Below the pieces are notes generated by a model. It had not been told where the DNA came from. It saw only the letters and a program-made list of their open reading frames with translations, and searched no databases. DNA of 64,000 nucleotides, taken from positions 1 to 64,000 of the forward strand of contig NZ_JADDKQ010000003.1 of NCBI RefSeq assembly GCF_016464425.1. Reading direction: 5' to 3'. Origin of the DNA: Actinotalea solisilvae (GTDB taxonomy: Bacteria; Actinomycetota; Actinomycetes; Actinomycetales; Cellulomonadaceae). This document shows positions 1 through 64,000 of this stretch, piece by piece; position 1 is the first letter of the stretch, and every line of letters begins with the position of its first letter. Made by a program: the position numbers and the translations under genes.

Positions 1-121
1 GGCGCGGGTCCGGGTGGTGGGCGGTGGTGGCCCCCGGCGACCCCGCGGGGACCCCGCGACCTCGGCGGTGCGGGCCGGTGGGTGAGCGGGGGTCGGGTGG
101 GTGAGCGCGCGACCCGGGGCG
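1..121. other. Non-coding left flank
   Basis: GC-rich sequence downstream of pgi, with no coding region I can support. It holds short direct repeats of GGTGGGTGAGCG and runs of GACCCCGCG. The window edge cuts it, so any terminator or neighbouring gene cannot be judged. Confidence 0.5.
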
Positions 122-1816
122 TCAGCGGGCGCGGTGCGCCTGGTAGTACTCGATGAGCGCGCGGGTCGACGCGTCCTGCGCGGCGAGGGCGTCGGTGTCG
201 CCGCCGACCGCCGGCGCGATCTGGTTCGCGAGGACCTTGCCGAGCTCGACGCCCCACTGGTCGAACGAGTCGATGCCCCACACGACGCCCTGGACGAACG
301 TGATGTGCTCGTAGAGCGCGATGAGCTGCCCGAGCACCGAGGGCGTCAGCGCGGGGGCCATGATCGACGTCGTCGGCCGGTTGCCCGGGAAGACCCGCGC
401 CGGGACGATCGCCTCCGCCGTGCCCTCGGCACGCACCTCGTCGGCCGTCTTGCCGAACGCGAGCGCCTTGGTCTGCGCGAAGAAGTTCGCGAGGAACAGC
501 TCGTGGACGTCGACGTCGCCCGCGTCCGCGTCGCGCAGCGAGTGCGCAGGCGTCGCGACCGCGATGAAGTCGGCCGGGACCAGCCGCGTGCCCTGGTGGA
601 TGAGCTGGTAGAACGCGTGCTGGCCGTTGGTCCCGGGCTCGCCCCAGAAGACCTCGCCCGTGTCGGTCGTCACCGGCGTGCCGTCCCAGCGCACGCTCTT
701 GCCGTTGGACTCCATGGTCAGCTGCTGCAGGTACGCGGGGAACCGGTGCAGGTGCTGGGCGTAGGGCAGGACGGCGTGCGTGTGCGCGTCGAGGAAGTTG
801 ACGTACCAGACGTTGAGCAGGCCCATGAGGACCGGCACGTTGCTCGCGAACGGCTCCGACCGCAGGTGCTCGTCGACGGCGTGGAAGCCCGCGAGGAGGT
901 CGCGGAACGCGTCCGGGCCGATCGCGACGGCGAGCGACGTGCCGATCGCGGAGTCGAGCGAGTAGCGGCCGCCGACCCAGTCCCAGAACCCGAACGCGTT
1001 GGCCGGGTCGATGCCGAACGCCGCGACCTTGTCGAGGGCGGTCGAGACCGCCACGAAGTGCTTCGCGACGGCGCCCGAGCGCGCCTCGTCGGTGTCCTCG
1101 ATCGCGCCGGCCGCGGCGAGCTCGCGCCACATCCAGGCGCGTGCCAGGCGTGCGTTGGTGAGCGTCTCGAGCGTGCCGAACGTCTTCGAGGCGACGACGA
1201 ACAGCGTCGTCGTCGGGTCGAGCCCCGCCAGCGTCTCGGCGACGTCCGTCGGGTCGATGTTGGACACGAAGCGCAGCTCGATGCCCTCGGCGACGTACGG
1301 CTGGAGCGCCTCGTACGCCATGACCGGCCCGAGGTCCGAGCCGCCGATGCCGATGTTGACGACGGTGCGGATCCGCTCGCCCGTGACGCCTGTCCACTCC
1401 CCCGAGCGGACGCGGTCGGCGAACGCGAACACCTTCTCGAGCTCGGCCTGGACGTCCGCGTCGACGTCCTGGCCGTCGACGGTGAGCGTGGGCGTCGCGC
1501 CGCGCGGCCGCCGCAGCGCGGTGTGGAGCACCGCGCGGTCCTCGGTGACGTTGATGTGCTCGCCCGAGAGCATCGCCTCGACGCGGCCGGCGAGACCGAC
1601 CTCCTCGGCGAGCCGCACGAGGAGGGCGAGCGTCTCGTCCGTCACGAGGTTCTTCGACAGGTCCACGTGCAGGTCCCCGACGCCGAACGAGAGCCTGCGG
1701 GCGCGGTCCGGGTCCTGCGCGAACCAGGCCCGCAGGTCCGGCGTCGTCGCGTCCCGGTGCGTTGCCAGAGCGGCCCAGGCGCTCGTCGTCGTGGGGTCGA
1801 TCGGTGCCGTGGTCAC
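122..1816 (-). CDS. pgi: Glucose-6-phosphate isomerase
   Basis: Interconverts glucose-6-phosphate and fructose-6-phosphate in the cytoplasm (glycolysis, gluconeogenesis). At 564 aa it has the normal bacterial length. The sugar-isomerase phosphate-binding motif GIGGSDLGP is near residue 154, the signature [12 protein letters not shown] is mid-protein, the family motif ESNGKS is near 367, and [13 protein letters not shown] near 390. I chose the GTG at 1816 (protein begins V-T-T-A-P-I) because AGGAGG sits six bases upstream; the open frame runs on to 1975 but that extension overlaps the promoter and looks non-coding. A TACGGT -10 box lies at 1850-1855. Transcribed away from the acetyltransferase gene to its right. 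Confidence 0.97.
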
Positions 1817-1849
1817 GCTGGTCCTCCTGCGGGCTGGGGTGTCGTCCCC

Positions 1850-1855
1850 ACCGTA
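1850..1855 (-). promoter_or_regulatory. -10 box TACGGT of pgi
   Basis: Reads TACGGT on the minus strand, 34 bases before the GTG start, leaving room for a short leader with the AGGAGG site. No clear -35 is visible. Confidence 0.45.
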
Positions 1856-1910
1856 GTGAGGGTGGCGCGGCACTGACACCGGACCATCAGCCCGTGGCAC
1901 GATGCCGCGC

Positions 1911-2465
1911 GTGGAGCTGCGACCGATGACCGTCGAGGACTGGCCCGCCGTCGCGGCGGTGTACGCGGAGGGCATCGCGGGTGGTCAGGCCACGTTCGAG
2001 TCCGCGGTCCCGACGTGGGACGCGTGGGACGCGGCGCACACGCCGGACCACCGCCTGGTCGCGACCGACCTGGCTGGACCCGCCGGCCCGGGCGGCCCTG
2101 CCGCTGCCGCGGGACCTGCCACCGCCACTGCTGACCCCGTCGTCCTCGGCTGGGCCGCGTGCTCACCCGTGAGCAGCCGCTGCGTCTACGCGGGCGTGCT
2201 CGAGGTGAGCGTCTACGTCGCGGGAGCCGCGCAGGGCCGCGGCGTCGGGTCGGCGCTGCTCGGGGCGCTCGTCACGTCGACCGAGGCCGCAGGCGTGTGG
2301 ACCCTCACGGCGGGCATCTTCCCCGGCAACGCCGCGAGCCTCGCGCTCCACGCGCGCCACGGCTTCCGGACCGTCGGGGTCAACGAGCGCCTCGGCCGCA
2401 CCGCGGCGGGCGAGTGGCGCGACGTCGTCCGCCTCGAGCGGCGCAGCGCGGTCGTCGGCGTCTGA
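1911..2465 (+). CDS. GNAT acetyltransferase, phosphinothricin-acetyltransferase-like
   Basis: Probable acetyl-CoA-dependent N-acetyltransferase of the Pat/Bar type. The start [14 protein letters not shown], the early YAEGI and TFE motifs, and the acetyl-CoA loop [13 protein letters not shown] followed by [16 protein letters not shown] are typical. A low-complexity Ala/Gly/Pro stretch near residues 50-75 is inserted before the core strand. The GTG at 1911 is preferred over the ATG at 1902 because a CACGAT box (1898-1903) lies seven bases before it, as at other leaderless genes here; the ATG would sit inside that box. The true substrate is unknown; detoxification of an amino-acid-like compound is the usual role. 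Confidence 0.85.
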
Positions 2466-2559
2466 GCCGGCCGCAGCACCGGCACCCGCTGGTGGCGGGG
2501 CCGCGGTCGCCCGGCGTCCGGGACCGCGGCGCCCGGAGGCGCCGAGCGCGTCGCCTGCC

Positions 2560-2565
2560 TACCGT
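2560..2565 (+). promoter_or_regulatory. -10 box TACCGT, leaderless DUF72 gene
   Basis: TACCGT ends six bases before the GTG at 2572 and no ribosome site lies between, so the transcript probably begins at or next to the start codon. Confidence 0.5.
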
Positions 2566-2571
2566 GGCCGG

Positions 2572-3504
2572 GTGAGCGGTGACGTCCGGATCGGGATCTC
2601 GGGGTGGCGGTACGCGCCCTGGCGCGGCGTGTTCTACCCGCGCGGGCTCCCCCAGCGCCTCGAGCTCGCGCACGCCTCGAGCCTGCTGGGCAGCATCGAG
2701 CTCAACGGCTCGTTCTACTCGCTCCAGCGCCCCGAGAGCTACCGCCAGTGGTACGACGCGACGCCGCCCGGATTCCTCTTCGCCGTCAAGGGCGGCCGCT
2801 TCATCACGCACATGGTCAAGCTGCGGGAGCCCGAGCAGCCGCTCGCCAACTTCTTCGCCTCGGGCGTGCTGGCGCTCGGTGACAAGCTCGGCCCGGTCCT
2901 GTGGCAGCTGCCGCCGATGCTCGGCTTCGACCCGGACCGCCTCGCGGCGTTCTTCGACCTCCTCCCCCGCACGACGGCGGCCGCGGCGGCCCTCGCCGCA
3001 CGCCACGACGAGCGCCTCGAGGGCCGCGCGCTCACCGCGACCGACGCGGACCGCCCCCTGCGGCACGCGCTCGAGGTGCGGCACGACACGTTCGTCACGC
3101 CCGTCTTCGTCGACCTGCTGCGCCGGCACGACGTCGGCCTGGTGGTCGCGGACACGGCCGGGAAGTGGCCGTTCCTGCTCGACGTGACGAGCGACCTCGT
3201 CTACGTCCGGCTGCACGGCGGCGAGGAGCTCTACGTCAGCGGGTACGACGACGCCGCGCTCGCGGTCTGGGCCGAGCGCATCGCCGCGTGGGCCGCGGAC
3301 GGTCGCGACGTCGTCGTCTACTTCGACAACGACGTCAAGGTGCATGCGCCGTTCGACGCCCTGCGGCTCGCCCAGCTGCTCGGCGTGGGGCCGGGACGCA
3401 CGCAGGTCGACCTGGACCTGGGCCGCGTCGCGCTGCCGCGGCCCGGGGCCCCGGGCGCGGACGCCGGCGAGGCGCCGCGCGAGACCTGGCCGACGGCGGG
3501 CTGA
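2572..3504 (+). CDS. DUF72 family protein (YecE-like)
   Basis: A 310-aa member of DUF72, a TIM-barrel family of unknown biochemical role. Recognised by the N-terminal RIGISGWRYAPWRG, then FAVKGGRFITHMVKL, the conserved FASGVLALGDKLGPVLWQLP, and late motifs YVRLHGGEELYVSGYDD and VYFDNDVKVHAPFDA. The last 25 residues are a Pro/Ala/Gly tail of no recognised function. The GTG start follows a TACCGT box directly. It is convergent with the next gene, with only five bases between the stops. No function should be inferred beyond the family name. Confidence 0.9.
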   Translation: MSGDVRIGISGWRYAPWRGVFYPRGLPQRLELAHASSLLGSIELNGSFYSLQRPESYRQWYDATPPGFLFAVKGGRFITHMVKLREPEQPLANFFASGVLALGDKLGPVLWQLPPMLGFDPDRLAAFFDLLPRTTAAAAALAARHDERLEGRALTATDADRPLRHALEVRHDTFVTPVFVDLLRRHDVGLVVADTAGKWPFLLDVTSDLVYVRLHGGEELYVSGYDDAALAVWAERIAAWAADGRDVVVYFDNDVKVHAPFDALRLAQLLGVGPGRTQVDLDLGRVALPRPGAPGADAGEAPRETWPTAG

Positions 3505-3509
3505 GGGCC

Positions 3510-4634
3510 TCAGCCCCGAGGGCGTGCCCGACCGGCGCGTCCGGCGCCGGCGCCCACGAGCCCCTCCGCGAGCGCGGCGACGCGCGCCGCCTCCGCCCCG
3601 AGGTCCTCGCGCGCGACGACGCCGTCGGGCACCGTGGCCACGACCTCTCCGCGCGCGAGCGTCCACGTGCCGACGACGACGCCGCCCGCCACCACGAGGT
3701 GCGCGCCCCGGCTCACGTCCTGCCGCAGGTCCGGCGGCACGACCCGCACGTCCGCCGTGCCCGGGCCGAGCACCCACGGGTCGTACTTCGGGAGCAGCCG
3801 GACGACCGGGTGCGCGCGGGCCGCGGCGAACGCGTCGACGTCGTCGCGGTGCACGAGCCGCGGCTCGCCGTCGACCTCGACGGTCAGGAGCCGGTCGCCG
3901 AGGGCGTCGACCCAGCCGGGCACCAGCGCCCGGCGCACGCCGAGGCCCTCCACGAGCCAGTACCGCAGGTTGTCGGGTGACGCGGGACCGTACGCGCGGA
4001 CGTACGCCTCGACGGCGCGCGGGCCGGCGTCGTCGAGCGTGGGCAGGCCGGGCCACGCGGGGTTCCCCTCGAGGCTCTGCAGGGTCAGCTGCCCGTCGCG
4101 CGACGGCGCGATGCTGAGGTCGCCCTGCCAGGCGAGCGGCTTGAGGAACGTCACCGCCGGGTCGGTGAACGCCGGCCCGAGGTGCGCGAAGCGCGGGGAC
4201 GCCGTGATCGCGGAGGCGAGCTCGGTGCGCGTGAGCGGCCCACCGGCGAGCGCCTCGCGCACCGCCGCGCGCAGGGCGGGCCAGGCGGAAGGCTCGAGCC
4301 GGTAGAAGCTCCGCCAGCTCGGGCGCTCCCACATGCGGCTCGACGCACGCAGCGCGAGGTGCGTCGCCGCCGACGCCGGGGTCATGAGGTGCACCGCGCC
4401 CCGGAACGCGAAGGTCCGCACGAGCGTGCCCTCCGCGACCGCGCGGCCGACGTCGCCCGGCTCGGAGGCGCGTCGGCGCAGCCGGAGGCCGAGCTCGGCG
4501 ACCGCCGGGTCGAGCTGGGCGGCCACGGCGACCAGGTCGCCCACGACCTCCGCGACCGACGCCGGCCCGACGGGGTCGAGGTGGTGGCGGGCGAGCCGCC
4601 AGGTCAGCGCGTCGGACCACGTCGACGTGAGCAC
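3510..4634 (-). CDS. Winged-helix DNA-binding protein (HTH_42 / AlkZ superfamily)
   Basis: A 374-aa member of the HTH_42 family, which includes the DNA glycosylases AlkZ and YcaQ. Visible family traits are RGAVHLMTPA, the segment SRMWERPSW, and the late KYDPWVLGPG. The N-terminus reads RLARHHLDP where I would expect the catalytic QxQ-type motif of AlkZ, so glycosylase activity is doubtful. The GTG at 4634 (V-L-T-S-T-W) is chosen because TACCCT precedes it by five bases; upstream sequence in the same frame overlaps the divergent acetyltransferase start. Likely DNA-binding; the role is unknown. Confidence 0.82.
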   Translation of the reverse strand: MLTSTWSDALTWRLARHHLDPVGPASVAEVVGDLVAVAAQLDPAVAELGLRLRRRASEPGDVGRAVAEGTLVRTFAFRGAVHLMTPASAATHLALRASSRMWERPSWRSFYRLEPSAWPALRAAVREALAGGPLTRTELASAITASPRFAHLGPAFTDPAVTFLKPLAWQGDLSIAPSRDGQLTLQSLEGNPAWPGLPTLDDAGPRAVEAYVRAYGPASPDNLRYWLVEGLGVRRALVPGWVDALGDRLLTVEVDGEPRLVHRDDVDAFAAARAHPVVRLLPKYDPWVLGPGTADVRVVPPDLRQDVSRGAHLVVAGGVVVGTWTLARGEVVATVPDGVVAREDLGAEAARVAALAEGLVGAGAGRAGRARPRG

Positions 4635-4639
4635 GCCCG

Positions 4640-4645
4640 AGGGTA
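4640..4645 (-). promoter_or_regulatory. -10 box TACCCT, leaderless winged-helix gene
   Basis: Minus-strand TACCCT five bases before the GTG at 4634, with no ribosome site between. Confidence 0.45.
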
Positions 4646-4739
4646 CCGCCGGCGCTCGCGGCGTCGCTGTCGGGCGACCGCCGACGTCCGCTGTCGGCGC
4701 GCCGGACGCCGCCTTGTGGACGCTCGTACGTACCTGTCC

Positions 4740-4745
4740 TACGCT
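4740..4745 (+). promoter_or_regulatory. -10 box TACGCT, leaderless acetyltransferase gene
   Basis: TACGCT ends seven bases before the ATG at 4753. The winged-helix gene promoter faces the other way about 95 bases to the left. Confidence 0.45.
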
Positions 4746-4752
4746 CGGCCGC

Positions 4753-5343
4753 ATGAGCGACGAGACGCCCGACCACTTCGCCGGCGACCCGCGGACGAAC
4801 ACCGAGCGGATGCTCGCGGGCGACCTCTACATCGCGGACGACCCGGCGATCCTCGAGGCGCAGACGCTCGCGGTCCGTCGCGCGGCCGCGTTCCGTGACG
4901 CATACGACCGGGACCCCCAGGCCGCGCAGGAGCAGGCGCGCGAGCTCTTCGGGGAGCTCGACCCGACGGCGTTCGTGCGCGCTCCCGTCCACGTGGACTA
5001 CGGCACCCGGATCACGGTCGGTCCGCGCACCTTCGTCAACATGGGCCTCACCGCCCTCGACGTGGCCGAGATCCGCATCGGCGCGGACTGCCAGATCGGT
5101 CCGCACGTCCAGCTCCTCACCCCGACGCACCCGGTCGAGCCGCGGCCGCGGCGCGACAAGCTCGAGGCGGCGCGGCCCATCACGATCGAGGACAACGTGT
5201 GGCTGGGCGGCGGCGTCGTCGTGTGCCCCGGCGTGACGATCGGCGAGAACAGCGTCGTCGGGGCCGGCGCCGTGGTGACGCGCGACATCCCGCCGAACAG
5301 CGTCGCCGTGGGCAACCCCGCCCGCGTCGTGCGCAGCATCTGA
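4753..5343 (+). CDS. Maltose/galactoside O-acetyltransferase family protein
   Basis: A 196-aa trimeric left-handed beta-helix acetyltransferase. It has the N-terminal maltose-acetyltransferase domain (TNTERMLAGDLYIADDP, residues about 15-32), then hexapeptide repeats with the typical FVNMG, IGPHVQLLTPTHP (containing the catalytic His of the family) and the C-terminal VVGAGAVVTRDIPPNSVAVGNPARVVR. It should transfer acetyl from acetyl-CoA to a hydroxyl of a sugar such as maltose or glucose; the acceptor is not determined by sequence. The ATG follows a TACGCT box by seven bases. The TetR gene starts ten bases after its stop, suggesting co-transcription. Confidence 0.9.
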   Translation: MSDETPDHFAGDPRTNTERMLAGDLYIADDPAILEAQTLAVRRAAAFRDAYDRDPQAAQEQARELFGELDPTAFVRAPVHVDYGTRITVGPRTFVNMGLTALDVAEIRIGADCQIGPHVQLLTPTHPVEPRPRRDKLEAARPITIEDNVWLGGGVVVCPGVTIGENSVVGAGAVVTRDIPPNSVAVGNPARVVRSI

Positions 5344-5353
5344 GGGCGGTGAC

Positions 5354-5932
5354 GTGCGACCCCGCAGGACGGACCCCGGCCGCCGCGACCGGATCATCGA
5401 CGTCGCGCTCGAGCTCATCGCCGAGGTGGGGGTAGCGGGCGTCTCCCACCGCCGGATCGCCGAGCGCGCCGACGTCCCCCTGGGATCGATGACCTACCAC
5501 TTCGCCGGCATGGACGAGGTCCTCCGCGAGGCGTTCACGCGGTTCGCGGACCGGGTCGCGGCCTCCTTCGAGGCGCACCTCAGCGCCGCGGCGGACGGCG
5601 AGCAGGCCGTGACGGCCGTCGTCGACCTCATCCACGAGCTCTCCGACCGCGCGGGCGGGCGCGACCAGGTGCTCACCTACGAGCTCTACACGCTCGCCGC
5701 GCGCGACCCGCGCTACCGCGCGATCACGACCGCCTGGATGGCGCGCAGCCGGCACGAGCTCGAGCGGCACTTCGACCCGACGGTCACGCGCCAGCTCGAC
5801 GCCCTCATCGAAGGGCTCGCGCTGCACCGGGCGCTCGACGACGACCCGTTCGACCGCACCCTCACCGAGCAGGCCGTGCGCAAGGTGGTCGGCCCGGTGC
5901 CGACGCCACGCCCTGGCGGTGGTCGGCGGTGA
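5354..5932 (+). CDS. TetR/AcrR family transcriptional regulator
   Basis: A 192-aa repressor-type protein. The N-terminal helix-turn-helix is clear: RRDRIIDVALELIAEVG, VSHRRIAERADVPLGSMTYHF (residues about 10-55). The C-terminal ligand domain is variable. It starts with GTG at 5354 ten bases after the acetyltransferase stop and ends in a GTGA overlap with the kinase gene, so the three are probably one transcript. Targets could be its own operon, but no palindromic operator is evident upstream of 4753. Confidence 0.92.
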   Translation: MRPRRTDPGRRDRIIDVALELIAEVGVAGVSHRRIAERADVPLGSMTYHFAGMDEVLREAFTRFADRVAASFEAHLSAAADGEQAVTAVVDLIHELSDRAGGRDQVLTYELYTLAARDPRYRAITTAWMARSRHELERHFDPTVTRQLDALIEGLALHRALDDDPFDRTLTEQAVRKVVGPVPTPRPGGGRR

Positions 5933-6687
5933 GCGGCGCGCTCGGACGCCTCCGCCTGCCGCCCGAGGAGCCCGAGGCCGGTCCGTGGTCCGCCGTCCGG
6001 GTCGAGGAGCTGGCCCGGCGACTGCTCGCCGGGTCCGAGCACGCGCCCGGTCGCCCCTGGGTCGTCGCCGTCGACGGCCGCGGCGGCGCGGGCAAGTCCA
6101 CGCTCGCCGCGCGCCTGCTGCCCCACCTCGCCCCGGCCGCCGTCGTGGGCACCGACGACGTCGCCTGGCACGAGCCGTTCTTCGCGTGGGGCCACCTTCT
6201 TGCGGAGCACGTCCTCGGGCCGCTCCACGCAGGGGCCGGCGTCGCGTACGCGCCGGCGGCGTGGGCGGCGCACGGGCGTGCGGGCGCGATCGAGGTCCCC
6301 GCCGGGCTGCGGGCCGTCGTCGTCGAGGGCACGGGCGCGAACCAGCGTGCCTTCGCCCACCTCGTCGACCGGACCGTGTGGGTCCAGACCGACCACGCGC
6401 TGGCCGAGGAGCGCGGCATCGCGCGTGACGTGGAGCAGGGCGTCAACGGCGACGCCGAGGAGTCGCGGCGGTTCTGGCACGAGTGGATGGCGCACGAGCT
6501 GCCCTTCTTCGCCCGGGAGCGGCCATGGCAGCGCGCCGACCTCGTCGTCGCGGGAACGCCCGTCGTCGCGCTGGGGCCGGACGAGCTGGCGTGCGCACCG
6601 GGTCCGCTCGGGCCGGACGAGCGGGCGTGGCCGCCGGGTCCGCACGGCCCCGACGAGGGTCTTCGCAGCGAGCCGCCGGTCCGGTAG
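5929..6687 (+). CDS. P-loop NTPase, uridine-kinase-like
   Basis: A 252-aa cytoplasmic P-loop protein related to uridine/phosphoribulokinase-type kinases. The Walker A motif is GRGGAGKST (residues 50-58). TDDVAWHEPFF follows at the place where this group binds substrate, and VVEGTGANQ is the second conserved loop. The start overlaps the TetR stop by four bases (GTGA). The final 40 residues repeat GPDE-x-A/PG units and look disordered, which is unusual for the family. The phosphoryl acceptor cannot be named from sequence. Confidence 0.8.
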   Translation: MSGALGRLRLPPEEPEAGPWSAVRVEELARRLLAGSEHAPGRPWVVAVDGRGGAGKSTLAARLLPHLAPAAVVGTDDVAWHEPFFAWGHLLAEHVLGPLHAGAGVAYAPAAWAAHGRAGAIEVPAGLRAVVVEGTGANQRAFAHLVDRTVWVQTDHALAEERGIARDVEQGVNGDAEESRRFWHEWMAHELPFFARERPWQRADLVVAGTPVVALGPDELACAPGPLGPDERAWPPGPHGPDEGLRSEPPVR

Positions 6688-6714
6688 ACAAGGACCGAGG
6701 AGCGGAGGCGAGCG

Positions 6715-7371
6715 ATGGCGCACGCGACCGACGGGCGAGCGAGCGACGTGCCCGCGACGAACGGGCCGACCCCGAGCGGCCGAGCAACCACCGGGCCGCC
6801 GACCAGCGCCCACGTGCCCAGCGGGCCCACGGCCGGCGAGGCACAGACCAGCGCGCACATGCCCAGCGGGCCCACGACGGGCGCTCACCCGGCCAGCGGG
6901 CCCGCGACCGGCGCTCACGTGGCCAGCGAGCCCACGGCGCCCGCGCACCTGGCCAGCGAGCCCACCACTAGCGCGCGCGGAACCAGCGGGCTCGCGACCG
7001 GCGCGTACGCGCCGCGCGCTCCGGCGGTCGCCGTCGGGTCGAGCCCGCGACGCGTCGCGCTGCTGCGGGCGGTGGGCGTGCTGGCCACGGCGGTGGTCGC
7101 CGTCGTGCTCGTCGTCGGCTGGTGGGAGGACTCGGGCACCGGCACCCTGCTCGTCGTCGGGGTGCCCCTCGCCGCGGCAGCCCTCGTCGTGCTCGCCGGC
7201 GGTGGTCGCGCCGCCAACGCCGTCACGTGGCTCGCAGCGGTCGTCGTCATCGGCTGGGCGCTGGTGACGGGCCTCGGCGCGGGGTTCTGGTTCATCGTGC
7301 CCGGCGCGCTGCTCCTCACCGCCGCCGTCGACGGCGCCGGGATCTCCCCGGCGGATCGCGCGCGGCCGTAG
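6715..7371 (+). CDS. Membrane protein with 10-residue repeat N-terminus
   Basis: A 218-aa protein of unknown function. Residues 1-104 are low complexity, built of ten-residue units of the form TGAHxASGPT (residues 30-39, then 45 to about 104, with a five-residue half unit between). The C-terminal half has about four hydrophobic segments starting near residue 115 (VALLRAVGVLATAVVAVVLV, then TLLVVGVPLAAAALVVLAGG and two more), resembling small actinobacterial membrane proteins. An AGCGGAGG ribosome site precedes the ATG. The repeat region is probably disordered and exposed to cytoplasm or wall; topology is not certain. Confidence 0.7.
   Translation: MAHATDGRASDVPATNGPTPSGRATTGPPTSAHVPSGPTAGEAQTSAHMPSGPTTGAHPASGPATGAHVASEPTAPAHLASEPTTSARGTSGLATGAYAPRAPAVAVGSSPRRVALLRAVGVLATAVVAVVLVVGWWEDSGTGTLLVVGVPLAAAALVVLAGGGRAANAVTWLAAVVVIGWALVTGLGAGFWFIVPGALLLTAAVDGAGISPADRARP
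6802..7020 (+). repeat. Coding 30-base tandem repeat
   Basis: Units at 6802-6831, 6847-6876, 6877-6906, 6907-6936, 6937-6966 and 6967-6996, then a partial copy to 7020. A 15-base half unit lies at 6832-6846. All keep frame, and units diverge by several bases, so the array is not very recent. Confidence 0.85.
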
Positions 7372-7396
7372 GCCGGACGCCGGCCCTCGCCCCCAG

Positions 7397-7460
7397 GCAC
7401 GGCACCGGTACGGCACCGGTACGGCGCCGGCAGGGCACGGCACCGCACGGCACCGGGCCG
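7397..7460. repeat. Short tandem repeats of ACGGCACCGGT type
   Basis: Ten- to eleven-base degenerate repeats around GGCACCGGTAC fill the 120-base gap between two convergent genes. The sequence could fold into several alternative hairpins and may act as a two-way terminator; no T tract is present. Confidence 0.55.
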
Positions 7461-7491
7461 CAGAGCAGCGCCCGCGAGCAGACACGGGTCG

Positions 7492-9114
7492 CTAGAAGGG
7501 CGGCTCGTCGTGCTCGGTGTCGGGTGGTCGCGGGTCGCGTGTGGGCGTGTGCGCGTCGGGTGGGTCGTCGGTCCATGCGGGGCCGGGGTCGTCGGGGGGT
7601 GGCGGGTCGGGGTCGGGCCAGGCGGGTGGCCGGTCGTAGGCGTGGCCGGTCGGTGAGGTCCACACGGTGGTCCCGTCCGGGGATCGGGCGGGGGTCCAGC
7701 CGGCGTGGGTCTTGGCGCGGTGGTGGTGGCGGCACAGGGCCTGCAGGTTGTCCAGGCGCGTCTGGTCCACGCCCGCACCCGCAGCGCCGGCCGCGCCGGC
7801 AGCACCCGGGGGGCTCGCGGGCCCGGACGTGCTCGCGGGGTCCGTCGCGCTGGCGGGGTCCGTGGCGCTGGCGGGGTCTGTGGCGCTGGTGGGGTCTGTG
7901 GCGGCTGCGTGCTGGTCGTAGGGCTGGAGGTGGTCGATGTCGCAGCGGGTGGCCGGGACGCGGCAGCCGGGGAAGGTGCAGGTGCGGTCGCGGGCGGTCA
8001 CCGCGTCGCGCAGGGGTTGGGTCGGGGCGTAGCGGCGGGTCGAGCGGGCCAGGGGCTCACCGGTGGCCGCGTCGACCAGCAGCGGCTCCCACGTCGAGCG
8101 CGCGGCCAGGCGCCGCACCAGGTTCGAGGGGATCACCCCGTACCCGTCCAGCACGCCGGGCTGGTCCTCCAGGCCCAGGACCGTCGCGGCGGTCGCGGTC
8201 ACCGTCAGGTGCGGCGCCCGACCCTGCACCGTGCGCAGCGGACGCCCGTCGGGGTGCACCCCGGCGTCCCACCACCGCGTGGCCAGGTCCACCAGGGCGT
8301 CGGCGCGGCGCTGATCCAAGGTCCGGGCATCGAAGCGGTCCCGCTCCTCCGGCGAGACGTCCCGCGCCAGCGCGGTCAGCGTGGCCTGGACCGCGACCGC
8401 GTCCACCGCGGGCAGGTACGCCGACAACCACGCCATCGCGTCCGCCGCCGGCACGAGCTCCACCCGCCGCTGGTCGCACGCCCGCCGGTGACGCACCACC
8501 GCACCATCGGGGTCCCGCAACAGCTCCATCCGCCGCAACCGCTGCCGCAGCTGCGGCGCCGTGCATCCCACGGCCTGCGGCAGCACCGCGGCCGCGACCT
8601 CGACCGCCACGTGCTCGGGGACCCGGGCCAGCTCATCGACCAGCACCGTCGCCCGCCGCACATCCAGACGACCCTCAGCCAGGGCATCGGCGACCACCGG
8701 GACCCGGTCCAGGCCGATCGCCAACCCCACCTTCCCCTCGGCCACCGCACGCGTCACCCCCAACCGCGCCGCGACCTCGTCGCCCACGAACTCCGCCCGC
8801 TCCCCCACCCGCCGCCGACCCAGCTCGGCCAGCGCCGCCGCCTGACCCGCCACCGCCCACGAGACGACCCGCTCCCACCCCGCGACCAGCTCCACCAGCG
8901 CCGCGTCATCGACATCCGCCGGCTCACAGCCCGCCAGCACTTCCACCAGCCCCACACCCGGCACCATCGCGTCCAACGCCGCCGCCAACGGATGACGCTC
9001 CGCCCAGGAGAGCGGGACGCCGTCCGCTCCGCGGATCGCTGCGTCACCGTCGGGCGCCGCGGCCGCGTCGGCGCGCGCCCGCGCCACCGGCGCCTCGACC
9101 ACGGAACTCGACAT
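7492..9114 (-). CDS. DUF222 domain HNH endonuclease (13E12 family)
   Basis: A 540-aa protein of the actinobacterial DUF222-HNH (REP13E12) family, often multicopy and sometimes linked to mobile DNA. The DUF222 helical domain spans residues about 50-330. The HNH nuclease follows: RDRTCTFPGC, CDIDHLQPYD, and LDNLQALCRHHHRAKTH. Between the DHLQPY and DNLQALC halves is an insert of about 40 residues made of repeated SATDPA units and AAG units. The ATG at 9114 is preferred because TAGCGT lies seven bases upstream; a further 29 codons are open but unlikely. The cleavage target is unknown. Confidence 0.9.
   Translation of the reverse strand: MSSSVVEAPVARARADAAAAPDGDAAIRGADGVPLSWAERHPLAAALDAMVPGVGLVEVLAGCEPADVDDAALVELVAGWERVVSWAVAGQAAALAELGRRRVGERAEFVGDEVAARLGVTRAVAEGKVGLAIGLDRVPVVADALAEGRLDVRRATVLVDELARVPEHVAVEVAAAVLPQAVGCTAPQLRQRLRRMELLRDPDGAVVRHRRACDQRRVELVPAADAMAWLSAYLPAVDAVAVQATLTALARDVSPEERDRFDARTLDQRRADALVDLATRWWDAGVHPDGRPLRTVQGRAPHLTVTATAATVLGLEDQPGVLDGYGVIPSNLVRRLAARSTWEPLLVDAATGEPLARSTRRYAPTQPLRDAVTARDRTCTFPGCRVPATRCDIDHLQPYDQHAAATDPTSATDPASATDPASATDPASTSGPASPPGAAGAAGAAGAGVDQTRLDNLQALCRHHHRAKTHAGWTPARSPDGTTVWTSPTGHAYDRPPAWPDPDPPPPDDPGPAWTDDPPDAHTPTRDPRPPDTEHDEPPF
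7831..7905 (-). repeat. 18-base minisatellite inside the HNH domain
   Basis: About four copies of an 18-base unit (GCGCTGGCGGGGTCCGTG on the plus strand) encode SATDPA repeats in frame. The unit length keeps the reading frame when copies are gained or lost. Confidence 0.8.
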
Positions 9115-9121
9115 ACCGGAC

Positions 9122-9127
9122 ACGCTA
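9122..9127 (-). promoter_or_regulatory. -10 box TAGCGT, leaderless HNH gene
   Basis: Minus-strand TAGCGT seven bases before the ATG at 9114; no Shine-Dalgarno site is present. Confidence 0.45.
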
Positions 9128-9352
9128 GAACCGACCACTGACACGACCTGCGCCCGGGTCGAGGCGCGCACCTCTGCGACTCCCGAGCCGCCCGCGAGCA
9201 CCAGGCCCGACCACCGCGGGCGCCTCTCGCTCCGGCCCGCCCTGCCGGTCGCGCGGGGATCGCCCGGGCGAGTCCGTCAGGCACCACCCAGACCCCAGCG
9301 CCCCCGCCGACAGTCGCCCCGGCGCACCGCCCCCGCTCCGCCGCGGCCCCCG

Positions 9353-10120
9353 TCAGCGCGCCGTCCACCCTCCGTCCACGAGCAGCGTGTGCCCGGTGAC
9401 GAGCCCGGCCGCGGGCGAGACCAGGTAGAGCACGGCGCCCGCGACGTCCATCGGCTCGCCGATGCGGTGCAGCGCCGCGATCCGCTCGACGACGTCGGCC
9501 TCGAACGCCGGGTCGGCGAGCGCTGGCGCGGTGCCGTCCGTGCGGATGAAGGTCGGGGCCACGTTGTTCACGGTGATCCCGTACGCGCCCCACTCGACCG
9601 CGAGGCATCGCGTGAGGTGCGCGACGGCAGCCTTGGTCATGCAGTAGACGGTCTCGCCCGGCAGCGCGACCTCGCCGGCCTGGGACCCGACCATGACGAT
9701 CCGCCCGCCGCCCTGCTCGCGCATGACCCGCGCCGCCTCCTGCGCCGCGAAGAACGTGCCGCGGACGTTGAGCGCGACGGTCGCGTCGAAAAGGTCCTCG
9801 GTGACGTCGATCGCCATCGACCCGGGCGCGATGCCCGCGTTGTTCACGAGGACGTCGAGCCGTCCGAGCTCCTCGGCCGCCCGCCGGACGGCGGCGCGCA
9901 CCTGGCCGACGTCGGCGACGTCCATCTGCAGCGGCAGCGCGCGCCGGCCGAGCGCCTCGACCTCGGCCGCGACGCCACCGTCGGCGTCGAGGTCCCGCAG
10001 GCCGAGCGCGACGTCGGCGCCCGCGTGCGCCAGGGCGAGCGCGATCGCCCGGCCGAGCCCGCGCGCGGCACCCGTGACGAGGGCCACCTGGCCCTCGACG
10101 TCGAAGCGGGGGAAGTCCAT
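9353..10120 (-). CDS. SDR family NAD(P)-dependent oxidoreductase
   Basis: A 255-aa classical short-chain dehydrogenase. The cofactor motif TGAARGLGRAIA is near residues 14-25, NNAGIA near 90, the catalytic Ser in IVMVGSQAG, and the Tyr-x3-Lys in ETVYCMTKAAV. The C-terminal LLVDGGWTAR is typical. An Asp following the second strand is replaced by LRDLDAD, so cofactor preference is open. The ATG at 10120 has AGGAGC upstream. It is divergent from the lysozyme-like gene. The substrate is unknown. Confidence 0.92.
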   Translation of the reverse strand: MDFPRFDVEGQVALVTGAARGLGRAIALALAHAGADVALGLRDLDADGGVAAEVEALGRRALPLQMDVADVGQVRAAVRRAAEELGRLDVLVNNAGIAPGSMAIDVTEDLFDATVALNVRGTFFAAQEAARVMREQGGGRIVMVGSQAGEVALPGETVYCMTKAAVAHLTRCLAVEWGAYGITVNNVAPTFIRTDGTAPALADPAFEADVVERIAALHRIGEPMDVAGAVLYLVSPAAGLVTGHTLLVDGGWTAR

Positions 10121-10252
10121 GGCGTGCTCCTGTCGGTCCGCGGACGGGTCGGCGCCATCCTCGCGCGGGCCGGGCGCCGCGGCGCTGCGCCGCACCGCTC
10201 AGGTCGGCCGGGGGCCGGCCGATGGGAGCACGACCCACCGGACGGAGGCCAC

Positions 10253-10855
10253 GTGGACGGCATCGCCGCGATCGAGCAGCGCATGGCGACGATCCAGCGC
10301 ACGCTCGCGCTCCTGACGCCGCGCACGACGTCGACCACGGCGCCGGCAGCGTCGCCCGCCCCGGTCACCGGCACGACGTCGGCGTTCGCGGCGACCCTGG
10401 CCGCCGAGGTCCGCAGCGCGGGGGCCGTGCCCGCGGTCGCGGGGTTCACGACGGAGCAGGTCGCCAACGCCGCGGCGGTCGTCGAGGCGGGACGCGGCAT
10501 GGGGCTGTCGCTCCGCGACCAGGCGATCGGTGTCATGACGGCGATCGGCGAGTCCTCGCTGCGCGTCCTCGACCACGGCGACACCGCCGGCCCCGACAGC
10601 CGCGGCCTCTTCCAGCAGCGCGACAACGGCGCCTGGGGCACGCTCGCCGAGCGCATGGACCCGACGGCGAGCGCGCAGAGCTTCTTCCGCGCCCTCCAGC
10701 GCGTCGACGGGCGCGCCGCGATGGCCCCGACGCAGGTGGCGCACGCGGTGCAGCGCAACGCGGACCCCGACCACTACACCCGCTCGTGGGACGACGCCGT
10801 CCGCCTCGTCGCCCGGATCGCGGGCGTCACCGAGGCGCAGGTCGCCGCGGGCTGA
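10253..10855 (+). CDS. Putative peptidoglycan-hydrolase-like protein
   Basis: A 200-aa protein. The C-terminal 130 residues carry the pattern AIGESSLRVLDHGDTAGPDSRGLFQQR followed by GAWG and MDPTASAQSFF, seen in actinobacterial wall-hydrolase accessory domains with a lysozyme-like Glu (here in GESSL). The N-terminus is a short helix (IAAIEQRMATIQRTLALL) and a Thr/Pro/Ala linker. There is no signal peptide, so export by another route or an intracellular role must be considered. The GTG start has GGAGG six bases upstream. Confidence 0.65.
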   Translation: MDGIAAIEQRMATIQRTLALLTPRTTSTTAPAASPAPVTGTTSAFAATLAAEVRSAGAVPAVAGFTTEQVANAAAVVEAGRGMGLSLRDQAIGVMTAIGESSLRVLDHGDTAGPDSRGLFQQRDNGAWGTLAERMDPTASAQSFFRALQRVDGRAAMAPTQVAHAVQRNADPDHYTRSWDDAVRLVARIAGVTEAQVAAG

Positions 10856-10930
10856 CCCGCCCTGCGGCGCGCGCCGTTCCCGTCACGAGGGGCGCCACCC
10901 CATGTGGACCGGACCCGCACCGGCCCACCC

Positions 10931-12151
10931 TCACCCGCCGAGGCGCCGCACCGCCTCGACGAGGACCTCCTCACGCTTGACGAAGGTGAACCGCACCCGC
11001 GACCGCAGCGCGTCGGCCGTCGGCGACCCCTCGCGGCAGAACGCCGTGACCGGCACCGCGACGACACCCACCTCGTGCGGCAGGCGACGGCACGTCTCGA
11101 CGCCGTCCTCGCCCCACCGTGCGGCGCCGTCGGCCACCACGAAGTACGTCCCGCGGGGCACGACGACGTCGAACCCGGCCGCGACCAGGCCCTCGCACAG
11201 CAGGTCCCGGCGCCGCGCGAGCGACCGCGCGAGGTCCCGCACGTAGTCCTGCGTCCGACCGTCCCGGTCGGCGAGCGCGAGCGCGACCGCAGGCTGGAAG
11301 GGGGCGCCCGAGACGTAGGTGAGGAACTGCTTCACGGTGCGGACGGCCGCGACGAGGGCGGCAGGCCCGCTCACCCAGCCGATCTTCCAGCCCGTGAACG
11401 AGAGCGTCTTGCCCGCCGACGAGATGGTCAGGGTCCGCTCCGCCATGCCGGGCAGCGTCGCGAGCGGGACGTGCCGGGTGCCGTCGAACGTCAGGTGCTC
11501 GTAGACCTCGTCGGTCACGACGAGGGCGTCGTGCTCGCGCGCGAGCCGCGCGACCGCCTCGAGGTCGGCCCGCTCGAGCACCGTGCCGGTCGGGTTGTGC
11601 GGCGAGTTGAGCAGCACGAGGCGGGTCCGCGGCGAGAAGGCCGCGGCGAGCTCGGCCGGGTCGAGGCGGAAGCCGTCGGGCCCGGCGCGCAGCGGGACGG
11701 GCACGTGCGTCGCCCCCGCCATCGCGACGACCGCCGGGTACGAGTCGTAGTACGGCTCGAGCGTGACGACCTCGTCCCCCGGACCCGCCAGCGCCAGCAC
11801 GGCAGCGGCGATCGCCTCGGTCGCGCCGGCCGTGACGAGCACCTCCGTCGCCGGGTCCAGGCGCACGCCGTAGTGCCGCTCCTGGTGCGCCGCGACCGCC
11901 TCGCGCAGCTCGGGGATCCCCGGGCCGGGCGGGTACTGGTTGCGGCCCGCACGGATGGCTGCGACCGCCGCGTCGGCCACGAAGGTGGGGCCGTCGACGT
12001 CGGGAAAGCCCTGGCCGAGGTTGATCGCGCCGGTCGCGTCGGCGAGCGCCGACATCTCGGCGAAGACCGTGGGCCGGACGACGCCGTCGGCACCCACGAG
12101 CCCCGCCGCGCGCGCGACGTCGTGCCAGCGTCCGGACGGGGCGGCGGTCAT
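10931..12151 (-). CDS. Class I/II pyridoxal-phosphate aminotransferase
   Basis: A 406-aa aminotransferase of fold type I, closest in pattern to the succinyl-diaminopimelate (DapC) or methionine (YbdL) groups. Visible motifs are INLGQGFPDVDGP, LNSPHNPTGTV, VVTDEVYEHL and the PLP lysine in SSAGKTLSFTGWKIGW (near residue 246), with a late arginine in SRVRFTFVK. The reaction moves an amino group between an amino acid and a keto acid; the exact substrate is not shown. The ATG follows a TAGGCT box by seven bases. Confidence 0.9.
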   Translation of the reverse strand: MTAAPSGRWHDVARAAGLVGADGVVRPTVFAEMSALADATGAINLGQGFPDVDGPTFVADAAVAAIRAGRNQYPPGPGIPELREAVAAHQERHYGVRLDPATEVLVTAGATEAIAAAVLALAGPGDEVVTLEPYYDSYPAVVAMAGATHVPVPLRAGPDGFRLDPAELAAAFSPRTRLVLLNSPHNPTGTVLERADLEAVARLAREHDALVVTDEVYEHLTFDGTRHVPLATLPGMAERTLTISSAGKTLSFTGWKIGWVSGPAALVAAVRTVKQFLTYVSGAPFQPAVALALADRDGRTQDYVRDLARSLARRRDLLCEGLVAAGFDVVVPRGTYFVVADGAARWGEDGVETCRRLPHEVGVVAVPVTAFCREGSPTADALRSRVRFTFVKREEVLVEAVRRLGG

Positions 12152-12158
12152 GCGGACC

Positions 12159-12164
12159 AGCCTA
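12159..12164 (-). promoter_or_regulatory. -10 box TAGGCT, leaderless aminotransferase gene
   Basis: Minus-strand TAGGCT seven bases before the ATG at 12151. Confidence 0.45.
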
Positions 12165-12192
12165 GGAGGACGACGCCGTCGGGCGAGGCCGA

Positions 12193-12208
12193 CGGGTCGG
12201 GCGACCCG
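12193..12208 (-). terminator. Small hairpin after the MFS gene
   Basis: CGGGTC and GACCCG form a six-base stem with loop GGGC, 43 bases after the MFS stop. There is no T run. Confidence 0.35.
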
Positions 12209-12250
12209 GACGCGCCGGCCGCCACCGCTCGGGGCGCGCGGGCCGCTTGC

Positions 12251-13555
12251 TCAGTGGGCGAGCGCCGCCTGGTCGGCGGGCACGGCGGCGTCGCCGGCGC
12301 GCCGGTCCGCGCCCATCTCGACCCAGCCGCCGCGGCGGAACGCGGGGGTCCCCACCGCGAGCACGACGAGCGCCACGACCATGCTGAGGAGCATGACCCC
12401 GGTCATCGCGACCGCGTCCCCGCCCAGCACGCCCACGAGCGGGCTCACCGCGCCGCCCAGGCCCGCCTGGAGGAAGCCGATCGTCGCGGCCGCGGTGCCC
12501 GCGCGCTCGCCGTGGCGGCTCAGCGCGAGCGCCGACGCGTTGGACATGACGAAGCCGAGGAGCGCCGTCGTGAACCACAGCGCGACCACGAGGCCGACGA
12601 TGCCGCCGAGGTGCGTCGCCGCGACGCCCACGAGGCCCGCGGCGAAGAGCGTCGTCGCGGGCAGCCCGAGCCGCAGCAGGCGGGCCGGGCCGACCCGGTG
12701 CACGAGCGCCGCGTTGACCTGCGAGCCCGTGACCATCGACGTGCCGCCGATCGCGAAGACCAGCGCGAACTGCTGCGGCGACAGGCCGTACTCGTCCTGG
12801 AGGACGAACGGCGAGCCCGCGACGTAGCTGAAGATCATCGCCATGCCCAGACCCGGCAGGACGGCGAGCGCGACGAAGCGGCCGTCGCGCAGGAGCTCGC
12901 CGTAGCCGCGCAGCGACGCACCGATCCCGGCGGACGTGCGGCGCTCGACCGGCAGGGTCTCGGGCAGGAAGCGCGCGACGACGAGCACCACGACACCCGC
13001 GACGATCGCGAGGGCGAGGAACACCGCGCGCCAGCCCCACGCCTCGGCGATGGCGCTGCCCGCGGTGGGCGCGAGCAGCGGCGCGACCGCGATGACGAGC
13101 ATGAGGCGCGACATGAGCTTGGCGGCGTCGGCGCCCGTGTACCGGTCCCGGATGCACGCCATCGCGACGACGGTCGCGCCCGAGCTCACGAGGCCCTGGA
13201 GCACGCGCAGCGTCGCGAGCTGGCCGATCGTCGTCGCCACGACGCACAGGAGCGAGATGACGACGTGCAGGCTCACGCCCACGAGCACGGGCAGGCGGCG
13301 CCCGACGCGGTCGGAGAACGGCCCGACGAGGAGCTGGCCCACGGCGCCGCCGATGAGCATGCCGGTGATCGTGAACTGGGCGGCCGCGTGCGTGGTGCCG
13401 AGGTCGGCCGCGACGTCCGGCAGCGACGGGAGGTACATGTCGGTCGTGACGGCCGGAAGGAGGGTCAGCATGCCGATGAGGAGGACGAAGCCGGCGACGC
13501 GCTCGCGCGGGGTGTCGGTCGGGACGGAGGGCGTCCGGAGGCTGGGGTTCGTCAC
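12251..13555 (-). CDS. MFS drug-efflux transporter, Bcr/CflA type
   Basis: A 434-aa inner-membrane proton antiporter of the DHA1 family with about 12 hydrophobic segments. The family signature TTDMYLPSLPDVAADLG is in the first loop, and GPFSDRVGRRLPV is the conserved loop 2-3 motif. It resembles bicyclomycin and chloramphenicol exporters; the actual substrate is unknown. The GTG at 13555 lies six bases after a TAGACT box, so the message is probably leaderless. A perfect 12-base palindrome just upstream (13571-13582) could bind a repressor. Confidence 0.92.
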   Translation of the reverse strand: MTNPSLRTPSVPTDTPRERVAGFVLLIGMLTLLPAVTTDMYLPSLPDVAADLGTTHAAAQFTITGMLIGGAVGQLLVGPFSDRVGRRLPVLVGVSLHVVISLLCVVATTIGQLATLRVLQGLVSSGATVVAMACIRDRYTGADAAKLMSRLMLVIAVAPLLAPTAGSAIAEAWGWRAVFLALAIVAGVVVLVVARFLPETLPVERRTSAGIGASLRGYGELLRDGRFVALAVLPGLGMAMIFSYVAGSPFVLQDEYGLSPQQFALVFAIGGTSMVTGSQVNAALVHRVGPARLLRLGLPATTLFAAGLVGVAATHLGGIVGLVVALWFTTALLGFVMSNASALALSRHGERAGTAAATIGFLQAGLGGAVSPLVGVLGGDAVAMTGVMLLSMVVALVVLAVGTPAFRRGGWVEMGADRRAGDAAVPADQAALAH

Positions 13556-13561
13556 CGGGCG

Positions 13562-13567
13562 AGTCTA
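13562..13567 (-). promoter_or_regulatory. -10 box TAGACT, leaderless MFS gene
   Basis: Minus-strand TAGACT six bases before the GTG at 13555, with the 12-base palindrome in its spacer region. Confidence 0.45.
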
Positions 13568-13570
13568 GAA

Positions 13571-13582
13571 CGAATCGATTCG
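13571..13582. promoter_or_regulatory. Palindrome CGAATCGATTCG, candidate operator
   Basis: A perfect 12-base palindrome, unusually AT-rich for the region, placed just upstream of the -10 box of the MFS exporter where a bound repressor would block RNA polymerase. It does not match the actinobacterial LexA box. Confidence 0.45.
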
Positions 13583-13728
13583 ACACGACACGGGAATTGA
13601 CCCGGTGGGGCACGTGTCGCTCGTCACGCAGCCCGGGACGCGGGCGGTCCGGCCGCGCTCACGGGGGACGCGGGCCGGCTCCGGACCCCGACCCGGCGCG
13701 TGTCGGACGCCCCGGGCATGCTGGACCC

Positions 13729-14529
13729 ATGTGCGGACGCTACGCCGCGTTCCGGGAGGCCCAGGACCTCGCGGACGCCTTCGACATCGACCCGGACGAC
13801 GTGGCCGAGGACGCCGCGCTCCTGCCACCGTCGTGGAACGTCGCGCCCACGGACCCGGTGCGCGTGGTGGTCGAGCGCGCCCCCCGGGCGAGCGAGGGCG
13901 CGGCCGAGGGCGAGGAGCCGTCGGACGACGTCGTCCGTTCGCTCCGGCTCGCGCGCTGGGGCCTCGTCCCGGGGTGGGCCAAGGACCCGTCGGTGGGGTC
14001 GCGCATGATCAACGCACGCGTCGAGTCGCTCGTCGACAAGCCCGCGTTCCGCAAGGCCGCCGCGGCGCGCCGCTGCCTCGTGCCCGCCGAGGGCTACTTC
14101 GAGTGGCGCAAGGCGCCGGAGGGCTCGCCGGCGAAGACGCCCAAGCAGCCGTTCTGGATCCACGCCGCGGACGGCTCGCCGCTCGCCTTCGCGGGCCTCT
14201 ACGAGTTCTGGCGCGACCGCTCGCTGCCCGACGACGACCCGCACCGCTGGCTCGTCACGACCACGATCATCACGGGCGGCGCGCCGACGGACGACCCGGT
14301 GCTCGCCGAGATCCACGACCGTCGGCCCGTCGTGCTGGCGCCCGAGCGGTGGGCGGCGTGGCTCGACCCGACGCGCACGGACGCGGCGGACGCCGTCGGG
14401 CTGCTCCACGACCCGGCACCCCGCCTCGTGGCGACGCCGGTCTCGACCGCCGTGAACTCGGTGCGCACCAACGGTCCTGAGCTCATCGAGCGCCTGCCCG
14501 ACGCGGAGGACGAGCCCCAGCCGGGCTGA
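13729..14529 (+). CDS. SRAP abasic-site protein (YedK/HMCES family)
   Basis: A 266-aa SOS-response-associated peptidase family protein, which forms a stable thiazolidine link with abasic sites in single-stranded DNA. All key residues are present: Cys2 exposed after Met removal (MCGRY), Asn37 in WNVAPT, Glu near 121 in PAEGYFEWRK, and His near 196 in EIHDRRPVVL. The conserved MINARVESL is also clear. An acidic insert at about residues 55-65 (EGAAEGEEPSDD) is extra. CATGCT ends six bases before the ATG. It is convergent with the cyclase gene, with three bases between the stops. Confidence 0.96.
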   Translation: MCGRYAAFREAQDLADAFDIDPDDVAEDAALLPPSWNVAPTDPVRVVVERAPRASEGAAEGEEPSDDVVRSLRLARWGLVPGWAKDPSVGSRMINARVESLVDKPAFRKAAAARRCLVPAEGYFEWRKAPEGSPAKTPKQPFWIHAADGSPLAFAGLYEFWRDRSLPDDDPHRWLVTTTIITGGAPTDDPVLAEIHDRRPVVLAPERWAAWLDPTRTDAADAVGLLHDPAPRLVATPVSTAVNSVRTNGPELIERLPDAEDEPQPG

Positions 14530-14532
14530 GCC

Positions 14533-15564
14533 TCACGCCCGGGCGCGGCGCAGGAGCACGGGGCGGACCGGGCCCAGCCCGGGGACGACCCGCTCCTCCT
14601 GCGTCGTGAGGTCGACGCCCGCGACCTGCGCGGCGACGACCTCCGCCGTCGGCTCGTCGAGCATCACCGTGCCGGGCAGCGCCTGCTCGGTGAGCCGCGC
14701 CGCGACGTTCACCGACGCACCGAAGACGTCCCCGAACCGCGAGAGCACGCGACCCCAGACGAGCCCCACGCGGACGGGCGTCGCGCTCTCGACGCCGAAC
14801 GCCTCGGCGAGCCCGAGGGCGACGGCGACTCCGGTCGCGGGGTCGTCGGCGACGAAGAGCACCGCGTCGCCGATCGTCTTGACGACCCGCCCGCCCGACG
14901 CCGTCACGACGTCGCGCGCGCGCGTCTCGAAGGTCTGGACGAACTCCGCGAGGTCGTGGGCGCCGAGGCCCGCCGTGCGCGTCGTGAACGACACCATGTC
15001 GGCGAAGCCGACCGCGCGCGCCAGCGGGAGCTGGTCGCCGGTGCCCGTCGACCGCGTGCCGCCGAACTCGGCGGCGAAGCGTCCGGCGATCGCCACGACC
15101 TGGCGGCGCCACGCGTGCAGCAGCTGGCGCTCGAGCAGCGGGGCGATGTCGGCGAGCCGGTCGAGCACGGCGAGGCGCGCGCTCGTGTCGTCCAGCGCGT
15201 ACCGCTCGGTCATGTGCTCGACGAGGGCCTCGACCTGCCACAGCACGAGGCGGTCGGTGGTGTGGCCGATCGACCGGACGAGCGAGACGGCGGCCTGGTC
15301 CGAGAGGCCGTAGCGGTGGCGCGCCTCGAGGAGCAGGGCGAGCACGTCGACGTCGTCCTCCGTGTAGGCGACGGCGTCCGGCGCGCCGGTCGGCAGGCCG
15401 AGGGTGTGCCAGAAGAGGCGCACCTCCTCGACGTCCGCCCCGAGCCGGTCGGCCACCTGCGCGAGGGTCAGCGTGCGCCGCCCGCCGAGCAGCTGGTCCT
15501 CGAGCCGGCGCAGGGTGGACCCGTCCTCCGGATCGGGGACTGCGTCGCTCGACTCGGGTGCCAC
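14533..15564 (-). CDS. Class III adenylate/guanylate cyclase
   Basis: A 343-aa protein with a helical N-terminal region containing a MerR-like start ([26 protein letters not shown], residues about 30-55) and a C-terminal class III cyclase domain from about residue 180. One metal Asp is in GFADMVSF (near 188) and the second in KTIGDAVLF (near 231); [10 protein letters not shown] fits the transition-state Asn/Arg motif. It should make cyclic AMP, though substrate choice is not certain. No membrane segment is seen. The GTG follows a TAGCCT box by six bases. It sits nine bases from the birA stop. Confidence 0.92.
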
Positions 15565-15570
15565 GACGTC

Positions 15571-15576
15571 AGGCTA
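15571..15576 (-). promoter_or_regulatory. -10 box TAGCCT, leaderless cyclase gene
   Basis: Minus-strand TAGCCT six bases before the GTG at 15564; it overlaps the 3' end of birA. Confidence 0.45.
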
Positions 15577-16446
15577 GCCGCGCCCCGCGCCCGGCCCGGG
15601 ACCCTGCGCCCCCGCGGCCCGGACGTGCCGGACGTCCCCCGCGTGCACCTCGTGGCGCCGGCCGGCGGCGTCGACGACGACGAGCGCGCCGTCGTCCGCG
15701 AGGCCGGCGGCGGTCCCGGTGAGCACCCGACCGCCCGGCAGGTCCACGCTCACGGCCGCGCCGAGGGTCGCGCACACCGCCCCCACCTCCGCGCCGAGCG
15801 ACGGGTCGCCGGCCCGCCACCGGTCGTCGAGCGCGAGCAGGTGCCGCACGAGCACGCCCAGCAGCGTGGTCCGGTCCACGTCGGCCCCCACGCCGCGCAG
15901 CGACGCGGCGCTCGGCACGGGCAGGTCCTCGGCGGCCTGGGCGACGTTCACCCCGACCCCGACGACGACGGCCGGCGGGCTCCCCGCGGGCGCGCCGTCG
16001 GGCACGACGACCTCCGCGAGCACGCCGGCGACCTTGCGCCAAGCGCCCCACCCCTCGAGCACGGCGCCGTCGGGGGCAGGGACGAGGACGTCGTTCGGCC
16101 ACTTGACCGCCGCGCGGACGCCCGCGGTCTCGTTGACGGCCCGCACGACCGCCAGCCCCGTGAGCAGCGGCACCCAGCCGAGACGGTCGGCGCCGGCCGT
16201 CGGGCGGAGCAGCACGGAGACCGTGAGCGCCGTGCCCGGCGGCGTCTCCCACGTGCGCCCCGCGCGGCCGCGCCCGGCGGCCTGGTGGTCGGCGACGAGG
16301 ACGGACCCGTCCGGCCAGGCCGCCGGGTCGGTCCGGGCGCCCGTGGCGAGGTCGGTCGAGGTCGACGCGGTGCGCGGCACGACGACGACCCGGGACGCGC
16401 CGGGCAGGGCCGCGACGACGGCGGCAGGGTCCAGGGGGGAGCTCAC
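15574..16446 (-). CDS. birA: Biotin--[acetyl-CoA carboxylase] ligase
   Basis: Activates biotin with ATP and attaches it to the carrier lysine of the carboxylase alpha chain encoded at 21483-23273. The 290-aa protein lacks an N-terminal helix-turn-helix, so it is the monofunctional class with no repressor role. Biotin-binding motif GRGRAGRTW is near residue 60, KWPNDV near 114, and the C-terminal SH3-like domain ends [21 protein letters not shown]. The GTG at 16446 follows TAGCGT by six bases. It is divergent from the carboxylase beta gene, a common actinobacterial arrangement. Confidence 0.95.
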
Positions 16447-16452
16447 GGGCCC

Positions 16453-16458
16453 ACGCTA
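16453..16458 (-). promoter_or_regulatory. -10 box TAGCGT, leaderless birA
   Basis: Minus-strand TAGCGT six bases before the GTG at 16446. Confidence 0.45.
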
Positions 16459-16586
16459 GGGGGCCCGGACGCCGCCCGGGAGACCGCCCGAGCGACAGCC
16501 CGGGGACGACGCCGTTGTCGGGACCCGCACACGCGGGGGCCGCCACGCCGTCGCCACCCGCACGGGTCTCGTCGACACCCGACAAC

Positions 16587-16592
16587 TACCCT
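16587..16592 (+). promoter_or_regulatory. -10 box TACCCT, carboxylase beta gene
   Basis: TACCCT ends seven bases before the GTG at 16600; only a weak GGGGAC lies between. Confidence 0.45.
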
Positions 16593-16599
16593 CGGGGAC

Positions 16600-18171
16600 G
16601 TGACCGACACGACAGCAGCCAAGCTCGAGGACCTCGCCGCGCGCACCGCGAGCGCCGCCGACGACACGGCCGCCGCCGCCAAGCAGCACCCGCGCGGCAA
16701 GAAGACCGCCCGCGAGCGCATCGCCGCGCTGCTCGACGAGGGCAGCTTCGTCGAGCTCGACGCCTTCGTCCGCCACCGCTCGACGGCCTTCGGCCTCGAC
16801 GCGCGGCGCATCCCGGGCGACGGCGTCGTCACCGGGTACGGCACCGTCGACGGGCGCCAGGTCGCCGTCTACAGCCAGGACTTCACGGTGTTCGGCGGCT
16901 CGCTCGGCGAGGCGCACGGCCAGAAGATCACCAAGGTCATGGACCTCGCGCTGCGCACGGGCGTCCCCCTCGTCGGCATCCTCGACGGCGGCGGCGCGCG
17001 CATCCAGGAGGGCGTCGCGGCGCTCACCCAGTTCGCCGAGATCTTCCGCCGCAACGTCGCGGCGTCCGGCGTGATCCCCCAGGTCTCGCTCATCCTCGGC
17101 CCCAGCGCGGGCGGCGCGGTCTACTCCCCCGCCCTCACGGACTTCATCGTCATGGCCGACCAGACGTCGAACATGTTCATCACCGGCCCCGACGTCATCC
17201 GGGCCGTCACGGGCGAGGACGTCGGCTTCGAGGAGCTCGGCGGCGGCCACACGCACAACGCGCGCTCGGGCGTCGCGCACTACCTCGGCCACGACGAGGA
17301 CGACGCCATCGAGTACGTCAAGGCGCTCCTCGGCTACCTGCCGTCGAACAACCTCACCGACCCCGTCGTGTGGCCGGGCGAGGAGGCGGACCTCGCGGTG
17401 ACCGACGCCGACCTCGAGCTCGACACGCTCGTCCCCGACTCGGACAACCAGCCCTACGACATGCGCACCGTGGTCGAGCACGTCGTCGACCACGGCGAGC
17501 TGCTCGAGGTCCAGGCGCTGTACGCGCCCAACGTGCTCGTGGGCTTCGGCCACGTCGAGGGCCACCCCGTCGGGATCGTCGCGAACCAGCCGCTCCAGAT
17601 GGCCGGCACGCTCGACATCAACGCGGCCGAGAAGGCCGCGCGGTTCGTCCGGACCTGCGACGCGTTCAACATCCCGGTCCTCACGTTCGTCGACGTCCCC
17701 GGCTTCCTGCCGGGCACCGACCAGGAGTGGAACGGGATCATCCGGCGCGGCGCCAAGCTCATCTACGCCTACGCCGAGGCCACCGTCCCGCTCGTCACCG
17801 TCATCACGCGCAAGGCCTACGGGGGCGCCTACATCGTCATGGGCTCCAAGCAGCTCGGCGCCGACGTCAACCTCGCCTGGCCGACGGCGCAGGTCGCCGT
17901 CATGGGCGCGGGCGGCGCGGTCAACATCCTCCAGCGCGGCGCGCTGAAGAAGGTCGCGGAGGCGGGCGGGGACGTCGAGGCCGAGCGCGCGCGCCTCACG
18001 GGCGAGTACGAGGACGCGCTCATCAACCCCTACGAGGCCGCGGACCGCGGCTACGTCGACGCGGTCATCGCGCCGTCGCACACGCGCACGCAGGTCGTGC
18101 GGGCGCTGCGGGCCCTGCGCACCAAGCGCGCGGCCCTGCCCGCCAAGAAGCACGGGAACATCCCGCTGTGA
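16600..18171 (+). CDS. Acyl-CoA carboxylase beta subunit (carboxyltransferase)
   Basis: A 523-aa carboxyltransferase of the AccD/PccB type that transfers CO2 from carboxybiotin to acetyl- or propionyl-CoA to give malonyl- or methylmalonyl-CoA. Two crotonase-like halves are present; the N half shows [34 protein letters not shown] and [13 protein letters not shown], and the C half shows [13 protein letters not shown] and [21 protein letters not shown] (both oxyanion regions). It is followed by accE in a GTGA overlap. The length and motifs match the propionyl/acetyl-CoA group (AccD5-like). Substrate preference is not decided by what I can see. Confidence 0.95.
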
Positions 18172-18392
18172 CCCCCGACGTGCGGGTGGTCCGCGGCGAG
18201 CCCGACGACGTCGAGCTCGCCGCCCTCGTCGCCGGGCTCGCGGCGAGCGCGGCCGACGAGGACCCGGGTCCGGGGCCGACGGCCGCGTCCCGCGCGGGCG
18301 ACGCCGCCCGTCGCTGGCGGGCGGCTGCGTGGCCGAGCCCGGGCCGCCTCGCGCCCGGCGCGGACGCGTGGCGCTGGAGCTCGCGGGCGTGA
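18168..18392 (+). CDS. accE: Acyl-CoA carboxylase epsilon subunit
   Basis: A 74-aa protein matching the actinobacterial epsilon subunit that bridges the alpha and beta chains. The pattern is an N-terminal [20 protein letters not shown], a variable acidic-polar middle, then RRWRAAAW and the C-terminal [11 protein letters not shown]. It starts with GTG in a four-base overlap with the beta gene stop and ends in another GTGA overlap with the ychJ-like gene, so translation is likely coupled through three genes. Confidence 0.93.
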
Positions 18393-18805
18393 CGGGCCCG
18401 CTCGCCGACGCGGCCGCCGGCTGCCCGTGCGGGTCCGGGCTCCGCGACGACCTGTGCTGCGGTCGTCTGCACCGCGGCGAGGCGCTCGCCGCGACGGCCG
18501 AGGAGCTCATGCGGTCGCGGTACAGCGCCTTCGTTCGCCGCGAGGCGGGCTACCTCCTCGCGACGTGGCACCCCCGGACGCGCCCGGCCGACCTCGACCT
18601 CGACGACGACGTCGCCTGGACGGGCCTCGAGGTGCTCGCGACCGAGGCGGGCGGCCCCGGCGACGCCACGGGCGTCGTGGAGTTCGTCGCCCACCACGCC
18701 GGCGGGCGCCTGCACGAGCGCAGCCGGTTCGAGCGCCGCGCCGGCCGCTGGGTCTACGTCGACGGCGAGGACCTCGACGCCGCGCGACGCCCGGCGCGCG
18801 GCTGA
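18389..18805 (+). CDS. YchJ family protein with SEC-C motif
   Basis: A 138-aa protein of the UPF0225/YchJ group. The N-terminal SEC-C zinc motif is CPCGSGLRDDLCCGRLH (residues about 12-28), followed by the core EELMRSRYSAFVRREAGYLLATWHP and, near the end, ERSRFERRAGRWVYVDGE. The GTG at 18389 is chosen because it overlaps the accE stop by four bases; the frame is open for 20 more codons inside accE. The role is unknown; an NTF2-like fold with zinc is known for relatives. Placement inside the carboxylase cluster suggests co-expression only. Confidence 0.88.
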   Translation: MTGPLADAAAGCPCGSGLRDDLCCGRLHRGEALAATAEELMRSRYSAFVRREAGYLLATWHPRTRPADLDLDDDVAWTGLEVLATEAGGPGDATGVVEFVAHHAGGRLHERSRFERRAGRWVYVDGEDLDAARRPARG

Positions 18806-18863
18806 CGCGTCGTCGTCCGGCCGTGCGCCGGATCGGGGTGGACGGCACCGCCCGGGCGGTGGC

Positions 18864-18869
18864 TAGGGT
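18864..18869 (+). promoter_or_regulatory. -10 box TAGGGT, leaderless DUF885 gene
   Basis: TAGGGT ends six bases before the ATG at 18876, with no ribosome site. Confidence 0.5.
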
Positions 18870-18875
18870 CGGCCC

Positions 18876-20600
18876 ATGACGACCGAGCACACCGCCACCG
18901 GCTCCCCCACCCACCGGGAGCCCACCCCCGTCGACGCCGTCGCCGACGCCTACGTCGAGACGATCGCGCGCCTCAACCCGCTCGCGGCGACCGCCATGGG
19001 CCTGAGCGGGTACGACCACCTCATGACCGACTTCTCGCCCGCCGGCTGGCAGGCCCAGGCCGACGCGGCGCGCGCCGTCCTCGACGAGCTCGACCGGGTC
19101 GACCCCGTCGACGACGTCGACCGCGTGACGATCGCGGCGATGCGCGAGCGCATCGGGCTCGAGCTCGAGCTCTTCGACGCGGACGAGCTCCTCGGGATGC
19201 TCAACAACATCGCGTCCCCGGTCCAGGAGCTGCGCGACATCTTCGACGTCATGCCCACGTCGACCCCCGAGCACTGGGAGAACGTCGCGGCGCGGCTCGC
19301 CGCGCTGCCGACCGCCGCCGACGGCGTCGTCGCGTCGCTGCGCCTCGCCGCGTCGCGCGGGCGCGTGGCCGCCGCCCGGCAGGTCCGCGAGTGCGTGACC
19401 CAGGCCGAGGAGCTCGCCGCGGACGGCTCGTTCTTCGACACCTTCACCACGGGCGCCGCCGTCGACGCGGCGCTCGACGACTCGGCCGCGTGCCAGGCCG
19501 TCCGACGCGACCTCGCGGACGGCGCGGCGGCCGCCAAGCGGGCCTACGCGACCCTCGCCGCCTTCCTGCGCGACGAGCTGCTGCCCCAGGCCCCCGAGGA
19601 GGACGCCTTCGGGCGCGAGCGCTACGCGCTGTGGTCGCGGTACTTCCTCGGCGCGCGCGTGGACCTCGACGAGACCTACCGGTGGGGCCTCGAGGAGCTC
19701 GACCGGGTCATCGCGGAGCAGGAGGCCGTCGCCGCGCAGATCGCGGGCGAGGGCGCGAGCGTCGCGGACGCCGTGACGGTGCTCGACGAGGACCCCGCGC
19801 GCGTCCTGCACGGCAACGACGCGCTCCAGGCGTGGATGCAGGAGACGTCCGACGCCGCGGTCGCCGCGCTCAACGGCGTCCACTTCGACATCCCCGAGCC
19901 CGTGCTGCGCCTCGCGTGCCGGATCGCCCCGACCCAGAACGGCGGGATCTACTACACCGGGCCGTCCGACGACTTCACGCGCCCGGGCACGATGTGGTGG
20001 TCGGTGCCGCCGGAGGTCACGACGCACACGACGTGGCGCGAGCGGACGACCGTCTACCACGAGGGCGTCCCGGGCCACCACCTGCAGATCGGCCAGGCGG
20101 TCTACCAGCGCGCGACCCTCAACAGCTGGCGGCGCCTCGCCTGCTGGGTGAGCGGCCACGGCGAGGGCTGGGCCCTGTACGCCGAGCGCCTCATGGCGGA
20201 CCTCGGCTTCCTCGACGACCCGGGCGACCGCCTCGGCATGCTCGACGGGCAGCGCATGCGTGCGGCGCGCGTCGTGCTCGACATCGGGGTGCACCTCGGC
20301 CTGCCGTGCCCCGAGCGCTGGGGCGGCGGCACGTGGGACCACGACAAGGCGTGGGAGTTCCTCAAGGCCAACGTCAACATGCCCGAGGCGTTCCTGCGGT
20401 TCGAGCTCAACCGCTACCTCGGCTGGGGCGGTCAGGCCCCGGCGTACAAGATCGGCCAGCGCCTGTGGGAGACCGCGCGCGACGAGGCCGCCCTCGCCGC
20501 GCAGGAGCGCGGCGAGCAGCACGACCTCAAGGCGTTCCACGCGCGCGCGCTCGCGCTCGGCTCGGTCGGCCTCGACGTCCTGCGCGAGGCGCTCGTCTGA
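18876..20600 (+). CDS. DUF885 family protein, putative metallopeptidase
   Basis: A 574-aa cytoplasmic protein of the DUF885 family, considered zinc-peptidase-like because of the motif VYHEGVPGHHLQIG (near residues 392-405) followed downstream by GHGEGWALYAERLM, which supplies the second Glu. The N-terminal 250 residues are helical. No signal peptide is present. Members are carboxypeptidase-like or uncharacterised, so substrate is unknown. It has its own TAGGGT promoter box and is followed by a strong hairpin at 20624-20652, so it forms a single-gene unit. Confidence 0.9.
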   Translation: MTTEHTATGSPTHREPTPVDAVADAYVETIARLNPLAATAMGLSGYDHLMTDFSPAGWQAQADAARAVLDELDRVDPVDDVDRVTIAAMRERIGLELELFDADELLGMLNNIASPVQELRDIFDVMPTSTPEHWENVAARLAALPTAADGVVASLRLAASRGRVAAARQVRECVTQAEELAADGSFFDTFTTGAAVDAALDDSAACQAVRRDLADGAAAAKRAYATLAAFLRDELLPQAPEEDAFGRERYALWSRYFLGARVDLDETYRWGLEELDRVIAEQEAVAAQIAGEGASVADAVTVLDEDPARVLHGNDALQAWMQETSDAAVAALNGVHFDIPEPVLRLACRIAPTQNGGIYYTGPSDDFTRPGTMWWSVPPEVTTHTTWRERTTVYHEGVPGHHLQIGQAVYQRATLNSWRRLACWVSGHGEGWALYAERLMADLGFLDDPGDRLGMLDGQRMRAARVVLDIGVHLGLPCPERWGGGTWDHDKAWEFLKANVNMPEAFLRFELNRYLGWGGQAPAYKIGQRLWETARDEAALAAQERGEQHDLKAFHARALALGSVGLDVLREALV

Positions 20601-20623
20601 GCGACGCACCCACGACCGGCCGG

Positions 20624-20652
20624 GGCCTGGGACGCCGCGCGCGTCCCGGGCC
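20624..20652 (+). terminator. Hairpin terminator after the DUF885 gene
   Basis: A 12-pair stem (GGCCTGGGACGC with GCGTCCCGGGCC, one U-G pair) and five-base loop, 23 bases after the stop. No T tract, as is common in high-GC actinobacteria. Confidence 0.7.
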
Positions 20653-20705
20653 CTCGCCGGCCCTCGCCGTCGGCGGTCCGCCGGGCCGTGCCCCGGCCGC
20701 GCGGC

Positions 20706-20711
20706 TACCCT
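20706..20711 (+). promoter_or_regulatory. -10 box TACCCT, leaderless maf
   Basis: TACCCT ends six bases before the GTG at 20718. Confidence 0.45.
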
Positions 20712-20717
20712 GCCGCG

Positions 20718-21380
20718 GTGACCACCCTCGTCCTCGCCTCCGCCTCCCCCGCCCGCCGCGCCCTGCTGCGCGCGGCCGGCATCGACGTCGTCGTCCAGGT
20801 GTCCGGGGTGGACGAGGACGCCGTGCTCGCGGCGGCGTCGGGCGGCGACGACGCGCCGGACCCGGCGGACGCCGTCCTGCTCCTCGCCCACGCCAAGGCC
20901 CAGGACGTCGCGGCGCGCGACCTGGGCGTGCTCCCGGACCTGCCGGACCCGGACGACGCGCTCGTCGTCGCGTGCGACTCGATGCTCGAGCTCGACGGGC
21001 AGGCGTTCGGCAAGCCCGCGGACGCCGACGACGCCGTCGCACGCTGGCGGCGCATGCGCGGCCGCAGCGGCGTGCTGCACACCGGCCACTGGCTCGTGGA
21101 CCTGCGCCCCGTCGAGGACGGCGGCAGCGGCGGGACCGTCGGCGGCGTGTCCTCGACGACCGTGCACTTCGCGGACCTGTCCGACGCCGAGATCGAGGCC
21201 TACGTCGCGACCGGCGAGCCCCTCGCGGTGGCCGGGGCGTTCACGGTCGACGGGCTCGGCGGCCCGTTCGTCACGCGCATCGAGGGCGACCACCACGGCG
21301 TCGTCGGGCTGAGCCTGCCCCTGCTGCGGGACCTGCTCGGCGAGGTCGGCGTGCCGCTCCACGCCCTCTGGCGTCGCTGA
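20718..21380 (+). CDS. maf: Maf family nucleoside triphosphate pyrophosphatase
   Basis: A 220-aa house-cleaning enzyme that hydrolyses non-canonical or methylated NTPs to the monophosphate and pyrophosphate. The signature LASASPARRALLRAAGI is at the start, the catalytic Asp in ACDSMLELDG, then FGKPADADDAV and RMRGRSGVLHTGH, and late EPLAVAGAFTVDGLGG and IEGDHHGVVGL. Compared with family averages the acidic insert near residues 38-55 is long. The GTG at 20718 follows TACCCT directly. It lies between the beta and alpha carboxylase genes, a conserved actinobacterial position. Confidence 0.95.
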   Translation: MTTLVLASASPARRALLRAAGIDVVVQVSGVDEDAVLAAASGGDDAPDPADAVLLLAHAKAQDVAARDLGVLPDLPDPDDALVVACDSMLELDGQAFGKPADADDAVARWRRMRGRSGVLHTGHWLVDLRPVEDGGSGGTVGGVSSTTVHFADLSDAEIEAYVATGEPLAVAGAFTVDGLGGPFVTRIEGDHHGVVGLSLPLLRDLLGEVGVPLHALWRR

Positions 21381-21471
21381 TCCCCACAAAGCGCCGCGGA
21401 GGCCGGTTGCCGATCCGAACAACGCTCGGGGGTCGACCGGGCGCCGCGTGAACGGCGCGGGCGGGTGACGT

Positions 21472-21477
21472 TACGGT
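21472..21477 (+). promoter_or_regulatory. -10 box TACGGT, carboxylase alpha gene
   Basis: TACGGT ends five bases before the GTG at 21483, with no separate ribosome site. Confidence 0.45.
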
Positions 21478-21482
21478 GAGCC

Positions 21483-23273
21483 GTGCCCGACATCCACAAG
21501 GTCCTCATCGCCAACCGCGGCGAGATCGCCGTCCGCATCGCGCGGGCCTGCGCCGACGCGGGGATCGCGAGCGTCGCCGTCTACGCCGACCAGGACCGGG
21601 AGGCGCTGCACGTGCGCGTCGCCGGCGAGGCGTTCGCGCTCGGCGGCGCTCGGGCGGCCGAGACCTACCTCGACATGGGCAAGCTGCTCGACGTCGCCCG
21701 GCGGTCGGGCGCCGACGCGGTGCACCCCGGCTACGGCTTCCTCGCCGAGAACGCGGCCTTCGCCCAGGCCGTCATCGACGCGGGGCTCGTCTGGATCGGC
21801 CCGCCGCCCGCGGCGATCGAGGCGCTCGGCGACAAGGTCAGCGCGCGGCACATCGCCCAGCGCGCGGGCGCACCGCTCGTCGCGGGCACGCCGGACCCGG
21901 TGACCGGCGCCGAGGAGGTCCAGGCCTTCGCCGAGGAGCACGGCCTGCCCGTCGCGATCAAGGCCGCGTTCGGCGGCGGCGGCCGGGGCCTCAAGGTCGC
22001 GCGCGAGCACGACGAGATCGTCGAGCTGTACGAGTCGGCGGTGCGCGAGGCGACCGCCGCGTTCGGCCGGGGCGAGTGCTTCGTCGAGCGCTACCTCGAC
22101 TCCCCGCGCCACGTCGAGACCCAGTGCCTCGCGGACGAGCACGGCACGGTCGTCGTCGTCTCGACGCGCGACTGCTCGCTCCAGCGCCGCCACCAGAAGC
22201 TCGTCGAGGAGGCGCCCGCGCCCTTCCTCACCGACGAGCAGGAGGCGCTGCTGCGCGACGCGTCGATCGCGATCCTGCGCGAGGCCGGCTACGTCGGCGC
22301 CGGGACGTGCGAGTTCCTCGTGGCCCGCGACGGGACCGTCTCGTTCCTCGAGGTCAACACGCGCCTGCAGGTCGAGCACCCGGTCACCGAGGAGGTCAGC
22401 GGCGTCGACCTCGTGCGCGAGCAGCTGCGCATCGCCGCCGGCGAGCCGCTCGGCTACGACTCCGTCCCGGTCCGCGGCCACTCGCTCGAGTTCCGGATCA
22501 ACGGCGAGGACCCTGCGGCGGGCTTCCTGCCGACGCCGGGGCGGATCACCACGCTCCGGTTCCCGGGCGGCCCCGGCGTCCGCGTCGACAGCGGCGTCGT
22601 CGAGGGCGACACCGTCTCGGGCGCGTTCGACTCGATGATCGCCAAGCTCGTCGTCACGGGCGCGACGCGGACCCAGGCGGTCGAGCGCGCGCGGCGCGCC
22701 CTCGCCGAGCTCGAGGTCGTCGGCATCCCCACCGTCATCCCCTTCCACCGCGCGGTGCTCGACTCCCCCGCGTTCGTGCCCGCGGACCCGGCGGAGCCCT
22801 TCACGGTGCACACGCGCTGGATCGAGACCGAGTTCGCGGAGACGCTCGCGGCCCTGGGACGGGCCGGGGAGACCGCCGCCGCACCGGCCGAGCCGGAGGA
22901 GCCGCAGACCGAGCGCGTCGTCGTCGAGGTCGGCGGCAAGCGTCTCGAGGTCGTCCTCCCGATCGGCCTGGGGCTCGGCTCCGGCCGGGCGCGTGCCGCG
23001 GCACGCCCGCGCCGCCAGGCCGGTGCCCGCGGCCCCGCACGTGCCGCAGGCGCCAACGGGACGACCCTCGCCTCGCCCATGCAGGGCACCATCGTCAAGG
23101 TCGCCGTGACCGAGGGCGACGAGGTCGCCGAGGGCGACCTCGTCGTGGTGCTCGAGGCCATGAAGATGGAGCAGCCGCTCGTGGCCCACCGCGCGGGTAC
23201 CGTCCAGCGGCTCGCGGCCGGCGTCGGCTCGAGCGTCAGCGCGGGCACCGCCATCTGCGAGATCGTCGGCTGA
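21483..23273 (+). CDS. Acyl-CoA carboxylase alpha subunit (biotin carboxylase and carrier)
   Basis: A 596-aa fused chain of AccA3 type. The N-terminal biotin carboxylase domain starts [18 protein letters not shown], has the ATP-grasp glycine loop [11 protein letters not shown] and the substrate loop [14 protein letters not shown]; the C-terminal carrier domain has EAMKMEQP with the biotin acceptor Lys561. A Pro/Ala/Arg linker at about 500-525 connects them. It serves the beta and epsilon subunits encoded at 16600-18392 and needs BirA for biotinylation. In this phylum one alpha chain often serves several beta chains. A perfect 11-pair hairpin directly follows the stop. Confidence 0.96.
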
Positions 23274-23298
23274 GCGGGCGTCCCAGCGGGACGCCCGC
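23274..23298 (+). terminator. Perfect hairpin terminator after the alpha chain
   Basis: GCGGGCGTCCC pairs with GGGACGCCCGC over a three-base loop AGC, starting at the first base after the stop codon. No T run. Confidence 0.8.
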
Positions 23299-23406
23299 CC
23301 CGGCGGCAGGGGACGTCGGTCCCTGGTCCCGGGTGCGCGCGCGGCGCCATCGTGACGTCGTGACGTGAGGCGGCGCGCCGCGGTGCGCCGGGACCGGGAG
23401 ACGACG

Positions 23407-24198
23407 ATGAGCCTGCAGAGCCCCGCACCGGAACACCCGAGCGAGGTGGCGCCCCCACCCGCCACCCGCCCCTCGCGCGGCGTCGACGCGACCACCGTCT
23501 GGGGGCTGATCCTGCTCGCGGTCGGCGGCCTCCTGCTGCTCGACCGCCTCGCCGTGGTCGACCGCGACGCCCTCCTGTGGGGACCCGCCTTCGCCGTCGG
23601 CGCCGTCGCCTTCGCCCTCGTCGTCCGCTCCGGCCCGCAGGGCTGGTGGGGCGCGATCCCCGCGGGCGTGCTGCTGGGCCTCGCGGCCGCCGTCGTGCTC
23701 GAGGACGTCGAGCCGCCGGTGGGCGACGCCGACCTCGCGGGCGCGGCGTTCCTCGCCCTCGCCGGCGCGGGCTTCCTCACCGTGCACCTGCGCGACCACC
23801 GCCGCTGGTGGGCGCTGATCCCGGGCGGCGTCCTCGTGACGCTCGCGCTCGTGGCCCTCGTCGAGGGCGCCGTGGGCGAGGGCACGGGCGGCGCCGTCCT
23901 GCTGCTGGGCCTCGGCCTGACGTTCGCGCTGCTCGCCGTGGTGCCGACGGGGAGGCCGACGGCCGCGGCCGGGGCCGCCGGACCCGCACGGATGCGCTGG
24001 CCGCTCGTCCCGGCGGTCGTGCTCCTGCTGCTGTCGTTCGTCGTCGCGCTCGGCACCCTGGTCGACGAGAGCCTGGCCGGCGTCGTCTGGCCCGCGCTGC
24101 TCGCGGCGGCCGGCGTGGTCCTCCTGACGCTGTCCGTGCGGCGCGCGCGGCGCGACGCCACCCGGCCCCCGACGGACCCGGCGGGCCGCGCGGGCTGA
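23407..24198 (+). CDS. Polytopic membrane protein of unknown function
   Basis: A 263-aa integral membrane protein with about eight hydrophobic segments and short, often Trp-rich loops (QGWWGAIPAG, RRWWALIPGG). The N-terminal 30 residues are Pro-rich and cytoplasmic; the C-terminus is basic (VRRARRDATRPP). The spaced pairs of segments suggest a duplicated two-helix unit. The ATG has CGGGAG upstream. I recognise no functional family; similar proteins are annotated only as hypothetical membrane proteins in actinobacteria. Confidence 0.75.
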   Translation: MSLQSPAPEHPSEVAPPPATRPSRGVDATTVWGLILLAVGGLLLLDRLAVVDRDALLWGPAFAVGAVAFALVVRSGPQGWWGAIPAGVLLGLAAAVVLEDVEPPVGDADLAGAAFLALAGAGFLTVHLRDHRRWWALIPGGVLVTLALVALVEGAVGEGTGGAVLLLGLGLTFALLAVVPTGRPTAAAGAAGPARMRWPLVPAVVLLLLSFVVALGTLVDESLAGVVWPALLAAAGVVLLTLSVRRARRDATRPPTDPAGRAG

Positions 24199-24259
24199 TC
24201 GTCCACCTGAGGCGTGCGGGCTGAGGACCTGCGGGCTGAGGCGGTCACACCTCGGGGTC

Positions 24260-24604
24260 TCAGCGGCCGACGCCCCGGCGGTCCCGGGGGGCGCGGCGGG
24301 GTGCCCGCGCGGACGCGCCCGCGCCGCGCGCGGGCCCGCCGAGCGCGACGAGCAGGCCGAGCATGAAGCCGGCGTCGTACCCGTTCCCCGTGTTGCGCAC
24401 CTCGTAGACGTTGACGGTGTCCGTGAAGAGCGAGACGACGAACGTCACCGGCGCGATGATCCCGTGCCACAGGCCGAGCCAGAAGCCCGCGGCGCCCGGC
24501 TCGCTCGTGATCGCGTCGTTGGCCCCCGGGGCGCAGGCGGCCAGGAGCAGCAGGACGAGGGCCGTCCCGACGAGCACCGTGCGCCGGACGTGACGTGCCT
24601 CCAT
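24260..24604 (-). CDS. Small putative lipoprotein
   Basis: A 114-aa exported protein. The signal is a basic start (MEARHVRR), a hydrophobic run and a lipobox LLAAC with the lipidated Cys near residue 25. Then come WLGLWHGIIAPVTFVVSLF and AGFMLGLLVALGG, two more hydrophobic stretches, with NVYEVRNTGNGYDAGFM between. The last 20 residues are Arg/Pro/Ala-rich. GGGAGG lies before the ATG. The function is unknown; a large hairpin separates it from the upstream gene. Confidence 0.75.
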   Translation of the reverse strand: MEARHVRRTVLVGTALVLLLLAACAPGANDAITSEPGAAGFWLGLWHGIIAPVTFVVSLFTDTVNVYEVRNTGNGYDAGFMLGLLVALGGPARGAGASARAPRRAPRDRRGVGR

Positions 24605-24633
24605 GGTGACCTCCCGGGTCCAGTCAAGGGCGA

Positions 24634-24679
24634 CGACGCCGCCCGACCCCAGGGTCCAAGGGCCCTGGTGGCGGCGTCG
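24634..24679 (-). terminator. Two-tier hairpin between GyrI-like and lipoprotein genes
   Basis: Outer arms CGACGCCGCC (24634-24643) and GGCGGCGTCG (24670-24679) are perfect over ten pairs; inner arms CCAGGG and CCCTGG add six pairs around an eight-base loop, with a five-against-one bulge. It lies 12 bases after the stop at 24691 and 30 before the next start. Confidence 0.75.
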
Positions 24680-24690
24680 GGGCGGCGTGC

Positions 24691-25218
24691 TCAGGCCCGT
24701 GCCCCCGCCTCGGCTCCGGCCCCGCTCGACGCGAGCCCCGGGCCGGAGACGCGCACGACGACGCGTGTGCGCCACGTCGTCGGGTCAGGATCCGACGCCG
24801 GCCCGGACTCGTAGATCTCCCACGAGTCCTCGCCACGCTGCAGGTGGTGCTCCGCCATCCACGCCGTGAGCCGCCCGTACATCGCGCCGAGCCCGTCGTA
24901 GGCACCGGCGTGGACGGTCTCGACGGCGAGGCCCGCGGGGAGCGCGCCGAGCACGAGCTCGGGGGCGCCCGAGCCGTCGGCGGCCGCGAGCGGCGCCGTG
25001 CTCTCGACGGGGAAGCCGACCTCGACGTCGACGACGTCGGTCGGCTCGCCGCGGTACCGCGCGTAGGGCGGGCCCGCCGGTGCGACGCCGCGGTCACCGA
25101 GGGCCGCGAGCACGGTGTCGAGCGCCTGGAACGCCTCCGAGATCGCGTCCATCCGGACGACCCTGCGCACGCCCGCCGTCGGGCGCTCGAGCTGCTCGAC
25201 CACGCCGAACTCGTCCAT
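24691..25218 (-). CDS. GyrI-like small-molecule-binding domain protein
   Basis: A 175-aa protein resembling the effector-binding domain shared by GyrI/SbmC and the C-terminus of AraC/MerR-type regulators. Typical features are the RYRGEP and VDVEVGFPV strands, then [29 protein letters not shown] and the acidic [20 protein letters not shown]. No DNA-binding domain is present, so it may bind a small ligand or hydrolyse it, as some relatives do. AGGAGG six bases before the ATG is a strong ribosome site. It is divergent from the NUDIX gene. Confidence 0.85.
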
Positions 25219-25393
25219 CGTGTCCTCCTCCGTGCACCGTGGTGGTCCTCTCGACCGTGGCGCGCCCGGGCGCCGGACCCCAGTGCCGAAGGTCCCTCGG
25301 GACCGCGGGAGGACCTGTCCGCGCACGGCCGGGGACCCGCCCCGGGTCGGTCCGGTCGGAGCGGGTCGGCGGGTGCCGCCGTCGCGTCGTGCC

Positions 25394-25399
25394 TAGGGT
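25394..25399 (+). promoter_or_regulatory. -10 box TAGGGT of the NUDIX gene
   Basis: TAGGGT 19 bases before the GTG at 25419; a GGGAGG site lies between, so this unit has a short leader. Confidence 0.45.
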
Positions 25400-25418
25400 G
25401 GGCCGCGGGAGGTGGCAC

Positions 25419-25955
25419 GTGGCGGGACGCCCGTTCGACGACGCGGTCCCGGGACCCGGCGGCACCGACGGCCACCGACCCGGCGGCCGGCACTCGGGCG
25501 ACGCCTGGGTCGAGTGCGCGTGCGGCCGCCGGCACTGGGGCGTGCACGGCGCGGCAGGGCTCCTGCTGCACCGGCGCGGGCCCGACGACGGCCGTCACGA
25601 GGTCGTGCTCCAGCACCGCGCCCTGTGGTCGGACCAGGGCGGCACGTGGGCGCTGCCCGGCGGCGCCCTCGCGCCTGGCGAGACGCCCGTCGACGGCGCG
25701 GTCCGCGAGGCCGCCGAGGAGGCCGGCGTCGACCCCGGCGGGCTCGAGGTGCACGACCTCCACGTGCTGGACCACGGCCCGTGGCGCTACACGACCGTGG
25801 TCGCGCGCGCGACGGGGCCGCAGCACGTGCGCCCGACCGACGCCGAGAGCCTCGAGATCGCGTGGGTCGCCGTCGACGCGGTCGACGCGCGCCCGCTCCT
25901 GCCCGCCTTCGCCGCGAGCTGGCCCGCCCTGCGGCGCCGGCTCGACCTCCCCTAG
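25419..25955 (+). CDS. NUDIX hydrolase
   Basis: A 178-aa pyrophosphohydrolase. The NUDIX box is intact: [24 protein letters not shown] (about residues 80-103, key Glu in REAAEEAG). Ahead of it is a [19 protein letters not shown] strand typical of an actinobacterial subgroup. The substrate, a nucleoside diphosphate linked to some group, is unknown. The GTG at 25419 has GGGAGG upstream. Its TAG stop overlaps the stop of the convergent transporter in the shared bases CTAG. Confidence 0.88.
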
Positions 25956-27337
25956 GCCCGGTCGGCGACGATCGCGGCGTCCCGCTCCGCGACGTCCTGC
26001 GCGTCCTGCGGCTCGTCGATGACGGTCCGGACCTCGGGCGCGCGCTGGCCGAGCATGCGGTGGATGGTCACGTGCATCCACAACGCGCTCACGGCGGTGA
26101 GCACGAAGAGGAGGAAGAAGGTCGACTGGGGCATGCCCGTCCACGCCTGCAGGTAGGCGAACAGCGGCGGCAGGACGAACCCGCCGAGGGCGCCGAGCGT
26201 CCCGACCAGGCCGCCCACGGCGCCGACGTCGGCCGGGAAGTACTCGGGGATGTGCTTGAAGACCGCGGCCTTGCCGATCCCCATCGCGACCCCGACGACG
26301 AGGACGAGCGCCGTGAACGCCCCGACCCCCAGCTCGTACGGGAGCACCTCGCGGACGCCGCTGGGCTCCACCTCGGGCGAGACGCGCAGCACGATGTAGC
26401 CGTACGGCATCATCAGGACGCCCGTCGCGACGAGCATGGTCGCGAACGTGCCGTACATGACGACCCGGGCGCCGAACCGGTCGGCGAGGTGCCCGCCCAG
26501 GGGCCGCAGGAGGCTCGCCGGGAAGATGAAGAGCGCGGTGAGCAGGGCGGCGGTGGCGAGCGGCACGTCGAAGACGTCCACGTAGTACTTGGGCAGCCAC
26601 GCGGCCAGCGCGACGTAGGCGCCGAACACGACGAGGTAGTAGAGGCTGAACCGCCACACGCGCACGTCCCGCAGCGGGGCCAGCATGGACCGCAGCGAGC
26701 GCCCCCGGCCCGGCGTCGGGTCGTGCCGGGGCGTCAGCACCCAGACGGCGACCGCCATGGCCAGCAGCAGCACCGTGTACACGAGCGGGACGAAGCGCCA
26801 GCCCTCGAACGTCAGGCCCGCGACGGTCAGCGCGGGCGCCCCGGCGATGAGGGCCGGGCCGATGAGCTTGGTCACCGACGCGCCGACGTTGCCCGCGCCG
26901 AAGACCCCGAGCGCGAAGCCCTGGCGCTCCCGCGGGAACCACGCCGAGTTCCAGGCGATGCCGACGCTGAACGCGTTCCCCGCGAACCCGGCGAAGAACG
27001 CGACGACGAGGAGCATCCCGAAGCTCGTCGCCTGCGAGACCAGGAACGTCGGCACCGCAGTCGCGACGAGCATGGCCAGGAACACGCGGCGCCCGCCGAA
27101 CCGGTCCGCGAGGAGCCCCGCGGGCAGCCGCCACAGCGCACCGTTGAGGATCGCCGTCGCCGTCAGCCACGAGAGCTCGACGTCGGTCAGGCCGAACTCG
27201 TCGCGGATCGGGATGCCCAGCACGCCGAACATCAGCCACACGGCGAACATGAGCGTGAACCCGGTGGTGGACAGCGCGAGCACGCGCGTGCGCCCGGCCC
27301 CCTCCGGTGCGGGGGGGATGGCATCTCCTCGGCTCAC
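25952..27337 (-). CDS. MFS transporter, NarK nitrate/nitrite porter type
   Basis: A 461-aa, 12-segment transporter. NarK features include the first-segment [15 protein letters not shown], then [17 protein letters not shown], the nitrate-signature-like [33 protein letters not shown] and the second signature ALGGFVLPP after [14 protein letters not shown]. It probably moves nitrate in or nitrite out across the inner membrane. No nitrate reductase gene is nearby. The GTG at 27337 has GAGG upstream. A central loop between segments 8 and 9 ([19 protein letters not shown]) is long. Confidence 0.9.
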
Positions 27338-27559
27338 GGCGACCTCACGACTTCGGGGGTCGGTCCACGGGCCGGGGGCCGCGCGTGACCAGCGGGACCC
27401 CAGGATGGGCGGTGCGTCCGCCCGCGGCAAGGGACCCCCGGGGCGTACACCTCTGCCCGGACCGCGATCGATCAGTTCCGGAGAAGCCACCGACCGGTGC
27501 CGCCGGGCATCCTGACGACGAACGGTCCGGACGACGCGGACCGCAGCCGAGGAGGAACC

Positions 27560-28012
27560 ATGACCAGCCCGACGACGGCCCGCACCACCGCCGAGGACGA
27601 CGCGACCTTCACCGCGGACGAGCGCGCCGCGATGAAGGAGCGCGCGCGCGAGGTGCGCGCCGCCCGGCGAGCCGACAAGGTCGACCCCGAGGAGACCGTC
27701 CTGGCGAAGATCGCCGAGATGGGCGAGGCCGACCGCGTCATGGCGGAGCGCATCCACGCGATCGTCCGCGAGGTCGCGCCCGGGCTCGTGCCGCGGCTCT
27801 GGTACGGCATGCCCGCGTACACCAAGGACGGGTCGGTCGTCGTCTTCTTCAAGGCCGCCGAGAAGTTCAAGGGGCGCTACGCGACGCTCGGCTTCGAGGA
27901 GAAGGCCGCGCTCGACGACGGCGCCCTGTGGCCGACGTCGTACGCGCTGACGCGGCTCGGCGCGGGCGAGGAGGCGCTGATCCGCGAGCTCGTGGCGCGG
28001 GCCGCCTCCTGA
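27560..28012 (+). CDS. DUF1801 / YdhG-like protein
   Basis: A 150-aa cytoplasmic protein. The C-terminal domain fits DUF1801 (frataxin-like fold): RIHAIVREVAPGLVPRLWYGMPAYTKDGSVVVFFKAAEKFKGRYATLGF. The N-terminal 60 residues are a charged helix rich in Glu, Arg and Ala. Some relatives are called iron chaperones, but no metal ligands can be assigned here. A strong GAGGAGG site precedes the ATG. It is convergent with the lpdA-type gene, six bases apart. Confidence 0.85.
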   Translation: MTSPTTARTTAEDDATFTADERAAMKERAREVRAARRADKVDPEETVLAKIAEMGEADRVMAERIHAIVREVAPGLVPRLWYGMPAYTKDGSVVVFFKAAEKFKGRYATLGFEEKAALDDGALWPTSYALTRLGAGEEALIRELVARAAS

Positions 28013-28018
28013 CGCCCG

Positions 28019-29473
28019 TCAGGCCTGGCGGGCGTGGAGCACGCGCGCGACCTCGGCGATGCTGCCCGAGAGCGACGGGTACACGGTGAACGAGTCGGCG
28101 ACCTGGTCGACGGTGAGCCGGTGGTTCACGGCGAGCGTCAGCGGGAAGATGAGCTCGCCCGCGCGCGGGGCCACGACGACGCCGCCCAGGACGATGCCCG
28201 TCGCGGCGTGCGCGAACACCTTGACGAAGCCGTCGCGGATGCCCAGCATCTTCGCGCGCGGGTTGCGACGCAGCGGCAGCGTGCTCGCCACGAACCGGAC
28301 CGCGTTCTCCTCGAGCCAGGTCTGCGAGCGCCCCACGGTCGCGATCTCGGGCGCGGTGAAGATGTTGGCCGCGACCTCCGTGAGGTCGAGCGGCTGGACG
28401 GCGTCGCCGAGCGCGTGCGCCATCGCGATCCGACCCTGCATGGCGGCGACGGACGCGAGCGGCAGCACCCCCGTGCAGTCGCCCGCCGCGTAGACCCCGC
28501 GCGCGCTCGTGCGCGAGACCTTGTCGACCTCGATGTAGCGGTTCTCCGTGAGCCGCACGCCGGCCTCGTCGAGGCCCAGCCCCTCGGTGCTCGGGATCGC
28601 GCCGACCGCGATGAGGCAGTGCGACCCCTCGACGACGCGCCCGTCGGCGAGCGTCACCGCGACGCCGTCGGCCGTGCGGACCGCGCCTGCGGCGCGCGAG
28701 CGGCTCATGACGGTCATGCCGCGCGAGGTGAAGACGTCCTCGATCACCTGGGCGGCGTCGGCGTCCTCGCCCGGGAGCACGCGGTCGCGCGAGGACACGA
28801 GGACGACGTCGGCGCCGAGCGCGTTGTAGGCGCCCGCGAACTCGGCACCCGTGACGCCCGAGCCGACGACGACGAGGCGCTCGGGCAGCTCGGTGAGCGT
28901 GTACAGCTGGGTCCACGTGAGGATGCGCTCGCCGTCCGGCATCGCCTCGGGCAGCACGCGCGGCGTGGCGCCGGTGGCCAGGAGCACGACGTCGGCGTCG
29001 AAGCTGTCCCCCGCCTCGGTCACGACACGCTCGGGGCCGTCGAGCCGGCCCGTGCCCTCGACGACCCGCACGCCCTCGGTCTCGAGGCGCGTGCGGATGT
29101 CGGCCGACTGCGCGGCCGCGAGCTCGACGACGCGCGCGTTGACCTTGCCGAGGTCGACCTCGTGGCCGCGCACGGGCGTGTCCGTGGGCAGGCCGACCGT
29201 CCGGATGCCCAGCTCGGAGGCGCGGTCGGCGATCGTCATCCACTCGGCCGTGGCGATGAGCGTCTTCGAGGGCACGACGTCGGTCAGCACGGCCGCGCCG
29301 CCGAGGCCCTGGCGCTCGACGAGCGTGACGTCCGCGCCCGAGCGGCGCGCGACGAGGGCGGCCTCGTAGCCGCCGGGCCCTCCGCCGACGACGACGACCC
29401 GCTGCGGCGGGCGGCCGGGCGGGGTCTCGGGTGCGGGGGCGGGCGAGGCCAGGCCGGGCGTGGTGGCGGTCAC
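28019..29473 (-). CDS. NAD(P)H-quinone dehydrogenase, LpdA-like flavoprotein
   Basis: A 484-aa two-dinucleotide-binding flavoprotein. FAD motif [19 protein letters not shown] is at residues about 27-45; the NAD(P) motif is [17 protein letters not shown]; the dimer domain contains AEIATVG-like [10 protein letters not shown]. The disulfide motif of lipoamide dehydrogenase (GGTCxNxGCxPSK) is replaced by [15 protein letters not shown], with no redox Cys, and the C-terminal His-Glu pair is absent too. That matches mycobacterial LpdA (Rv3303c), a quinone reductase, rather than lipoamide dehydrogenase. The GTG at 29473 starts V-T-A-T-T-P, and the first 25 residues are Pro/Ala-rich. Confidence 0.9.
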
Positions 29474-29583
29474 CCGGGCATTGTGCCGCCCCGCGCCGTG
29501 CACCCGCCTGCCGGACCGGCACGATCACGGCGCCCGGCCCGCCGGGCGGGACCAGGGACGCGGCACGGGCCCCGGCGCGCCGC

Positions 29584-29589
29584 TAGCCT
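29584..29589 (+). promoter_or_regulatory. -10 box TAGCCT, leaderless punA operon
   Basis: TAGCCT ends seven bases before the ATG at 29597. The next two genes overlap, so this box probably drives all three. Confidence 0.5.
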
Positions 29590-29596
29590 CGGGCAC

Positions 29597-30442
29597 ATGA
29601 GTGCGAGCACCAGCGCCGGCGACGTCACCACCCTGGACGACCCGGCCACCGACCCGTTCGAGGTGGCCCGCGCGGCCGCCGCCGTCCTCGCCGAGCGGAC
29701 GGGGGTGGAGCGCCACGACGTCGCGCTCGTCCTCGGCTCGGGCTGGGGCGGTGCCGCCGACCTGCTGGGCGAGACCGTCGCGGCGGTGCCGAGCCACGAG
29801 CTGCCCGGCTTCAGCGCGCCCGCCGTCGTCGGGCACGTGGGGACGACGCGTTCGATCCGGCTCGCGAACGGCGCCCACGCGCTCGTGCTCGGGTCGCGGA
29901 CGCACCTGTACGAGGGACGCGGCGTGCGCCGCGTCGTGCACGGCGTCCGGACGGCGGCCGCCGCGGGCGCCCGCGCGGTCGTCCTGACGAACGGCTGCGG
30001 CGGGCTCAACCCCGACTGGGCCGCCGGCACGCCCGTCCTCATCCGCGACCACCTCAACCTCACCGCGACGTCGCCGCTCGAGGGCGCGACGTTCGTCGAC
30101 CTCACCGACCTCTACTCCCAGCGTCTGCGCGACCTCGCGCACGAGGTGGACCCCGGCCTCCCCGAGGGCGTCTACGCGCAGTTCCGTGGCCCGCACTACG
30201 AGACGCCGGCGGAGGTCCGCATGGCCGGCGTCATGGGGGCGGACCTCGTCGGCATGTCGACGACGCTCGAGGCGATCGCCGCGCGGCACGCGGGGCTCGA
30301 GGTGCTCGGGCTCTCGCTCGTGACCAACCTCGCCGCGGGGATCAGCGACCAGCCGCTCTCGCACGCCGAGGTGATCGAGGCCGGCCAGGCGGCCGCGCCG
30401 CGCATCAGCCGCCTGCTCGCCGACGTCGTCGGGCGGCTCTGA
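29597..30442 (+). CDS. punA: Purine-nucleoside phosphorylase
   Basis: Splits purine (deoxy)nucleosides with phosphate to base and (deoxy)ribose-1-phosphate. At 281 aa it is the trimeric class. Motifs: [14 protein letters not shown] with the phosphate-binding Ser, GRTHLYEG-type [63 protein letters not shown] and the base-binding Asn in [10 protein letters not shown]. First gene of a coupled set with the phosphosugar mutase (TGATG overlap) and surE. The mutase could turn the pentose-1-phosphate into the 5-phosphate. Confidence 0.96.
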
Positions 30443-32334
30443 TGGCCGCCGAGCAGGACGTGACGGCCACCGGCGACAGCGAGGCGTCGGGCTCGCCGAC
30501 GGGCGAGGCGGCCGTGCTCGACGCGGCTCTCGTCGCGCAGGTCGAGGCGTGGATCGACGACGACCCCGACCCGCAGACCGCCGAGCACCTGCGCGTGCTC
30601 CTGGCCACGGCCCAGGACGGCGACGCCGACCCGGAGCTGCGCGACGTGGCGGTGACCGAACTCGCGGACCGCTTCCGCGGGACGCTCGAGTTCGGCACCG
30701 CGGGCCTGCGGGGCGCGATGGGCGGCGGGCCGAACCGGATGAACCGCGCGGTCGTCATCCGCGCCGCGGCGGGCCTCATCCGCTACCTCACGGACGCGCT
30801 CGAGGCGCGACGCGGTGAGGGCGGGGGCGTCGTCGTCGAGGGCCCGCGCGTCGTCATCGGCTACGACGCGCGCTTCTCCTCCGACGTCTTCGCGCGGGAC
30901 ACCGCCGCGGTCGTCACGGCCGCGGGCGGCCACGCGCTCCTGCTGCCCGAGCCCCTGCCGACGCCCGTGCTCGCGTACGCCGTGCGCCAGCTCGGCGCCG
31001 ACGCGGGCGTCATGGTCACCGCGAGCCACAACCCGCCCGCGGACAACGGCTACAAGGTCTACCTGGGCGGACGTGTCGTCACCGACAGCGGCCAGGGCTC
31101 GCAGATCGTCCCGCCGTACGACGCCGAGATCGCCGCGCGCATCGCGGCCGTGCCGTCGGTCGCGTCCGTGCGGCGCACCGAGGGCGGCTGGACCGTCCTC
31201 GGCGAGGAGCTCGTCGAGGGCTACCTCACCGCGGTCGGCGCCCTGGCCGACCCGAGCACGCCGCGGGACCTGCGGATCGTCCTCACGCCGCTGCACGGCG
31301 TCGGCGGCCACACGGCCGAGCGCCTCCTGCGCGGCGCGGGCTTCGCGGACCTGCACATCGTCCCCGAGCAGGCCCTCCCGGACCCGCGCTTCCCGACGGT
31401 CGCGTTCCCCAACCCCGAGGAGCCGGGCGCGATCGACCTCGCGCTCGCGCTCGCGGAGGAGCTCGACGCGGACCTCGTCCTCGCCAACGACCCCGACGCC
31501 GACCGGTGCGCCGCCGCCGTCCGCGACCCGCGCGTCGGGCACACCACCTCGGCCACCGGGCCCGACACCGTCGGCTCGTCGGGCTGGCGCATGCTGCACG
31601 GCGACGAGGTGGGCGCGCTGCTCGGGCTCGACCGGGCGTCGCGCTGGCGCCGGGCCCACCCGGACTCGGGCGACGGCGTCCTCGCGAGCTCGATCGTGTC
31701 CTCGCGGCTGCTCGCCCGGATCGCGGCCTCCCAGGGCATGGCGCACCGCGCCACGCTCACGGGCTTCAAGTGGATCTCGCGCGTCGAGGGCCTCGTGTTC
31801 GGCTACGAGGAGGCGCTCGGGTACTGCGTGGACCCCGCGCGGGTGCGCGACAAGGACGGCCTCTCGGCCGCCCTGCTGCTGGCCCAGCTCGCGGCGACGA
31901 CGAAGGCCCGGGGACGCACGCTCCTCGACCTGCTCGACGACCTCGCCGTCGAGCACGGGCTGCACCTCACCGACCAGCTCTCCGTCCGGTTCAGCGACCT
32001 GTCGCAGATCCCGGCGACCATGGCACGGGTCCGCGAGGCGCCGCCCGCCACGCTCGCCGGGTCCGAGGTGGTCGAGCTCACCGACCTGTCGCTCGGCAGC
32101 GGCGAGGGCGTCGACGCGCTGCCGCCGACCGACGGGCTGCGGCTCGTCGCGGCGGACGGGACGCGCGTCGTCGTGCGCCCGAGCGGCACCGAGCCCAAGG
32201 TGAAGTGCTACCTCGAGGTGATCGTGCCCGTGACGGACGACGGGTCGGACGACCCGGTGGGCGCCGCGCGCCGTGCCGCACGCGAGCGCCTCGACGCCGT
32301 GCGTGCCGACGTCGCGGCGGCGCTCGGGCTGTGA
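30442..32334 (+). CDS. Phospho-sugar mutase (alpha-D-phosphohexomutase family)
   Basis: A 630-aa mutase, long in the way of the phosphoglucomutase-2/PmmB group that also includes phosphopentomutases. The N-terminal entry GTAGLRGAMGGGPNRMN is followed by the phosphoserine loop MVTASHNPPADNGYKVY, the metal loop ANDPDADRCAA and the sugar loop GYEEALGYCVDP; the phosphate loop RPSGTEPKVKCYLE ends the protein. The start shares a base with the punA stop (TGATG). Placed after a purine phosphorylase, conversion of ribose-1-phosphate to ribose-5-phosphate is a good guess, but phosphoglucomutase or phosphomannomutase activity is equally allowed. Confidence 0.92.
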   Translation: MAAEQDVTATGDSEASGSPTGEAAVLDAALVAQVEAWIDDDPDPQTAEHLRVLLATAQDGDADPELRDVAVTELADRFRGTLEFGTAGLRGAMGGGPNRMNRAVVIRAAAGLIRYLTDALEARRGEGGGVVVEGPRVVIGYDARFSSDVFARDTAAVVTAAGGHALLLPEPLPTPVLAYAVRQLGADAGVMVTASHNPPADNGYKVYLGGRVVTDSGQGSQIVPPYDAEIAARIAAVPSVASVRRTEGGWTVLGEELVEGYLTAVGALADPSTPRDLRIVLTPLHGVGGHTAERLLRGAGFADLHIVPEQALPDPRFPTVAFPNPEEPGAIDLALALAEELDADLVLANDPDADRCAAAVRDPRVGHTTSATGPDTVGSSGWRMLHGDEVGALLGLDRASRWRRAHPDSGDGVLASSIVSSRLLARIAASQGMAHRATLTGFKWISRVEGLVFGYEEALGYCVDPARVRDKDGLSAALLLAQLAATTKARGRTLLDLLDDLAVEHGLHLTDQLSVRFSDLSQIPATMARVREAPPATLAGSEVVELTDLSLGSGEGVDALPPTDGLRLVAADGTRVVVRPSGTEPKVKCYLEVIVPVTDDGSDDPVGAARRAARERLDAVRADVAAALGL

Positions 32335-33107
32335 AGCGCGCGCTCGTCACCAACGACGACGGGATCGACTCCCCCGGGCTCGCGCCGCTCGTCGACGTCG
32401 CGCGCGCAGCCGGCTACGAGGTCGTCGTCGCGGCGCCCGCGGTCGAGCACTCGGGCGCGTCCGCGGCGCTGTTCGGCATCGACGCGCGCGGTCGCGTCGA
32501 GGTCGAGCGGCGCCGCGCGCCCGGGGTCGCCGACGACGTCGAGTGCTGGGCCGTGGGCGGCGCGCCCGCGCTCGTCGCGTTCCTCGCGGCGCACGACGCG
32601 TTCGGGCCGCGGCCCGACGTCGTGCTCTCCGGGATCAACTGGGGCCCGAACACGGGCCACGCGGTGCTGCACTCGGGCACCGTGGGCGCGGCGCTCGCGG
32701 CGCTGACCTTCGGCATCCGGTCGATGGCGGTCTCCTCCGCAGGACACCGCCCGCGGCACTGGGAGACCGCGGGCGTCGTCGCGGCGCACGCGCTGCGCTG
32801 GCTCGAGGGCCGGCCCGCAGGGGAGGGCGTGCTCAACGTCAACGTCCCCGACGTGCCGCCCGAGCTGCTCCGCGGCGTGCGCGTCGCGCCGCTCGCGCCG
32901 TTCGGCGTCGTCGAGGCACGCGTCGACCGGCACCTGGGCGACGACGGCGTCGGCGAGCTCCAGCTCGGCTACGACGGCTGGGACCTCGCCTCGGACACGA
33001 CGTCCGACGCGGGCCTGCTCGCCGCCGGCTGGGCCACGGTCACGACGCTCCAGGCGCCGTGGGCGGTCCCGACCGTCGACTTCCCGGAGCTCGACGGACC
33101 GATCTGA
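32331..33107 (+). CDS. surE: 5'/3'-nucleotidase SurE
   Basis: A metal-dependent phosphatase releasing nucleosides from nucleoside monophosphates. The family start RALVTNDDGIDSPGLAPL gives the metal Asp pair (residues 9-10), PAVEHSGASAAL the Ser, and SGINWGPNTGHAVLHSGTVGAA the metal Asn loop. At 258 aa the length is normal. The GTG start overlaps the mutase stop by four bases. Function fits the set: it supplies nucleosides to the phosphorylase. A short perfect stem lies nine bases beyond the stop. Confidence 0.95.
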   Translation: MKRALVTNDDGIDSPGLAPLVDVARAAGYEVVVAAPAVEHSGASAALFGIDARGRVEVERRRAPGVADDVECWAVGGAPALVAFLAAHDAFGPRPDVVLSGINWGPNTGHAVLHSGTVGAALAALTFGIRSMAVSSAGHRPRHWETAGVVAAHALRWLEGRPAGEGVLNVNVPDVPPELLRGVRVAPLAPFGVVEARVDRHLGDDGVGELQLGYDGWDLASDTTSDAGLLAAGWATVTTLQAPWAVPTVDFPELDGPI

Positions 33108-33115
33108 CCACCTCG

Positions 33116-33132
33116 GTGACCCCTACGGTCAC
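33116..33132 (+). terminator. Short perfect stem after surE
   Basis: GTGACC and GGTCAC pair around loop CCTAC; a second stem, GGGAC to GTCCC, follows within 25 bases. Weak for a terminator alone, but this is the only structure at the operon end. Confidence 0.4.
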
Positions 33133-33252
33133 GACATCGGGACATACGCACGTCCCTGGCGAGAGCCCTGGGTGGTTCTGCCCGCGGTGGCGGCTTGGGA
33201 GACCGAGCGCGACGCGGGCCCCGACGCCGAGGGGCGTATGGCAGTCCGTCGA

Positions 33253-34326
33253 CTAGGGGCAGACCACGCCGACGCAGTCCACGCCGTTGCGGTTGGCGAC
33301 GTTGCCGCCGAGGTCCACCGCGCGTGGCACGTACAGACCGTAGGCCGTGTTGCGGGTCGCGGTGTTGTCGCCGACGTGGGCCAGCGTGTCGATGATGACG
33401 CCATCGCCGTTGCGGCTGAAGGTGTTCCGCAAGAGCGTGATGTCCTCGACAGCAGCGCCCTCGAGCCAGGCTGTCTCGGAGATGATGCCCACACGATTTC
33501 GGGTGAACTCGGAGTCTGTGACCTCGGCTCGGTGGGTCAGGTCGAGCGCGACGCCGTTGCGGCTGAACCGGTTCTCCGCCAGAACGTGAGTTCCCAGGCT
33601 CCCGATCGCTGAGTTCTTCTCGGCGCGGACGGCGGTCTCGAGGTCGCGGAAGTCCGACCTGGTGATGGTCAGGCGGCACCAACCGGCGAGGACGCCACCG
33701 TGCCCCGAGGTGAAGCGCGAGTCACTGACTGCGATCTGGCCGCCGTCGGTGCAGCTGCCGCCGATGCCGGCGCGGGTGAAGGTCGATCTGGTCACGGTGA
33801 TCACCGGGATGCTCGGCCCACCTTCGATCCAGCTGTCGACGAAGGTGCTGTCACGCACGGTAAGCGACCCACCCCAGAAGAACCCTGGCGCGGCATCTCT
33901 GAAGATCGAACGGTCGATGGTCGCGTTCAGCCCCATGGAGCCGAGGACGTCCCCGCTGACGGACGTGAACGACGCGTCGGCGATGCGGACCGCGAGCGAG
34001 TTGAAGTCGTCGGTGGTGAATACCCAACCCCAGTCCCTGATCGTGCCGTTGCGCACTGTCACCGGGCTGCCGAGGGGCATGTCGGCGTCGACGGGAAGCG
34101 CGACGCCGCTGCTTCCTGGGCCGCGCAGAGTGTGCCCGCCCAGGTCAAGGGTGGCGCCTGGGGTCATGCGCAGGCCGACGTCGGTGCACGTGAGATCGCG
34201 GGTCAGGGTGACGGTCCCTGTGACCGTGTCGCCGCACGCGAGGTCTCCGCTTGCAGCCGACGATGGCAGGGCGGTGGTGAGGACGATCGCGGTGGAGGCG
34301 ATTGCGACTAGCAGGCCCTTGCGCAT
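33253..34326 (-). CDS. Secreted right-handed beta-helix repeat protein
   Basis: A 357-aa exported protein. The signal peptide is MRKGLLVAIASTAIVLTTALPSSAAS with cleavage near residue 25. The mature part consists of short repeated strands of the form V-x-x-S-x-F/N-x-x-N/G (TVRDSTFVDSW, ITRSDFRDLE, VLAENRFSRNG, LLRNTFSRNG), the pattern of pectate-lyase-fold parallel beta-helices such as NosD-like or Pbh1-repeat proteins. Two Cys pairs are seen (CGDT..CTDV and the terminal CVGVVC). No catalytic motif is evident. AAGGGG precedes the ATG. The gene is visibly less GC-rich than its neighbours, which suggests transfer. The function is unknown. Confidence 0.85.
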   Translation of the reverse strand: MRKGLLVAIASTAIVLTTALPSSAASGDLACGDTVTGTVTLTRDLTCTDVGLRMTPGATLDLGGHTLRGPGSSGVALPVDADMPLGSPVTVRNGTIRDWGWVFTTDDFNSLAVRIADASFTSVSGDVLGSMGLNATIDRSIFRDAAPGFFWGGSLTVRDSTFVDSWIEGGPSIPVITVTRSTFTRAGIGGSCTDGGQIAVSDSRFTSGHGGVLAGWCRLTITRSDFRDLETAVRAEKNSAIGSLGTHVLAENRFSRNGVALDLTHRAEVTDSEFTRNRVGIISETAWLEGAAVEDITLLRNTFSRNGDGVIIDTLAHVGDNTATRNTAYGLYVPRAVDLGGNVANRNGVDCVGVVCP

Positions 34327-34364
34327 GGTGTGCCCCCTTCAGCTCCGATGACGGCGGGTCGGGG

Positions 34365-34405
34365 CGTCGAGCAGCTGGCACTGCCTCGTCGAGTAGCTGG
34401 CACTG
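34365..34405 (-). repeat. Two direct repeats upstream of the beta-helix gene
   Basis: CGTCGAGCAGCTGGCACTG at 34365-34383 and CGTCGAGTAGCTGGCACTG at 34387-34405: 18 of 19 bases match, with a 22-base period (two helical turns), 39-80 bases before the gene start. A tandem activator or repressor site is the likely meaning. Confidence 0.6.
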
Positions 34406-34517
34406 ACCCCGACGCCGAACCGGCACGCGCGAAATCTACCCATTTGTCCGTTTCCGGGAAAGGGTGACGGTCCTCCGCGCGAGGGTCGGGCAAGCGTCGG
34501 GGAACCGCCGGTACGGG

Positions 34518-35324
34518 TCACCCCACCCACTCACCGCGCGTACTGAGCACCTCACGCAGCAGGTCCGCGCGGTCCGTGACGAGGCCGTCGACGCCGAGGT
34601 CGAGCAGGCGGCGCATGTCCGCCGGGTCGTTCACGGTCCACACGTGCACGGGCGTGCCCGCGCGGTGCGCCGCGGCGACCGTCGCCGCGGTGACCACGGG
34701 GACGCGGCGGTGGCGCTCGGGCACCTGGAGGCAGTCGACGTCGCGCAGGGCGCGGGCGACCGCGCGCACCGAGCGGGTCGCGGCGGCGGCGCGGAACGCA
34801 GCAGCCGACGCGTTTCCGGCCGACGTCGCCACGGGCCGCGAAAGACGGCGCAGGACCGCGCGGCGGCGCGCGTCGGAGAACGACGCGACGCACACGCGCT
34901 CGTGGGCGCGCGTGCGCTCGATCGCGTCGGCGAGCGGGCCGACGGCGGCGTCCGCCTTGGCGTCGATGTTCACGCGCAGCTCGGGCCAGGTGCCGAGCAG
35001 GTCCTCGAGCAGCGGGACCGGCTCGGTGCCGCCGATGCGGGCCGCGCGCACCGTGGACCAGGGCTGCGCGGCGACTGGACCCCGGCCGTCGGTCACGCGG
35101 TCGAGGGTCTCGTCGTGGAAGGCCACGAGCACGCCGTCGGACGTCGCGTGGACGTCGGTCTCGACGTACCGGAAGCCGAGCTCGACGGCCGCGGCGAACG
35201 CGGCCATGGAGTTCTCGCGGCCGTCGGGCGCGAAGCCGCGGTGCGCGAACGGGATGGGACCCGGGTGGTCGAGGTAGGCCGTCCGGGGCGGCGGTGCGGG
35301 GCTCACGGGGACAGCCTGGGGCAT
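34518..35324 (-). CDS. Glycerophosphodiester phosphodiesterase
   Basis: Hydrolyses glycerophosphodiesters to glycerol-3-phosphate and an alcohol. The 268-aa TIM-barrel shows FAHRGFAPDGRENSMAAF (first catalytic His and Glu), YVETDVHATSDGVLVAFHDETLDRVTDG (metal Glu/Asp and second His) and the C-terminal PVHVWTVNDPADMRRLLDLGVDGLVTDR. There is no signal peptide, so it is cytoplasmic. The ATG at 35324 has GGAGGGG nine bases upstream; a GTG at 35306 is a possible alternative. It is divergent from deoC. Confidence 0.94.
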   Translation of the reverse strand: MPQAVPVSPAPPPRTAYLDHPGPIPFAHRGFAPDGRENSMAAFAAAVELGFRYVETDVHATSDGVLVAFHDETLDRVTDGRGPVAAQPWSTVRAARIGGTEPVPLLEDLLGTWPELRVNIDAKADAAVGPLADAIERTRAHERVCVASFSDARRRAVLRRLSRPVATSAGNASAAAFRAAAATRSVRAVARALRDVDCLQVPERHRRVPVVTAATVAAAHRAGTPVHVWTVNDPADMRRLLDLGVDGLVTDRADLLREVLSTRGEWVG

Positions 35325-35405
35325 CCCGGGCGACCCCTCCAGCGCTGCCCGGCGCGACCCGCCGCGACGCCGCGCCGGGCGGGTTCTCCCGGTGTTACCC
35401 GTGGG

Positions 35406-35411
35406 TAGGAT
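35406..35411 (+). promoter_or_regulatory. -10 box TAGGAT, leaderless deoC operon
   Basis: TAGGAT ends six bases before the ATG at 35418. Confidence 0.5.
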
Positions 35412-35417
35412 CGGGCG

Positions 35418-36452
35418 ATGACCACCACGGCAACGACGCCGGCAGCAGGACGCACCCCCGAGCGGCCACCCGAGCGGACCGCGTCCGAGCTCGCGGAGAT
35501 CGCGCGGCACGTCGTCGGCACCTCCGCGCTCGACGACGCCTCGCTGCGCCGCTACCTGCACGGCCTCCCGGGCGTCGACCAGGTCGGCGCGGACGGCCGC
35601 GCGGCGGTGCTCGGCACGCGCTCGATCAAGACGACGGCGAAGGCCTGGGCGCTCGACCTCATCATCCGGATGATCGACCTCACGACGCTCGAGGGCGCCG
35701 ACACCCCGGGCAAGGTCCGCGGCCTGTGCGCGAAGGCCGTCCAGCCCGAGCCCGGCGACCCGAGCTGCCCGCGCGTCGCCGCCGTCTGCGTCTACAACGA
35801 CCTCGTGCCCGTGGCGGTCGAGGCGCTCGGCGACTCGGGCGTGCACGTCGCCGCGGTCGCGACCGCGTTCCCGTCGGGCCGCGCGAGCCGGCACGTGCGG
35901 CTCACGGACACGCGCGAGGCCGTCCAGGCCGGCGCGCACGAGATCGACATGGTCATCGACCGCGGCGCGTTCCTCTCGGGACGCTACGAGCGGGTCTTCG
36001 AGGACATCGTGGCGGTGCGCGAGGTGTGCCGCGAGAACGGCGCCACCGCGCACCTCAAGGTCATCCTCGAGACGGGCGAGCTCGCGACGTACGACAACGT
36101 GCGGCGCGCGTCGTGGCTCGCGATGCTCGCGGGCGCCGACTTCATCAAGACGAGCACGGGCAAGATCAGCCCGGCCGCGACCCTGCCCGTGACGAACCTC
36201 ATGCTCGAGGCGGTCCGGGACTTCCGCCGCGAGACCGGCGTGCAGATCGGCGTGAAGCCCGCGGGCGGCATCCGCACGTCCAAGGACGCGATCAAGCACC
36301 TGGTGGCGGTCAACGAGACCGCGGGCGAGGACTGGCTCGACCCCGACTGGTACCGGTTCGGCGCGTCCTCGCTGCTCAACGACGTGCTCCAGCAGCGTCA
36401 GAAGCTCCGCACCGGCTGGTACTCCGGCCCCGACTACGTCACCGTCGACTGA
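35418..36452 (+). CDS. deoC: Deoxyribose-phosphate aldolase
   Basis: Cleaves 2-deoxyribose-5-phosphate to acetaldehyde and glyceraldehyde-3-phosphate. At 344 aa it is the long form. The Schiff-base Lys is K244 in FIKTSTGK, the second active Lys is in GVKPAGGIRTSKDA, and EIDMVIDRGAFLSG carries the Asp. The first 75 residues form an added N-terminal part seen in actinobacterial homologues. It heads an operon with two aldehyde dehydrogenase genes, which suits removal of acetaldehyde. The deoxynucleoside import and phosphorolysis genes lie 4-10 kb to the right. Confidence 0.96.
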   Translation: MTTTATTPAAGRTPERPPERTASELAEIARHVVGTSALDDASLRRYLHGLPGVDQVGADGRAAVLGTRSIKTTAKAWALDLIIRMIDLTTLEGADTPGKVRGLCAKAVQPEPGDPSCPRVAAVCVYNDLVPVAVEALGDSGVHVAAVATAFPSGRASRHVRLTDTREAVQAGAHEIDMVIDRGAFLSGRYERVFEDIVAVREVCRENGATAHLKVILETGELATYDNVRRASWLAMLAGADFIKTSTGKISPAATLPVTNLMLEAVRDFRRETGVQIGVKPAGGIRTSKDAIKHLVAVNETAGEDWLDPDWYRFGASSLLNDVLQQRQKLRTGWYSGPDYVTVD

Positions 36453-36460
36453 AGGCTGAC

Positions 36461-37909
36461 ATGAGCAACTTCGAGTACGCCCCCGCGCCCGAGTCGCGCG
36501 CGGTCGTCGACATCGCCTCGTCCTACGGCCTCTTCATCGACGGCGAGTTCGTCGACCCGGCCGCGGGGACCATGTTCAAGACGATCAACCCCGCGACCGA
36601 GGAGGTTCTGGCCGACGTCGCCGAGGCGGGCGAGGCTGACATCGACCGCGCCGTCGCGGCCGCGCGGCGCGCGCAGGAGAAGGTCTGGGGCCCGATGCCG
36701 GGTTCCGAGCGCGCCAAGTACCTGTTCCGGATCGCGCGTCTGCTCGCCGAGCGCTCGCGCGAGTTCGCGGTGCTCGAGACCCTCGACAACGGCAAGCCGA
36801 TCCGCGAGTCGCGCGACGTCGACGTGCCCACCGCCGCCGCGCACTTCTTCTACTACGCGGGCTGGGCGGACAAGCTCGACCACGCCGGGTTCGGCGTCGG
36901 GCCCCGGCCGCACGGCGTGGCCGCCCAGGTCATCCCCTGGAACTTCCCGCTGCTCATGCTCGCGTGGAAGATCGCGCCGGCCCTCGCGACCGGCAACACG
37001 GTCGTGCTCAAGCCCGCCGAGACGACCCCGCTCACGGCGCTGCTCTTCGCGGACCTGCTGCGCCAGGCCGAGCTGCCCGCGGGCGTCGTCAACATCGTCA
37101 CGGGCGCCCGGGAGACGGGCGCGATGCTCGTCGCGCACCCGGGCGTCGACAAGATCGCGTTCACCGGCTCGACGGCGGTCGGCAAGCGCATCGCGCGCGA
37201 GATCGCGGGCACCCGGAAGACCGTCACGCTCGAGCTCGGCGGCAAGGCCGCGAACATCCTGTTCGACGACGCGCCGATCGACCAGGCGGTCGAGGGCATC
37301 GTCAACGGCATCTACTTCAACCAGGGCCAGGTGTGCTGCGCCGGGTCGCGGCTGCTGGTGCAGGAGTCCGTGGCGGACGAGGTCGTCGACCGGCTCAAGG
37401 AGCGGCTCGCGAGGCTGCGCGTGGGCGACCCGATGGACAAGAACACCGACGTCGGCGCGATCAACTCCGCCGCACAGCTCGAGCGGATCACGCGCCTCGC
37501 GGACGCCGGGACCGCCGAGGGCGCGACCCGGTGGAGCCCCGCGTGCGAGCTGCCCGAGCAGGGCTACTGGTTCCCGCCGACGGTCTTCACCGACGTCAGC
37601 GCGGCGCACACCATCGCGCGCGAGGAGATCTTCGGGCCCGTGCTGTCCGTCCTCACCTTCCGCACGCCCGACGAGGCGGTGTCCAAGGCCAACAACACGC
37701 CCTACGGGCTGTCGGCCGGCGTCTGGACCGAGAAGGGCTCGCGCATCCTGTGGATGGCGGACCGGCTCAAGGCCGGCGTCGTCTGGGCGAACACGTTCAA
37801 CCGGTTCGACCCGTCCAGCCCGTTCGGCGGGTACAAGGAGTCCGGCCACGGCCGCGAGGGTGGGCGCCACGGCCTGGCGCCGTACCTCGTCGAGGGGAGC
37901 ACGCACTGA
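36461..37909 (+). CDS. Aldehyde dehydrogenase
   Basis: A 482-aa NAD(P)-dependent aldehyde dehydrogenase, complete in its active residues: Asn in IPWNFPLLM, Glu258 in LELGGKAANILF and Cys292 in QGQVCCAGSR. The cofactor loop is FTGSTAVGKRI. Two Pro/Asn-rich terminal motifs (NRFDPSSPFGGYKESGHGREGG) are conserved. It starts eight bases after deoC, and its stop shares a base with the next ALDH start (TGATG). Oxidation of the acetaldehyde made by DeoC to acetate is the simplest role. Confidence 0.94.
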   Translation: MSNFEYAPAPESRAVVDIASSYGLFIDGEFVDPAAGTMFKTINPATEEVLADVAEAGEADIDRAVAAARRAQEKVWGPMPGSERAKYLFRIARLLAERSREFAVLETLDNGKPIRESRDVDVPTAAAHFFYYAGWADKLDHAGFGVGPRPHGVAAQVIPWNFPLLMLAWKIAPALATGNTVVLKPAETTPLTALLFADLLRQAELPAGVVNIVTGARETGAMLVAHPGVDKIAFTGSTAVGKRIAREIAGTRKTVTLELGGKAANILFDDAPIDQAVEGIVNGIYFNQGQVCCAGSRLLVQESVADEVVDRLKERLARLRVGDPMDKNTDVGAINSAAQLERITRLADAGTAEGATRWSPACELPEQGYWFPPTVFTDVSAAHTIAREEIFGPVLSVLTFRTPDEAVSKANNTPYGLSAGVWTEKGSRILWMADRLKAGVVWANTFNRFDPSSPFGGYKESGHGREGGRHGLAPYLVEGSTH

Positions 37910-38811
37910 TGGCGACCGAGGCCCGCACGCCCACGCGCGTGGACGTCCGCAAGACCTACAAGCTGTTCATCGGCGGCGCGTTCCCGCGCAGCGAGTCCGG
38001 CCGCACGTACGAGGTGACCTCGGCCGACGGCGCCTTCCTCGCGAACGCCGCGCTCGGCTCGCGCAAGGACGCGCGCGACGCCGTCGTCGCCGCGCGCGCC
38101 GCGCACCCGGGCTGGGCGGGCGCGACGGCCTACAACCGCGGGCAGGTGCTCTACCGCGTCGCCGAGCTGCTGGAGGGCCGGCGCGCCCAGTTCGTCGACG
38201 AGGTCGCGGCGGGCGAGGGGGTCTCGCGCTCCGCCGCCGACGACGTCGTCTCCGCGGCCGTCGACCGGTGGGTCTGGTACGCGGGCTGGACCGACAAGGT
38301 GGCCCAGGTCGCCGGGTCCGCGAACCCGGTGGCCGGTCCGTACTTCAACCTGTCGGTGCCCGAGCCGACCGGCGTCGTCGCGGTGCTCGCGCCGCAGCGG
38401 TCCTCGCTCCTTGGCCTCGTGAGCGTGCTCGCGCCCGCGCTGGTCACGGGGAACGCCGTCGTGCTCGTGAGCAGCGAGCGGCGGCCGCTCCCGGCGATCA
38501 CGCTGTCCGAGGTCCTCGCGACGTCGGACGTGCCGAAGGGCGTGGTCAACGTGCTCACCGGGCGGACGGCCGAGATCGCGCCGCACCTCGCGGGGCACAT
38601 GGACGTCAACGCGATCGACCTCGCGGGGGCCGCCCTGGCCGAGGGCGTCGCGTGGGGCGAGCTCGAGGCCGAGGCGTCGGGGAACGTCAAGCGCGTCCTG
38701 CGCCCGGCCCTCGACGACGCCGAGCAGGACTGGACCGCCGTCCCCGACGGGCCACGCCGCATCCTCGCGTTCACGGAGACCAAGACGGTCTGGCACCCGA
38801 AGGGCACCTGA
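37909..38811 (+). CDS. Aldehyde-dehydrogenase-like protein, short and without catalytic residues
   Basis: A 300-aa protein with the N-terminal fold of an aldehyde dehydrogenase (KLFIGGAFPRSESGRTYEV to VTGNAVVLVSSERRPL, DVPKGVVNVLTGRTAEI) but ending near where family members place the catalytic centre. The oxyanion Asn motif is replaced by LAPQRSSLLGL; the Glu and Cys motifs are missing. It is 180 residues shorter than its upstream partner. The reading frame is intact with normal codon use, and it has its own clean end (ETKTVWHPKG), so it is not a decayed copy. A structural or regulatory partner of the first enzyme is plausible; such pairs recur next to deoC in actinobacteria. Confidence 0.85.
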   Translation: MATEARTPTRVDVRKTYKLFIGGAFPRSESGRTYEVTSADGAFLANAALGSRKDARDAVVAARAAHPGWAGATAYNRGQVLYRVAELLEGRRAQFVDEVAAGEGVSRSAADDVVSAAVDRWVWYAGWTDKVAQVAGSANPVAGPYFNLSVPEPTGVVAVLAPQRSSLLGLVSVLAPALVTGNAVVLVSSERRPLPAITLSEVLATSDVPKGVVNVLTGRTAEIAPHLAGHMDVNAIDLAGAALAEGVAWGELEAEASGNVKRVLRPALDDAEQDWTAVPDGPRRILAFTETKTVWHPKGT

Positions 38812-38904
38812 CCCGCACGTGCTCGGCCACGACGTGGGCCGCGTACCGCGCAGCGGGACGGAACCTCCACACACGCTCGCCGCGGCCAGTGGCTGCGCCC
38901 GTGT

Positions 38905-38951
38905 GGGGGGGGGGGGGGGGGGGGGCCCCCCGCCCCCCCCCCCCCCCCCCC
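38905..38951. other. G21-C6-G-C19 homopolymer inverted repeat
   Basis: Twenty-one Gs (38905-38925) directly followed by six Cs, one G and nineteen Cs (38926-38951), between convergent stops. If real, it is a hairpin of about 20 G-C pairs and could terminate both transcripts; it could also be an artefact of sequencing or assembly at a strong hairpin. The rest of the 167-base gap has no gene. Confidence 0.6.
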
Positions 38952-38978
38952 ACGCCGCGAAGGCGGCGGCCCGCGCCG

Positions 38979-40115
38979 TCAGGCGCGGTGGCGGCCGCCC
39001 GCGCCCTGGGGCACGAAGCCCGGCTCGATGACCTCGTCGACCAGCGCCTGGCGCTCGTCGTGGTGGATGAACCCGTTCCACGCCGCCGTGAGGGTCGCGT
39101 CGCGCAGGTCGGCGAGCGACCAGCCGGCCTCCTCGACCAGCCGCTGCATCTCCTGGGTCATCGACGTGCCGGACATCAGCCGGTTGTCCGTGTTGACCGT
39201 GACCGCGAAGCCCAGGGCCCCGAGCGCCGTGATCGGGTGGTCCGCGACCGACGCCGCCGCGCCCGTCTGCACGTTGGACGTCGGGCACAGCTCGAGCGGC
39301 ACCTGCTGGTCGCGGACCCAGTGCGCGACGTAGCCGAGGGACGCGACCCCGAGCCCGCTCGGGTCCTCCTCGGTGCGCTCGCCGAACGTGATGTCGTCCG
39401 CGATCCGCACGCCGTGACCCAGGCGCAGGGCACCGCCCACGTGCAGCGCCTCGGAGATCGAGTCGAGGCCGGCCGCCTCACCCGCGTGGATCGTCACCGG
39501 GAAGTGCGCCTGGCGCAGCGTCCGGAACGCCGCGACGTGCCGCGACGGCGGGAAGCCGTCCTCGGCGCCGGCGATGTCGAAGCCGACGACGCCGCGCTCG
39601 CGGTTCGCCAGGGCGAGCTCGGCGATCTCCTGACCGCGGTTCTCGTGCCGCATCGCGGTGACGAGCTGGCCGACGCGGATGCGCCGCCCGGCCGCGGCCG
39701 CCTCCTCGACGCCCTCGGTGAGGCCCTGCTGCACCGCGTCCACGACGTCCTGCAGGCTCAGGCCCGCGCGCAGGTGCTGCTCGGGCGCGTACCGCTGCTC
39801 GGCGTACACGACACCGTCGGCCGCGAGGTCGACGACGGCCTCGCGCGCGACGCGCCGCAGGTCCTCCGCGCGCTGCATCACCGCGATGGTGTGGTCGAAC
39901 GTCTCGAGGTACCGCGGCAGCGACCCGGAGCTGGCCGCCTCGACGAACCAGCGCCCGAGCGCCTCCGGGTCGGTGGTCGGCAGCTCGTGCCCGACCTCGG
40001 CGGCGATCTCGACGATCGTCGCGGGGCGCAGTCCCCCGTCGAGGTGGTCGTGCAGGAGGACCTTCGGCAGCGCGGCGATCGCCTCGGTCGTCAGGGGCTC
40101 AGCGGAACGGCTCAT
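38979..40115 (-). CDS. add: Adenosine deaminase
   Basis: Converts adenosine and deoxyadenosine to inosine forms. The 378-aa amidohydrolase has [12 protein letters not shown] (zinc His pair), the catalytic [13 protein letters not shown] (His-Ala-Gly-Glu), [12 protein letters not shown] and the late zinc Asp in [17 protein letters not shown]. The usual SxDDP motif here reads NTDNR, a variant common in actinobacteria. The ATG follows TAGCGT by six bases. It belongs functionally with the nucleoside genes to its right but has its own promoter box. Confidence 0.95.
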
Positions 40116-40121
40116 GGCAGC

Positions 40122-40127
40122 ACGCTA
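40122..40127 (-). promoter_or_regulatory. -10 box TAGCGT, leaderless add
   Basis: Minus-strand TAGCGT six bases before the ATG at 40115. Confidence 0.45.
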
Positions 40128-40175
40128 TCGGGACGCGGACCCCCCGCGCCCCTCGGCCCGTCCCGGCCGCCGCAG

Positions 40176-40397
40176 CTACTGCTCCGGGTACTCCTCGGAC
40201 CCGTCGTCGGGCACCTCCTGCGCCTGCTCGACGACGTCGGGCTCCGCGGCCTCGTCGCGCAGGTCCGGGCGCGGGGCGCGGGGCTGGTGCTCGGGGTCGA
40301 CCGGCACCGTGGTGCGCTCCGCGGACGGGACCTCGCTGCTGTCCGGCGTCACCAGGCCGGCGTCGGCCCAGGAGTCGTCACCCGGGAGCGTGCTCAT
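40176..40397 (-). CDS. Small acidic hypothetical protein
   Basis: A 73-aa protein, strongly acidic, rich in Pro, Asp, Glu and Ser, without hydrophobic segments, so probably disordered. It begins MSTLPGDDSWADAGLVTPD and ends DGSEEYPEQ. AGGAGG five bases before the ATG is one of the best ribosome sites in the window, supporting translation. I recognise no family. It lies between add and the C39-like gene on the same strand. Confidence 0.65.
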   Translation of the reverse strand: MSTLPGDDSWADAGLVTPDSSEVPSAERTTVPVDPEHQPRAPRPDLRDEAAEPDVVEQAQEVPDDGSEEYPEQ

Positions 40398-40493
40398 CGC
40401 GTCCTCCTCGTCGTCGGCGCGGCCCGGACGTGGGCCCTCCCCCATCGTGGTCACCGTGGACGCGGGCTGCCACCCCGGGCGCCGCGGGCGTAC

Positions 40494-41504
40494 TCAGGCC
40501 GTCACGCCGGGGAGCCGCGGCGGCAGCACCCACACGAGGTGGTTCCAGTGACCGAGAGCGGCGTGCGGACGTCCGGAGGTGAGCGCGGCGCGGTCCGCGA
40601 CGACGACGGCGCCACTGCCCGGCTCCCACACGTGCAGGCCGTCGCCGTCGGCGTCGAGCGCGAGCACGACGTGCCGCGGCACCGCGGTGCCCCACCCGCG
40701 ACCGGAGTCCCCGCCGGTGTAGAGCGGGACGGGCACGCCGAGGGACACCGCGCGCCCGACCCGGTCGAGCGCCGCGTCGAGATGCGGGCGGTCGGTGTCG
40801 TCGAGCGGATGGTGGCCGTAGGGGACGCCGAGCAGGCGCGCGACCCGTGCGGCGGTCCACGGCGGCGTGCCGTAGCGCGCCGGCCACGGCGCGCCCAGGA
40901 CCGCGCCCCGGCTCGTCCGTCGTTTGAGGACACGCTGCACCGAGGCGAACCGGGCCTCGCGCGGCGCCTCCGCGAGGGCACGCAGGGCGCCGTCGGGCGC
41001 GTCGGCCAGCTCGGGCGGCCGCGCCGAGCGCACGACGACGCCGGCCGCGAGCCAGAGCGCGAGGGTCGGGTCGCCGTGGGCCGCGAGCATCGTGAGCACC
41101 GACGAGCCGCACGTCGTCCCGTCGCCCTGCCGCCCGGCACGGGCCATGGCGCGGACGGGCTCGCGCACCGCGCGCCGCGTGGACGCGTCGGCGTCCGCCA
41201 GGGCCTCCGCCACCTCCGCGACCGCGGCGACGGACGCCGTCGCGGCGAGCGTCCGGCGCAGCACGACGGCGTCCCGGCTGCCCGTGACGAGGCCGTCGAA
41301 CCTCTCGCGGTCGTCGACCGGGAGGAGGCCACGCACGCGCTCGGCGGTGAGGTCGCGCAGGTCCGCGCCGTGCATCCCGGCAGCCGCTCCGGAGCCGGCC
41401 GATCCGCCGCCGAGCCCCGGCGCGACCGGGCCTGCCACGCCTGGCCGCAGCGCCGCCCCCACCGACCCGAGCCGGTGGAGGAACGTCGTCAGCTGCAGCC
41501 CCAC
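40494..41504 (-). CDS. Unknown protein with C39-like peptidase features
   Basis: A 336-aa protein I cannot assign by name. The middle contains GDGTTCGSSVLTMLAA, which resembles the Cys loop of C39-like papain-fold peptidases (CGPAALAM type). A later strand PRHVVLALDADGDGLHVWEPGSG gives a suitable His and acidic residue, and GHWNHLVWVLPP closes the fold. The N-terminal 130 residues are helical and Ala-rich, with no signal peptide. The GTG at 41504 is eight bases after the deoA stop, so it is co-transcribed with deoA and cdd. Its use in a nucleoside operon is unexplained. A later ATG (MHGADLRDL) is an alternative start. Confidence 0.6.
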   Translation of the reverse strand: MGLQLTTFLHRLGSVGAALRPGVAGPVAPGLGGGSAGSGAAAGMHGADLRDLTAERVRGLLPVDDRERFDGLVTGSRDAVVLRRTLAATASVAAVAEVAEALADADASTRRAVREPVRAMARAGRQGDGTTCGSSVLTMLAAHGDPTLALWLAAGVVVRSARPPELADAPDGALRALAEAPREARFASVQRVLKRRTSRGAVLGAPWPARYGTPPWTAARVARLLGVPYGHHPLDDTDRPHLDAALDRVGRAVSLGVPVPLYTGGDSGRGWGTAVPRHVVLALDADGDGLHVWEPGSGAVVVADRAALTSGRPHAALGHWNHLVWVLPPRLPGVTA

Positions 41505-41511
41505 GGCGGCG

Positions 41512-42803
<1,292 letters not shown>

Positions 42804-42807
<4 letters not shown>

Positions 42808-43211
42808 GCTCGCTCCACCAGGTCGTCGGGCCCGAAGGCGTCGGGGAGCACCTCGGTCATGGGGCGGATCCCGCTCACCGTGTCGACGAGCAGCGCCGGG
42901 CCGCCCGCCTCCCACAGCAGCTGGCGGCACCGCCCGCACGGCATGAGCGCGTTGCCGTGCCGGTCGACGCACGCGAACGCCTCGAGGCGCCCGCCGCCCG
43001 ACACGTGCAGCGCGCCGACGAGCGCGCACTCGGCGCACAGGCCGACGCCGTAGGAGGCGTTCTCGACGTTGCAGCCGACGACGACGCGGCCGTCGTCGAC
43101 GAGCGCCGCGCACCCCACGGGGAAGTCGGAGTACGGCGCGTACGCCCGGGTCATGACGTCCCGGGCGGCCGCCCGCAGCGCCTCCCAGTCGACGTCGGAT
43201 GCCTGCGTCAT
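42804..43211 (-). CDS. cdd: Cytidine deaminase
   Basis: Deaminates cytidine and deoxycytidine to uridine forms. The 135-aa homotetrameric class is shown by YAPYSDFPVGCAAL, NVENASYGVGLCAECALVGAL (zinc Cys and catalytic Glu) and MPCGRCRQLLWE (two more zinc Cys). The ATG at 43211 is used here; a GTG at 43223 would overlap the upstream permease stop in GTGA and adds four residues (V-S-A-P), so it may well be the true start. Next in the operon is deoA. Confidence 0.95.
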
Positions 43212-43219
43212 GGGTGCAC

Positions 43220-44515
43220 TCACTTCTTGTAGGGGATGCCCTCGGCCGCCGGCGGGCGCACGCGCCCGACGAGGCCCGCGACGGCGAAGATCGTCGCGAG
43301 GTACGGGAGCATCGAGAGGAACTGGCTGGGCACCGGGGAGCCCAGGTTGTTGAGCACCTGGCGCAGCGAGTCGGCGAAGCCGAAGAGCAGCGCGGCGGCG
43401 AGGGCGCCCTTGGGGCTCCACCGGCCGAGGATCATCGCGGCGAGGGCGATGTACCCCTTGCCGGACGTCAGCTCCTTGGTGAACGCGAGGCCCGCCGAGA
43501 CGAGCGCCGCGCCGCCGAGGCCGGCGACGGCCCCGCCGAGCACCGTGTTGAGCACGCGGGTCCGGTTGACCTTGATGCCGACCGTGTCCGCCGCCTTGGG
43601 GTGCTCGCCGACCGCCCGCATGCGCAGGCCCCACCGGCTGCGGAACACCATGACCTGGAGCACCGCGACCGCCACGTACATGAGGTACACGACGATCGAG
43701 TGCTTGAAGAGCACCGGCCCGAGCACGGGGATCTCCGACAGGAACGGGATCGGGAGCGTGGGCAGGCGGGGCGGCGAGTTGAGCGTCTCTGGGTTCTGCG
43801 TGAGGACCGTCGAGAACAGGTAGTTCGTCACGCCGACGACGAGCACGTTGAGCACGACGCCGACGATGATCTGGTCGATCCAGTAGCGCACCGCGAACAT
43901 CACGAGCACGAGCCCGACGAGCGCGCCCGCGACGGGCGCCGCGACGAGGCCCGCGTACGGGTTGTTCGTCAGGCTCGCCACGACGACGGCGAGGAACGCG
44001 CCGCCGAGCAGCTGGCCCTCGATGGCGATGTTGATGATGCCCGACCGCTCGCACAGCAGGCCCGCGAGCGAGCCGAAGATGAGCGGGACCGCGAGCGTCA
44101 GGGCCCCGGTGAGGAGCACCGTCAGGGGCAGGGCGTTGGTGTTGCCCGCCATGACCCACACGAGGAACGCGAGCAGGACGAGGCCACCGAAGACGAGCGG
44201 GAGCCACGTCGGGACGGCGCGCCGCGCACGGGTGAGCCAGGTCGCGTACGCGGCGAGGCCGAGCGCGCCGACCGAGAGGATCAGCGCGGTGAGCTGCGAC
44301 GGCACCGCGAACGGCGCGATCTGCACGAGGTCGTCGCGGGTGGCGACCATGAACCGCGTCTCCTCGGCGCCCGGCGTCAGCAGGGCGAAGAAGACGAGGG
44401 CGACGAGGCCGAGCCCGAGGAAGAGGATCGGGCCGCGCCACGAGATCCGGGCCTGCACGGCCTCCGCGGCCGGGTCGACGATCCTGCTGGGGACCGGGTC
44501 GGTCTGGATGCTCAC
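43220..44515 (-). CDS. Nucleoside ABC transporter permease 2
   Basis: A 431-aa inner-membrane permease of the BMP-type nucleoside importer (branched-chain/ribose permease fold). About ten membrane segments; a typical core is AGLLCERSGIINIAIEGQLLGGAF, then the coupling region RMRAVGEHPKAADTVGIKVNRTRVLNTVLGGAVAGLGGA. The N-terminal 100 residues hold two extra segments not needed for the core. The GTG at 44515 overlaps the stop of permease 1 by four bases. It acts with the ATPase and the lipoprotein BmpA. Confidence 0.92.
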   Translation of the reverse strand: MSIQTDPVPSRIVDPAAEAVQARISWRGPILFLGLGLVALVFFALLTPGAEETRFMVATRDDLVQIAPFAVPSQLTALILSVGALGLAAYATWLTRARRAVPTWLPLVFGGLVLLAFLVWVMAGNTNALPLTVLLTGALTLAVPLIFGSLAGLLCERSGIINIAIEGQLLGGAFLAVVVASLTNNPYAGLVAAPVAGALVGLVLVMFAVRYWIDQIIVGVVLNVLVVGVTNYLFSTVLTQNPETLNSPPRLPTLPIPFLSEIPVLGPVLFKHSIVVYLMYVAVAVLQVMVFRSRWGLRMRAVGEHPKAADTVGIKVNRTRVLNTVLGGAVAGLGGAALVSAGLAFTKELTSGKGYIALAAMILGRWSPKGALAAALLFGFADSLRQVLNNLGSPVPSQFLSMLPYLATIFAVAGLVGRVRPPAAEGIPYKK

Positions 44516-45747
44516 GCGCGGGCCTCCTTCATCCGGTAGCCGAAGAGCTGCGCCACGCGGTGCAGCGGGGACAGCTCGCGCACGAGCACGGGTGCCGCGA
44601 TGAGCAGCACGATCGACGCCTGGATGACCAGGATGATGTCGATCGGGGTGTCGGCGGACGTCTGCATGAGCGGGGACCCCGCGCGCAGCGCGCCGAACAG
44701 GAGGGCCGCGAGCACGGTGCCCAGCGGCTTGGAGCGGCCGAGCAGCGCGACCGTGATGGCGTCGAAGCCGATCGAGCCCGCGCTGGTCGCCTGGAGCGTG
44801 CGGTCGGTGCCGAGGATCTGCATCGCACCGCCGAGCCCGGCGAGCCCGCCCGCGACGAGCATGACGAGGACGAACACGAGGTTGACCCGGATGCCGGCCG
44901 TGCGCGCCGCGCGCTGGTTGGCGCCGACCGCGCGGAACTGGAAGCCCAGCACCGAGCGCTCCATGAGCCACCACACCAGCACCGCCACGAGCAGGGCGAC
45001 GACGAAGCCCCAGTGGAGGCGGAACTGCAACCCGAGCATGCGCGGCATCAGGGCGGTCTCCGCGACCTCGGGCGAGATCGGCCGCGTACCGCCCTGGCGG
45101 AGCAGGCTCGTCGTCAGCAGGTAGGAGATGAGGTAGAACGCGATCGAGTTGAGCATGATCGTCACGATCACCTCGTTGGCGCCGGTCCGGGCCTTGAGGA
45201 AGCCCGCGATGCCCGCCCAGAGGGCTCCGACGACGAAGGCCGCGACGCACGCGAGCACGACGTGGACGACGACCGGGAGGGGGAACGAGATGCCCACCCA
45301 GGTCGCGGCGGCCGCGCCCACGAGCACCTGCCCCTGGGCGCCGATGTTGAACAGGCCCGAGCGGAAGCCGACGGCCAGGCCGAGGCCGGTGAGGATGAGC
45401 GGCACCGAGGCCGTCATCGTCTCTGTGATCGGCCGGACGCGGCGGACGCCCTCGGCCTGGTAGTCGAAGACCGCGCCGCGGAAGAGCGCCGAGTACGCGG
45501 AGTAGATCGCGTCCCACGCCGCGCCGAGCATGTCCGACGGGCGCGAGAAGAAGTAGCCGGCGGCCGCCTGGACCTCGGCGTTGGCGGCGGCGATGAGCAC
45601 GGACGACGCCAGCAGGGCCATGAGGATCGCGAGCACGATCGTGAGCCACGAGGCGTCGAGGACGCGGTGCAGCAGCGAGCGCTGCTCGCCCTGGGGCGGG
45701 GTGCTCGGCTGCGCCGAGGGCGCGACGAGCGTGTCGGTGACGGTCAC
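44512..45747 (-). CDS. Nucleoside ABC transporter permease 1
   Basis: A 411-aa permease partner. Core motif GLAVGFRSGLFNIGAQGQVLVGA and coupling segment FRAVGANQRAARTAGIRVNLVFVLVMLVAGGLAGLGGAMQ. About ten membrane segments, with a long external loop near residues 60-110 (ETMTASVPLILT follows). GTG start at 45747 overlaps the ATPase stop by four bases (GTGA). Both permeases form the heterodimeric channel. Confidence 0.92.
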   Translation of the reverse strand: MTVTDTLVAPSAQPSTPPQGEQRSLLHRVLDASWLTIVLAILMALLASSVLIAAANAEVQAAAGYFFSRPSDMLGAAWDAIYSAYSALFRGAVFDYQAEGVRRVRPITETMTASVPLILTGLGLAVGFRSGLFNIGAQGQVLVGAAAATWVGISFPLPVVVHVVLACVAAFVVGALWAGIAGFLKARTGANEVIVTIMLNSIAFYLISYLLTTSLLRQGGTRPISPEVAETALMPRMLGLQFRLHWGFVVALLVAVLVWWLMERSVLGFQFRAVGANQRAARTAGIRVNLVFVLVMLVAGGLAGLGGAMQILGTDRTLQATSAGSIGFDAITVALLGRSKPLGTVLAALLFGALRAGSPLMQTSADTPIDIILVIQASIVLLIAAPVLVRELSPLHRVAQLFGYRMKEARA

Positions 45748-47318
45748 TGGGCGTTCCCCTTGCTGTCGGCGTCGCCGAGCACGGTGCGGTGGGTCGCGGC
45801 CTCGCGCTGGGCCTCCTCCGCGGAGGCGCCGGCCATCATGAGGCCGAGGACGTCGCGGCTCGTGTCCCCCGGCACGACGCCGATGACGCGGCCGCGGTAC
45901 ATCACGGCGATCCGGTCGGCGAGGGCCAGGACCTCGTCGAGCTCGGTGGAGATGATGATCACGGGCGTGCCCGTGTCGCGCTCCTGGACGATGCGCTTGT
46001 GGACGAACTCGATCGAGCCCACGTCGAGGCCGCGCGTCGGCTGGCTCGCGACGAGGAGCCGCAGCGGCCGGGACATCTCGCGGGCGAGGACGACCTTCTG
46101 CTGGTTGCCGCCCGAGAGCGTGCTGATCGGGTCCTTGGCCGACGTGAGCCGGACGTCGAACTCCTGGACGCGGCGCGCCGCGTTCTCCGCGACCCGGCCG
46201 GGGCCGATGGCGCCCAGGCGCGCGAACGGCGGCTGCGCGTGCAGGTCGAGGATGAGGTTCTCGGCGATGGAGAACGTCGAGATGAGGCCGTCGGTGCTGC
46301 GGTCCTCGGGCACGAAGCCCACGCCCGCGCGCAGGACGTCGTCGACGCTGCTCCCGAGCAGCTCGCGGCCGTCGAGCGTGATCGAGCCGGCGGTCGCGGG
46401 CCGCAGGCCGAGGATCGCCTCGGCGAGCTCGGACTGGCCGTTGCCCTGGACGCCCGCGATGGCGAGGATCTCCCCCCGGTGCACCTCCAGGCTCACGCCG
46501 TCGACGACGCGCGTGCCGACGGCGTCGAGCACGCTGAGGTCGGCGATCCGGAAGGTCGCGTCGCCCGGGTCGGCGGGGGCCTTGTCGACACCCAGGTCGA
46601 CCGTGCGGCCGACCATGAGGGAGGCGAGCTGCGCCTCGCTGTCGGTCGGCTCGGCCGTCCCGACCACGGTCCCGCGACGGATGACCGTGATGCGGTCGGC
46701 GACCGCCCGGACCTCGCGCAGCTTGTGCGTGATGAAGACGATCGAGGTCCCGGCGTCCTTGAGCTGACGCATGATCGCGATGAGCTCGTCGGTCTCCTGC
46801 GGCGTCAGCACGGCCGTCGGCTCGTCGAGGATGAGCACCTTGGCGTCGCGGCTGAGCGCCTTGATGATCTCGACGCGCTGCTGGACGCCGACGGGCAGGT
46901 CCTCGACCAGCGCGTCGGGGTCGACCGCGAAGCCGAAGCGGTCCGAGATCTCCCGGACCAGCCGACGCGCCTCCGCGAGGTCGATGACGCCGACCGGGCC
47001 CGACGTCGGCTCGTGCCCGAGCACGACGTTCTCGGCGACCGTGAAGACCGGGACGAGCATGAAGTGCTGGTGCACCATGCCGATGCCCGCGGCCATCGCG
47101 TCGCCGGGCCCCGCGAAGCGCACGGGCTGGTCGTCGACGAGGATCTGGCCGTCGTCGGGCTGGTAGAGCCCGTAGAGGACGTTCATCAGGGTCGACTTGC
47201 CGGCCCCGTTCTCCCCGAGCAGGGCGTGGATCTCGCCGGGCTCGAAGGTCAGGTCGATCGCGTTGTTCGCGACCAGGGGTCCGAACCGCTTGGTGATGCC
47301 CCGCAGCTCCAGCTTCAC
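45744..47318 (-). CDS. Nucleoside ABC transporter ATP-binding protein
   Basis: A 524-aa double-cassette ATPase powering the importer. Cassette 1 has Walker A LLGENGAGKSTLMNV, signature VGVQQRVEIIKAL and Walker B LILDEPTAVLTP; cassette 2 has IAGVQGNGQSELAEA in place of Walker A, signature LSGGNQQKVVLAREM and LLVASQPTRGLD. The degenerate second Walker A (GNGQS) and missing Glu in the second Walker B (ASQPTRG) are normal for the rbsA-like/BMP group. GTG at 47318 has GAGGAGC upstream. A hairpin at 47481-47511 separates it from bmpA. Confidence 0.95.
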   Translation of the reverse strand: MKLELRGITKRFGPLVANNAIDLTFEPGEIHALLGENGAGKSTLMNVLYGLYQPDDGQILVDDQPVRFAGPGDAMAAGIGMVHQHFMLVPVFTVAENVVLGHEPTSGPVGVIDLAEARRLVREISDRFGFAVDPDALVEDLPVGVQQRVEIIKALSRDAKVLILDEPTAVLTPQETDELIAIMRQLKDAGTSIVFITHKLREVRAVADRITVIRRGTVVGTAEPTDSEAQLASLMVGRTVDLGVDKAPADPGDATFRIADLSVLDAVGTRVVDGVSLEVHRGEILAIAGVQGNGQSELAEAILGLRPATAGSITLDGRELLGSSVDDVLRAGVGFVPEDRSTDGLISTFSIAENLILDLHAQPPFARLGAIGPGRVAENAARRVQEFDVRLTSAKDPISTLSGGNQQKVVLAREMSRPLRLLVASQPTRGLDVGSIEFVHKRIVQERDTGTPVIIISTELDEVLALADRIAVMYRGRVIGVVPGDTSRDVLGLMMAGASAEEAQREAATHRTVLGDADSKGNAQ

Positions 47319-47480
47319 GAGCGCTCCTCGCGGTGTTCCTCGTTCACGGCGTCTTCGCCTCCACGTCGGGTGATGCACTTGAGAGTAGTGAGGCGACGTC
47401 GCGCCACCACAGGCCCTTCGTCGACGTCCTCTCGGACGGCGACCGGGCGGACCCGCCCGCGACCGTGCCCACCCACGACC

Positions 47481-47511
47481 GTGGCCCGGGGCGACGTGCG
47501 CCCCGGGCCAC
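47481..47511 (-). terminator. 13-pair perfect hairpin between bmpA and ABC genes
   Basis: GTGGCCCGGGGCG pairs with CGCCCCGGGCCAC over loop ACGTG, 23 bases beyond the bmpA stop. It probably stops most transcripts so the binding protein is made in excess of the membrane parts; some read-through would supply the transporter. Confidence 0.8.
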
Positions 47512-47533
47512 AGCCTGTGCGGTCAGCGGTCGA

Positions 47534-48652
47534 TCACTCCGTCGGGGTGGCCGACGGCGACTCGACGACGAGCTCGCCCGCGATGATCTGCTCGCGCAGG
47601 GCGTCGACGGCGTCGACGAGCTCCGCCGGGACCGTCGCCTCGAAGTCGTGCAGCGGCGCGATGTCCACGCCGCCGTTCTCCAGCGTGCCGACGTACGGGT
47701 CGGACGTGAAGCCGCCCTCGGCCGCGGCCGAGATCGTGTCGAACACCGCGGTGCCGATCTGCTTGATCACCGAGGTGAGGATGAGCTGCTTGTTGTCCGC
47801 GTTCGAGGACTGCAGGTAGCCGTCCGAGTCGACCCAGATGACCGAGACGCCCTCGGCCTGCGAGGCCGCGTTGAGCGAGCCCGCACCGACGGGGCCGGCG
47901 ACCGGGAGGATGACGTCGGCACCCGACGCGATGAACTGCTCGGTCGTCGCGCGGCCGGCCTCGGTGTCGGAGAAGTTGCCGATCATCGAGCCGTTCTGGG
48001 ACGCCTTGTCCCAGCCGAGGAGCTGGACGGCCGTGCCGTTGTCCTCGTTGTACTTCGCGATGCCGTCGCTGAAGCCGTCCATGAAGATCGTGACCGACGG
48101 GAAGGGCATGCCGCCGTAGGTCGCGACGGTGCCGGTCTTGGACGTGCCCGCGGCGAGGTAGCCGGCGAGGTACGCGGCCTCGTGCGTGTTGAAGAGCAGC
48201 GGCTTGGCGTTGTCGAGCGTGACGGGGTTGAAGTCCGCGTCGGAGAACGCGCTGTCCACCAGCGCGAAGCTGATGTCCGGGTTGGCCTCGGCGGCCTCCT
48301 GGATGGCGTCCTCGAGCGCGAAGCCGACGCCGATGATGAGGTTGCAGCCCTCCTGGACCATCGAGTCCACGTTGCCCGCGTACTGGCCCGGGTCGGCCGA
48401 CTCGGCGGTGCGCGTCTCGATGCCGAGCTCGTCGCCCGCGCGCTGCAGGCCCTCGAAGCCGGACTGGTTGAACGAGGCGTCGTCGAAGCCGCCCTCGTCC
48501 GAGACCATGCAGGCGGTGTAGTCGACGGTCTCCTCGGTCGAGGTGTCCTCGCCGGCCGAGGCCTCGGGCTCCTCCTCCGGGGCCGCAGCGCAGGCCGCCA
48601 GGGCGAGGGCCGTCGCGGTCGCCAGGACCGCTGCTCGCGTCACTCTTGTCAC
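47534..48652 (-). CDS. BMP family nucleoside-binding lipoprotein
   Basis: A 372-aa extracellular binding protein of an ABC importer. Signal MTRVTRAAVLATATALALAAC with lipobox LALAAC and lipidated Cys21, then an acidic linker (EEEPEASAGEDTSTEE). The BMP domain shows GGFDDASFNQSGFEGL, GFALEDAIQEAAEANPDISFALVD, AAYLAGYLAAGTSKTG, and PVAGPVGAGSLNAA with VIWVDSDGY. Purine or pyrimidine nucleosides are the usual ligands, in keeping with cdd, deoA and add downstream. GTG at 48652 is preceded by GGGAG; a second GTG at 48643 would also fit. Confidence 0.94.
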   Translation of the reverse strand: MTRVTRAAVLATATALALAACAAAPEEEPEASAGEDTSTEETVDYTACMVSDEGGFDDASFNQSGFEGLQRAGDELGIETRTAESADPGQYAGNVDSMVQEGCNLIIGVGFALEDAIQEAAEANPDISFALVDSAFSDADFNPVTLDNAKPLLFNTHEAAYLAGYLAAGTSKTGTVATYGGMPFPSVTIFMDGFSDGIAKYNEDNGTAVQLLGWDKASQNGSMIGNFSDTEAGRATTEQFIASGADVILPVAGPVGAGSLNAASQAEGVSVIWVDSDGYLQSSNADNKQLILTSVIKQIGTAVFDTISAAAEGGFTSDPYVGTLENGGVDIAPLHDFEATVPAELVDAVDALREQIIAGELVVESPSATPTE

Positions 48653-48778
48653 GTCGTACTCCCGTTGTGTCTGCCGGGGGCCTGCCTGCCGAGGGGCCCG
48701 CGGGGTGCCGCGGGCGCCCTGCGGGCGCGCTCCGTCACTGCGTCCTCACCGCCGGCACCTGACCGGCTGGCACCACGC

Positions 48779-48784
48779 ACCCTA
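48779..48784 (-). promoter_or_regulatory. -10 box TAGGGT of bmpA
   Basis: Minus-strand TAGGGT about 127 bases before the bmpA start, leaving a leader of roughly 120 bases. Confidence 0.45.
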
Positions 48785-48804
48785 ACCGCGCCCGTGCGAC
48801 GCCA

Positions 48805-48824
48805 GTGTTACCGGCCGGTATCAC
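48805..48824. promoter_or_regulatory. 20-base palindrome, candidate operator of bmpA
   Basis: GTGTTACCGG followed by CCGGTATCAC: nine of ten positions pair. It lies about 20 bases upstream of the -10 box, covering the -35 area. A related sequence, GGTTGTTACCCAACC, follows nine bases on (48831-48845), so two sites are possible. Confidence 0.55.
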
Positions 48825-48918
48825 CCGGGGGGTTGTTACCCAACCGGAATGTTCGGCAGGGCCGTTCGGGTGCCCGCGGGGCATTCGCACGGTTCGCCCC
48901 GGACGTCGTCCGGCGGGC

Positions 48919-50148
48919 TCAGGCCGTCGGCAGGTCCCCCGTGGGCGTCCCTGCGAGCACGGCGACGCGGGCGAGGAGGCGCGCGCCGACGCCGATCGCG
49001 CGCTCGTCGACGTCGAAGTCGCCCTGGTGGATGTCGTACGTGCGGCCGCCCGGGGTGCGCGTGCCGAGCCGGGCCATCGCGCCCGGCGCCCGCGTGAGCA
49101 GCCACGCGAAGTCCTCGCCGCCGAGCGACTGCTCGGTGAGCTCGACGGAGTCCTTGCCGAGGACGTCGCGCGCGGCGGCGTCGAGCAGGCGCGTGCTCGC
49201 GGCCTCGTTCTCGACCGGGGGGACGCCGCGATGGTGCTGCACGTCGACCTCGACGCGGTACGGCGCCACGGCGTGCTCGACCGCCTCGCGCAGGACCGAC
49301 GCGGCCTCCTCCCACGCCCGGGCGTCGAGGCAGCGCAGCGTGCCCCGCACGGTGCCCGTCGCCGGGATGGCGTTGCTCGCGCTGCCCGCGTGCACCTGGC
49401 CCCACGTGAGGTTGACGCCCGAGCGCGGGTCGAGCCGCCGGCCCAGCACGCTCGGCACCTGCGTGATGACCTGCCCGAGGGCGAAGACGACGTCGGCCGT
49501 GAGGTGCGGTCGCGACGTGTGCCCGCCCGAGCCCGTGAGCGTCACCGTCACGGGGTCGGAGGCGGACGTGATCGGGCCGATGCGCGTGCCGACCCGGCCG
49601 ACGTCGAGCTTCGGGTCGCAGTGCACCGCGAAGATCTGCGCGACGCCGTCCATGGCGCCCGCCTCGACCGCCGCGAGCGCTCCGCCCGGCTGGACCTCCT
49701 CGGCGGGCTGGAAGAGGAGGCGGACGCCCGTGGCCAGGCGGCCGGCGTCGGCCAGCTCGGCGAGCACGAGGCCCGCGCCGAGCACGACGGCCGTGTGGAC
49801 GTCGTGGCCGCACGCGTGCGCGACCCCGGGCACGGTCGAGCGCCACGGGTGCGGGCAGTGGTCCGCGACGGGGAGCGCGTCGAGGTCGGCGCGCAGGGCG
49901 ATCCGACGCCGACCCGCGGCGACGGGGCTCGGCCCCAGGTCGCACACGAGACCGGTCCCGGGGAGCAGGCGCGGCTCGAGCCCGGCCGCACGCAGCCGCG
50001 CGGCCACGCGCTCGGTCGTCCGGCGCTCGGTGTGCGCGACCTCGGGGTGCGCGTGGAGGTCGCGACGGAACGCGACGAGCTCGTCCAGCAGGCCGTCCAC
50101 GCGGGCGTTGAGACGGTCGACGGAGACGGTTCGGGCAGCTTCCAGCAC
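48919..50148 (-). CDS. M20 family amidohydrolase / metallopeptidase
   Basis: A 409-aa cytoplasmic amidohydrolase of the M20D group (hippurate hydrolase, IAA-amino acid hydrolase, N-acetyl-diaminopimelate deacetylase). Motifs: FRRDLHAHPEVAHTE, LRADLDALPV, HACGHDVHTAVVLGAG (metal Cys/His/Asp), FQPAEEVQPGGALAAVEAGAMDG (catalytic Glu pair), HTSRPHLTADVV in the lid domain, and late SLGGEDFAWLL. The substrate, an N-acyl amino acid of some kind, is not decided. GTG at 50148 follows TAGGCT by six bases. Confidence 0.93.
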   Translation of the reverse strand: MLEAARTVSVDRLNARVDGLLDELVAFRRDLHAHPEVAHTERRTTERVAARLRAAGLEPRLLPGTGLVCDLGPSPVAAGRRRIALRADLDALPVADHCPHPWRSTVPGVAHACGHDVHTAVVLGAGLVLAELADAGRLATGVRLLFQPAEEVQPGGALAAVEAGAMDGVAQIFAVHCDPKLDVGRVGTRIGPITSASDPVTVTLTGSGGHTSRPHLTADVVFALGQVITQVPSVLGRRLDPRSGVNLTWGQVHAGSASNAIPATGTVRGTLRCLDARAWEEAASVLREAVEHAVAPYRVEVDVQHHRGVPPVENEAASTRLLDAAARDVLGKDSVELTEQSLGGEDFAWLLTRAPGAMARLGTRTPGGRTYDIHQGDFDVDERAIGVGARLLARVAVLAGTPTGDLPTA

Positions 50149-50154
50149 CCGACG

Positions 50155-50160
50155 AGCCTA
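50155..50160 (-). promoter_or_regulatory. -10 box TAGGCT, leaderless amidohydrolase gene
   Basis: Minus-strand TAGGCT six bases before the GTG at 50148. Confidence 0.45.
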
Positions 50161-50227
50161 GTTCGTCGGCCGCGCCGCGCCCGCGGGCGTCCGTGGAGCG
50201 GCACCCGGGGTGCGCGGCGTCCGGCGG

Positions 50228-51361
50228 TCAGAGCAGGTCGGTCCGGCCGCGCTCGCGCACGGCGTCGACGACGGCCTTGAGCCGTTGCGCGTGCTCGCGC
50301 GTGGTGACGAGGACGGCGTCGGGCGTGTCCACGACGACGACGTCGTCCAGGCCCAGCACCGCGACGAGCCGGCCCGTGCCCGGCACCACGAGGGCGTCCC
50401 GTGCGTCGACGACGAGGGCGGCGTCGGCGTCCCCGAGCACGCGCACGCCGTCCCCCGCGCCGTCCCGGACCGGTAGCAGGTCGCCGAGCGACGCGAAGTC
50501 GCCGACGTCGTCCCAGCCGAAGGCGCCGTCGACGACGGCGACCCCGCCGGCCGCGGCCACGGGCTCGGCGATCGCGTGGTCGATCGCGATCTTCGTCAGG
50601 CCGGGCCACACGCGGGCGACGACGTCGTCCTGCGCGCCGGTACCCCATGCCGCGGCGATCTCGCGCAGGCCGGCGTGGAGCTGGGGGTGCAGGCGCTCGA
50701 GGTGACCGAGCAGCACGCCCGCGCGCACGACGAACATGCCCGCGTTCCACCGGTACTCCCCCGTCGCGAGGTACTCCGCAGCGGTCGCGGCGTCCGGCTT
50801 CTCCGTGAAGCCGACGACGTGCCGGGCGCTCGGGGCGTCGGCGAGGCCGAGCGGCTCGCCCTGGTGGACGTAGCCGAACGCCGTCGAGGGGCCGCTCGCC
50901 GGGATGCCCACCGTGACGACGTAGCCCTCGTGCGCCGCGGCGACGGCCTCGCGGACCGCCGTCGCGAAGCCCGGCCCGGCGTCGATGACGTGGTCGGCCG
51001 CGAAGGAGCCCAGCACGACGTCCTCGCCCTCGCGCCGCGCGAGCACCGCGGCGGCGAGCCCGATCGCCGCCATCGAGTCGCGCGGCGACGGCTCCGCGAG
51101 CACGGCGTGCGCGCCGAGCTCGGGGACCTGCCCGCGCACGGCCGCCTCGTGCGCCCGTCCCGTGACGACGACGACGCCGTCCGGGCCCGTGAGCGGGAGG
51201 AGGCGGTCGACCGTCGCCTGCAGGAGCGTGCGGCCCGTCCCCGTGAGGTCGTGCAGGAACTTCGGGGCGCCGGCCCGCGAGAGCGGCCACAGCCGCGTCC
51301 CGGCGCCGCCGGCCGGGACGACGGCGCGGAAGCCGGGGACGGGAGCGGGGGACGTCGTCAT
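50228..51361 (-). CDS. manC: Mannose-1-phosphate guanylyltransferase
   Basis: Makes GDP-mannose from mannose-1-phosphate and GTP for mannosylated lipids and glycoproteins. At 377 aa it is the short form, without a mannose-6-phosphate isomerase domain. The nucleotide loop AVVPAGGAGTRLWPLSR is at residues about 13-29, PSPRDSMAAIGLAA and FAADHVI follow, then VVGFTEKPD, YRWNAGMFV and GWDDVGDF. The ATG at 51361 is preceded by CAGGAT eight bases off; an earlier start would run through the sdh regulatory region. It is divergent from sdhCDAB. Confidence 0.93.
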   Translation of the reverse strand: MTTSPAPVPGFRAVVPAGGAGTRLWPLSRAGAPKFLHDLTGTGRTLLQATVDRLLPLTGPDGVVVVTGRAHEAAVRGQVPELGAHAVLAEPSPRDSMAAIGLAAAVLARREGEDVVLGSFAADHVIDAGPGFATAVREAVAAAHEGYVVTVGIPASGPSTAFGYVHQGEPLGLADAPSARHVVGFTEKPDAATAAEYLATGEYRWNAGMFVVRAGVLLGHLERLHPQLHAGLREIAAAWGTGAQDDVVARVWPGLTKIAIDHAIAEPVAAAGGVAVVDGAFGWDDVGDFASLGDLLPVRDGAGDGVRVLGDADAALVVDARDALVVPGTGRLVAVLGLDDVVVVDTPDAVLVTTREHAQRLKAVVDAVRERGRTDLL

Positions 51362-51450
51362 GGCTGCCGATCCTGCCAGGCGCGCGGGATCCGCGGGCCG
51401 GGCTCCGGCGTCCGGCCCGCGGGACGCCTGTCCACGGCGCCGAGGGCGCC

Positions 51451-51466
51451 TGTGGTGTTGGTCACA
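51451..51466. promoter_or_regulatory. CRP/GlxR-type binding site before sdhC
   Basis: TGTGGTGTTGGTCACA matches the consensus TGTGA-N6-TCACA at nine of ten fixed positions. It is 82 bases upstream of the proposed sdh -10 box, where it could act as an activator site or a distal repressor site; it is also 90 bases before manC. Confidence 0.6.
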
Positions 51467-51547
51467 AACGCGCCCCGAGGGGGCCCCGCAGGGCCGTGAG
51501 CAGGACTCCTGGCCCTGGCGCGCGGCGGTGCGCGCACCGGCGGTGGC

Positions 51548-51553
51548 TACAGT
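51548..51553 (+). promoter_or_regulatory. -10 box TACAGT of sdhCDAB
   Basis: TACAGT 103 bases before the sdhC GTG; the transcript would have a leader of about 95 bases carrying the GGGAGG site. The 295-base region 51362-51656 between manC and sdhC otherwise shows no gene. Confidence 0.45.
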
Positions 51554-51656
51554 CGGGACGTACAGTGACTCCGGGTCACGGGTCGTGCCGGCGCACCGCC
51601 GGGACGGCCTGGGCCGGACGACGACGTCACCTCGAACTGCCCGGGAGGAACCCTCA

Positions 51657-52037
51657 GTGCCCGATGCACCGGCTGGCACGCTCTACCGCGGCCGCGAGGG
51701 GATGTGGTCCTGGGTCGCGCACCGCGTGACCGGGTTCCTCATCTTCTTCTTCCTCCTGGTCCACGTGCTCGACACGTCCCTCGTCCGGGTCTCCCCCGAG
51801 GCGTACAACGCGGTCATCGGCACGTACAAGAACCCCGTCATGGGGCTCGGCGAGGCCGGCCTCGTGGCCGCCATCGTCTTCCACGCCTTCAACGGCGTCC
51901 GCGTCATGCTCGTGGACTTCTGGTCGAGGGGCCCGCGGTACCAGCGCGTCATGCTCTGGGTCGTCATCGGCCTGTTCGTCGTCACGATGGCGGGCTTCCT
52001 CCCGCGCCACCTCATGAACGTCTTCGGAGGCCACTGA
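51657..52037 (+). CDS. sdhC: Succinate dehydrogenase cytochrome b556 subunit
   Basis: A 126-aa membrane anchor of complex II with three hydrophobic segments. GMWSWVAHRVTGFLIFFFLLVHVLD starts the first and FHAFNGVRVMLVDF lies in the second; conserved His residues here are candidate haem ligands. The GTG at 51657 has GGGAGGAA nine bases upstream, so this start is well supported. Its stop shares a base with the sdhD start (TGATG). Confidence 0.94.
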   Translation: MPDAPAGTLYRGREGMWSWVAHRVTGFLIFFFLLVHVLDTSLVRVSPEAYNAVIGTYKNPVMGLGEAGLVAAIVFHAFNGVRVMLVDFWSRGPRYQRVMLWVVIGLFVVTMAGFLPRHLMNVFGGH

Positions 52038-52501
52038 TGGCCCAGCTCACCACGGCCGCGCCGACCGTCGCGGCGCCCCGCAGCCCCCGGTCCGGCCGCC
52101 GCACGTCGCGCACCAACTACGAGCTGTACGGCTGGGTGTTCATGCGCGCGTCCGGCGTCCTGCTGCTCGTGCTCATCTTCGGGCACCTGTTCATGAACCT
52201 CGTCGACGGCGACGGCATCAACGCCATCGACTTCGGGTTCGTCGCCGGCAAGTGGGCCTCGCCGCTGTGGCAGGTCTGGGACCTGCTCATGCTCTGGCTC
52301 GCGATGATCCACGGCACCAACGGCGTTCGCACGATCATCAACGACTACGCCGAGCGCACCGGGACCCGGATCGTGCTCAAGAGCGCGCTCTACCTGGCCT
52401 TCGTGGTCGTCGTCGTGCTCGGCACGCTCGTGATCTTCACGTTCGACCCGTGCCCCGCGGGCGCGCCGGCCGACCTGCTGCCGTCCTTCTGCACCGCCTG
52501 A
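52037..52501 (+). CDS. sdhD: Succinate dehydrogenase hydrophobic anchor subunit
   Basis: A 154-aa second anchor of complex II with three membrane segments. The N-terminal 30 residues are basic and Ser/Arg-rich (PRSPRSGRRTSRTNYE), then VFMRASGVLLLVLIFGHLFMNLV, LLMLWLAMIHGTNGVRTIINDY and a last segment YLAFVVVVVLGTLVIF. GHLFM and IHGTNG hold conserved His residues for haem or quinone. The C-terminus carries two Cys (DPCPAG, PSFCTA). It is followed after 73 bases by sdhA. Confidence 0.93.
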   Translation: MAQLTTAAPTVAAPRSPRSGRRTSRTNYELYGWVFMRASGVLLLVLIFGHLFMNLVDGDGINAIDFGFVAGKWASPLWQVWDLLMLWLAMIHGTNGVRTIINDYAERTGTRIVLKSALYLAFVVVVVLGTLVIFTFDPCPAGAPADLLPSFCTA

Positions 52502-52574
52502 CCGCCGCGGCCGTCGCGGCCGCGACACCCCTCGCACCCCACCGACCTGCCGGAAGACAAGGACCCCTCACCTG

Positions 52575-54356
52575 ATGCAGACCCACCAGTACGACGTCGT
52601 CATCGTCGGCGCCGGCGGCGCGGGCATGCGGGCTGCGCTGGAGTCCTCGACCCGGGCCCGTACCGCGGTGCTCACCAAGCTCTACCCGACGCGCTCGCAC
52701 ACCGGCGCGGCGCAGGGCGGGATGTGCGCGGCGCTCGCCAACGTCGAGGACGACAACTGGGAGTGGCACACGTTCGACACCGTCAAGGGCGGTGACTACC
52801 TCGTCGACCAGGACGCGGCCGAGGTCATGGCGAAGGAGGCCATCGACGCGGTGCTCGACCTCGAGCGCATGGGCCTGCCGTTCAACCGCACGCCCGAGGG
52901 CAAGATCGACCAGCGGCGCTTCGGCGGCCACACGCGCAACCACGGCGAGGCGGCCGTCCGCCGGTCCTGCTACGCGGCGGACCGCACCGGGCACATGATC
53001 CTGCAGACGCTCTACCAGCAGTGCGTCAAGCAGGACGTCGAGTTCTTCAACGAGTTCTACGTGCTCGACGTGCTCCTCACGCACGACCTCACGACGGGCG
53101 ACGTGCCCGACGGCGAGGAGGTCGCGGTGAGCGGCGTCGTCGCGTACGAGCTCGCGACCGGCGAGATCCACGTCTTCCGGGCCAAGTCCGTGGTGTTCGC
53201 GACGGGCGGCGCGGGCAAGATCTTCAAGACGACGTCGAACGCCCACACCCTCACGGGCGACGGCATGGCGCTCGCGCTGCGGCGCGGCCTCCCGCTCGAG
53301 GACATGGAGTTCTTCCAGTTCCACCCGACGGGCCTCGCCGGCCTGGGGATCCTCCTGTCGGAGGCGGCTCGCGGCGAGGGCGCGATCCTGCGCAACAGCG
53401 AGGGCGAGCGCTTCATGGAGCGCTACGCGCCGACGATCAAGGACCTCGCGCCGCGTGACATCGTCGCGCGGTCCATGGCGAACGAGGTCCGCGAGGGCCG
53501 CGGCGCCGGGCCGAACAAGGACTACGTCCTGCTCGACCTCACGCATCTCGAGCCCGCGCACATCGACGCCAAGCTGCCGGACATCACGGAGTTCGCCCGG
53601 ACGTACCTCGGCATCGAGCCGTACACCGAGCCCGTCCCCGTGTACCCGACCGCGCACTACGCGATGGGCGGCGTGCCGACGACGATCGACGCCGAGGTGC
53701 TGCGCAACAACACGGACGTGGTGCGGGGCCTCTTCGCGGCCGGCGAGGTCGCGTGCGTCTCGGTGCACGGGTCGAACCGCCTCGGCACCAACTCGCTCCT
53801 CGACATCAACGTCTTCGGCAAGCGCGCGGGCATCGCCGCCGCGGCGTACGCGCAGACGGCGTCGTGGGTGGAGCTGCCCGAGGAGCCGACGTCGGCCGTG
53901 GTCACCGAGATCGAGCGCATGCGCGACGCCGCGGCGGGCGAGCGCGTGGCCGACGTCCGGCGGGCGCTGCAGGAGACGATGGACGCGAACGCCCAGGTGT
54001 TCCGCACCGCCGACTCGCTCACGCAGGCCCTGGCCGACGTGCGCGCGCTCAAGAAGCGCTACCTCGCCGTCGGCGTGCAGGACAAGGGCCGGCGCTACAA
54101 CACCGACCTGCTCGAGGCGATCGAGCTGGGCTTCCTGCTCGACCTGGCCGAGGTCGTCGTCGTCGGCGCGCTCGCGCGCGAGGAGTCACGCGGCGGCCAC
54201 TTCCGGGAGGACTTCCCGACCCGCGACGACGCCAGGTTCATGCAGCACACGATGGCCTACGCGCGGCCGACGGGCGTCGCCGGCGAGACCGAGATCCGCC
54301 TCGACACCAAGCCCGTGACCGTGACCCGCTACCAGCCGATGGAGCGCAAGTACTGA
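52575..54356 (+). CDS. sdhA: Succinate dehydrogenase flavoprotein subunit
   Basis: Oxidises succinate to fumarate at the inner face of the membrane. The 593-aa chain shows the FAD motif VIVGAGGAGMRAALE, the covalent-FAD His in TRSHTGAAQGGM, DYLVDQDAAEVM, FQFHPTGLAGLG, RFMERYAPTIKDLAPRDIVAR (capping region with active Arg) and VSVHGSNRLGTNSLLD. Full length, with no unusual changes. It is joined to sdhB by TGATG. Confidence 0.97.
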   Translation: MQTHQYDVVIVGAGGAGMRAALESSTRARTAVLTKLYPTRSHTGAAQGGMCAALANVEDDNWEWHTFDTVKGGDYLVDQDAAEVMAKEAIDAVLDLERMGLPFNRTPEGKIDQRRFGGHTRNHGEAAVRRSCYAADRTGHMILQTLYQQCVKQDVEFFNEFYVLDVLLTHDLTTGDVPDGEEVAVSGVVAYELATGEIHVFRAKSVVFATGGAGKIFKTTSNAHTLTGDGMALALRRGLPLEDMEFFQFHPTGLAGLGILLSEAARGEGAILRNSEGERFMERYAPTIKDLAPRDIVARSMANEVREGRGAGPNKDYVLLDLTHLEPAHIDAKLPDITEFARTYLGIEPYTEPVPVYPTAHYAMGGVPTTIDAEVLRNNTDVVRGLFAAGEVACVSVHGSNRLGTNSLLDINVFGKRAGIAAAAYAQTASWVELPEEPTSAVVTEIERMRDAAAGERVADVRRALQETMDANAQVFRTADSLTQALADVRALKKRYLAVGVQDKGRRYNTDLLEAIELGFLLDLAEVVVVGALAREESRGGHFREDFPTRDDARFMQHTMAYARPTGVAGETEIRLDTKPVTVTRYQPMERKY

Positions 54357-55126
54357 TGACCGCACTCGACACCCGCGCGACGCAGGCGCCCGAGCCCGAG
54401 GTCGGGGCCGTGCCGAGCTTCGACGTCACGCTGCGCATCCGCCGCTTCAACCCGGACGCCCCGGACCCCGAGGCGTACTGGGAGGAGTTCACGGTCACGG
54501 CGCACGGCACCGACCGCGTGCTCGACGCGATGCACAAGATCAAGTGGGAGACGGACGGGTCGCTGACCTTCCGGCGCTCGTGCGCGCACGGCATCTGCGG
54601 GTCCGACGCGATGCGGATCAACGGCCGCAACCGGCTCGCGTGCAAGACGCTCCTCAAGGACCTCGACATCAAGAAGCCGATCACGGTCGAGCCCATCAAG
54701 GGCCTGCCCGTCGAGAAGGACCTCGTCGTCGACATGGAGCCGTTCTTCGCGTCCTACCGCGAGGTCATGCCGTTCCTCATCACGGGCGGCAACCAGCCGT
54801 CCGGCGAGCGCCGGCAGTCGCCCGAGCAGCGCGAGCGCTACGACGACACGACCAAGTGCATCCTGTGCGCGGCGTGCACGTCGTCGTGCCCGGTGTTCTG
54901 GACCGACGGCCAGTACTTCGGCCCGGCGGCCATCGTCAACGCGCACCGCTTCATCTTCGACAGCCGCGACGAGGGCGGTTCCCAGCGCCTCGAGATCCTC
55001 AACGACAAGGAGGGCGTGTGGCGCTGCCGCACGGTCTTCAACTGCACCGAGGCGTGCCCGCGCGGCATCGAGGTCACGAAGGCCATCCAGGAGGTCAAGC
55101 GCGCGATGATCACCCGCGCCTTCTAG
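54356..55126 (+). CDS. sdhB: Succinate dehydrogenase iron-sulfur subunit
   Basis: A 256-aa electron carrier of complex II. The [2Fe-2S] ligands are in SCAHGICGSDAM and NRLACKTL, and the [4Fe-4S] and [3Fe-4S] ligands in CILCAACTSSCPVFW and CRTVFNCTEACPRGI. GICGSD has Asp where many species have a fourth Cys-side variant; this is normal in SdhB. The N-terminal 20 residues are an acidic linker. A perfect hairpin follows 16 bases after the stop and ends the operon. Confidence 0.97.
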   Translation: MTALDTRATQAPEPEVGAVPSFDVTLRIRRFNPDAPDPEAYWEEFTVTAHGTDRVLDAMHKIKWETDGSLTFRRSCAHGICGSDAMRINGRNRLACKTLLKDLDIKKPITVEPIKGLPVEKDLVVDMEPFFASYREVMPFLITGGNQPSGERRQSPEQRERYDDTTKCILCAACTSSCPVFWTDGQYFGPAAIVNAHRFIFDSRDEGGSQRLEILNDKEGVWRCRTVFNCTEACPRGIEVTKAIQEVKRAMITRAF

Positions 55127-55141
55127 CAGTCCACGTGGGAG

Positions 55142-55170
55142 GAGGGCGGCACGCCGGGCGTGCCGCCCTC
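55142..55170 (+). terminator. 13-pair perfect hairpin terminator of sdhCDAB
   Basis: GAGGGCGGCACGC pairs with GCGTGCCGCCCTC over loop CGG, 16 bases beyond the sdhB stop. Confidence 0.85.
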
Positions 55171-55220
55171 ATCCCTGTCCGCCTCGGGGGCCAGCACACG
55201 CGTCCCGCCACGAAGCCGGG

Positions 55221-55320
55221 TGCCCCCCGCGGAGCCCGTGCCCGACCGCGGAGCCCCGTGCCCGACCGCGGAGCCCCGTGCCCGACCGCGGAGCCCCGTG
55301 CGCCCAGCGCGGAGCACGGT
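55221..55320 (+). repeat. Left array of 20-base repeats
   Basis: Five units, three of them identical (55241-55260, 55261-55280, 55281-55300: CCCGACCGCGGAGCCCCGTG); the first and last are degenerate. Each unit contains the palindrome CCGCGG. The right-hand array at 55501-55665 carries the same unit in reverse orientation. Confidence 0.85.
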
Positions 55321-55497
55321 GCCAGGACACGCCGGCGCGTCGTGACACGGTGCTCCGCTGTCGCGAGCTGCCGGTGGGGTCCGACCACCCGCGGCTGTCG
55401 CCGGCGACGGTGGCGACAGTGGGTCCACGAGCGACCGCCGGTGCCGTCGCGGGCGCCCGCGAGCGAAGTGCCACGACACGCCGGCGTGTCACGGCAC
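55309..55497. other. Centre of the 55-kb inverted repeat element: three nested hairpins
   Basis: GCGGAGCAC (55309-55317) pairs with GTGCTCCGC (55350-55358). CTGTCGCC (55395-55402) pairs with GGCGACAG (55412-55419). A 30-base near-palindrome at 55468-55497 has the perfect core GACACGCCGGCGTGTC (55475-55490). A degenerate copy of this last element lies inside the first hairpin (55319-55350). No gene is supported in the 562 bases between sdhB and the LigT-like gene. Confidence 0.7.
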
Positions 55498-55500
55498 CAG

Positions 55501-55665
55501 GCTCCGCACAGCTGTCACGGGGCTCCGCGGACGGGCACCAGGCTCCGCGGTCGGCACCGGGCTCCGCGGTCGGCACCGGGCTCCGCGGACGGCACGCGGC
55601 TCCGCGGTCGGCACGGGGCTCCGCGGACGGCACCGGGCTCCGCGGTGGGCGCCGGGCTCCGCGGG
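55501..55665 (-). repeat. Right array of 19-20-base repeats, inverted copy
   Basis: About nine units of the form GGCTCCGCGGTCGGCACCGG, the reverse complement of the left unit; alternate units carry TCGG or ACGG after CCGCGG. The last units decay toward 55665, 24 bases from the stop of the LigT-like gene. Confidence 0.85.
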
Positions 55666-55688
55666 TGGCTGGGGTGGCGCGGGTGGGG

Positions 55689-57751
<2,063 letters not shown>

Positions 57752-57753
57752 TC

Positions 57754-57759
57754 AGACTA
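57754..57759 (-). promoter_or_regulatory. -10 box TAGTCT, leaderless tatB
   Basis: Minus-strand TAGTCT six bases before the GTG at 57747, in the 45-base gap after htrA. Confidence 0.45.
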
Positions 57760-57792
57760 GCCGCGCGCCGACGACGCCCCCGCCGCCGCGGG

Positions 57793-59433
57793 TCACGGCG
57801 CCGCGCTCTGCGTCTCGTCGAGCACGACGCGCACGTCGCGCTCCTCGTCGCCCGTGCGCACCGTGAGCGTCACCGAGTCCCCGGGCGCCTTGGCGCGGAT
57901 CGCGACGATGAGCTCCTCGTCCTCGGTGACGGGACGGCCGTCGATCGCGACGATGACGTCGCCCGGCTCGATCCCCGCGCGGTCCGCGGGGCCGTCCGCG
58001 GTGACGGGCGCGACCCCGTTCTGCGCCTCGGTCGAGACCTGGACGCCCTCGCCCTGGTAGCGCTGGTCGAGGAGCACGCCGACCACGGGGTACGTCGCGA
58101 CACCCGTCTCGATGAGCTGCTCGGCGGTGCGGCGCGCCTGGTTGGAGCCGATCGCGAAGCCGAGGCCGATGCTGCCCGCGGCCTGCGTCGCGCCCGGCCG
58201 CTGGGCGATCGCCGAGTTGATCCCGATGACCTGGCCGGTCGCGTCCACGAGGGGGCCGCCGGAGTTGCCCGGGTTGATCGCCGCGTCCGTCTGGATCGCG
58301 TTGATGAACGCCGTCTGCTGCCCGCTGCCCGCCGAGACGGGCCGGTTGAGCGCGCTGACGATGCCGGTCGTGACCGTGCCCTGGAGCCCGAGGGGGGCGC
58401 CGATCGCGACCACGGGGTCGCCCACGACGACCGCGTCCGAGTCGCCGAGCACGAGGGGCGTGAGGCCCGTGCGCTCGACCTTGATCACGGCGAGGTCGTA
58501 CGCGGTCGTCCGGCCCACGATCTCGGCGGGCTCCTCGCCGCCGTCGGCGAACACCACGACGATCTCGCCGCCGCCGTCGGCCCCGGCCGCCACGACGTGG
58601 TTGTTGGTGAGGATGTAGCCGTCCTCGCGCAGGACGAATCCCGAGCCCGTGCCCTCGCCGTCGGCCGCGCGGACCTCGATCGCGACGACGCTCGGCAGGA
58701 CCTGCGCGGCGACCTCCGCGACGCCCGTGAGCTCCCCCACGTCCTCGCCGGTCGCCTGCGGGAGCGCGGCGTCGACGGGGCGCGGGCGCTCGAGCCAGCG
58801 CTCGCCCAGGTAGCCGCCCGCGGCGCCGGCGAGCAGCGCGAGCAGGAGGAGCGGCACGACCCAGACGACGCCGAGCGCCCGTCGCGGGCGGCGGACGCGC
58901 TGCGGACGCCCCCAGCTGTCGAGCGGCGGCGAAGGCTCACCGGCAGGGGCGTCGGGCGGGTGCGCCTCGGACGTGGGCGCAGGCGCGGGGCCCAGGACGG
59001 GGGGCTCGCCGGGTCCGGACGACGTCGAGGGTCCGGACACCACAGGTCCGGACGCCACGGGCCCGGACGCCACAGGTCCGGACGCCACGGGCCCGGACGG
59101 CGCGTACCCCGGGGTCGCCTGCCGTGCCGGAGCGTAGCCGGGCGCCGCGAGGCCGGGCGTGGCGCCCGGGGCGGGCGCGGCCGCCGAGGTCGGGGCCGCG
59201 CCGGGCGGCGCGAACCGGGCGTCCGTGGGGCGGGGGCCGGTCGGCCGAGGGCCGGCCGCGGCCGCTGCCGGCTCGGACGACGCACGGGGCGCGTCCGCCG
59301 GGGCCGCCCCGGCGTCCCGCGCCGCGCCGGCGTCGTGCACGGCCGAGCGGTAGGACGACGGCGGCGCGAACGGGTTGACCGGGGCGTCGCGGTCGGGGTC
59401 GCGCGGTGCGTCGGTCGTGGGCTCGGAGGTCAC
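57793..59433 (-). CDS. htrA: HtrA/DegP-like serine protease with PDZ domain
   Basis: A 546-aa membrane-anchored quality-control protease. Residues 1-175 are cytoplasmic and disordered (Pro/Ala/Ser, with SGPVA repeats). One membrane helix, VVWVVPLLLLALLAGAAGGYL, follows. The trypsin-like domain has the triad His in LTNNHVVAAG, Asp in TAYDLAVIKVE and Ser in NPGNSGGPLVD; a PDZ domain (GPADRAGIEPGDVIVAIDGRPV) ends it. The GTG at 59433 is chosen because it overlaps the anti-sigma stop in GTGA; an ATG at 59442 is possible. It acts outside the membrane on misfolded proteins and may cleave the anti-sigma factor. Confidence 0.93.
   Translation of the reverse strand: MTSEPTTDAPRDPDRDAPVNPFAPPSSYRSAVHDAGAARDAGAAPADAPRASSEPAAAAAGPRPTGPRPTDARFAPPGAAPTSAAAPAPGATPGLAAPGYAPARQATPGYAPSGPVASGPVASGPVASGPVVSGPSTSSGPGEPPVLGPAPAPTSEAHPPDAPAGEPSPPLDSWGRPQRVRRPRRALGVVWVVPLLLLALLAGAAGGYLGERWLERPRPVDAALPQATGEDVGELTGVAEVAAQVLPSVVAIEVRAADGEGTGSGFVLREDGYILTNNHVVAAGADGGGEIVVVFADGGEEPAEIVGRTTAYDLAVIKVERTGLTPLVLGDSDAVVVGDPVVAIGAPLGLQGTVTTGIVSALNRPVSAGSGQQTAFINAIQTDAAINPGNSGGPLVDATGQVIGINSAIAQRPGATQAAGSIGLGFAIGSNQARRTAEQLIETGVATYPVVGVLLDQRYQGEGVQVSTEAQNGVAPVTADGPADRAGIEPGDVIVAIDGRPVTEDEELIVAIRAKAPGDSVTLTVRTGDEERDVRVVLDETQSAAP
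59041..59100 (-). repeat. 30-base tandem repeat in htrA
   Basis: Two copies, 59041-59070 and 59071-59100, 29 of 30 bases identical, encode the SGPVASGPVA stretch; each is itself two 15-base halves. Confidence 0.8.
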
Positions 59434-60461
59434 GGACCCCATGCTCCCGCGATCACGTCCCAGCCGCGCGCGAGCCGCGCCGCCACCCGGTCGTCGTACC
59501 GGGTGTGCGGGTAGGCCGTCACGAGCTCCTCGGCCGCCGACGTGCGCGTCTCCGCGACCACGCTCACCACGGTGCTGCCCGACTGCCACACGACGTGCCA
59601 CGGCGCGCTCGACAGCAGGTGCACGCTGCGCTCGCCGACGGTCGTGAGCGGCGCGCCGGCGACCGCGGACGGGTCGAGCCGCCCGTGCTGCTCGGTCACG
59701 ACGATCGTGCCGAGCGGTCCCGCGAGGTCGACCTCGATCCCGCTCGACCCGTCGACGTCGTCGCGCACGGTGGTGACGGCGTAGCCCTCGGGGAGGTGGT
59801 CGGGCGCCGACCAGCCCTCCTCACCCAGCCAGGTGAGGATCGGCTCCCCCTCGCCCACCGTCTCGGTGGGGGTCGACCGCCACGTCAGCGCGGTGGTGGC
59901 CGTGCCACCGAGCGACGCGGACGAGCCGAGCGTCGACGTCCGCGGCGTCGCGGTCACCCCCTCGCCCGTGCCCGCCCGGCTGAGCAGCGTGAGCGCGTGC
60001 GCCGGGTGGGTCGACGGCGCGACGGCGGGCTGCACGCCGAGCGCGACGAGCGTCGCGGCCACGACGCCGACGCCCGCCGCCGTCGCCAGGACCCGCGCGG
60101 GCGTGCGCGACCGCGTGAGGTCGCCGCCGAGGCAGCCCGTCGCGCGACCGGGCAGCTCGGCACGTCGGCTGCCCGGCATGGGCAGCGAGCCGTCGGGCAG
60201 GCGCCGGGGCGTGTCGCGGCGCGGCACGCCCCGCGCGGACGGGTCGCACGGCGGGGCGCCGAGCGCGACGAGGCGCGCCGTGAGTCCCGGGTCGACCGGG
60301 ACGTCCGCCGCGCCCGCGAGCGCACGCCGTGCGGCGCGGGCTGCCGCGAGCTCGTCGGCGCACTCGCGGCACGCGGCGGCGTGCGCGAGCACGCGCTCGG
60401 CGGCCGCGGGCGGGAGCTGCCCGTCGACCAGAGCGCTGATCTGGGAGCCCAGGTGGCTCAC
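59430..60461 (-). CDS. Zinc-containing anti-sigma factor, RseA-like with large outer domain
   Basis: A 343-aa regulator of the ECF sigma factor encoded just upstream. The zinc-binding anti-sigma motif His-x3-Cys-x2-Cys is [10 protein letters not shown] (near residues 28-37). Residues 70-115 are Arg/Pro-rich; a single membrane helix [20 protein letters not shown] is followed by an outer domain of about 200 residues with strands such as [21 protein letters not shown] and [16 protein letters not shown]. Mycobacterial RseA is much shorter and lacks this part; the outer domain may sense envelope damage. GTG overlaps the sigE stop by four bases. Confidence 0.88.
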
Positions 60462-61153
60462 CGCCCCGCCTCCACGGGCAGGGCCTCGCGCAGCACGCCG
60501 TCGGGCACGACGTCGGCCGGGGGCACCGGGACGAGGTGCGCCTCGACCGGCGCCCGGTGCGCGAGCGACGCGCGCAGCTGTGCCCGTGCGCGGTGGATCC
60601 GGGAGCGCACGGTGCCGAGCTTGATGCCCAGCGTCAGCGCGATCTCCTCGTAGGACAGGCCCTCGATGTCGCAGAGCACGACGGCGGCGCGGAACTCGGG
60701 CGGGAGCGCGTCGAGGGCGCGCTGGATGTCGTGGTCCAGGTTCGCGTGCTCGTACCCGCGCTCGGGGCTGCCCGGCCCGACGGGGCCTGGCACGTGCGCG
60801 GCGTCGTCGCCGAGCGGCTCCATCCGGATCCGCTTCTTGCGGCGCACGCCGTCGAGGAACAGGTTGGTCGTGATGCGGTGGAGCCAGCCCTCGAAGGTCC
60901 CCGGCGTGTAGCTCGACAGGGACCGGAACACGCGGATGAACGTCTCCTGCGTGAGGTCCTCGGCGTCGTGCTGGTTGCCGGTGAGGCGGTAGGCGAGGCG
61001 GTAGACGCGGCCCGAGTGCGTGGCCACGATCTCCTCCCAGCTCGGCGGCTGGTACGGCTCGTCGGCCACCGCGGCGACGGGCAGCCGCGCGGGCGCGTCG
61101 GACGTCGGCGGGGTCGTGCCGCCCGTGCGGCGCCCGCGCAGTACCGGTCGCAC
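60458..61153 (-). CDS. sigE: ECF RNA polymerase sigma factor, SigE-like
   Basis: A 231-aa group IV sigma factor directing transcription of envelope-stress genes. Region 2: [34 protein letters not shown] with the helix [22 protein letters not shown]; region 4: [50 protein letters not shown]. The N-terminal 45 residues are a loose Pro/Arg tail. The C-terminal 30 residues are Pro-rich. GTG at 61153 has AGAGG eight bases upstream. An ECF-type promoter lies upstream, so it likely activates itself, and the anti-sigma gene is translation-coupled. Confidence 0.95.
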
Positions 61154-61224
61154 CGTGGGTGCCTCTCTCTCGGCGGTGGCACTCGCGTGCCCGCGGGACC
61201 AGTGTTCCAGCCCGCACCTGCACG

Positions 61225-61250
61225 AACGACCGGCGCGTCCCCGGTGTTCC
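61225..61250 (-). promoter_or_regulatory. ECF-type promoter of sigE (GGAAC, 17 bases, CGTT)
   Basis: On the minus strand GGAAC (61246-61250) and CGTT (61225-61228) are 17 bases apart, the arrangement of ECF promoters. Transcription would start near 61217, about 65 bases before the sigE GTG. Confidence 0.6.
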
Positions 61251-61298
61251 CGCGCCCTCGGCGCGGCGGTTCGCCCGGGCGGGCCGCGCCCGCGGCGA

Positions 61299-61304
61299 TA
61301 GCAT
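61299..61304 (+). promoter_or_regulatory. -10 box TAGCAT of the O-methyltransferase gene
   Basis: TAGCAT in the shared 187-base gap, 26 bases before the AGGAGG site at 61330-61335. Confidence 0.4.
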
Positions 61305-61340
61305 CGAGCGAGCCCGAGACCCGCCCGCCAGGAGGACATC

Positions 61341-61973
61341 ATCGCCACCGACAAGTCCGTCAGCTGGGCCCACGCGGAGGACTTCCGCGCGCTCGACGAG
61401 ACCCTGCTGCGCGCGACCGACCGGGCGGACCAGCTCGGGTGCGGGGCGGTCTCGCCCGGCACGGGTGCGGTCCTCCAGCTCCTCGCGTCCGCGCTGCGCG
61501 CGACGGCCGTGGTGGAGATCGGCACGGGGGCCGGCGTCTCGGGCCTCTGGCTTCTGCGCGGCATGGCGCCCGACGGCGTCCTCACGACCATCGACAGCGA
61601 GGCCGAGCACCAGCGGGCCGCGAAGGAGGCGTTCGCCGAGGCGGGCGTCCGCTCGACGCGCGCGCGCACGATCACGGGTCGCGCGGCCGACGTCCTCCCC
61701 CGCCTCACCGACGGCGCGTACGACCTCGTGCTCGCCGACGCCGACCCGCTCGACCTCGGCGAGCACGTCCCGCAGGCGCTGCGTCTCCTGCGCCCGGGGG
61801 GCGTGCTGGCGATCGCGCACGCGCTGGGCGGGGACCGCGTGCCGGACCCGGCGCGCCGCGACGAGGTCACGACCGCGCTGCGCGAGGCCGCGCGGCTGGT
61901 CCGCGACGACGACCGGCTCGTCCCGGCGCTCCTGCCGAGCGGGGACGGCCTGCTGCTCGCCTCGCTGCGCTGA
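61341..61973 (+). CDS. SAM-dependent O-methyltransferase, ATC start
   Basis: A 210-aa methyltransferase of family 3 with SAM motif [33 protein letters not shown], the metal/SAM loop [12 protein letters not shown] and [12 protein letters not shown]. It resembles the mycobacterial methyltransferase divergent from sigE (Rv1220c). The family N-terminus is readable as [14 protein letters not shown], directly after AGGAGG, but the codon there is ATC. An in-frame TAG at 61299-61301 rules out an earlier start, and the first ATG/GTG in frame is 61509, inside the SAM fold. Either ATC is used, or the true base at 61343 is G. The substrate is unknown. Confidence 0.75.
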
Positions 61974-62029
61974 CGCTGGGCTGGCGCTGCGCCGGCGATC
62001 CTGCTCGTCCGCGCGCCCCCGAGAGGGCG

Positions 62030-63688
62030 TCAGCGCAGCTGCAGGAGCCAGCGCAGGAGCAGGCGGGCGCCGAAGCCGGTCGCTCCCTCGGGGACCTCGT
62101 GGGCTGCGGCCGTGGCTCGCGCGGGCCCCGCGATGTCGAGGTGCGCCCAGCGGCGGTCCCCGGCGAAGCGCTGCAGGAAGAGCGCCGCGGTGATCGAGCC
62201 GCCACCGACGCCCGGGTCGGACGGCACGTGCCGCACGTCCGCGACCGACGACTCGAGCACCCACCGGTAGTCCTCGACGAGCGGCATGCGCCACAGCAGC
62301 TCGCCCGTGTCCTGCCCGGCCGCCTCGAGCGAGCGCGCGAGCCGGTCGTCCGGCGTGTAGAGCGCGCCGTGCTGCCGGCCCAGCCCGAGCGTCGCGGCGC
62401 CCGTGAGCGTGGCGACGTCCACGACGATGTCCGGGTCCAGCTCGGCGTCGGCGTGGCTCAGCGCGTCGGCCAGGACCATGCGGCCCTCGGCGTCCGTGTT
62501 GACGACCTCGACGGTCGTCCCGCCGTGCACCGTGACGACGTCGCCCGGGCGGTAGGACGAGGCACCGACGGCGTTCTCCGCGAGCGGGAGCAGCGCGGTG
62601 ACGCGGTGGCGCACGCCCGCCCGCGACGCGCCGAGCACGGCCGCGAGCGCGACGGCGGCGCCGGCCATGTCGGTCTTCATCGCGACCATCGACTCGCGCG
62701 GCTTGATGGAGATGCCGCCCGTGTCGTAGGTGATGCCCTTGCCGACGAGCACGACGTGGCGCCCCGCGGCGCCCGGCCGGGTGCGCGCACCGGCCGAGGG
62801 GGCCCCCACGGGCTCGTACCGCACGGTGACGAGCCGCGGCGGGTGGGCCGACCCGCCGCCGACGGCGACGATGCCGCCGAAGCCGCGCTCCGCGAGCGCG
62901 TCGCCCTCGAGCACCTCGACCGACAGGCCGGGTCCGGTCGCGAGGCGCGTGACCTGGTCGGCGAGCCAGGCCGGGGTCTTGGTGTCCGACGGCGTGACGG
63001 TGAGGGTGCGGGCGACCCACGACGCCTCGGCCGCGATGCGGGCGGAGGCGAGCGCGCTCTCGGGGTGGCGTCCGAGCACCACGAGCTCGGTCGCCGGCGG
63101 CTCGGGGGGCGTGCCGGTGGCACGCGTCGCGTGCCGGTACGCGCCGAGCAGGTAGCCCTCGACGACGGCGCGCGCGTCCTCGGCCCCGCCCTCCGCGCCG
63201 AGCGTCGTGACGACGCGGCGCAGCCCTCGGGTCGACCGCGCGACGGCGGCGCCGGCCCGGCGCAGGTCGCGGGGCGAGCCCGAGCCCGTGCCGACGAGCA
63301 CGACGCGGGCGGGCAGCCCCGCCCACGGGAGCGCCGCAGCGCCCGAGGCGCGGGGCAGGTGCACGGTGTGCGCCTCGCCCGCGGCGCCGGTGAGCCCGGC
63401 GCGCTCGGCGAGGTCGCCCAGGTCGATGCCGTAGCGCACGGCGGCGTCGGCGACGCCCGCGCGGGGCTGGACGCCGTCGTCCTCCTCGGCCGCGGGCGCG
63501 ACGGGCAGCACGAGCGCGTCGACGTCCGGCTCCGCGAGGAGCGTCGTGGACGCGACGGTGCCGCGCGCGACGGAGACGGCGGGCAGCTCGGGCAGCGACG
63601 AGGACGCGGGGGCGCGCCGCGGGGCGGCCGCCCTGCGGCGGCCGGTCTCGTCCCGGCGCACGACCGTGCGCCGTGCTGGTCCGGCCAC
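62030..63688 (-). CDS. pepA: Leucyl aminopeptidase (M17 family)
   Basis: A 552-aa cytoplasmic dimetal aminopeptidase. The catalytic domain carries the Lys in LVGKGITYDTGGISIKP, MKTDMAGAA, and the signature NTDAEGRMVLADAL with the metal residues; late are ATLTGAATLGLG and HLDIAGPA. The N-terminal 40 residues (basic, RRDETGRRRAAAPRR) are longer than usual and may be beyond the true start. GTG at 63688 is used. Convergent with the methyltransferase gene; 56 bases between stops hold only a five-pair stem. Confidence 0.94.
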   Translation of the reverse strand: MAGPARRTVVRRDETGRRRAAAPRRAPASSSLPELPAVSVARGTVASTTLLAEPDVDALVLPVAPAAEEDDGVQPRAGVADAAVRYGIDLGDLAERAGLTGAAGEAHTVHLPRASGAAALPWAGLPARVVLVGTGSGSPRDLRRAGAAVARSTRGLRRVVTTLGAEGGAEDARAVVEGYLLGAYRHATRATGTPPEPPATELVVLGRHPESALASARIAAEASWVARTLTVTPSDTKTPAWLADQVTRLATGPGLSVEVLEGDALAERGFGGIVAVGGGSAHPPRLVTVRYEPVGAPSAGARTRPGAAGRHVVLVGKGITYDTGGISIKPRESMVAMKTDMAGAAVALAAVLGASRAGVRHRVTALLPLAENAVGASSYRPGDVVTVHGGTTVEVVNTDAEGRMVLADALSHADAELDPDIVVDVATLTGAATLGLGRQHGALYTPDDRLARSLEAAGQDTGELLWRMPLVEDYRWVLESSVADVRHVPSDPGVGGGSITAALFLQRFAGDRRWAHLDIAGPARATAAAHEVPEGATGFGARLLLRWLLQLR

Positions 63689-63693
63689 GGGCC

Positions 63694-63861
63694 TCAGCTC
63701 ACGACGGCGGTCAGCGCCTCGCCCAGCTCGCTCGCCTCGGTCGCGTTGAGCTCGACGACCAGGCGGCCCCCGCCCTCGAGGGGCACGCGCATGACGATGC
63801 CGCGGCCCTCCTTGGTGACCTCGAGCGGTCCGTCGCCCGTCCTCGGCTTCATCGCAGCCAT
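63694..63861 (-). CDS. DUF3117 family small protein
   Basis: A 55-aa protein beginning MAAMKPRTGDGPLEVTKEGR, then GIVMRVPLEGGGRLVVELNATEASELGEAL. This is the actinobacterial DUF3117 family, highly conserved and of unknown function. AGGAGG nine bases before the ATG supports it. In mycobacteria a homologue also lies close to the sigE locus. It precedes pepA on the same strand, with five bases between its stop and the pepA start, so the two are probably co-transcribed. Confidence 0.9.
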   Translation of the reverse strand: MAAMKPRTGDGPLEVTKEGRGIVMRVPLEGGGRLVVELNATEASELGEALTAVVS

Positions 63862-64000
63862 CGGTTGGCTCCTCCTCGTCGGTCTCGTCCCGCCCGGCCC
63901 AGGTCCGTCGGTCGGCGCCCTCGCGGGGCCGGCCGTCGGTTGCTCGCTCGTGGCGCGCCGCGGCTCGCGCGCCCAGGGTGCGTGTGCCGGCGGACGCGCT
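63862..64000. other. Non-coding right flank
   Basis: Upstream region of the DUF3117 gene, cut by the window edge. It holds the AGGAGG site (63871-63876) and no further gene or clear -10 box that I can support. Confidence 0.4.

Follow-up and report, generated by a model that had tools for sequence, protein, structure and literature searches.

What is the long inverted repeat that lies between sdhB and a LigT-like gene in Actinotalea solisilvae, and what placed it there? The window (the whole 64,000-nucleotide stretch of DNA analysed) belongs to a draft genome of 41 contigs and 4.3 Mb, with an estimated contamination of 8.2%. A first-pass annotation had described mirrored arrays of a 20-base unit, five direct and about nine reversed, around a structured centre with three hairpins. 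Inverted arrays are indeed present between the two genes (Table 1). However, the repeated unit is 15 bp long (GCGGAGCNNNGTGCC), with a period of 19-20 on the left and mostly 19 on the right. The left array does comprise five units, starting at 55210 (degenerate), 55229 (14 nt), 55248, 55268, and 55288; the right array comprises eight rather than nine (55514, 55534, 55553, 55572, 55591, 55610, 55629, and 55648), and adjoins the right half of core 2. Three left units had been called identical, and a 27-nt stretch is identical in three copies (starts at 55235, 55255, and 55275). The centre resolves not into three hairpins but into two 52-bp palindromic cores, of a kind found family-wide, around a 97-bp spacer. 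Each core consists of two units that face each other around GACACGCCGGCGTGTC.

Table 1. Features of the window at and around the inverted arrays.
Feature	Position	Strand	Remark
sdhB, left neighbour	54356..55126	+	stop at 55126
19-bp inverted repeat 3' of sdhB, terminator-like, no T run	55137..55175	+	outside the element
Left satellite array, 15-bp unit GCGGAGCNNNGTGCC	55210..55302	+	oriented toward core 1
Core 1, 52-bp palindrome, two facing GCGGAGCNNNGTGCC units around GGACACGCCGGCGCGTC	55308..55359		differs from the family pattern at 4 of 42 fixed positions
Spacer between the cores, 97 bp	55360..55456		position where relatives have the nuclease gene
Core 2, 52-bp palindrome, core-1 family	55457..55508		4 of 42 fixed positions differ
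Right satellite array, eight reversed units	55514..55662	-	oriented toward core 2
LigT / 2'-5' RNA ligase-like gene, right neighbour	55689..56222	-	convergent with sdhB

Local composition does not account for the arrays, a concern that the annotation itself had raised. Fourteen units (at most one mismatch, those within the cores counted) lie within 55210-55665 and none in the remainder of the 64-kb window, whereas 500 first-order Markov resamplings of 55210-55665 gave a mean of 0.04 units and a maximum of 1. Compared with shuffled sequence, the locus also folds far more strongly on either strand (z -13.3 and -15.3), because the arrays are inverted. The repeats invert about palindromic cores and the gaps between units are mostly 4-6 bp, which upholds the earlier view that this is not a CRISPR. 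An assembly artefact is unlikely, since similar core-plus-satellite elements occupy most of 14 loci in a congener assembled as one contig (G007). The window contains other, unrelated tandem repeats at 6799-6976 (30-bp unit), 7831-7903 (18-bp), and 59029-59099 (15-bp), the last inside an ORF that by eye resembles an HtrA-type protease.

The element belongs to a dispersed family. Searches located about 16 loci, intergenic and scattered, in this genome, and dispersed copies in relatives too. (The 17 regions taken comprise 13 with cores, one with satellite-like units only, and three chance matches.) A sequence-only model, R1, was built on 19 aligned cores from this genome, whose consensus is GCGGAGCNNNGTGCC-NN-GACACGCCGGCGTGTC. 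Counted on both strands, its 42 best matches comprise 38 to the 19 modelled cores and 4 to two degenerate ones (C38:46729 and C2:57361), all at E 5.5e-7 or better, versus 0.0035 for the rest. In G007, R1 gives 52 matches on both strands, representing at least 24 core places (one partial) at 14 loci, two of which have cores without satellites. When compared with the 14 G007 loci, 5 of the 16 loci of A. solisilvae prove to have an orthologous counterpart that also carries an element. Near three contig ends of the draft (the ends of C26 and C27 and the start of C12) stand elements, at distances of about 120 bases, 12 bases, and 2 kb; the assembly may break at elements near contig ends, and further copies may be missing.

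Satellites in this genome lie to the left, to the right, or on both sides of the cores, depending on the locus. Their orientation is nearly uniform: across 28 loci from this genome and G007, 141 of the 148 satellites situated no more than 260 bp from a core point to the nearest one. Their spacing is similarly constrained, with start-to-start distances of 19, 20, or 21 bp accounting for 47, 43, and 30 (120 in all) of the 137 spacings up to 45 bp.

Could the element serve the host where it stands? All 43 cores (21 own, 22 from G007) lie outside ORFs as called by a simple codon-usage script, which places 88% of the window in ORFs. In these two genomes, both neighbouring genes could be called for 30 element gaps, which divide into 11 convergent, 15 codirectional, and 4 divergent ones. 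Convergent gaps are thus commoner than among background gene pairs (24 of 214; Fisher p 0.0009), although the 30 include gaps that are orthologous to one another and so not fully independent. An intergenic, palindromic, strongly folding element with such a convergent excess might be a BIME/REP-like nucleoid or gyrase site, a bidirectional terminator, or an mRNA-stabilizing structure. Any such host function is nevertheless very improbable. The codirectional and divergent gaps speak against it, sdhB is already followed by a terminator-like hairpin, and the patchy presence of the element tracks a nuclease gene (described below). Moreover, no covariation is seen at the variable positions of the cores in this genome, where pairing is equalled or bettered by 478 of 500 shuffles. 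Since these columns do not change together, fixed half-sites rather than full pairing seem to matter in these cores, to judge from their alignment. The same result, together with one-sided satellites at several loci and a search in which no Rfam family reached its gathering score, tells against the structured RNA that the annotation had entertained, as far as this genome is concerned.

In relatives, the interval between the cores holds a gene. Actinotalea ferrariae (G009) and Cellulomonas sp. APG4 (G014) each have a gene of about 1 kb between palindromes in the sdhB-LigT interval. In G007 (L171) the order is LigT, array, core, gene, core, array, and sdhB, with both arrays pointing inward; the orthologue of the LigT-like gene, 93.6% identical and assigned to 2_5_RNA_ligase2 by Pfam, borders this cassette. 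Comparison of the spacer in the window with the nuclease gene and with other loci found no clear match and no clear gene remnant.

The product of this gene has an AbiEi-like middle part followed by a DUF559 / REase_MTES_1575-like carboxyl-terminal domain (Vsr-type PD-(D/E)XK). The PF04480 (DUF559) match is weak (six of seven members at E <= 0.1, the best at 9.1e-6, with the own-genome copy unmatched), and the best PADLOC match to AbiEi ranges from E 1.2e-6 to 0.02 per protein. The D and E of an RVD...EYD motif, which we take to be the catalytic residues, are invariant in 22 of 22 members. A sequence search of the PDB returned only two matches (E 0.53 and 0.98), and Foldseek found none at E <= 0.001 for an AlphaFold model that is itself weak (three sequences; mean pLDDT 68.5). 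No match was found among 50,697 phage records, and 72,556 plasmid records yielded four weak ones (28-36% identity).

The nuclease forms a sharply bounded clade. With all candidates scored, a four-protein profile finds exactly one strong match in 7 of 15 genomes (next best, 89 bits). Applied to 221 family genomes, a seven-protein profile finds strong loci in 22, numbering 24 in all, at 223 bits or more versus 137 for the next, with the cut placed at this gap after seeing it and nine candidates per genome considered; on the same basis, which may have let additional copies escape, 20 of the 22 carriers have one strong copy, and G013 and G043 have two. Flanks were examined for 22 of the 24 loci. 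At 18 of them the conserved SdhB carboxyl terminus lies within 1.5 kb, which places the gene just 3' of sdhB. By inspection, palindromes or unit arrays stand on either side of 19 of the 22 genes and bracket them, in two cases atypically (short in G010; another unit in G043), and at 17 loci the bracketing palindromes have a GACACGCC..GGCGTGTC-like centre. No palindrome lies beside the gene in G039, G052, or G219. Arrays beside the nuclease gene in G014, G013, and G017 have 20-bp spacing. The very close genomes G155 (L247) and G154 (L251) differ by eye in having about two and about four palindrome-bearing tandem repeats beside the gene, a sign of copy-number change.

The arrangement suggests an autonomous form in which an array and a core, both facing inward, flank each side of an AbiEi/DUF559 nuclease gene, with cores only in some relatives; this best explains the loci compared. 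Where, then, is the gene in A. solisilvae? Its only strong copy lies on another contig (C31, 111501-112445), within a cassette of about 1.46 kb (L042 2535-3997) that has just this architecture. The corresponding site is empty in A. ferrariae, where the flanks lie 17 bp apart (C24:5657/5675), and in G017, where they lie 34 bp apart; in G007 and G014, a match exists for the right flank alone. These flanks are 69-87% identical to those of relatives, too diverged for a target-site duplication to be read. Most simply, the cassette would be a gain in this genome. Because the gene lies at sdhB in 18 of 22 carriers, parsimony suggests that this was its ancestral site, and the window locus, which lacks the gene while both cores and both arrays persist, would be its old home. 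The comparison further suggests that the elements bracket, and evolve with, a nuclease gene that formerly occupied this spot. (In a draft with this level of estimated contamination, the C31 cassette and the window could in principle derive from two close strains.) The mobile repeat proposed in the first-pass annotation is thus supported: the family is dispersed, 5 of its 16 sites here have counterparts in G007, and the site of the gene-bearing copy is empty in two relatives.

How closely do palindrome and nuclease keep company elsewhere? Across 99 genomes (A. solisilvae included), R1 matches 22 at E <= 0.01, but below 1e-5 only A. solisilvae, G007, A. ferrariae, G030, and G052; the remainder, at 1e-4 or weaker, are doubtful. 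G030, from another genus, carries near-perfect palindromes such as GTCAAGTGGAGCG...CGCTCCACTTGAC. A covariance model, R2, made from 11 flanking palindromes of six genomes, matches 33 of 221 family genomes at E <= 1e-4. (Its per-genome counts cover the best 25 candidates on both strands, and are not site numbers.) R2 matches occur in 17 of the 22 genomes that carry the nuclease, as against 16 of the other 199 (Fisher p 1.9e-12), or in 11 of 16 and 16 of 199 when the six source genomes are left out (p 4.5e-8), values that overstate independence in a co-occurrence that is phylogenetically structured. Next to the gene, four carriers without an R2 match (G010, G043, G154, and G159) show palindromes with different arms; the fifth, G052, has R1 matches located away from it.

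Genomes with R2 matches and no strong clade nuclease fall into three sets: G121 and G168 (both with many matches), G139, G150, and G172 of group g20; G223, G059, G224, G040, G225, G226, and G227 of genus g23 (4-12 matches each); and G031, G024, G242, and G249 (one or two each). In G121, G168, and the seven g23 genomes, the absence of a strong nuclease may mean that the gene was lost, that the assembly is incomplete, or that another enzyme takes its place. A more distant DUF559 gene does occur in G040 (L255), flanked on either side by palindromes that differ in sequence. The arms of the g20 palindromes do co-change (36 cells at 12 pairs, with no pair varying on one side only, a cell count reached in 0 of 500 shuffles), a pattern that a DNA hairpin or a site bound by a dimer would explain as well as a structured RNA.

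Palindrome and nuclease also diverge together. Distances between palindromes (one flanking core each, 16 genomes) correlate with those between nucleases (Mantel r 0.64, 0 of 5000 permutations), and by visual comparison the arm types follow the nuclease tree: GCGGAGC in A. solisilvae and G007; TGGAGCG with arrays in G013, G014, and G017; TGGAAG/TGGATG in G120, G128, G147, and G162; TTCTGCCCGAC in G110 and G153; and GGATCC in G103, G154, G155, and G159. Because the distant branches G010, G030, and G110 share the outer TGGAGCG, which may be ancestral, arm type is not a unique clade label. A 195-bp flank of the G014 nuclease gene matches 21 times in that genome, 12 times in G017, and 10 times in G013, and has no match in A. 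solisilvae, G007, or A. ferrariae, which have other arm types, or in eight genomes without the clade nuclease.

Alternatively, the palindromes might be passive repeats, spread by some other, unseen transposase or by host recombination, with the nuclease gene as a passenger or as a neighbour that tolerates insertions. Co-divergence could also follow from shared vertical descent alone, the chemistry of the nuclease is only inferred, identical satellites indicate that arrays expand locally, and palindromes without the clade gene were found, as noted, in 16 of 199 genomes. Against this, a single nuclease clade is bracketed at 19 of 22 loci, and its palindromes co-diverge with it; no Y1/RAYT gene turned up in 19 genomes searched with PF01797; and another DUF559 gene goes with a separate palindrome family. 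Passive spread is therefore unlikely.

That other gene, also in A. solisilvae (match at C32:272071-272637, within region L231, C32:271975-272637), adjoins a nested palindrome of CGAGGTCGCTGG units. An 86-bp stretch of this palindrome has 49 matches in the same genome (both strands), 10 in G014, and 2 in G007, and none in A. ferrariae, G001, or G017. A further short match, at C32:273116, falls beyond the opposite end of the gene, which may thus be bracketed too. The nuclease-palindrome pattern is repeated here with unrelated sequence.

How general is the pattern? Among 12 order-wide DUF559 loci, three (L314, L312, and L319, all of family f15) have long near-perfect palindromes beside the gene, with the same palindrome on both sides in L314; the other nine show nothing as clear. 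A flank-hairpin score, in which bulges are disallowed, reaches 15 or more in 6 of 22 strong-clade loci, 6 of 8 weaker hits of the same nuclease family, 5 of 22 other DUF559 loci, 3 of 12 order-wide loci, and 22 of 150 controls (Mann-Whitney p 0.07, 0.014, 0.12, and 0.79 for the four sets, respectively). By this measure the strong clade is not separated from control genes, and generality is unsupported; the case for it comes from the L231 palindrome family and inspection of the three order-wide loci. On balance, it is slightly more probable than the contrary that actinobacterial AbiEi-DUF559 nucleases run their own class of mobile palindromes, each with a specific palindrome type, and that several such pairs may share one genome. 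Each palindrome type would then bracket its nuclease gene and scatter gene-less copies, often with oriented half-site arrays.

These observations suggest a working model, in which binding, cutting, and copying by the nuclease are all inferred. The AbiEi-like part would bind the 15-bp units cooperatively, as half-sites two helical turns apart, with the core as nucleation site; cooperative binding is proposed because units at about this spacing nearly always face a core. The nuclease domain would then nick or cut palindromes, cores, or extruded hairpins, and repair would copy cores with their satellites to intergenic places elsewhere, in a manner resembling the spread of REPINs by RAYT transposases. 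Local expansion of the satellites would follow through slippage or unequal exchange. The window locus is thus probably the gene-less shell of a mobile palindrome system that resembles a REPtron but depends on a nuclease rather than a RAYT for its spread.

The same binding properties would also suit a regulon, in which the AbiEi-like nuclease acts as a repressor on operators formed by the arrays. Binding would start at the palindrome and extend cooperatively, and selection on expression would retain the copies. AbiEi is described as binding 23-bp inverted repeats and autoregulating (PMC7319586); the nuclease proteins resemble AbiEi, their genes are bracketed by palindromes, and oriented half-sites two helical turns apart fit cooperative binding. 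However, the palindromes stand on both sides of the nuclease gene, not upstream alone. The regulon reading is further weakened by the excess of convergent gaps, where no promoter is expected, and by site turnover, as 5 of 16 sites kept at the orthologous G007 place are few for a regulon. It is quite improbable, and nuclease-driven spread is the preferred reading. If true, it would add a second enzymatic route, besides RAYTs, by which short repeats spread, and would suggest a role for some DUF559 genes of Actinobacteria; matched enzyme-site pairs make it directly testable. Among the papers listed by literature searches, none linked DUF559 nucleases to dispersed palindromes, which is weak evidence, subscription papers being mostly outside the coverage of that search. 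The results point to nuclease-linked palindromes as an undescribed way for small bacterial DNA repeats to spread.

Several known systems share parts of this design. BIMEs and E. coli REP sequences are, like the element here, intergenic palindromic mosaics; BIMEs bind gyrase, IHF, or Pol I. The motif and the enzyme differ here, and membership of the BIME class, considered in the first-pass annotation, is not supported, given that other motif, the nuclease link, and the want of a RAYT/Y1 gene in 19 genomes. Vsr-type homing endonucleases, which have a nuclease domain of the same kind, sit in introns or inteins. VsrA of Caulobacter has a DUF559 / PD-(D/E)XK nuclease domain like the one described here (PMC12907096), but is tied to a cytosine methyltransferase; in the literature consulted, dispersed cognate palindromes are described neither for VsrA nor for the homing endonucleases. 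AbiEi antitoxins (type IV toxin-antitoxin systems) share the AbiEi-like part, and AbiEi binds inverted repeats (PMC7319586). Here, however, that part is joined to a nuclease domain, and the repeats are dispersed through the genome instead of lying in one promoter.

The closest parallel is with REPINs and their RAYTs. Both systems consist of dispersed intergenic palindromes in doublets of inverted units (PMC8049555, PMC3116915, PMC3733652), and in both a dedicated enzyme gene, usually single-copy and mostly vertically inherited, is flanked by its own repeats. RAYTs are described as single-copy and vertically inherited, and REPINs as occurring also in genomes without a RAYT (PMC8049555); similarly, palindromes here are kept in genomes without the enzyme. 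Where several REP families coexist, REPtrons are repeat-specific (PMC3733652), as the enzymes here appear to be. The same source notes that no dedicated transposase seems to exist for CGTC-tagged REPs, and that palindromic families without a tag have yet to be studied. A RAYT-driven REPIN was considered and rejected: PF01797 matched in 0 of 19 genomes (including A. solisilvae, G007, A. ferrariae, and G030), whereas a control search matched in 5 of 14 control genomes. Neither a GTAG nor a CGTC tag is among the invariant columns of the 19-core consensus. The palindromes here are about 50-60 bp, oriented satellite arrays at 19-21 bp accompany them in some genomes, and the protein is an AbiEi-like/DUF559 PD-(D/E)XK protein rather than a Y1 (HUH) transposase. 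The inverted doublets are dispersed in intergenic DNA (43 of 43 cores outside called ORFs), and the flanked gene is usually single-copy and mostly vertically inherited, as in a REPtron, albeit with a different enzyme. Because membership among REPtrons fails on enzyme and tag, the system is here called a new kind, one that works like a REPtron.
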